This document shows positions 1 to 27,098 of a DNA stretch of 27,098 bases, in pieces (the first letter of the stretch is position 1; the number at the start of each line of letters is the position of its first letter). The stretch is from the NCBI GenBank assembly GCA_002385665.1, contig DGDX01000002.1, positions 1,569-28,666 of the forward strand, given 5' to 3'. The notes under the pieces were generated by a model, which was not told the DNA's origin, made no database searches, and saw only the letters and a program-made list of their open reading frames with translations. The stretch comes from Firmicutes bacterium UBA3941. Lineage in GTDB: Bacteria; Bacillota; Clostridia; Caldicoprobacterales; UBA3941. A program made the translations under genes and the position numbers.

Positions 1-1169
1 TCAAATTCCATTGGATATTTATCAGCTTTGGATCCGGACTTATAAAGCAAATATGATTTATTGCTAAATACCTCTCCTTCAATACACTCTGCCAATTTGA
101 TTGATTCATTAAGAAAGGTATCATTAACGACAATATAACAATTATACAGATCGTATTCTTCTAAAATATAGGGAATCTCTTTGAGGGTTTTTGCTTCAAA
201 TATGCGCTCCGTCATTTCATGGAGTTCGTCGTTATAGTGTAGAAATCTATCATGTCTATCTCTCATAACCTTTAACAGACTCCCAGGTTCCGTATTAGGT
301 TCATTATCGCAGCCGCATGAGGAATAGATTTCCATGACTTGTTCTGTATAGTTCTCTTTATTGACTTTTTGACCGTCCAGCAGCCTTTCTATGCACTGGA
401 CAATATCATAAACGAGTTTTTCAATATCTAATGCACAGGTAGTTATAGGAGGTATATTGTACCTTGTATCCCTTATTCCATCAAATCCTGTAACGATAAT
501 ATCATCGGGTACAAATATATCATTCTTATGCAGGGTATCAATTGTGGCAATTGCCATATTATCATTTGCACATATAATCGCCCTTGGCAGAGCATTGTTG
601 TCGATTAATTCCTGTACTATCTTACTTGCTGGCTCCGCCAAAAAATTTCCATAATACAGCATGGAATCATCAAATCTAATGTTGTTCTCTGAGAGAACTT
701 TCTTATAGACTTCAATTCTTTTGTCGGAGTAGTAATTATCCCTGCGCCCAGCAATCATTATAGTGTCTTCTATTTTATGAAATTCTATAACATGGCGTAC
801 AACCTTTTCGAATCCCTTTTCGAGATTTAAAATGAAATTTGCGTCGCTCTGCTTTGTGGCACCAATGGTTATAACAGGGACCGAACTTGATTTGGCTTTT
901 TTGATAATGTCATCAGAAATCCTCTGATTTCTGATGGACTCCTCATAAATTATTACAGCATCAACTATATTAAAATCTATGAGATCAAATACTGCTTCAT
1001 TGCCTTTTTCATTCTGTCTCTTTCTGTAAAAGTCCAGGTGAGAATGGTAAATAAAAAGCCTATATCCAGATTCATTGAGTATATTGTTTAAGGCATGTAC
1101 AAAATCACAATTCATTTCATTATGAAGCTGTGTTATACAAAGGGCTATTATCTTATGATTCTTATACAC
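1..1169 (-). CDS. LacI-like ligand-binding sensor protein, 3' end cut off by window edge (probable GGDEF protein)
   Basis: The leftward frame is open from a GTG at 1169 to the window edge (389 codons). AGGAGGG at 1177-1183 lies 7 bases before this GTG; an in-frame GTG directly before it (1172) is the alternative start. Residues 1 to about 270 resemble a LacI-type periplasmic-binding fold: IALCITQLHNEMN at the N-terminus, IICANDNMAIATIDTL, and VPDDIIVTGFDG are hallmarks of the sugar-binding domain of LacI/GalR proteins. There is no helix-turn-helix and no signal peptide, so it is not an ordinary LacI repressor. An SSCGC motif and a helical region follow. In Clostridia this architecture usually continues into a GGDEF diguanylate cyclase domain, which would lie beyond the edge; that part is inference. 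It starts 41 bases after the DUF1622 gene, probably in one transcript. Confidence 0.75.
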   Translation of the reverse strand, partial: MYKNHKIIALCITQLHNEMNCDFVHALNNILNESGYRLFIYHSHLDFYRKRQNEKGNEAVFDLIDFNIVDAVIIYEESIRNQRISDDIIKKAKSSSVPVITIGATKQSDANFILNLEKGFEKVVRHVIEFHKIEDTIMIAGRRDNYYSDKRIEVYKKVLSENNIRFDDSMLYYGNFLAEPASKIVQELIDNNALPRAIICANDNMAIATIDTLHKNDIFVPDDIIVTGFDGIRDTRYNIPPITTCALDIEKLVYDIVQCIERLLDGQKVNKENYTEQVMEIYSSCGCDNEPNTEPGSLLKVMRDRHDRFLHYNDELHEMTERIFEAKTLKEIPYILEEYDLYNCYIVVNDTFLNESIKLAECIEGEVFSNKSYLLYKSGSKADKYPMEF

Positions 1170-1210
1170 CACATCGCCCTCCTATCTTTACCGTCCTTGG
1201 GTTACACGGA

Positions 1211-1522
1211 TCACTCATGCCCATCATGCTGAATTTCCCAATTAATAAACAAGACCATAGCAGCCCTCAAAGCAAACAATACCCCTACAACAAAGAGTTG
1301 GTTTAATGAATGAGCCATAACGGTTTCTAAGACCTCTACAAACAACAGAAAGCTAAGTGCCATCAAGAGAGGCTTCAGCCAATGTTTTTTTGGCTTTTTC
1401 TTGGTAAACAGTATATAAACGCCCTTCAGGCCAGTAAATATAATTAAAAGAACCCCAATAACTTCAAAAAATAATACAGAGACTTGAATTAGCAATGATA
1501 GCGCTTCACGCACTGCATCCAC
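1211..1522 (-). CDS. DUF1622 family small membrane protein
   Basis: 103 residues with three predicted membrane helices (about 8-30, 45-65 and 73-92). The pattern LETVMAHSLNQLFVVGVLF followed by an Arg-containing helix and a Trp-Glu end (NWEIQHDG) is typical of DUF1622, a small integral membrane family of unknown function. The start is GTG at 1520-1522, with AAGGAAGGGG about 8 bases upstream. It is the first gene of a probable two-gene leftward unit with the LacI-like sensor. Nothing in the protein suggests an enzyme active site. The family call is fairly sure; the function is unknown. Confidence 0.75.
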   Translation of the reverse strand: MDAVREALSLLIQVSVLFFEVIGVLLIIFTGLKGVYILFTKKKPKKHWLKPLLMALSFLLFVEVLETVMAHSLNQLFVVGVLFALRAAMVLFINWEIQHDGHE

Positions 1523-2058
1523 CCTATATACCCCTTCCTTTTCTGATGCATATAAAACTATAGCTACTGGAATAGCAGCACTAGGGTTTCAACGATTTAA
1601 CCAGTTTATGCCCGACACCTGTTTTATATCCGGAACTAACCGCAAAAATAGGTCTGGGGCGTTTCTTGCATCGTCATAATACCCCTGATTTTTTAGTCTA
1701 TATAGATACTTTTACTACTATTTAGTCGATATGTCAACAAGTAAAACAAGGGAGGCTTATACAGACATCCTTTTTTTGTAAAACAAGAAGTAAAAGTTGT
1801 GAAATTTGTCAACTATGTATGAAGCTGGTAAGAAATTAAATTAATTATAACACACTTTAAGCATCTATGTAAAATATAACTTACAGATGACAGCAACACC
1901 CAACCTGTAGCATTGTGCTAGTCGAGCATGTGTCGTTAATGACTATTGTCCACTCGTTAACATCATATTATCAATAGCTCATTACCTAAGGTTATGAACC
2001 AGCACAAGAGGTTAAATTAGTTTGTTGAACAGATGGGATACATCCCCATTTGCCACCT
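1523..2058. other. Intergenic region, no gene seen; promoter-like sites for the leftward unit
   Basis: No credible coding frame. On the minus strand there is a TTATAAT with an upstream TG near 1847-1855, and a TTGACA at 1732-1737 with a weak TAAAAG at 1709-1714 (17-base spacer). TTTAGTC(T/G)ATAT occurs twice as a direct repeat, starting at 1692 and 1721, flanking the weak -10. A GGGG/CCCC stem spans about 1656-1684 and is followed on the plus strand by a run of six T, so a plus-strand terminator or small RNA cannot be excluded. Just after the L,D-transpeptidase stop a short ATGGG/CCCAT hairpin (about 2022-2051) is a weak terminator candidate. Confidence 0.35.
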
Positions 2059-3474
2059 TTAATATACTACGACGGCTACACCGCGTTGTATATGTTCAAA
2101 CAATATTTTTGCTGCCTTCGGGGGCATATTGATACACCCATGGGACCCTCTGGTTTTATATATGTCCCCACCAAATTCACTTCTCCATGAGGCATCGTGG
2201 AAACCTATACCCCGATAGAAGGGCATCCAATAATCCACCGGAGTGGAGTAATCCTCCCCGTTTAAGATAGCATTTCTTTCCTTATATTGAATCGGAAAGG
2301 TTCCAGTTGGGGTCCCGTGTCCTTTAGCAAGATTCCCCGATACAATGTCAGTTTCCAGAATCAGCTTGCCATTTTTATAGAAAAATAAATGCTGGGCTTT
2401 TAAGCTGACCTCCACATATGTATCTCCTATATCATCGGGACCATATTGCTGCGCAGTCTGATAATAGGCAGGTTCCTTCTTTACCTTTTCTCCGGCAAGG
2501 ATCAATTCTATAAGCTCAGTAAACTCCAAGGGCCTATTAAGCCACCAGCCATAGTCCCCGCCTTTGACTTTTATGGTAGTGCCATAGGAGGTCTTAAAGG
2601 TACGTGTTCTGCCGAAGGTATTATAAGTTTTCCCTATATAATCCACATACTCTTTCACACCGGTTTCATCCAAAATCACATTATAATCTTCAGATATAGA
2701 AAGCCATTCACTTATTAGTGTTCCGTCTAAAATCTCAGTATCCTCACCAAATTCGTAGACTATTTCTGCTCCTGCAATTTTATTTAATTCATTTACTGCC
2801 CTGACCAGATTGGGGGAATCAGAAACGATTTCAGGTCTCTTATAGCAACCGATTTCCTCCAAGGATATCATAGGCTCTAAGTTGTCAATCGCTGCTTTTA
2901 TCGACTCAAATAAAATATTATAATCTACCCAGGCCCCGGGGACTTCCGGAATTATCTCATAGCCCTTTTCCTTACTGTATTCAGAGATATAGGCATTGAC
3001 TGGCTCAACCATGTTCTCTTCCTGAAAGTAGGTTAGATTAGAAACCAAATCCCTTAAAAGGTCTTCATCATACTCTGGCACAGTTCTGATCTCCAGCTCG
3101 GGATTTTTAAATAGTGCACTTATCCACATAAAGCTATTCTGTGAATCCAGTAAATCCTCCAGGCTCCCATCAAATCTTGCATATATATTAAAATCCCTGC
3201 CATTTAATTGATCAGTCAGATCATTCCGACCTACCAGGCTCAAGGAATAGCTTTTAAATTCTTTTTGTATCACCTCTTCTGCCTGCTCTACTGTCATATT
3301 GGAGGTCTCTATACCATTGATAGTCGTATTCATATAAAAATGGGTATTATAATAAAGGCTTATGGATATGTATGATATGACTAAAAGGATGAAAATACCT
3401 GCCATTATAAACAGCAGTTTTCTTTTCCTTGTCATTATATCGGTTTTATTCTCGCTTAATAAATTATTCCCCAC
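2059..3474 (-). CDS. L,D-transpeptidase (YkuD domain) with N-terminal membrane anchor and peptidoglycan-binding-like region
   Basis: The enzyme would form 3-3 peptidoglycan crosslinks, or similar links, outside the membrane. Starting from GTG 3474 (GGGAGG 6 bases upstream; a TTG at 3504 would place the ribosome site inside the gene) it has 471 residues. A basic N-terminus MTRKRK and one membrane helix (about residues 20-42) anchor it. A long middle region of the kind found before clostridial YkuD domains (PG_binding_4-like) follows. The C-terminal YkuD domain shows HGTPTGTFPI, then His426 (GFHDASW), and the catalytic SHGCIN motif with His445 and Cys447. It lies downstream of the CapA-like gene on the same strand with a 121-base gap, so co-transcription is likely. 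The catalytic residues are all present. Confidence in function is high; its substrate position in the wall is not known. Confidence 0.92.
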   Translation of the reverse strand: MGNNLLSENKTDIMTRKRKLLFIMAGIFILLVISYISISLYYNTHFYMNTTINGIETSNMTVEQAEEVIQKEFKSYSLSLVGRNDLTDQLNGRDFNIYARFDGSLEDLLDSQNSFMWISALFKNPELEIRTVPEYDEDLLRDLVSNLTYFQEENMVEPVNAYISEYSKEKGYEIIPEVPGAWVDYNILFESIKAAIDNLEPMISLEEIGCYKRPEIVSDSPNLVRAVNELNKIAGAEIVYEFGEDTEILDGTLISEWLSISEDYNVILDETGVKEYVDYIGKTYNTFGRTRTFKTSYGTTIKVKGGDYGWWLNRPLEFTELIELILAGEKVKKEPAYYQTAQQYGPDDIGDTYVEVSLKAQHLFFYKNGKLILETDIVSGNLAKGHGTPTGTFPIQYKERNAILNGEDYSTPVDYWMPFYRGIGFHDASWRSEFGGDIYKTRGSHGCINMPPKAAKILFEHIQRGVAVVVY

Positions 3475-3595
3475 ACCGGACCTCCCTTTCAACAAGCTCT
3501 GCAAGGCCTATATTGGGCTTCTGGACGATTCTTACCGGACGAGTAAGCATCTTACACCCCTGGCGCTTTTCCATTTATCTGGATATAAAAAAATA

Positions 3596-4792
3596 TCATT
3601 CAAAGGTTTCGAATATTATACCGTTTTCGTCAATCCCCACATTTATGGAGATCTCCTCTAAGAATGAATATAGCTTTTCCCTTTCTGACTGTTCCTCAAT
3701 AATTGTGGTTCTACAATTGGCCTGCCTTGCAGGAATTATCTCCAACTCTATATGTTCATTGTCATCGTCTCCATAGAAGTGTACATTTAATAGCATGGTG
3801 TCCAGGGTCTTCTTATTGAACCAGAAGTTGCCCAGGCTATATACGATAGGCTTTCCTTTGTAGTACTCCATGCCCTGAAGGCAGTGAGGGTGTGCCCCTA
3901 TAACGACATCTGCACCGGCATCGATGTATTCTTTACCGGAGCTAAGCTGTGCTACCTCCAGTTCGTAGCTATATTCGGTGCCCCAATGGACATAGGCTAT
4001 AACATAATCTGCATTTTCTCTGGCCTCTTCTATAACTTGGACAAATAGATCCGTATCATAACATCTCAATATACCGGGTGAATTCTCCGTAGCCTGAGGT
4101 GTTAACCTATACTTCTCAGCTCTTGAAGCCCCAACATAGGCAATAATTTTGCCCTGAACCTCAAGATATACAGGAGACATTGCCTCGTTAAGGTCATGGC
4201 CGGCGCCAAAATAAAAAATGCCGGCTTGATTCAATGTAGCCATAGTATCTATAAGGGATTGTTTGCCATAATCATATGAGTGATTATTAGCAAGGCTTAC
4301 GATATCAACCCCTAATTCCTTTAAGATATTCACCCTTGACGGGTGGGCCCTAAAAGTGTAGGCCTTGTTTTCCAGGGGGGCACCACCGGTGCTATATGTA
4401 AATTCATTGTTGAGGCACATGATGTCTGCATCCCGCATTATCTGTATCAGTTCAGGCGAAATACAATCGTATATGCCATTTTCGGCCTTATTGTAGTAAT
4501 CCATAGTACTCCAATTTTCATCAAAATTGATATCTCCCGCAAATGTCAATACAAAATCGTAGGGATGTAAGTCCACTTCTACTTCTTCCGGACTTTCAAT
4601 ATCAGCTTCATTATCCTCTAATGTTTCTTCAACCGGCTCCTGATCTTCTATATGATCAGTCTGTAGGGATGGTAAATCATTCCCTGGTAGTTGGTGTTGT
4701 TTTATGCAGCCTGCCAGGATCAAAGCAATTGATAAGGCTAAGCATAAACACAAGCGTCTGAATTGGCCATTTCCTGCTATATTATATTTCAT
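3596..4792 (-). CDS. CapA-family (poly-gamma-glutamate synthesis type) lipoprotein, metallophosphatase fold
   Basis: 398 residues. The N-terminus is a lipoprotein signal (LILAGC, lipidated Cys29), followed by an acidic Glu/Asp-rich linker to about residue 78. The rest is a CapA/PGA_cap domain: FAGDINFD (Asp87), CLNNEFTYS, LANNHSYDYG, YVHWGTEY, GAHPHCLQG and VYSLGNFWFN. These are the conserved metal-binding-type motifs of a calcineurin-like fold. CapA of Bacillus takes part in poly-gamma-glutamate capsule export, but many Clostridia carry stand-alone CapA proteins with no capBC. None is seen here, so the capsule role is uncertain. The neighbouring L,D-transpeptidase suggests an envelope role. 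ATG start at 4792; no strong ribosome site is visible just upstream. Confidence 0.88.
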   Translation of the reverse strand: MKYNIAGNGQFRRLCLCLALSIALILAGCIKQHQLPGNDLPSLQTDHIEDQEPVEETLEDNEADIESPEEVEVDLHPYDFVLTFAGDINFDENWSTMDYYNKAENGIYDCISPELIQIMRDADIMCLNNEFTYSTGGAPLENKAYTFRAHPSRVNILKELGVDIVSLANNHSYDYGKQSLIDTMATLNQAGIFYFGAGHDLNEAMSPVYLEVQGKIIAYVGASRAEKYRLTPQATENSPGILRCYDTDLFVQVIEEARENADYVIAYVHWGTEYSYELEVAQLSSGKEYIDAGADVVIGAHPHCLQGMEYYKGKPIVYSLGNFWFNKKTLDTMLLNVHFYGDDDNEHIELEIIPARQANCRTTIIEEQSEREKLYSFLEEISINVGIDENGIIFETFE

Positions 4793-4961
4793 CTATAGAT
4801 CCCATGCCCTTATTCTTATTTACTTCATTATACCTAAAATGCTAATTGATTCCAATATGATTTACAGATATACTGGTTTATAAAATCATACTTACCTTCT
4901 TTATGTCAATTATTATAGTATTATCTCCCAATATATATACCTGCCAGGTACTATTACAAAA

Positions 4962-5003
4962 ATCAAAAATGCCGCTGTGCTGTCCATTATACAACCCAGC
5001 GGC
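4962..5003 (-). terminator. Rho-independent terminator after the amidase gene
   Basis: A 7-bp stem GCCGCTG (4971-4977) pairs with CAGCGGC (4997-5003). On the minus strand it is followed by ATTTTTGATTTTT. It begins just after the amidase stop codon at 5009-5011. Confidence 0.8.
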
Positions 5004-5008
5004 TATTT

Positions 5009-5854
5009 TTATCCGAGAATTTTCTTTATTTCATCAAGTTTTGCCTTTGCTTCTTCATACAACTCTTTATAATTGAGTGCCGTCTCTTTACTCGTTATGA
5101 GCTCCTTGATCTTGCTCAGGGTCGCAGAGTCTGCAATCCCATCTACGACCAGCCTGTTATTCCTTTGAAACTCTTTTACAGCCGATTCAGTAGCAGGACC
5201 AAAGCTCCCATCTGCCCCATAGGGCTCCATTAAATGACCATATCCGAGATTTATAAGATCCTGCTGTAGCTTAGCCACTTCTGTACCCTTATCGCCCCTT
5301 CTTAAGGTCATATTGTCATCTTCTCCTCCCGACGCAATCATGCTTTTTGCTTCTGCTATCATCCTGGCCTTGTCAAGGGAGGTCCCCGGGCAAGTTTTTA
5401 CAACCCCTGGCCCTTCCCTGTGAAATTTAATCCCGGTATATCCAAACCGGCGTCCATAATAGTTTATTAGCTTTAGTATGCTCTCCTTCTGCTTTCCCTC
5501 AAGTTGATCATAGCCTGAAGAATTGAAAACTCCCGTGCCCGGCTTATCAAAATTCCCTACCATTTCAACGGCCAAAGCTCCGGTATTCCATCCCTTTATG
5601 CTGGCAGGTGTCAAATTGAAGGGCCTGCCGGTCACCCATTTACCGTCCGGCATTAAGGCTAAATGATGTCCTATATCCTTCCAACCCCTGGTATTTACAT
5701 GAAAGTTTCGCATACCCTGCTGTAGTTGTAGGTGATTTTTACCGTTAAAGTCTCTGTGAGTTGGCTTCCAGGTATGATGAATGTGTAGTTGCCTGAAACT
5801 ATACCTGTCCAGTATATTTAAGAGTTCTTCTGTTGATAAGATTTTATCAGCCAT
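5009..5854 (-). CDS. N-acetylmuramoyl-L-alanine amidase (Amidase_2 type) with PG_binding_1 domain
   Basis: 281 residues. Residues about 20-165 form an Amidase_2 (T7-lysozyme-like, zinc) domain: HIHHTW with the first His ligands at 26-27, DIGHHLALMPDG, ALAVEMVGNFD, and KFHREGPGVVKTCPG carrying the second His and the Cys ligand. Residues about 183-245 form a peptidoglycan-binding domain (LRRGDKGTEVAKLQQDL, DGSFGPATESAVKEFQ). A short charged helix ends the protein. It cleaves the bond between MurNAc and L-Ala of the stem peptide. There is no signal peptide, as in phage endolysins, so it may act only after cell or mother-cell lysis or leave by another route. No other phage genes are nearby. ATG start with a G-rich site (GGGGGGG) about 6 bases upstream. 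Confidence 0.9.
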   Translation of the reverse strand: MADKILSTEELLNILDRYSFRQLHIHHTWKPTHRDFNGKNHLQLQQGMRNFHVNTRGWKDIGHHLALMPDGKWVTGRPFNLTPASIKGWNTGALAVEMVGNFDKPGTGVFNSSGYDQLEGKQKESILKLINYYGRRFGYTGIKFHREGPGVVKTCPGTSLDKARMIAEAKSMIASGGEDDNMTLRRGDKGTEVAKLQQDLINLGYGHLMEPYGADGSFGPATESAVKEFQRNNRLVVDGIADSATLSKIKELITSKETALNYKELYEEAKAKLDEIKKILG

Positions 5855-5951
5855 TTCTACCCCCCCTTTTTATAGAAACCTTGCCTATATGCATTAATTT
5901 CTTACAGTATAAGCTGCTTCCTTTACCCATGGCTAGATTTTATTGTATAGC

Positions 5952-5979
5952 ATTATATCAGTATATGTTTATGCCTCAA
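5952..5979 (-). promoter_or_regulatory. Sigma-A type promoter for the amidase gene
   Basis: On the minus strand TTGAGG (5974-5979), a 16-base spacer and TATAAT (5952-5957), about 100 bases before the amidase start. The 5855-6129 gap holds no gene that I can see. A second TATAAT near 6046-6051 has a poorer -35. Confidence 0.5.
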
Positions 5980-6129
5980 TCTTCGTTCTTTATCCATTGT
6001 TGTCAATATGCAATAAATGTTCCTATGCAGTATAGGTTCATGTATATTATACCAAGGATAAATGTCTGCAGAACATAAATTGGATTTTTAATGGTGCCTC
6101 TTGATTTATCCGGGCAAATATTCGGCAGT

Positions 6130-7365
6130 CTATTTAAAATTGCCCAGCTGTTTCAGCTTTACTTGTACATCCAGATTGACCTTAACGTCAGGGTAGATTT
6201 CGTCCCATTCCTCCTTTATCTCCTCCCAATAGGCGGGTTTTTGAATACGCAATATTTTATTGAATTCAAAGACATCAGCCTTATATTCCTTTTGCATTTT
6301 TCTGATAGTCCTATTGCACTGGTCTCTTACTACTTTGGCGAATTCCTTCTCACACTTCTCAATATAGGTCTTGTCTGCCTGTTGATCACTGAGAAATTCA
6401 ATTTGCCCATCATATTCCCCCTGGATTTTTATGGATATATCAAAACTCAGTTGATCTCCTGTAATATTGGGATTTATCTTTGCTTTAGATCTGGTTATCT
6501 CCATGGTAATAAGTCCCGGTTTATCATCGGGCCTATCGCCGACAATCACACCTCCACGATATAGATTACGGATAAAGTTTATGGATTCTATGTCCATTTC
6601 ATCGGCCCAGCCTACCATCTTTGCCTTTTTAAATATCGCTCCGCCTTTTATCTTAATCTCCTCTTTATTGGCCTCTACCTTGGGCAGTACAAAGTCATGC
6701 CCGGCACGAATACAATTCATAGTTGTCCTTAAGTCGGCTTTGTGGACTATCCTGAAGCTTCTATCCGAATTCAAGAGAAGATGTTTTAGATAAGCTGCAG
6801 AATGATCTTCAATTTTTGGGTTAACATCCAATATCTTTTTCGCAGAGCCCTCTGCAATATATATGTCCACCTTTGGCCGAATCTCCCTATGCCTTAGAAA
6901 AAAGTCTGCCATTTTGTCTAGTCCGTCCCTGGCTACACTGTCGGATATGATCAATACCTGAAGGTGCCCATAGAATAGGGTCAGGCTGGTCCTGGATTCT
7001 ATCTCCCTTTCCATGCTGAGAAAGGTATCCCCGGTTTGGGTTATCTGCCAGGTCTTGGACGGACTACCGCTCTCAGACCCTCCCCCACCACCCGATGCTG
7101 CCAGGGAAGGAGACTCCTTTATTATTGGGATCTGTATGGTCATATCATAGGTGGGTTTACCAGCTGATAAATCCATCTGCTGAAACTCTGCTTGTGCTGC
7201 TCCCTCCTCTCCCTCCTTGCCACCTGCGCCTTTCCCTAAGGTAGGGGGATCAACCGCTATACCCAGAACATAGCCCCATTGTTCAATCTCCTTTTTATCC
7301 CAACATCCTGTGCATATAAGTAAGCTCATTATAATTAATATATGAATAGCTCTCTTAACTCTCAT
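6130..7365 (-). CDS. gerC: Ger(x)C family spore germination lipoprotein
   Basis: C subunit of a GerA-type germinant receptor, a lipoprotein on the outer face of the spore inner membrane. The start chosen is ATG 7365, because AAGGAGG lies 8 bases upstream and it overlaps the gerB stop as ATGA. The frame is open further upstream, but that part lies inside gerB. 411 residues: basic N-terminus, hydrophobic stretch, then ICTGCWDKKEIEQWGYVLGIAVD-like start with lipidated Cys21 followed by the Trp-Asp pair typical of GerC. Two Gly/Ser/Glu-rich low-complexity inserts fall between about residues 43 and 95. The rest matches the three-domain GerC layout, including LTLFYGHLQVLIIS and a C-terminal helical domain. 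Last gene of the ger operon. Confidence 0.93.
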   Translation of the reverse strand: MRVKRAIHILIIMSLLICTGCWDKKEIEQWGYVLGIAVDPPTLGKGAGGKEGEEGAAQAEFQQMDLSAGKPTYDMTIQIPIIKESPSLAASGGGGGSESGSPSKTWQITQTGDTFLSMEREIESRTSLTLFYGHLQVLIISDSVARDGLDKMADFFLRHREIRPKVDIYIAEGSAKKILDVNPKIEDHSAAYLKHLLLNSDRSFRIVHKADLRTTMNCIRAGHDFVLPKVEANKEEIKIKGGAIFKKAKMVGWADEMDIESINFIRNLYRGGVIVGDRPDDKPGLITMEITRSKAKINPNITGDQLSFDISIKIQGEYDGQIEFLSDQQADKTYIEKCEKEFAKVVRDQCNRTIRKMQKEYKADVFEFNKILRIQKPAYWEEIKEEWDEIYPDVKVNLDVQVKLKQLGNFK

Positions 7366-8453
7366 CTGCCTTTCCTCCTTCTCATACCCGCCCGAAGGGC
7401 CATTAATGGTATAAATATCAGGAAGACGAACGTGTCTATGTATTTTGACTTTCGATAGAATTCCAGGACATCCCAATCTTTAGATATTGCAAAGGCTACT
7501 ATGGGTAATATGATCAAATGGGCGTATATCACATATTTTTCTCCTTTGGGGGGTATGGAAAAAAACTCTGTAATGTTTCTTATAGATCCATAGGAAAATA
7601 TGACCATGGATCCAAATACCATGGCAATACAAAATGTAGCCATAAAAGATTCCAACCGGTCTAAGATACCGCTCTGAAATTCCACGGACTTTGCAAGTCC
7701 CAGAGTTGGATAAAACGTCACTCTCAGTGATTCTACACCAAATACCATTATGCATATTATAGTCAAGGCAACATAGAAAAATATGGGGATACCCAGCCCC
7801 AAGATATACGCCTTTATGGCCGGCTTTTTTTCCTGGGTATAACACATAAAATATGCGACCATGGCGTATCCGGTAAAATTGTTGAATCCCGGAATGATAG
7901 CCTTAACTACGTTTGATGTATTTCTAAATAGTATAGGTTGTATATTGCTTGGATCAATCTGGGACGCAGAAATTGTAATAAGAAACATGAGGGCAATTAT
8001 GTATAACGGAAAAAGAATATCAAGGACTGCCCCTATGGTATATACCCCCTTACTTAACAGATATATAACTACAACCACCATAAACGCGACAGTAATCACC
8101 ATAGGAGTACTTTCTAGTAAAAACACCCTGATAACCTGGGCAAAGATTCTGGCGGATAATCCGGCATAGATAATAAAGAACACCATCAGCGGTATAAGGA
8201 TTACCCTCCCTAACCATTTTCCTGCAACTGCCAGGATTATCTGAGGGGCATCCTTCTGGGGATAGGCCAACATGAGATAGATTATGGGTATGGCTGCTAT
8301 AAATACCAGTAGCCCACTTAAGGCCAAGGAAATCCATGCATCCTGTTTTGCTATGGACACAATATTATGCTGAACCATAATAATATCGACTCCCAGAACC
8401 CCAGACACGACCAAAACCATTATTTGGGAGGGAGTCAAGTACTTCATCTTCAT
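7362..8453 (-). CDS. gerB: GerB/GerKB family endospore germination permease
   Basis: B subunit of the germinant receptor, from the amino acid-polyamine-organocation superfamily and thought to hold the germinant binding site. 363 residues with about ten membrane helices throughout. The N-terminus LTPSQIMVLVVSGVLGVDI is typical of Spore_permease proteins (SxxQ followed by a glycine-rich helix). It overlaps gerA upstream and gerC downstream by four bases each (ATGA), so translation of the three subunits is probably coupled. A second in-frame ATG two codons later (MKMKY) is a possible alternative start. Which germinant it senses cannot be read from the sequence. Confidence 0.93.
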   Translation of the reverse strand: MKMKYLTPSQIMVLVVSGVLGVDIIMVQHNIVSIAKQDAWISLALSGLLVFIAAIPIIYLMLAYPQKDAPQIILAVAGKWLGRVILIPLMVFFIIYAGLSARIFAQVIRVFLLESTPMVITVAFMVVVVIYLLSKGVYTIGAVLDILFPLYIIALMFLITISASQIDPSNIQPILFRNTSNVVKAIIPGFNNFTGYAMVAYFMCYTQEKKPAIKAYILGLGIPIFFYVALTIICIMVFGVESLRVTFYPTLGLAKSVEFQSGILDRLESFMATFCIAMVFGSMVIFSYGSIRNITEFFSIPPKGEKYVIYAHLIILPIVAFAISKDWDVLEFYRKSKYIDTFVFLIFIPLMALRAGMRRRKGR

Positions 8454-10105
8454 TTTTGCTGCTCTCCCTTCTTACCCTTGGGAGATTGTCTTTGTTCGTT
8501 GGAGGTATAGAGAAAGGTGGATCTCTCTGTCCTGGCCAGATCCTTACCCTTTATGACAGTCTCTTTTATATCCTTGCTCCTGTATGGAGACAGCGGCCTT
8601 ATATAACGTACACCAAAGCTCTCCAGGCTTGCCACATAGATCAGCAATATCAGCATCCCCATTGCCACTCCAAAGATACCCAGGGTTGCTGACAGTATCA
8701 TAAATGGGATGCGCAACATTCTAGTGGCTAATCCCAGACTGTAATCCGTAAATGCAAATGCACCTATAGCTGTAAGACCTATTATAATAATCATGATGGG
8801 ACCAACCAGCCCTGCCTGTACAGCTGCCTGACCAATGACCAAACCACCGACTATAGATACGGTCTGACCTATTACCCGAGACAGCCTTATACTGGCCTCG
8901 TGCAGTAACTCCAGGGAGCCCAGTAACAGTACGGCCTCCAATATTCCAGGAAATGGCACCCCGCCCCTGGCACCTGTGATGGTTAGCACCAACTTGAGAG
9001 GTAGCATACCGGTATGAAAGGTGGTTAAGGCTATGTATAATGCAGGAAGGAATGTAGAAACAAGCATACCACCATACCTGATAAGCCGCAAAACTGATAC
9101 CACAAACCAGTTTTCATAATAATCGTCAGCACTCTGTAATAGTATGGGCATTGTAACCGGCACTAATAAGGCATCAGTTCCGCCTTCCATGAATATTGCC
9201 ACCCTCCCCTCCATAATACCCCTAACTGCCCTATCCGGTCTTTCGGTAATCTGGTACAGAGGAAAGATGGAATTTGGATCATCTGTTATATACAGTCCAA
9301 GTTCAGCTGTACATAGAATGCTGTCCACATCCAAAGCTGTAATCCTTCTGGTTGCTTCATTTACTACGGCCTGATTGGCAACATCTTTTAGGTATACTAT
9401 CAAAACCTCCATCTCGCTTCTGCGCCCTATTCTATGTGCCTCAATAACTAAATTGGGGTCCCTTATTCTCTTTCGGATTAGTCCAATATTGTTCTTAAGT
9501 ATTTCTGAAAAACCCTCCTGGGAACCTCTCACCGAAGGCTCCAATATGGGCTCTCCGATCTGCCTGCCGACATACTGCTTGGAGCTTATGATAAAGCCCT
9601 TTTGATAGCCCTGAACACACAGGAAGGTATCTCCCGACATTATGGCAAAGAGGATCTCATCCAGGGTTTCCACTTCCTTTATATAGTCCGCTATTACCAT
9701 GGAATCCTTGATGGTGTTAAAAAGTATGGCATCCCCCTTTTCCAATTCCGGAGGCGAATATAGCATCAAGGGGCTTACAACGTGTTGAAGGATGATATCT
9801 TCATTGGCCAAGCTTTCTACATATATTACAACCCCATAAATATCCCGGCTGCCTAACTTAAACTCCTTTACCCTAATATCAAAGTTATTATTCATAGAGC
9901 CTTTTATATTGGCAATGTTGTCCTGGATATTTTTGGATATTCCCATATTTTTAAATTTTTGATCATATATTATTGATTCCTGTCCGCTTTTTGGAACACT
10001 ATTACTTCCTCCAGACTTCAATTGATCCTGACTATGACTCTGGCTTGACCCATCCTGTTGCCGGTTTTCCTTCCTGTTTAATATCTTATTGAAAAATTTC
10101 CACAC
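8450..10105 (-). CDS. gerA: GerA/GerKA family spore germination protein
   Basis: A subunit of the germinant receptor. 551 residues. Residues 1-50 are a hydrophilic Gln/Ser-rich tail; 50-300 a soluble cytoplasmic region; about 300-500 a membrane region with four or five helices containing GARGGVPFPGILEA and LELLHEASIRL, which mark this family. A charged tail follows. The start is GTG at 10105; the ribosome site is poor (GAAAGG lies too close, GGGGG about 11 bases upstream), so initiation may be weak. First gene of the gerA-gerB-gerC operon. A strong terminator at 10160-10193 sits only 55 bases upstream, so a promoter must lie in that short gap. I did not find a clear sigma-G site there. Confidence 0.94.
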   Translation of the reverse strand: MWKFFNKILNRKENRQQDGSSQSHSQDQLKSGGSNSVPKSGQESIIYDQKFKNMGISKNIQDNIANIKGSMNNNFDIRVKEFKLGSRDIYGVVIYVESLANEDIILQHVVSPLMLYSPPELEKGDAILFNTIKDSMVIADYIKEVETLDEILFAIMSGDTFLCVQGYQKGFIISSKQYVGRQIGEPILEPSVRGSQEGFSEILKNNIGLIRKRIRDPNLVIEAHRIGRRSEMEVLIVYLKDVANQAVVNEATRRITALDVDSILCTAELGLYITDDPNSIFPLYQITERPDRAVRGIMEGRVAIFMEGGTDALLVPVTMPILLQSADDYYENWFVVSVLRLIRYGGMLVSTFLPALYIALTTFHTGMLPLKLVLTITGARGGVPFPGILEAVLLLGSLELLHEASIRLSRVIGQTVSIVGGLVIGQAAVQAGLVGPIMIIIIGLTAIGAFAFTDYSLGLATRMLRIPFMILSATLGIFGVAMGMLILLIYVASLESFGVRYIRPLSPYRSKDIKETVIKGKDLARTERSTFLYTSNEQRQSPKGKKGEQQK

Positions 10106-10159
10106 CTTTCTTTGCCCCCTGTATCTTACTAATCTCCATTTATTGTTACCAACTTGTCC

Positions 10160-10193
10160 AAAAAAAATGAGGGGCAGACGGTCTGCCCCCTCA
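10160..10193 (-). terminator. Strong Rho-independent terminator between DUF2935 and gerA
   Basis: Near-perfect stem TGAGGGG(G)CAGAC / GTCTGCCCCTCA (plus-strand arms 10168-10179 and 10181-10193), followed on the minus strand by eight T. It starts right after the DUF2935 stop codon. Confidence 0.92.
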
Positions 10194-10194
10194 T

Positions 10195-11094
10195 TTATCT
10201 GGGTAACATCTTAAGGATTCTTAAGTAATGGTTGGCCTCTCGGAGCACATGATCCCCCAACAGGGGCAGTATAATAGATTTAATCGTACATCCCAACAAT
10301 CCTTCCGTTGCTGCCTTTTTATAGTTCATAATCTCCCCTGTGGCCGCAGTACTCTTTTCGATTATTAGCTTATCCGGGGTCTCAATACACTCCTTAACCA
10401 GGGTTTCAAACCTTATATTAAAGGCTTCAGCAGTTTCCTTTAATTCCCTTTCTGTTGGGTCTAACAACCCATCAATAAACTGGGCATGTTCTCCCATGAT
10501 ATTGTTCCAAAAATTAAGTTCATCACATAGGGTCTTATTTGGACGTTCTCTTCTTTGGAGGGACATTAGTATATCCCGGTAATACAAGGCCTCACGGGTA
10601 ATGTGTTCCAACAATTCATCATAAGCGGCAATGAATATTTTACATTCTAAGGATAATCCGATTAGTTTCTTTTTAAACTCTATTACTTCTCCAAGCATAT
10701 TTAATGATCTGGCATTTATCTCCCTAACCGCCTTTTCCAACCATTCCGGGTTGTCTATATTGCCATTGCCTACCAATTGCTCCTCAGCCTTGGTGATACT
10801 TGTATTGATACTAGCCCCCGTAAGTTTAGATGTCACATTTTCAGCCCTTAGGGTATACGGAGTCACAAATTCATTGGATTCAACAGCCCCCTTTGAGACA
10901 ACCCCGTTGGCATAAGGGATCGTCTCAGCCATCAATTGTTCAAAGCTCCGCTTTAAAACATCAGCTTCTGCTATGTTTGCGGCTTCTACAGGCTGCAAGC
11001 TGGTTTCAATGAAAAACATGTGCTCTTTCATAATCCTCTGGAAAAAGAGGTTTGTTTCCAAAGATATCCTTATAAACTCATCCCTTGATAACAA
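10195..11094 (-). CDS. DUF2935 family protein (ferritin-like four-helix bundle, duplicated)
   Basis: TTG 11094 is preferred (GGAAGGGGG 7 bases upstream), giving 299 residues; a GTG at 11112 would include the ribosome site. The protein is all helical and consists of two related halves. Each half has paired helices rich in His and Glu: RIMKEHMFFIET, EHITREALYYRD, IMGEHAQFIDGLLDPTE and DHVLREANHYLRIL. Such HxxxE/ExxH spacing suggests a di-metal site like that of ferritin-like proteins. DUF2935 is common in spore-forming Bacilli and Clostridia; its function is not established. It has its own terminator and is not joined to the ger operon, but its position next to it fits a spore setting. Divergent from the LysM gene. 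Confidence 0.85.
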   Translation of the reverse strand: MLSRDEFIRISLETNLFFQRIMKEHMFFIETSLQPVEAANIAEADVLKRSFEQLMAETIPYANGVVSKGAVESNEFVTPYTLRAENVTSKLTGASINTSITKAEEQLVGNGNIDNPEWLEKAVREINARSLNMLGEVIEFKKKLIGLSLECKIFIAAYDELLEHITREALYYRDILMSLQRRERPNKTLCDELNFWNNIMGEHAQFIDGLLDPTERELKETAEAFNIRFETLVKECIETPDKLIIEKSTAATGEIMNYKKAATEGLLGCTIKSIILPLLGDHVLREANHYLRILKMLPR

Positions 11095-11229
11095 AGAGAT
11101 TCCCCCTTCCACTTAGCGTATAGGTCTAATACATCTTATTTGTGGAAGCCAAAAATGTGCCACAACTGTAACAAAGAAATTTCTTTTTAATAATATATAG
11201 TATATCGATATTAGAAAGGATGATGATGC

Positions 11230-11955
11230 GTGAGCATTGATTCAAATATGCAACCAAAATATAGAGCCCATGTACCACCATGCCCCGGCGGTACTCTCTA
11301 CACCATCAGGGCGGGAGATACCCTGTTTTCTTTAGCAAGGCGGTTTAATACCACCGTCGATGCCATCATGATGGCAAATCCCGGCCTGGATCCTATGAAC
11401 CTGCAGGTAGGCAGAATAATATGTATACCGACAGCATCCCAGCCCGGACAATGCCCTGGAGGTTTCCTTTATCAGATAGTGGCGGGTGATACCTACTTCA
11501 GCCTGGCAAGGCGGTTTAACACTACTGTTGAAGCTCTTATAGCTGCCAATCCCGGGGTAGACCCCAATAGACTGATGATTGGCCAGGTTATCTGTATCCC
11601 TGTTACTCCTGCCCCACCTTGCCCTGGAGGCACCTATCAAATAAGGCCTGGAGACACGTTCTTTAGCATCGCTATCAGGTTCAACACCACTGTAGAGGCC
11701 TTGATGGCTGCAAACCCCGGAGTAGATCCCAACAGGCTTATGATTGGTCAGGTTATCTGTCTGCCTCCCGGAGTACCCGGTCCTATACCCTGCCCCGGCG
11801 GGACTATCTATAGGGTACAGCCTGGGGATTCCCTCTATTTAATAGGCCTGCGGTTCGGTATTCCCCTCGATAGGCTTATCGCTGCCAATCCTCAGATTCA
11901 GGATCCCAGCCGTTTAACCATAGGCCAGCCTATTTGTATACCGCCCAGGATGTAA
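11230..11955 (+). CDS. Four-LysM-domain protein with Cys-bracketed repeats (spore coat/wall binding type)
   Basis: 241 residues consisting almost only of four LysM domains of 49-51 residues: 18-67, 75-124, 131-179 and 188-238, joined by short Pro-rich linkers. Each begins with CPGG and ends with an ICIP-type motif (ICLP in repeat 3), so each repeat has one Cys at its start and one at its end, probably joined in a disulfide. LysM binds N-acetylglucosamine in peptidoglycan or chitin-like glycans. There is no signal peptide, no catalytic domain and no membrane helix. SafA-like spore coat proteins also lack signals and use LysM to bind the cortex, which fits the neighbourhood, but this is inference. 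GTG start 11230 with AAAGGATG about 8-10 bases upstream. Confidence 0.88.
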   Translation: MSIDSNMQPKYRAHVPPCPGGTLYTIRAGDTLFSLARRFNTTVDAIMMANPGLDPMNLQVGRIICIPTASQPGQCPGGFLYQIVAGDTYFSLARRFNTTVEALIAANPGVDPNRLMIGQVICIPVTPAPPCPGGTYQIRPGDTFFSIAIRFNTTVEALMAANPGVDPNRLMIGQVICLPPGVPGPIPCPGGTIYRVQPGDSLYLIGLRFGIPLDRLIAANPQIQDPSRLTIGQPICIPPRM

Positions 11956-11971
11956 CCTGTTATTCTATAAG

Positions 11972-11999
11972 ACAAGGGGCTCCATAAGCCCCTTGTTTT
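11972..11999 (+). terminator. Rho-independent terminator after the LysM gene
   Basis: 10-bp perfect stem ACAAGGGGCT (11972-11981) / AGCCCCTTGT (11987-11996), loop CCATA, followed by a T-rich run. Confidence 0.88.
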
Positions 12000-12098
12000 G
12001 CTTGCTTTCCTTATTAAAGTCGTGATATTATAGGTCTTAAGTATAATCAATTGTTCCCCCAAATAGGGGGTTTATGGGTTTATATGGGAGGTAGCATA

Positions 12099-12509
12099 TT
12101 GAAGATAGTTGTTATTGACGGGCAAGGCGGTAGGATGGGTAAGATGGTTGTTGAACAGCTCAAGGAGGTCTTGCCGAATTATGAGCTTATAGCTATTGGC
12201 ACCAACAGCATAGCCACTGCTGCCATGCTTAAGGCAGGTGCAGACTTCGGCGCGACGGGTGAGAATCCAGTTGTATACAATTGCGCTGATGCTGATATCA
12301 TCATAGGTCCTTTGGGAATTGTTGTAGCCAATGCACTCCTTGGGGAGGTGACCCCATCTATGGCGTTGGCGGTTGGTCAGAGTAGCGCACACAAGATACT
12401 GCTCCCCATAAATAAGTGCAATAATGTAGTAGTAGGTGTCCAGGAACTCTCCTACAAGGAATATGTTGACCTGGCAATAGAGCATGTAAAGAGAATTGTT
12501 AATAAATAG
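12099..12509 (+). CDS. DUF3842 family protein
   Basis: 136 residues from TTG 12099, chosen because GGGAGG lies 7 bases upstream and the family starts with this motif; the frame is open further upstream (12051) but has no ribosome site there. The N-terminus KIVVIDGQGGRMGKMVVEQL is a Rossmann-like beta strand and glycine loop. Other motifs are AIGTNSIATAAMLKAGAD, DIIIGPLGIVVANALLGE and VGQSSAHKILLPI. DUF3842 is a small conserved clostridial family without a known function. The glycine loop suggests nucleotide or dinucleotide binding, but no partner domain is present. Single gene; convergent with the kinase gene. Confidence 0.85.
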   Translation: MKIVVIDGQGGRMGKMVVEQLKEVLPNYELIAIGTNSIATAAMLKAGADFGATGENPVVYNCADADIIIGPLGIVVANALLGEVTPSMALAVGQSSAHKILLPINKCNNVVVGVQELSYKEYVDLAIEHVKRIVNK

Positions 12510-12530
12510 GCAACGAGCCGATTAACAGAT

Positions 12531-12575
12531 AAACCCGCTGTGCCGATTTACGTTTAAAACCAGCACAACGGGTTT
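12531..12575. terminator. Imperfect hairpin between convergent genes, possible two-way terminator
   Basis: AAACCCGCTGTGC (12531-12543) pairs with GCACAACGGGTTT (12563-12575), 12 of 13 positions, with a 19-base loop. U-tracts on both sides are weak, so efficiency is doubtful. Confidence 0.45.
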
Positions 12576-12578
12576 AGG

Positions 12579-13196
12579 TTATACCTTAAAAACCATATCG
12601 CATTTTCCCGGTATACCCATTTTTTCAAAATACTCATCTTCCATAGGAATCCACTCGTCTGTGAACCTTTTGTACATTAAAGGTCCATTTCGCTCAAGAA
12701 TCCTACGACTTTGTCTCTCAGAATCTATAGAGAGAAAGATCTTAAGATCGTAATATCCTATCAGGGTTGGATGCATGCTGTATACGCCCTCAATTATATT
12801 TAACTGTCTGGGGACAACTGTTACGTATTCTTCCAAGGCCATGGTCTGACAGTTGTATGGACGATATCTGAACTCCTGTCCAGTTATTAGTCCTTCTATA
12901 ACCTCTCTCTTAAACCGAACATAATCAACATTTCCTCCTACTTCCCTTAACCTCTCTTCTGTCCTCAAATCTGGAGTAAGAAAAAAATCGTCCATATGAA
13001 AGATATTGGCATCGTATATTCCCCCAAGAATATTAGCCAGGGTACTCTTTCCTGCCCCACTGTTGCCATCTATGGCTATATTTATGGGTTTTCCCAATTC
13101 CATCAGTGAGTCTATCCTGTCAAGAAGCCCGGGATATAGCTTTTGCAGTATGCTTCTTGAATTACCCCCATATGTCTTTCTAACTTTATCCTTCAT
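12579..13196 (-). CDS. Uridine-kinase-like P-loop kinase
   Basis: 205 residues from ATG 13196 (an in-frame TTG at 13205 is possible). The Walker A motif is GNSGAGKST (around residues 37-45), followed by FHMDDFFLTPDLR, RPYNCQTMALEEYVTV, NIIEGVYSMHPTL and an Arg-rich lid (RQSRRILERNG). This is the layout of uridine/pantothenate/nicotinamide-riboside type kinases of the PRK-like family; the true substrate cannot be told apart by eye. It overlaps the end of the ECF S-component gene by 11 bases and has no clear ribosome site of its own, so it is probably translated by coupling. A kinase with an uptake protein suggests phosphorylation and trapping of the imported compound. Confidence 0.82.
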   Translation of the reverse strand: MKDKVRKTYGGNSRSILQKLYPGLLDRIDSLMELGKPINIAIDGNSGAGKSTLANILGGIYDANIFHMDDFFLTPDLRTEERLREVGGNVDYVRFKREVIEGLITGQEFRYRPYNCQTMALEEYVTVVPRQLNIIEGVYSMHPTLIGYYDLKIFLSIDSERQSRRILERNGPLMYKRFTDEWIPMEDEYFEKMGIPGKCDMVFKV

Positions 13197-13719
13197 TCTG
13201 AACAACGCCCGCCCTTTTTAATGCTATGATTATAATAGGTATAATTACTATCTGAATGATGATACCGGGTATGGCGTTTAGGAAGGCACCTGACACAAAG
13301 GCTTGCCAAGTATAGGCGTTCCCGCTCAGACCCAGTAAAATTATATTAGCAATTGCCATTACAACCCTTCCGACCAGCATGGATATGAGCAAGGCAGGAT
13401 ATACATATATATCCTTTTTGGGAAACAGTTTATATAGGAGCCCTGTCATAAGACCGTAAGCACCCAGTTCAAAGGTCATTGTCGTAGCCATGGGTATGGG
13501 CGGCATTCCTGTCGTAAAGCTGCTGAGAAAGGGTGTCACGAGACCAACCACCAAACCATAAGGCCATCCACAGACAAAACCGGCTATCAGTACCGGAATA
13601 TGCATGGGCAGTAACGCCCGTCCCAGTTCCCCAACTTTCCCGGTGAAGAAAGGCAATATAACACCTAGAGCAATGAATAAACCGGCCAGGACTAAATTTT
13701 TAGTTGAATTTTTTCTCAT
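13186..13719 (-). CDS. ECF transporter S component (substrate-binding membrane subunit)
   Basis: 177 residues from ATG 13719 (GGAGGGG 5 bases upstream); the frame extends to 13794 but that part is the leader terminator. About six membrane helices. Motifs include LVLAGLFIALGVILPFF, LLPMHIPVLIAGFVCGWPYG and GAFLNAIPGIIIQIVIIP, as in the ECF_trnsprt S-component family. S components bind a vitamin or similar compound and work with a shared EcfT-EcfA-EcfA' energising module, which is not encoded here and would be elsewhere. The substrate is unknown. It is co-transcribed with the uridine-kinase-like gene and is preceded by a promoter and an attenuator-like leader, so its expression is probably controlled by a signal such as its ligand. 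Confidence 0.86.
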   Translation of the reverse strand: MRKNSTKNLVLAGLFIALGVILPFFTGKVGELGRALLPMHIPVLIAGFVCGWPYGLVVGLVTPFLSSFTTGMPPIPMATTMTFELGAYGLMTGLLYKLFPKKDIYVYPALLISMLVGRVVMAIANIILLGLSGNAYTWQAFVSGAFLNAIPGIIIQIVIIPIIIIALKRAGVVQNEG

Positions 13720-13874
13720 TTTCTCCCCTCCTATTTTTCTGAAAATAAAAAATACCATAAGATAAGCCCTTCTGCAAAAGGCCAATACCTTCATGGTATA
13801 GATACATAGCCTCTTAATTATTCAAAGTATATCTCCAAGGCATTACGCCGTTAAGCCGGCTTCTGCCAGCTGTT
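13720..13874 (-). promoter_or_regulatory. Structured 5' leader of the ECF operon: candidate riboswitch or attenuator of unrecognised class
   Basis: From a predicted start near 13874 the leader runs about 155 bases to the ECF ATG. At the 5' end GCTGGC/GCCGGC (plus 13855-13860 with 13865-13870, loop AGAA) forms a hairpin. At the 3' end a terminator hairpin (13753-13798) plus U-tract lies just before the ribosome site. A smaller hairpin ATACC/GGTAT (13785-13799) uses the same bases as the terminator's outer arm and could act as an antiterminator. I compared it by memory with TPP, FMN, THF, preQ1, cobalamin, lysine, purine, SAM and T-box leaders and saw no match. Confidence 0.6.
13741..13798 (-). 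terminator. Leader terminator hairpin upstream of the ECF gene
   Basis: Three stacked 6-bp stems on the minus strand: UACCAU/AUGGUA (13793-13798 with 13753-13758), AAGGUA/UAUCUU (13786-13791 with 13759-13764) and GCCUUU/AAGGGC (13777-13782 with 13766-13771), followed by TTTTTTATTTTC. It lies between promoter and start codon, so it can only act as an attenuator. Confidence 0.8.
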
Positions 13875-13880
13875 AACATA

Positions 13881-13908
13881 ATTCTAGCATACTTTTTATA
13901 AATGTCAA
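13881..13908 (-). promoter_or_regulatory. Sigma-A promoter of the ECF-kinase operon
   Basis: Minus-strand TTGACA (13903-13908), 16-base spacer, TAGAAT (13881-13886). Start of transcription expected near 13874. Confidence 0.78.
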
Positions 13909-14023
13909 TTTCATTCATATGCCACCCTATATAGGTATACATGTCGCGCCGTATTCTTATTGTATTGGATATATATATCTGCTATCATATATATTATAAT
14001 TAAGTGGAAAATTTAAGTTAGAT

Positions 14024-14893
14024 ATGTTTGGATATATACTGCCGGATAAGCCGGAACTAAAAATAAAAGAATATGAACTGTTTAGGGCTTATTATTGTGG
14101 TCTTTGCAAATCCATATCCGACCATTACGGGCAGATCCCGCGCTTTGCCCTAAGCTATGATTGTGCTTTTTTGGGGCTGTTTTTGTCATCTATCCACTCT
14201 GGCCACAGAGATATAGGACCTGCTGGATGCATTACAAAGCCATTCAGAAAGATCCCTGTTATATTGGACAACCCGATATTAGAATATGCAGCCGCCGCCA
14301 ATATTATCTTCTCCTATTACAAGGTTAAGGATGATATCAGGGACGACAAGGGTTATAAGCATCTACCCTTAGTCTGGTTACTGCTTTACCCTTATAAGAG
14401 AGCCCGGAAAAAGTCCCCTGAACTCGATACCCATGCGAGATTTTATCTATCAAAGCTGTCAGGGCTTGAAAGCAGTAATTGTGACTCCATAGATGCTGCT
14501 GCCCAACCCTTTGCTAAACTTTTAGCTAAGACCTTTTCCGGAGGCGGCTTCTTTCATGACGCAAAAGTCCTAAATATCTTGGAGGATTTTGGATACAACA
14601 TAGGTAAATGGCTCTATACCATAGACGCCCTTGACGATTTAGCTGATGATATTAAAAGCGGAAACTACAACCCAATTGTAGAACAATTCTATAAGGGCAA
14701 TAAGGACCCTGATCGCCTAAAGAAATATATTGAGGAAGATGTAGGATTTGTTTTGAAGTATTCCCTCAAGATGGCCTGCATAGCCTATGAATCCCTTGAT
14801 ATAAAAAACAACAAACAAGTCTTGGATAATATAATATATGGCGGTATGTATAAGAAAACCGATGAGATTTTAAACAAGGAGTTGAAGCTATGA
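14024..14893 (+). CDS. DUF5685 family protein with conserved Cys motifs
   Basis: 289 residues. The N-terminus [18 protein letters not shown] followed by [14 protein letters not shown] and SYDCAFL, then GCITKPFRK, is the hallmark of DUF5685, a clostridial family without known function. The CxxC and the later Cys residues could bind a metal ion. The rest is helical, with acidic motifs [14 protein letters not shown] and [12 protein letters not shown] resembling the Asp-rich pairs of all-helical metal-dependent enzymes; this resemblance is only suggestive. No signal peptide or clear membrane helix. TATAAT at 13995-14000 is a likely -10, but the ribosome site is weak. It overlaps the J-domain gene by ATGA, so the two products are probably made together. 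Confidence 0.85.
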
Positions 14894-15501
14894 AAGATCC
14901 ATACGAAGTCCTGGGTATACGACCTGGGGCTAGTGAAGCTGAAATAAAAAGGGCATATAAGGAATTGGTAAGAAAATATCATCCAGATCAATATAAAGAC
15001 AATCCCCTTTCATCTTTGGCGGAAGAAAAACTAAAGGAGATCAATGAGGCCTATGATTACCTTATGAGGAATAAAGGGAACTACAGACAGGAAAGTGGTA
15101 CCCAGGGAGGGGGAGGTGCCAACAGGGATTACAACCCTTATTTTGCTCAGGTCAGGCAGTACATACTATCAGGTAATATCTATGAAGCCGAAAGAATATT
15201 AAATAGTATAAGCACCAGATCTGCTGAATGGTATTTTCTTAAGGGGCATGTGGATCTGGCAAAAGGCAATTACCACCAGGGATATGAAAATATCAGGACT
15301 GCGGTAAATATGGAGCCTGGCAATATGGAATACCAGCAGACCTTGAGAAACCTGATGAACCAAAATACAAGGGCCGGCCAAGTCTATAGAACCAACAATC
15401 CATCCAATGAAGCTGACGATATTTGCAAGATCTGTACCTGCCTTTATGCTGCTGATTGCTGCTGTGAATGCTTGGGTAGCGATCTAATCGCTTGTTGTTA
15501 G
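14890..15501 (+). CDS. J-domain (DnaJ-like) protein with Cys-rich C-terminal tail
   Basis: 203 residues. Residues 3-62 are a J domain with the HPD motif (His31-Pro32-Asp33), so it should stimulate an Hsp70/DnaK ATPase. A Gly-rich linker follows, then about residues 80-150 look like TPR-type helices ([37 protein letters not shown]). The last 25 residues carry nine Cys, including CKICTC, CCCEC and a terminal CC, apparently a metal-binding knot. It lacks the Gly/Phe and zinc-finger domains of true DnaJ, so it is a specialised co-chaperone. Translationally coupled to the DUF5685 gene (4-base overlap), suggesting a dedicated client. The same tail pattern is common in clostridial homologues next to DUF5685. 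Confidence 0.87.
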
Positions 15502-15512
15502 GAGGAGAGTTC

Positions 15513-16013
15513 TTGAAAAGGAAATCCAAAATGATAGCTCTTGGAGGCATATTGGCCGCTCTATGCATCATTTGCCTCTACCTGGCGGTTCACCTGCCCA
15601 CCAATAGATTGTTTTTCTATTCATTGGCCTCTATATTTGTTTCCTTTATAATATTGGAGTCCGGTATGAAGAGCGGTTGGCTCTTTTACATGACCACATC
15701 CGCTCTATCCATGTTTATCATCCCTAACAAGATCTCCCTTTTACCATATCTGGTATTCTTCGGGTTATACGGGATTATAAAATGCTATATCGAGTCCATT
15801 AATCTCATACCTTTGGAGTTAATATTGAAGGGGGTATTTTTCTTAGCCTGCGAGGGTATCTTATACATCCTTTATTCCCAGGTTTTTATAATAAATATAA
15901 CCTTAAAACTACCCCTATACGGTGTATTCGGTATCTTTTTAGCAGTCTTTTTCATCTATGACTATATCTATTCAAGAATAATAGCATTCTATAAGGCTCG
16001 ATTTATATCATAG
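15513..16013 (+). CDS. Predicted integral membrane protein, function unknown
   Basis: 166 residues from TTG 15513 (GGAGG 7 bases upstream; the longer frame from 15492 would run into the previous gene). Five or so hydrophobic segments: about 7-27, 33-50, 55-80, 88-105 and 115-155. The N-terminus is KRKSK. The length and pattern slightly resemble small transporter subunits, but I recognise no family. It starts 11 bases after the J-domain gene, so it belongs to the same transcription unit and may be a membrane partner of that pair. Confidence 0.75.
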   Translation: MKRKSKMIALGGILAALCIICLYLAVHLPTNRLFFYSLASIFVSFIILESGMKSGWLFYMTTSALSMFIIPNKISLLPYLVFFGLYGIIKCYIESINLIPLELILKGVFFLACEGILYILYSQVFIINITLKLPLYGVFGIFLAVFFIYDYIYSRIIAFYKARFIS

Positions 16014-16071
16014 ACAAAGTACCAGAATCAGCAAATATATGCTATAAATAATTATAGATTTAGTATACAAT

Positions 16072-16449
16072 ATGTACATGTGTAATCTACCTACAAAAAA
16101 ATCTATTATGGAAATATTACTAAAACATTTACTCTATGGTTCAATTATTCTAGTTGTACTCCTTCTCTATCAGGTTACAGGAATCCATTGCCCTATAAAG
16201 TATTTTTTTGGAATACCATGCCCTGCTTGTGGTATGACACGGTCCTTTTTATCACTGCTGAGGTTAGATATCAGGGGATCATTATCCTATAACCCCATGA
16301 CCTGTTTGGTTATCATAGCCGTCTTATTGGGCTTTCATAAGAAACTATTTAATCATAAAAAGATTATTGACGGTATCCTCATCATAGCAGCGATTGTGAC
16401 CCTGGCTTTCTACATTTATCGTGTATTTTCGCTAAATGTTGACGTTTAA
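16072..16449 (+). CDS. DUF2752 family membrane protein
   Basis: 125 residues with three membrane helices (about 18-37, 76-92 and 99-118). Between the first two is the family hallmark HCPIKYFFGIPCPACGMTRS, with a CPxCG motif followed by TR. DUF2752 proteins are found in many bacteria and have no known biochemical function; the Cys pair may bind metal or form a disulfide on one face of the membrane. The start ATG 16072 has no good ribosome site; an internal ATG (codon 13) is a possible alternative. It lies 58 bases after the previous gene, in the same direction, and 45 bases before the TM2 gene. Confidence 0.83.
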   Translation: MYMCNLPTKKSIMEILLKHLLYGSIILVVLLLYQVTGIHCPIKYFFGIPCPACGMTRSFLSLLRLDIRGSLSYNPMTCLVIIAVLLGFHKKLFNHKKIIDGILIIAAIVTLAFYIYRVFSLNVDV

Positions 16450-16468
16450 ATCCTCAATATGGTAGAAT
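16439..16468 (+). promoter_or_regulatory. Sigma-A type promoter for the TM2 gene
   Basis: TTGACG (16439-16444), 18-base spacer, TAGAAT (16463-16468). It overlaps the end of the DUF2752 gene, so the TM2 gene may be transcribed on its own as well. Confidence 0.6.
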
Positions 16469-16494
16469 TAGATATATTTTATGGAGGTGATCCC

Positions 16495-16830
16495 ATGGAT
16501 ACACAAAAATTGGATATGTTCATTATGACTAACCAAAAATTTTTTCCATCGGAAAAGATTATGTATCTCAAGGAGAGGTTAAGGGATATCGATGATGAAA
16601 AGTTTTCCCTTATTTCAACCATCGAACTAAAAGATCCTACCACTATTCTATTGGTATCGATTTTTTTAGGAACCCTTGGAATCGATCGCTTTATGATCGG
16701 CGATACCGGAATGGGCGTTCTAAAGCTATTAACCGGAGGGCTCTGCGGTATTCTTACCATTATTGACTGGTTTACCATTTCAAACAAGACAAAGGAACTA
16801 AATTTTAATAAGATCATGACCCTTATATAA
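16495..16830 (+). CDS. TM2 domain membrane protein
   Basis: 111 residues from ATG 16495, chosen because of the excellent GGAGGTGATCCC site 5-7 bases upstream. Residues about 48-96 are a TM2 domain: ILLVSIFLGTLGIDRFMIGD, then GVLKLLTGGLCGILTIIDWF, i.e. two helices joined by a DRF-type turn. The first 45 residues are a charged helical cytosolic region. TM2 proteins are small membrane proteins of uncertain function, often next to DUF2752. Own promoter and the hairpin at 16936 suggest it can be a single-gene transcript. Confidence 0.86.
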   Translation: MDTQKLDMFIMTNQKFFPSEKIMYLKERLRDIDDEKFSLISTIELKDPTTILLVSIFLGTLGIDRFMIGDTGMGVLKLLTGGLCGILTIIDWFTISNKTKELNFNKIMTLI

Positions 16831-16935
16831 TGGTTTTTTAACACTATTAACCCTTTAAGATTTAAATTTCATTAATAATACATAGATCCGTTTTTATAGT
16901 ATTTGTTTTCATATCATCGTACATAAATAACAATT

Positions 16936-16978
16936 TATGCACCTTATAAATTCAATCGGTATAAGGTGCATAGATATT
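16936..16978 (+). terminator. Rho-independent terminator after the TM2 gene
   Basis: 13-bp perfect stem TATGCACCTTATA (16936-16948) / TATAAGGTGCATA (16960-16972), 11-base loop, then GATATTTTT. It lies 105 bases after the TM2 stop codon. Confidence 0.8.
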
Positions 16979-16981
16979 TTT

Positions 16982-17042
16982 ACAGGTTTTACCTGTTAGG
17001 TTTTCAAAACAGTTGACCTGTATAGCTTAAACCGTATATACT
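16982..17042 (+). promoter_or_regulatory. Promoter of the mntP-like gene with ACCTGT repeats (candidate operator)
   Basis: TTGACC (17013-17018), 18-base spacer, TATACT (17037-17042). ACAGGT-TTT-ACCTGT forms an inverted repeat at 16982-16996, and a third ACCTGT (17016-17021) overlaps the -35. A 10-base palindrome CTTGTACAAG lies at 17041-17050. The repeats may bind a metal-responsive repressor; no yybP-ykoY manganese riboswitch was seen. Confidence 0.5.
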
Positions 17043-17081
17043 TGTACAAGATAGAATAAATGTACATAAGGAGAATTTATA

Positions 17082-17648
17082 TTGAATTTTTTTGAATTGT
17101 TGTTTATTTCTATTGGTTTATCTGCCGATGCCTTTGCGGTTGCCGTTTGTAAGGGGTTGCCCATAAAGAAAGTGAATATAAAAAATGCAGGAGTTATAGG
17201 GTTATATTTTGGGGGTTTTCAAGCCCTAATGCCCCTTATAGGATATTTTCTGGGGATACAGTTCCATGGTGCAATCGCTGCTTTTGATCATTGGATCGCC
17301 TTCGCCTTATTGAGTTTTATCGGTATAAATATGGTAAAGGAATCCAAATCCCCTAATGATGATAATGCGGATGAGGATCAGTGCCTGGAATTTAGCAACA
17401 TGTGTGCCCTGTCCATTGCAACCAGCATAGACGCCTTAGCTGTGGGCATAACCTTTGCATTCCTGCAGGTTAATATACTGCCTGCCGTCTCCTTCATTGG
17501 ATTGATCACCTTCATTTTGTCCATGGTTGGGGTAAAGATAGGCAATGTTTTCGGTACTAAATACAAGTCCAAGGCAGAATTGGCCGGTGGCCTTATATTG
17601 ATAGCCATAGGGGTAAAAATACTACTGGAACATACGATTTTGTCCTAG
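17082..17648 (+). CDS. mntP: MntP-family manganese efflux pump
   Basis: 188 residues with six membrane helices arranged as two similar halves. The paired motifs [14 protein letters not shown] (Asp16) and [15 protein letters not shown] each carry the conserved membrane-embedded Asp of the DUF204/MntP family, which exports Mn(II). [14 protein letters not shown] is also typical. Start TTG 17082 with AAGGAG 8 bases upstream. It is followed 16 bases later by the patB-like gene, so the two may share a transcript. Expression may be controlled through the ACCTGT repeats at its promoter. Confidence 0.92.
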
Positions 17649-17664
17649 AAATGAGGAGATCCTA

Positions 17665-18852
17665 GTGGGCTTCAATTTTGACGAGATCATTGATAGAAGG
17701 AATACCAATTCAATAAAATACGATTTCATGAGTGAAAGGGGAAAGGCAGAGGACCTGATTCCCCTATGGGTCGCTGATATGGATTTTAAAGTTCCTGATG
17801 CCGTTACCAAAGCCCTGGCTGAAGCTGTGGAACATGGGATCTTTGGTTACTCCGATAGCAGGGCTGATTATTTTGATTCCGTACATAGCTGGTATAAAAA
17901 CAGGTTTAATTACGATGTAAAGGAAGAATGGCTGGTTAAAACTCCCGGCATTGTTTTTGCCCTTGCCACCGCTATACGGGCATTTACGGAAAAAGGGGAT
18001 GGGGTTATAATTCAGCAGCCAGTGTATTATCCATTTTCGGGACTGATCTTAGGCAATAAAAGAAGGCTGATAAATAATCCACTTATATATAAGGATGATA
18101 GATACTACATAGACTTTGACGATTTTGAGGAAAAAATTATAAGGGAGAACGTCAAGCTCTTTTTACTCTGCAGTCCCCATAATCCTGTTGCCAGGGTCTG
18201 GACAAGAGAGGAACTAAGCCGCCTCGGAGATATTTGCCTAAAACATGGCGTAATAGTTGTTTCAGATGAAATTCATGCAGACTTTGTCTTCGGGGAAAAT
18301 AAGCACAGCATATTCCCCAGCATCAGGCCGGTATATCTTAATAATACCATACTGTGTACCTCGCCCAGCAAAACCTTTAATATGCCAGGACTGCAGGTAT
18401 CCAATATCTTTATAGCAGATGAAAAGCTAAGATTACAGTTTAAAAATACTATCAGGAAAACCGGTTACAGTCATTTAAACGCCCTGGGATTGGTGGCCTG
18501 TACAGCTGCCTATCAACATGGAGCCCAATGGCTGGAAGCGTTAAAAGTCTACCTATGGGAAAATATCAGGTTTGTAAAGGATTTCCTGGAAAGTCACATT
18601 CCCCAGGTTAAACTGGTGGAACCTGAGGGTACCTATCTACTATGGTTGGATTTTTCGGCGCTTAGATTAAAGGATGATGAATTGGAAAAGCTGATCGAAA
18701 AAAAGGCAAAGCTGTGGCTGAGCCCCGGCAAGGCTTTTGGCGTTGGTGGTGAGGGGTTTCAAAGGCTTAACATTGCCTGTCCTCGTCAGGTATTGGAACG
18801 GGCACTATTACAATTAAAGCGAGCGATAGATTCATACCGCCCGCTTCCTTAA
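17665..18852 (+). CDS. patB: PatB/MalY-family PLP-dependent C-S lyase/aminotransferase
   Basis: 395 residues, the usual length. Aminotransferase class I fold of the MalY/PatB subgroup: start FNFDEIIDRRNTNSIKYD, PLWVADMDFKVPDAV, YSDSRADYF, the PLP-binding SDEIHADFVF, the Schiff-base Lys in CTSPSKTFNMPGLQ, and a C-terminal WLDF and LSPGKAFGVGGEGFQRLNIA. These proteins cleave cystathionine or cysteine-type C-S bonds, giving ammonia, pyruvate and a thiol. One oddity: the normally conserved NPxG turn is HNPVARVW here, with Ala in place of Gly. GTG start 17665 with GAGGAG 6-8 bases upstream. Followed by a convergent panE-like gene. Confidence 0.9.
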   Translation: MGFNFDEIIDRRNTNSIKYDFMSERGKAEDLIPLWVADMDFKVPDAVTKALAEAVEHGIFGYSDSRADYFDSVHSWYKNRFNYDVKEEWLVKTPGIVFALATAIRAFTEKGDGVIIQQPVYYPFSGLILGNKRRLINNPLIYKDDRYYIDFDDFEEKIIRENVKLFLLCSPHNPVARVWTREELSRLGDICLKHGVIVVSDEIHADFVFGENKHSIFPSIRPVYLNNTILCTSPSKTFNMPGLQVSNIFIADEKLRLQFKNTIRKTGYSHLNALGLVACTAAYQHGAQWLEALKVYLWENIRFVKDFLESHIPQVKLVEPEGTYLLWLDFSALRLKDDELEKLIEKKAKLWLSPGKAFGVGGEGFQRLNIACPRQVLERALLQLKRAIDSYRPLP

Positions 18853-18863
18853 GATCTGTATAC

Positions 18864-19784
18864 CTAATACTCCCCTTCTATTTTTAAGATAGTCTCATAA
18901 ATTTTCTTGTTAACCGGCACATCTATCTTGTGCTTATCGGCCAGTTTTATCACAGTTCCTGCAAACAGTTCTACCTCTGATTTTCTTTTCTGCAGTCCGT
19001 CTTGCCTCATTGATGGCATCCCATTTGGGTTCATTTGATCCACCAGCTCAATATAGTCATCGAAATCCTTTTGGGTTAAGTTGATGTTCTCCATCTGAGC
19101 CAGTCTCATTACCTCCCTCATGGCATTTTTCATCAGCTCCCGCGCTTTACCGGGTTTTTGAACTGTGGCATATGTACCTTCGTATATCATAACCGACTGA
19201 TTTAACCCAACATTAAGCATAAATTTACCCCAAATTCTGCGCATTATATCATCTTCCAGAATATAAGGCATGCCAACCTTATCGAATAAATCCAGTACAG
19301 CCCTTAACCTTCTTTTCTTATCTTCATTTTCTTCATCTATACCCAGGCAAATATGGCCAAACTGTGAATACTTGACTTGATTTTCTATCTTTGTTGTATC
19401 CATGGCTTGGACAATACAATGAATTATCTTGTCCATACCGTATACCCTTCCTATTATATCCTCGCTGGATATTCCGTTTAATACAGACATGATAATGGTG
19501 TTATCCGATACCTTGTTTCTAACGGTCTGAATTGCTTCTTCCAATCCTGTTGCTTTCACCGCAAAAATCAGTAAATCAGCAGGCGCTCCCTGCTCCTCCT
19601 CGTCAACCACTGTAAAATCGCACTTGCGCCCATTGCAAAATACCCCTTCTTTATTATATTTATCAATCCTTTTTTTGTTGGCTACAAATTCCACATGCTC
19701 TTTACCTAGCTTTCTGGCTAAAAAGTCTCCATACATTACCCCCAAGGCGCCCATACCTACGATTGTTATCTTCTCAATTTTCAT
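18864..19784 (-). CDS. panE: 2-dehydropantoate 2-reductase (PanE/ApbA family)
   Basis: 306 residues. The N-terminal Rossmann domain has GMGALG (the NADP-binding glycine loop, residues 10-15), then LLIFAVKATGLEEAI and SVLNGISSEDII. The C-terminal helical domain includes IWGKFMLNVGLNQ, with the position of the catalytic Lys, and GMPSMRQDG. This is the pattern of ketopantoate reductases, which make pantoate for coenzyme A synthesis. Members of this family are also found acting on other 2-oxoacids, and no panB/panC is nearby, so the substrate is only probable. AAGGAGG lies 11 bases before the ATG. The gene is preceded by an approximately 190-base leader with hairpins. Confidence 0.85.
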   Translation of the reverse strand: MKIEKITIVGMGALGVMYGDFLARKLGKEHVEFVANKKRIDKYNKEGVFCNGRKCDFTVVDEEEQGAPADLLIFAVKATGLEEAIQTVRNKVSDNTIIMSVLNGISSEDIIGRVYGMDKIIHCIVQAMDTTKIENQVKYSQFGHICLGIDEENEDKKRRLRAVLDLFDKVGMPYILEDDIMRRIWGKFMLNVGLNQSVMIYEGTYATVQKPGKARELMKNAMREVMRLAQMENINLTQKDFDDYIELVDQMNPNGMPSMRQDGLQKRKSEVELFAGTVIKLADKHKIDVPVNKKIYETILKIEGEY

Positions 19785-20160
19785 AGATTAAAAGTCCTCC
19801 TTATCAGCTGTCTCACCCAATGTGTTAACAGTATATTGTTTGTCTTTGAATACCAGATATCTATTTAGAATCATTGGGTTAGCCTTTATTCGTAACATAA
19901 GAGGCCTTCACCCTATACTAGCTTGTACGCGCTAATGGGGCTTTAAGGCCAGAGATGAATTACTTAAAACTATTGTTACCCTTATATTCTACCATAATCA
20001 AAGTCTTATTGGGACACGTTTCCACCTTCCTCCATTTAATGAACCCTTCTCCCCAATTTTCTTTACTTCATTATATAGATAACAATGTCTTTATATCTTT
20101 AATATTGCATTTCTCCCGAAATTCCGACCAATAATAGCCATTTTTTTCATTCTATCGTTT
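19785..20160. other. Structured leader and promoter region of the panE-like gene; no gene seen
   Basis: On the minus strand an extended -10 (TGGTAGAAT, hexamer at 19986-19991) would start a transcript near 19979. Its leader can form a 48-base hairpin: GGCCTT/AAGGCC, CCC/GGG and TAGC/GCTA nested at 19903-19950. A second, long-range stem ACCCAATG/CATTGGGT joins 19815-19822 and 19872-19879. No known riboswitch was recognised. From 20000 to 20160 I see only AT-rich sequence with short open frames. Confidence 0.4.
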
Positions 20161-20166
20161 AGTTTG

Positions 20167-20195
20167 TTGATTACCATAACATATAATGGTATAAT
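20167..20195 (+). promoter_or_regulatory. Sigma-A promoter of the bacterioferritin gene
   Basis: TTGATT (20167-20172), 17-base spacer, TATAAT (20190-20195). About 45 bases before the start codon. Confidence 0.78.
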
Positions 20196-20239
20196 ATAGT
20201 AAATAAATTAGATATACAAAGTAGAGGGGGATGCTATCT

Positions 20240-20707
20240 ATGAAAAGCGATAACAGGTTAATAGAAACTTTAAATTCTTTGCTAGCCGACGAATTAGCAG
20301 CCATCAACCAATATATTGTACATGCTGAAATGTGTGAAGATTGGGGATATGGAAAGCTTCACCAAAAACTTGAACAACGGGCAATCACTGAAATGAGACA
20401 TGCAGAGAAATTGATTGGTAGAATTTTGTTCCTGGGCGGAAAGCCCGTTGTAACCAGCCTAAGTAACATCAATATTGGCAAGGAAGTCCCGGAACAGGTG
20501 GAGTTTGACCTTGCAGCAGAACGGGCAGCTATTGAAGCATATAATAAAGCCATAACCTTGGCCGGTGAATTGGAGGATCATGCCACAAGGGATATCCTAA
20601 TACAAATACTCAATGACGAAGACCGTCATTTGGACGAAATCGAAGAGTTAAAAGACCAAATTGAGCATATGTCCCTTCCAATTTTCCTTACCACCCAAGT
20701 TGGTTAA
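20240..20707 (+). CDS. bfr: Bacterioferritin
   Basis: 155 residues from ATG 20240; GAGGGGG lies 9 bases upstream, while the in-frame ATG at 20231 touches that site and is unlikely. With this start the ferroxidase ligands fall exactly at the classical numbering: Glu18, Glu51, His54, Glu94, Glu127 and His130, and the haem-ligand Met52 is present (TEMRH). It should therefore oxidise and store iron in a 24-subunit shell with haem at the subunit dimer interface. Single gene with its own promoter and terminator. Confidence 0.95.
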   Translation: MKSDNRLIETLNSLLADELAAINQYIVHAEMCEDWGYGKLHQKLEQRAITEMRHAEKLIGRILFLGGKPVVTSLSNINIGKEVPEQVEFDLAAERAAIEAYNKAITLAGELEDHATRDILIQILNDEDRHLDEIEELKDQIEHMSLPIFLTTQVG

Positions 20708-20735
20708 GTAAGATATATCACAATCCGTACAATGA

Positions 20736-20770
20736 AAAAGCTACCAGGATATATACTTGGTAGCTTTTCT
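20736..20770 (+). terminator. Rho-independent terminator after bfr
   Basis: 11-bp stem AAAAGCTACCA (20736-20746) / TGGTAGCTTTT (20758-20768), 11-base loop, followed by CTATTG. Confidence 0.82.
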
Positions 20771-20876
20771 ATTGTTCAAAGTTAAGTTATATGGTTATAG
20801 CGGTTGGCTGAGATTTTTGCTTTTGTCGGAAGAATGGTGTCTGTCACTATACCCGAACTGTTATTCCTTCCATCTA

Positions 20877-21200
20877 TCAACGTTTTCCATCTATCTTACA
20901 AGCAATAGCCTGATCATCTAAATCGTCGGATATTATATCTGAATATGACTCCCTGTGCTTTTTAAGCCAAGCATTTGCATATGAACACGTAGCCGTAGCC
21001 TTAAGTGAATTCTCCCTTAAATACTCAGCAACAACCCCCATCATTTTCCCTGCCAGACCCTTTCCTCTTAACTGAGGATTTACATATGTATGATCAATAT
21101 CAACCTCACCGTTTTCCTTGTAAACAAAGGTGGTTTCCGCCATCAATTCATTGCTTTCGTTTACGCTGTATATGCGTCCATTTTCATATTTCCAATCCAT
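20877..21200 (-). CDS. Small GNAT-type N-acetyltransferase (YjdJ-like)
   Basis: 107 residues. Motifs: DHTYVNPQLRGKGLAGKMMG, the acetyl-CoA pyrophosphate loop (R-G-K-G-L-A), preceded by GEVDI and followed by ATCSYANAWLKKH. This is the short GNAT form (Acetyltransf_CG-like), in which a Cys and Gly replace the usual N-terminal part of the fold. Substrate unknown. GGAG lies 7 bases before ATG 21200. Stand-alone gene. Confidence 0.85.
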   Translation of the reverse strand: MDWKYENGRIYSVNESNELMAETTFVYKENGEVDIDHTYVNPQLRGKGLAGKMMGVVAEYLRENSLKATATCSYANAWLKKHRESYSDIISDDLDDQAIACKIDGKR

Positions 21201-21452
21201 CTTACTACTCCTATTCTCTTTTATTTTTAGTATAAGTAATTCCCGTCACTAGTCTTGATAATATATGAAGATTATCTACTGTGACAATATATTTTATCCC
21301 CTCTTAAAAAGACTATGTCCATACATGTTAACTTCCCTATAATGCGTTTTACGTATAGTTAGACCATCTCACAAACTCCTTTGTCATTAAAAGCCAGTCC
21401 TCTTATGCTGTATAGCTTGCTTAGTGTGTTAGTCCGTAGGTTACAAGGCAAA

Positions 21453-21957
21453 CTATTCGGGAAAAAAGCTGACTTTATTTTTACCAGCACTCTTTGCCAG
21501 GTATAGTGCCCTGTCCGCCATTTCAATTAACTCCTCATATGTTGAATTACAATGCTGAGGCAATCAATTCACCATTCACCCAAAGCTTATATGCCGTAAA
21601 TATTCTTGGAATCTTTAACGCTAATCTAACATTTTCCTTTGTGATAAACTCCAGTCGATAGGTTGCATAACCATATCCGGAATGCACCTTGTTATCTGTA
21701 TATTTATTCCACGAACTTGGGATTTGAACATAATCGTTTAATACACCAGCTTCTACTTCATCGGGATCCAAAAGTTGATTCCAGAAAAATTCCCATTTGC
21801 CATCAACACTAACCACATCATTCTTAAGCTGTATTTGGGTTAAATCCATAACTCCCGATTCAGCCTCTGGCTTAATGTTAGATCTATGATCTGTACAGCC
21901 GACCAAAATTAATAACACGAATATAATGATTATTATATGTAGCTTGTATTTATACAC
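21453..21957 (-). pseudogene. Broken 7TMR-DISM-like sensor / GGDEF gene with large internal deletion
   Basis: The 5' part (21547-21957) encodes 136 residues: a lipoprotein-like signal (ILVGC, Cys21), then VDGKWEFFWNQLLDP, YVQIPSSWN and YATYRLEFI, ALKIPRIFTAYKLWVNGELI. This is the start of the galactose-binding-like extracellular domain that precedes 7TMR-DISM membrane regions in GGDEF proteins and kinases. It ends at a TAA. Directly after, in another frame, 21453-21543 encodes YEELIEMADRALYLAKSAGKNKV to a stop, the last 28 or so residues of a GGDEF domain. The whole membrane region and most of the catalytic domain (expected over 400 residues) are missing. The product cannot be a working cyclase. 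Confidence 0.75.
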
Positions 21958-22405
21958 CAGATTTTATCGCCCATCCTACTATAATGTGTTTATAATCTCA
22001 TATGCTACTAAAAAGAGGTATCATCTCATTTAAAGCTACTATAATGCTTCTTAGTAAATCAGCCCCAGCCATGGTTGTTCTCACTTTTGACATAATATGA
22101 GTTATTGGTTTTTTCAGCACTGGAGTTTTTCAATTTCAGACATAATAATTGCATCTACATTATTCCTTCCACAAAACTCAAGTAGATGCATTTTTGCCAA
22201 TTTGCCAGGGGATGTTCGTCCGTTTCCTATCTGTTAATTGTAGAGTAACTAATAGAAAATCTTGGGATATCTGCACCTGAGTAATATTCAAATCCTTATA
22301 CGGGTAACACTAATAAAAGCTACAAACAGCATGTAGGTACCCCACCTTAAGGTATAGTATAGCATAGGATAATGCATTTGACTAACTCTTTTATAATCGA
22401 TTGTC
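21958..22405. other. Gene-poor, AT-rich stretch with possible gene remnants
   Basis: No intact gene. On the minus strand 22114-22230 reads as a short frame ending LLEFCGRNNVDAIIMSEIEKL then Gln-Cys-stop, which resembles part of a serine-recombinase N-terminal domain, but is too short to be sure. A 9-bp inverted repeat TGCATCTAC/GTAGATGCA (22150-22158, 22182-22190) followed by TTTTT lies inside it. Confidence 0.3.
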
Positions 22406-22454
22406 TAAAAAATATACCCCCAATATGTTTATTTATACACATATCGGGGGTATA
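22406..22454 (-). terminator. Rho-independent terminator after the lipoprotein gene
   Basis: 16-position stem (one mismatch): TATACCCCCAATATGT (22413-22428) with ACATATCGGGGGTATA (22439-22454), followed on the minus strand by TTTTTTAG. Confidence 0.88.
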
Positions 22455-22481
22455 AAGCGGAGTGGACAAAATAAACGTTGG

Positions 22482-23348
22482 TTAAAAGGCAGTTCCCTTC
22501 AATTCACCGGTGAATTTATTATCCTTCACAGTCAACCAATGAGTTGCCCCATCAATAAATTCCTGTTCATCAGGCACGCCGTCAAGGATGGTAGCGGGTT
22601 CGTCTACATCATCAAATCGGGCATAGGAACCGTTATTGCCGGAGAAAATGGTTCTGAACACGCACATAGCCTTGGTCAGCCCCTCTCCGTATGTGCTCCC
22701 CACTGCAGTGCTGAAATAGTATTGTGCTGCGTAACCGTCATCGGTCCTTATATATTCAAAAAGTAAGGCCCGTTCGCCACTATCATCGGCCTCAAGACGC
22801 AGAGCGTCAATGTCGGAACGGTAATCTACCTGAATAAAGATCTGCCCACCTTCGTCTTTATCAATGGTCATAGTGTATTTATTGGCACTTTCCCTTTGAA
22901 GATCGGCGCTTATAAACCTTTTTCCCTCTCCTGTAAATACGCTCATTACAATATCTTTTTGGGCCAGTTCCCCATCCTCCAGTGTTTCACCCCAATAAAT
23001 AAGTGGTGTTATGTAATCGAATATCTCGATGTCCGGAATAAGCACCAATGACTGGCTGTGCATTACAGTTTCTTCTGCCGGGCTGTTATCTATTATATAA
23101 TTGTCAAACGCCATCCGGGCATCATGGAAAGCCTCGTAGCCCCTTTCACCGTCTATCACATCATTTTTAGAATTCGTTCCGCCAGACTCTTCAAAAGGCT
23201 CTTCATCGGGCAGATCCACTTCATTTCCAGAATCCCCCTGAGACGAATCTTCTGAAGGTAGATCCGGACTTTGGGATTTATTTGCCACACATGCGCAGAG
23301 AGAAAATATCAGCATCATGCTGAGGATAAAAACAAATATTTTCTTCAT
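22482..23348 (-). CDS. Lipoprotein of unknown function
   Basis: 288 residues from ATG 23348 (GGAGG 8 bases upstream); the frame is open a few codons further. The signal MKKIFVFILSMMLIFSLCAC has the lipobox LCAC with lipidated Cys20. A Ser/Asp/Glu-rich acidic linker runs to about residue 60. The remainder looks like a soluble, mostly beta domain: VMSVFTGEGKRFISADLQ, GQIFIQVDYRSDIDALRLEA, ALLFEYIRTDDGYAAQYYFST. I recognise no family. It follows the DUF4870 gene at a 61-base distance, so the two are likely co-transcribed, and ends in its own terminator. Confidence 0.8.
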   Translation of the reverse strand: MKKIFVFILSMMLIFSLCACVANKSQSPDLPSEDSSQGDSGNEVDLPDEEPFEESGGTNSKNDVIDGERGYEAFHDARMAFDNYIIDNSPAEETVMHSQSLVLIPDIEIFDYITPLIYWGETLEDGELAQKDIVMSVFTGEGKRFISADLQRESANKYTMTIDKDEGGQIFIQVDYRSDIDALRLEADDSGERALLFEYIRTDDGYAAQYYFSTAVGSTYGEGLTKAMCVFRTIFSGNNGSYARFDDVDEPATILDGVPDEQEFIDGATHWLTVKDNKFTGELKGTAF

Positions 23349-23409
23349 TAGAAATACCTCCACAGAAAGTTATTGGCATACAATATCCCATATGGGAAGA
23401 AGCTATACC

Positions 23410-23772
23410 CTATTTCAGAATATTGAACTTACCGATTAGAGGCAGTCTCTTGGCCTTTCCTCCGAATCCATTGATAAGACCCATAATTCCCAATATCATA
23501 ATACCAATTCCAAACAATGGCATCAGAATCCACCCTATAATAGGGATCATACCTAAAATTACATTACCCGCTATACCTGCTATTAAAAGAATAAGTCCTT
23601 GGTTGGCATGAAATCTGGCATACCCGGATTCTGGACATGCGACTAGCGGTAGAAAGAACAGAATATACGCAAGACCTGCCATGGTTTTGTTCTTTTCAAT
23701 ATCTTCCGGGGAATAAATGTTATCCTGGGCTGCTCCCGACTCTTGGTTTATGCTTTTTTCTTCTATCATCAT
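23410..23772 (-). CDS. DUF4870 (Tic20-like) small membrane protein
   Basis: 120 residues from ATG 23772 (GGAGG 5 bases upstream; the next ATG at 23769 has 8-base spacing and is equally possible). A polar N-terminus of about 30 residues precedes AGLAYILFFLPLVACPESGYARFHANQ, the family hallmark (an ARFHANQG motif between two helices), and then a Gly/Ile/Pro-rich hairpin GMIPIIGWILMPLFGIGIM. About three membrane segments. The function of this family in bacteria is unknown. Probably transcribed with the downstream lipoprotein gene. Confidence 0.85.
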   Translation of the reverse strand: MMIEEKSINQESGAAQDNIYSPEDIEKNKTMAGLAYILFFLPLVACPESGYARFHANQGLILLIAGIAGNVILGMIPIIGWILMPLFGIGIMILGIMGLINGFGGKAKRLPLIGKFNILK

Positions 23773-23942
23773 AACAACCTCCAAACTTTAAAATTAAGTT
23801 TCCATATTCGGTTCCCAAATACGGTTTTGACATGCCATCCCCATAAGGAAAATATCATACCTCCCTTATTAGCCCATGAGGGATATTAATACTGTAGCTT
23901 GCAAAACTTACTTAGTCACCTCAGTAGTTCACATGATAAACG

Positions 23943-23977
23943 AAAAAAACCCCCCTCATTAGAACTAATGAGGGGGG
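23943..23977 (-). terminator. Rho-independent terminator after the LuxR gene
   Basis: Perfect inverted repeat CCCCCCTCATTAG (23950-23962) / CTAATGAGGGGGG (23965-23977), followed on the minus strand by seven T. The 23785-23942 gap beyond it holds no gene; it would carry the promoter of the DUF4870 gene. Confidence 0.92.
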
Positions 23978-23997
23978 CTAAAGCCCTATATTATCTG

Positions 23998-25452
23998 TTA
24001 TTGTTTGTATTCTTGCAGTAATAAGAAGAGTTCAGTACGGCTATTAATGTTCAGCTTCCTATATATGGATGTACAATATGTATTGATGGTCGCATAGGCT
24101 TTCGACTGTATACCTGAAATCTGCCGTAGAGTATATCCCTCCAGGAGCAGGTTACACACCTCAATTTCGGCAGGAGTTAGCTTATAATCCTTCAGTCTTG
24201 CCTCCAGTCTCGAGCACTGGCTGATATCCCCGCGGTAGGCGTCGTCGATCCATTCTCCTGAATACAGCATCTTAGTAAAGAAAGGAGACAGGATGAAAAA
24301 CAGGATGATAATACATATGGAAATAAAGGCCATCAATATAGATGATACCGCCATCTGGGTCTGTCCGAAGAAAACCCCTAATAATATAAATGAGGTAAAG
24401 TAGCACAGTGATGAAAGTAAAAAGCCGGTCCGGTAAAAATAGACGCTTTGGAATTTTTTTATCATAAATCCGGCGAGATAATAGGTGTTAACAATGCCTA
24501 TTGAATAGGCAATACCGAAGCTAAGGGCAGACACTAGCCCCACTTCCGGATACTGCATTCGTACTAGATCTACCACAAACCCCAAGGCCAAAAATGCAAA
24601 GGAAAGATTCAGCATTATGCATATATTCATAGAAAAACGGGTTTGTAAAAGAAGGATTACGACAATCCCTACCAGAATTCCTATGAAATAAAGGCTTTCT
24701 ATCTGGCTTTTCGTAAAACCGTCAATCTGTTGGATGGCGGCTGGAGCTATCACATCATTTAAGGCAAATACAATAAAAATTACAGGCATTAGAGAGTATG
24801 CCTTGACAGGTGCTTTTACTTTTTGTAAGGAAGGGACCTGGTCAGCATTGGATTTTATATGGTATGTGCTAAAGGCCAAGATTACCAAGATGAAAAATAT
24901 CAGAATGGTAAAGGGATGCAGGATAAACTTCCTATTGTTTAATAGCGGTTTTACATACATTAATACCTTGGGAAGCAGCACAGCCAGAATCATGGAATAA
25001 AACTTTTCCGGATTATTCAGGACCATAAAAAAACCGTATACATGGGAGATAAAGATGTGCCCTATACAGGGTACGGTAATCAGCATAATAATTTTCGAAG
25101 GAACACCGGGTCCAAGAATCAGTACTGATACAAAACATACCAAGGAAAGGATCACGCTGTAAAATGAGGCGGGTACAAATCTTTTCCCATCAAAAAGGAG
25201 GGGTATCAAGCTCCCGGTAATCAGCATGACATAAAAGTAAAAGGCTGTGTCGCCTACGATCTCCTCGAAAAGACTTACTTTAACTGCAAAGTCTCCCATT
25301 GGCAGAAAATATGCATAAAGCCATATGGAAACAGCAATCCAGCCCACAAAATACGGCATATTTTCCCTTGTGACAGCTTTGATGCTTAGTTTATTTACAG
25401 ACCAGGATGCAGACCCCAAGAGATTTTTTAAATCAATCTTATGTGTTCCCAT
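23998..25452 (-). CDS. Membrane-anchored LuxR-type transcription regulator with MFS-like sensor region
   Basis: 484 residues from ATG 25452 (AGGAGGG about 7 bases upstream; the frame is open to 25533). Residues about 30-400 contain roughly twelve hydrophobic helices arranged like a transporter, for example YFVGWIAVSIWLYAYFLP, FYFYVMLITGSLIPLLF and IESLYFIGILVGIVVILLL. A cytosolic C-terminal domain (about 420-484) is a LuxR-type helix-turn-helix: LTPAEIEVCNLLLEGYTLRQI, then YATINTYCTSIYRKLNI. It has no receiver domain. The membrane part probably senses a ligand and the tail binds DNA at the membrane. Similar proteins are known in Clostridia and Coriobacteria. Targets are unknown; the DUF4870-lipoprotein pair next to it is a candidate. 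Confidence 0.85.
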   Translation of the reverse strand: MGTHKIDLKNLLGSASWSVNKLSIKAVTRENMPYFVGWIAVSIWLYAYFLPMGDFAVKVSLFEEIVGDTAFYFYVMLITGSLIPLLFDGKRFVPASFYSVILSLVCFVSVLILGPGVPSKIIMLITVPCIGHIFISHVYGFFMVLNNPEKFYSMILAVLLPKVLMYVKPLLNNRKFILHPFTILIFFILVILAFSTYHIKSNADQVPSLQKVKAPVKAYSLMPVIFIVFALNDVIAPAAIQQIDGFTKSQIESLYFIGILVGIVVILLLQTRFSMNICIMLNLSFAFLALGFVVDLVRMQYPEVGLVSALSFGIAYSIGIVNTYYLAGFMIKKFQSVYFYRTGFLLSSLCYFTSFILLGVFFGQTQMAVSSILMAFISICIIILFFILSPFFTKMLYSGEWIDDAYRGDISQCSRLEARLKDYKLTPAEIEVCNLLLEGYTLRQISGIQSKAYATINTYCTSIYRKLNINSRTELFLLLQEYKQ

Positions 25453-25591
25453 TTTTACACCCTCCTGTGCTGGCCTGTACACCTTGTACATGCCCCACAA
25501 ACACTCCGCTTCTTGCTGCTTCTCTACGATCATATACCATATGTTACTAATATATCAATAAAATGAAATATAGCAACTCCATTATAATACA

Positions 25592-26089
25592 TTAATACGT
25601 ATAATAACAGTAATAATTCATAACATGACTGAATTGAACTGTAGTCACCCCAAAACTTGCAGTTAGGAACTCCGAAATTGGAGAATCCTTGTGCTCAATC
25701 TTTAAAGCCTCTATCCTCTCCCGAATCCTTTCTGCTATTTCTACTGCGGAATAAATGTCTGTATCGGGCAATATACATGCAAACTCTTCTCCCCCATATC
25801 GGGCCGCCAAATCAACATCTCGGTTTATACAGTATGATAACACCTTGCCGATTTGGCGCAAACATTCGTCACCCATGACATGACCGTAATAATCATTGTA
25901 TTCCTTGAAATGGTCAATATCCAATAAAATGATTCATAATTTAGAGTTTGAACGTCTAAGCCTGGAATACTCATGTTCCAAAGTGGCATCAAAACATCTT
26001 CTGTTGGCTATTCCCGTTAGGCTGTCCATATTGCTCAATTCTGTCAACCGTCAATTCGATTCTTCCGATTTAGAAACTTCTATTCAATC
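25592..26089 (-). pseudogene. Decayed GGDEF (diguanylate cyclase) gene
   Basis: The minus-strand frame gives RLTELSNMDSLTGIANRR, then LLDIDHFKEYNDYYGHVMGD, and AARYGGEEFACILPDTD with the active-site GGEEF, so most of a GGDEF domain is readable. The frame is interrupted by TGA at 26084-26086, 26051-26053 and 25934-25936, where homologues have sense codons. It also stops short after ASFGVTTVQFS, lacking the last 30 or so residues of the domain. TGA ends several intact genes here, so these are true stops. What is upstream of 26089 is too degraded to follow. Confidence 0.8.
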
Positions 26090-26222
26090 ATTTTCCGTAT
26101 GCCTTTCATGGTGTCAATATCACTCCATTAACTTGGCTGAAGTATATTGAGTAGAACGGAACTCGTCACTTACACTGGTATATAAAAAATAATTTATTTC
26201 AGTTAGAGCATAACATTATTTG

Positions 26223-26278
26223 TTGACAATACGACTGGGCAGTCATATAATATAAGTGTGAATATGACCACCTGGTCA
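26223..26278 (+). promoter_or_regulatory. Consensus promoter with two TetR-type operator palindromes
   Basis: TTGACA (26223-26228), 17-base spacer and TATAAT (26246-26251): perfect match to the sigma-A consensus. One palindrome, CGACTGGGCAGTCA (26232-26245), fills the spacer; a second, TGACCACCTGGTCA (26265-26278), lies just after the expected transcription start. Their centres are 33 bases apart, about three helical turns. A fit for autorepression by the following TetR protein. Confidence 0.72.
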
Positions 26279-26301
26279 CATATTATTAGATGGAGGATCT
26301 G

Positions 26302-26940
26302 ATGCCGAAAGCAACCTTTTTTAACTTGCCGAATGATAAGAGAAGCTTAATAATCTCAGCTGCTATGAAAGAATTTTCTAATGCCAATTATGATGCAGCC
26401 AGTATAAATCAAATATGTAAAAACTCAAACATTGCCAAAGGGAGCTTCTATCAGTATTTTACCGATAAGCTGGATCTGTACGTATATATAATGACTTTAG
26501 CCGTCGAAGAGAAAATCAAGTTCTTTTCCGCCATTATATCTGAATTTCACACCTTAACATTATTGGAACAAATTCGTTTGCTTTTTCGCAAGGGAGTAGA
26601 ATTTGCAAATAAGCATCCTGAATATGCTGCCTTAGGTGAGCAATTCTCAAAAGAGGATAATGAATTAGCAAAATTAGCTGTTACTAAGGAGGGGAACAAA
26701 CAAGCAGAATCATTATTTATTCAAATGATACTCAATGCAAAAACAAAAGGCGAAATAGACAGCAGCGTTGATTCCTTAGCCTTAAGCCTGTTGTTGCAAT
26801 CCTTATATGGTGCAGTCAATAAATATATAGTTGGAAAGTTGGAAAACGCCAGTTATGAATATAACGAAGAAGACATAAACAGCCTTGTGGATTCACTTTT
26901 AAATATTATATTTCATGGAATTCAGAATAAAGTAGATTAA
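26302..26940 (+). CDS. TetR/AcrR-family transcriptional regulator
   Basis: 212 residues from ATG 26302 (GGAGG 5 bases upstream; an earlier ATG at 26290 sits before the ribosome site). The N-terminal helix-turn-helix is typical: KRSLIISAAMKEFSNANYD, ASINQICKNSNIAKGSFYQY, FTDKLDLYVYI. The C-terminal part (about 75-205) is the helical ligand and dimer domain and does not identify the ligand. It is probably self-repressed through the two palindromes at its promoter. The next gene starts 18 bases after its stop codon, so it is likely its main target. Confidence 0.92.
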   Translation: MPKATFFNLPNDKRSLIISAAMKEFSNANYDAASINQICKNSNIAKGSFYQYFTDKLDLYVYIMTLAVEEKIKFFSAIISEFHTLTLLEQIRLLFRKGVEFANKHPEYAALGEQFSKEDNELAKLAVTKEGNKQAESLFIQMILNAKTKGEIDSSVDSLALSLLLQSLYGAVNKYIVGKLENASYEYNEEDINSLVDSLLNIIFHGIQNKVD

Positions 26941-26958
26941 ATTCCAAGGAGGCCTGTC

Positions 26959-27098
26959 ATGAAGAAGAAGGTAGATTTCATATTGGGGATGGTCTTTGCA
27001 CTTGCTACCATAATATTCATCGTACTATTTCTAACCAATGACACATTTTTCAACTGGGCATTTGAAAGACATCACAATATATTAAGCTGGTATATCAG
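26959..27098 (+). CDS. Small membrane protein, start only (cut off by window edge)
   Basis: ATG 26959 with AAGGAGG 6 bases upstream; 46 full codons are present. It starts MKKKVDFILGMVFALATIIF, a basic residue cluster and one membrane helix, followed by FFNWAFERHHNILSWYI. It is co-directional with and close to the TetR gene, so it is presumably regulated by it. I recall similar small membrane proteins next to TetR genes in Clostridia, but have no name for the family. Confidence 0.7.
   Translation, partial: MKKKVDFILGMVFALATIIFIVLFLTNDTFFNWAFERHHNILSWYI

Follow-up and report, generated by a model that had tools for sequence, protein, structure and literature searches.

Several described RNA elements share parts of their architecture or gene context with the leader analyzed here. 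In the guanidine-II riboswitch (mini-ykkC), two hairpins in tandem carry short conserved loops, are joined by a variable linker, and bind their ligand through the two loops. The NiCo riboswitch (czcD) is a compact four-way-junction aptamer of metal-export genes. The RNA targets of ANTAR proteins also have a dual-hairpin architecture, which is bound by protein. According to the parts of PMC3369931 cited here, the criterion for these targets is a hexanucleotide loop with A at position 1 and G at position 4, the consensus is AGCAANGRRGCUY, and the eut linkers of E. faecalis are 5-12 nt long, with changes in length lowering induction. In excerpts of PMC11130926, QrtT is an ECF transporter S component of PF12822 and QueK a nucleoside hydrolase. 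QrtT sits in a three-gene salvage operon (excerpts of PMC11477304). None of the passages taken from the latter, a review of C. difficile riboswitches, names the tandem-hairpin motif described below, and nothing on this motif was found in the open-access literature searched.

The leader lies in a stretch of 27,098 nucleotides from Firmicutes bacterium UBA3941, which we call the window. It is a transcription attenuator, conserved and covarying, of no catalogued class, and it is located upstream of an operon encoding an ECF S component, as the preliminary description of this DNA had proposed. Of the three outcomes that were to count against this proposal, namely an Rfam match to a known class, absence of conservation among homologous leaders, and absence of covariation, none was observed. 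We think it probable that this tandem-hairpin attenuator belongs to a nickel/cobalt (most likely nickel) regulon, that it is read by a protein for which DUF3842 is the leading candidate, and that the S component and its kinase are nickel-related. The features are as follows.

13881..13908, minus strand: sigma-70-type promoter, with the -35 box TTGACA at 13908-13903, the -10 box TAGAAT at 13886-13881, and an extended TG
13854..13871, minus strand: hairpin P1, AGCTGGC[AGAA]GCCGGCT, near the predicted 5' end of the transcript
13800..13853, minus strand: linker between P1 and P2, 54 nt, without conservation
13785..13799, minus strand: hairpin P2, ATACC[ATGAA]GGTAT, the antiterminator candidate, with the same type of loop as P1
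13752..13799, minus strand: stem of an intrinsic terminator, the 5' arm of which consists of bases of P2
13752-13742, minus strand: U-rich tract directly after the terminator stem
13725..13732, minus strand: ribosome binding site AGGAGGGG, read from the sequence
13186..13719, minus strand: ECF transporter S component (Pfam PF12822, 72.9 bits, cut-off 30.7)
12579..13196, minus strand: uridine-kinase-like P-loop kinase (Pfam PF00485, 26.6 bits, cut-off 22)
12096..12509, plus strand: DUF3842 gene (PF12953, 182 bits), convergent with the operon and encoding the candidate regulator

The promoter (TTGACA-16-TAGAAT) matches the consensus at 11 of 12 positions, the S gene starts at 13719 on the minus strand, and the ATG of the kinase gene overlaps the end of the S gene. 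The promoter, 5' hairpin, terminator with its U-tract, and competing hairpin at 13785-13799 that had been noticed in this DNA are all present on the minus strand, and the competing hairpin does share the 5' arm of the terminator. The terminator is indeed built of three blocks, but these stack 21 pairs (9+4+8) in the minimum free energy (MFE) fold, not the 18 reported earlier. The approximately 80 bases between 13799 and 13874 had been taken for a sensor; they are actually P1 and the unconserved linker, and the conserved elements are P1 and P2. The fold of the leader is better than that of 199 of 200 dinucleotide shuffles (z -3.4), and a covariance-model search (E<=5) found a single copy of the RNA in the genome. 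Elsewhere in the window (6130-10105), three adjacent minus-strand genes resemble, by eye, a spore germinant receptor operon.

P2 and the terminator are mutually exclusive. The computed energy of the terminator is -19.4 kcal/mol and that of P2 by itself is -3.2 kcal/mol, so the terminator should win when unaided, and the default state is expected to be OFF. In most leaders of relatives that were read by eye, the complement of the 5' arm of P2 recurs downstream and forms the terminator with it; in others (L052, L060, and L067) it is, again by eye, the 3' arm of P2 that enters the terminator. Both topologies exclude P2. In MFE folds, bases of P2 pair with a terminator arm in 31 of the 45 leaders of S-component genes (S leaders) that have a T-tract (5' arm of P2 in 25, 3' arm alone in 6). 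The same holds for 38 of the 51 leaders of other genes (non-S leaders) that have one. We postulate that, unaided, the terminator would outcompete P2 and transcription would halt. A factor that binds the loops of both P1 and P2 would hold P2, the terminator could then not form, and the operon would be transcribed. This factor would most likely be a protein, with DUF3842 as the leading candidate, and the RNA class would serve a regulon for uptake and use of nickel or cobalt, most likely nickel. The S component in the window would import, and the kinase phosphorylate, a nickel-related compound.

Many Clostridia have the leader upstream of this same S component. The S-component relatives compared here come from 99 related genomes, 61 of which have a match, and from 53 loci on contigs of named genomes. 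At least two hairpins with GAAG loops occur in 34 of 78 distinct upstream stretches versus 13 of 3900 shuffled stretches; by a strict rule, a P2-type hairpin is present in 39 of the 78 and both P1 and P2 in 24. P1 stems differ freely in sequence among relatives while pairing is kept, and little besides the loop and the closing C-G is retained. In these S leaders, P1 loops are mostly AGAA, TGAA, CGAA, or ANGAA and P2 loops mostly ATGAA or ACGAA, so that the loop type C-(A)NGAA-G is common to both. Several leaders (L039, L052, L056, and L068) have two P1-type hairpins. The linker ranges from 5 to 121 nt in relatives, with no conserved sequence.

A covariance model (R1), built from 18 leaders aligned with MAFFT (alignment A1), gave 52 matches (47 distinct) in 100 sources totaling 438 kb, and all 52 lie on the correct strand, 29-121 nt upstream of the S gene. 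In the 47 distinct S leaders, all six modeled P1 pairs change on both sides. Over the whole structure 80 cells are changed on both sides, compared to 23.1 in shuffles, with 96.1% paired. The 52 distinct non-S rows have 168 such cells versus 49.4 when shuffled, which supports placing S and non-S leaders in one RNA class; both of these alignments were fitted to the model and some non-S rows are probably chance. In alignment A1, which was not fitted, there are 35 double-changed cells versus 10.9 shuffled, and five of the six P1 pairs change on both sides. A promoter with at least 9 of 12 consensus matches has its -10 box shortly upstream of P1 in 34 of 46 S-operon leaders (5.5% of shuffles), at a spacing of 7-13 nt in 33 of them and 19 nt in one. 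Because the promoter ends just before P1, P1 should be at the 5' end of the transcript. Non-S leaders show no such spacing (8 of 51 versus 6.0% shuffled). These alignments also bear on ribosome-mediated attenuation, in which a leader peptide would start from the ATG in the P2 loop (13794). A frame is open from this position through the leader into the S gene of the window, but ACG replaces this ATG in 18 of the 47 distinct S leaders and in 21 of the 52 non-S ones, and the two sides of the P2 stem vary together. We consider this mechanism highly improbable.

No known class accounts for the RNA. Rfam 15 has no match in the window, the leader searched at a relaxed threshold gives two snoRNA models alone (E 2.8 and 6.2), and nothing in Rfam matches at the leaders of 20 S loci and 20 non-S loci. 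Elsewhere in the scanned loci, the Rfam matches are only tRNA, tmRNA, and one Moco aptamer. The latter (riboswitch RF01055, 65 bits, L245 807-925) is on the opposite strand near a DUF3842-CooT-CbiM cluster.

In the class of the window, the RNA is almost wholly tied to the S component. R1 (E<=0.01) gave 40 matches in 39 of 391 genomes of the class, and the best 30 of the 40 are all upstream of an S component, as are six of the remaining ten (G319, G034, G172, G303, G158, and G271). One match (G003:C10) was rejected as chance, since it is inside a gene resembling a sigma factor, and one (G257) was left out of the reading of downstream genes. In G096 the RNA follows DUF3842 and precedes a membrane-protein pair, larE (253.9 bits, cut-off 150), and a larB-like piece (53.2 bits, under the cut-off of 175). 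In G377 it precedes a methyltransferase gene, and a second, weaker match (E 0.157) precedes a membrane pair of the kind found in G096. Among 398 genomes of the phylum, R1 gave 13 matches including the window. Nine of these precede an S component, and three have other genes downstream: TrmO and then a CooC/MinD-like ATPase (CooC by eye), a permease resembling NikB, and a binding protein resembling NikA.

A second model (R2), whose E-values like those of R1 are rough, was run at E<=0.1 over the orders of two of the genomes with non-S matches. In the order of 20 genomes, 14 are positive, with 36 matches versus approximately 2 false ones expected; in the order of 63 genomes, 17 are positive, with 22 matches versus approximately 6. 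Eight of the 55 non-S matches (L114, L122, L124, L166, L167, L185, L187, and L188) match R2 by construction, as their leaders were among those used to build it. Seven of the 55 (L202, L206, L209, L218, L220, L223, and L229) have no downstream open reading frame of 90 amino acids within the DNA covered, two are near-duplicates (L194 of L187 and L214 of L205), and in five (L188, L210, L213, L215, and L216) the first frame looked spurious; the first downstream proteins of the other 41 were scanned. Among the families listed (25 of 34), there are nine CbiM, seven TrmO_N, four SBP_bac_5 (family-5 binding proteins), four oligo_HPY ATPases, three BPD_transp_1 permeases, two iron hydrogenases, and one each of CobN, DUF364 (a putative heavy-metal chelation family), Peripla_BP_2, and DUF3842; the rest are other or unnamed. 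Peptide transporters belong to these permease, ATPase, and binding-protein families as well, and the NikA/NikB-like proteins do not reach the nickel-specific NCBIfam cut-offs. Some matches are probably chance: L157 and L223 are inside genes, L186 and L168-L174 are weak (E 0.03-1.7) and looked either intragenic or devoid of the motif, and L232 has a dipeptidase downstream.

The gene order DUF3842-FmdE-CooT-[RNA]-CbiM is found in six loci (Pfam confirms FmdE and CooT in L245; the other five were read by eye). In one locus (L247) the RNA is upstream of DUF3842-FmdE-CooT, which would be autoregulation. Direct evidence for nickel comes mostly from families other than that of the window. The preliminary description had suggested a riboswitch for the transporter's own vitamin. 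This idea is weakened because the RNA precedes nickel/cobalt genes elsewhere and its co-occurrence points to a protein partner. Two further arrangements were observed. In G586 (L248 1936-7000, reverse complement), the RNA lies, by eye, upstream of two exported proteins and genes like cbiM, cbiQ, and cbiO, after which come DUF3842-FmdE-CooT. A pair of small membrane proteins follows the RNA in L150 (1202-1935), L188, and L221, once with larE and a larB-like gene. The pair in L150 has no Pfam or NCBIfam match; it is possible that such pairs are nickel transporters.

DUF3842 is found in almost every genome that has the RNA. DUF3842 is present in all 39 genomes with R1 matches and in 52 of the 99 relatives overall. 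Among genomes with an S component, it is present in 25 of 25 that are RNA-positive and in 10 of 35 that are RNA-negative (Fisher 3.8e-9, phylogeny ignored; 60 of 61 genomes, G097 left out, single rule of R2 E<=0.05). A second set gave 36 of 40 RNA-positive versus 25 of 40 RNA-negative genomes (p 0.0075, phylogeny ignored), with 9 of the 40 positives picked for their R1 match and the negatives all from the two R2 orders. Presence of the S component itself does not track with DUF3842 (35 of 61 versus 17 of 38, p 0.30). In one family, G004 has S without RNA and without DUF3842, and G000, G002, G003, and G005 have all three; in one genus, G015 (RNA by eye only) contrasts with G012. These contrasts fit joint gain or loss of the RNA and DUF3842. 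Hairpins like P1 and P2 were recognized by eye in six of the ten genomes scored RNA-negative and DUF3842-positive (G007, G047, G082, G062, G015, and G039), and also in one negative for both (G022). In four genomes (G053, G074, G076, and G096) that carry both S and DUF3842, there is no clear RNA upstream of S.

Seventeen of the 38 relatives without an S component have DUF3842, and in these an R1 search of the whole genome at a relaxed threshold (best E 0.229) and an R2 search around the DUF3842 gene (one match, E 0.38) found no credible RNA. Thus, DUF3842 may read the RNA, or it may belong to the metal pathway and work also where the RNA is absent. The predicted model (pLDDT 94) is a small plain Rossmann fold that names no function. 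Across 31 sequences, no histidine is conserved and a single cysteine mostly is, and model and sequences suggest no obvious metal or RNA site. A sequence-profile search found no relative in the PDB, and the name DUF3842 was not found in the open-access literature searched. In one genome with neither S nor RNA (G058; L262 4069-6813), DUF3842 is beside genes that resemble cobT, cobC, and cobU by eye.

Two other readers of the RNA have to be weighed against DUF3842. The RNA could be a riboswitch whose loops bind a metal ion, a nickel cofactor, or the transported compound, with DUF3842 merely in the same metal pathway. A riboswitch would be consistent with hairpins that are small, conserved, and covarying and are devoted to genes for transport and cofactors, with the mutual exclusion of P2 and the terminator, and with the 17 relatives that have DUF3842 without the RNA. 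However, P1 conserves little past its loop and closing pair, the linker length varies widely (5-121 nt), the GAA/GAA loops lack self-complementarity, and the RNA co-occurs almost perfectly with one protein in S-component genomes. We regard a riboswitch as rather unlikely, if still the stronger of the two competitors. Slightly less likely again is antitermination through the dual hairpins by some other RNA-binding protein, neither ANTAR nor DUF3842. The architecture is that of the protein-bound ANTAR targets (PMC3369931, in the parts cited), and no ANTAR domain was found in 23 of the 39 RNA-positive genomes. Against such a protein, no further family was found linked to the RNA, and the real-looking gene clusters in more than six loci near S, within flanks of approximately 1.5-2.5 kb, are S, kinase, and DUF3842. 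We return to DUF3842 as the leading candidate. In its most specific form, which we put forward only tentatively and with about the same low confidence as the riboswitch, the proposal is that DUF3842 proteins are new metal-status-sensing RNA-binding antiterminators that control the nickel (or nickel/cobalt) regulon of Clostridia-like bacteria through tandem (A)NGAA hairpins, and that the S component and kinase of the window salvage a nickel-pincer-type nucleoside cofactor.

A nucleoside would be a fitting substrate for a uridine-kinase-like enzyme, and hence we propose nucleoside salvage by the S component and kinase; the compound might be of the nickel-pincer type just named or a different nicotinate riboside. 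The compound is proposed to be nickel-related because the RNA links S to nickel genes and because of two loci. In G080 (L251 2009-3283, reverse complement), S is overlapped by a gene for LarA (621.5 bits, cut-off 460), the nickel-dependent lactate racemase and a nickel-pincer enzyme; in L038, a CbiM-like gene (143 bits, below its own cut-off) follows the kinase. The G080 locus is without an RNA leader and is the only direct link between S and LarA, and LarA does not track S across the 99 relatives (38 of 61 with S, 18 of 38 without). The window kinase reaches no NCBIfam cut-off and is without an N-terminal domain of approximately 170 residues that is present in many relatives and stands alone in L098. 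This domain has no Pfam family, its best PDB sequence match (E 0.017) is not convincing, and its model (pLDDT 92.5) has no Foldseek match (best E 2.6); thus, it does not tell the substrate of the kinase. The C. peptidivorans kinase (L044) also lacks the domain, with a remnant visible by eye. The window S component is like S components of the FolT/QrtT kind in its family, PF12822, and its comparable size. It differs from that kind in its score of 33 on TIGR04518, for which the cut-off is 60, and in its partners, a P-loop kinase and, in a single genome, LarA. Queuosine salvage was rejected, since QueK, as described in the cited part of PMC11130926, is a nucleoside hydrolase and the kinase would be left unexplained.

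Nickel enzymes carry much of the energy metabolism of these anaerobes. No RNA-level control of nickel uptake in them was found in the open-access literature searched, and finding this switch before genes for nickel and cobalt uptake in other bacteria suggests that a circuit of metal control lies hidden here. Such control becomes directly testable with an RNA class that covaries, a metal regulon of several genes, and a single candidate protein partner. The analysis also provides a first functional lead for DUF3842 and suggests a purpose for a widespread orphan pair of ECF S component and kinase.

Among described RNAs, the ANTAR antiterminator targets (eut, nas, and ami) are similar in having two small hairpins with a common loop, the second of which overlaps the 5' part of an intrinsic terminator, such that double binding would antiterminate. 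A loop that begins with A and has purines before the closing G also resembles the consensus in the cited parts of PMC3369931. The leader could thus be the target of an ANTAR protein of the EutV/NasR type. This reading failed on the defining features of loop, linker, and ANTAR protein, and we give it very little credence. The loops here are tetraloops and pentaloops, (A)NGAA, rather than hexaloops with A1 and G4; the linker is long and variable, far outside the range cited for eut; the stems are 5-6 bp; and the target genes are for nickel/cobalt. An ANTAR match is found in just 16 of the 39 RNA-positive genomes (14 of the 31 near-complete ones), and that of the window genome falls below the Pfam cut-off.

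The guanidine-II riboswitch is likewise similar in its tandem hairpins, short conserved loops, and variable linker. It differs in that the loops here are not ACGR throughout (ACGAA is one of several variants), have no self-complementary C-G and no Rfam match, and precede other target genes. The NiCo riboswitch (czcD) resembles this RNA in serving genes related to nickel and cobalt. In contrast to that riboswitch, which is associated with export genes, the RNA described here has no Rfam match and precedes genes for uptake and cofactors.
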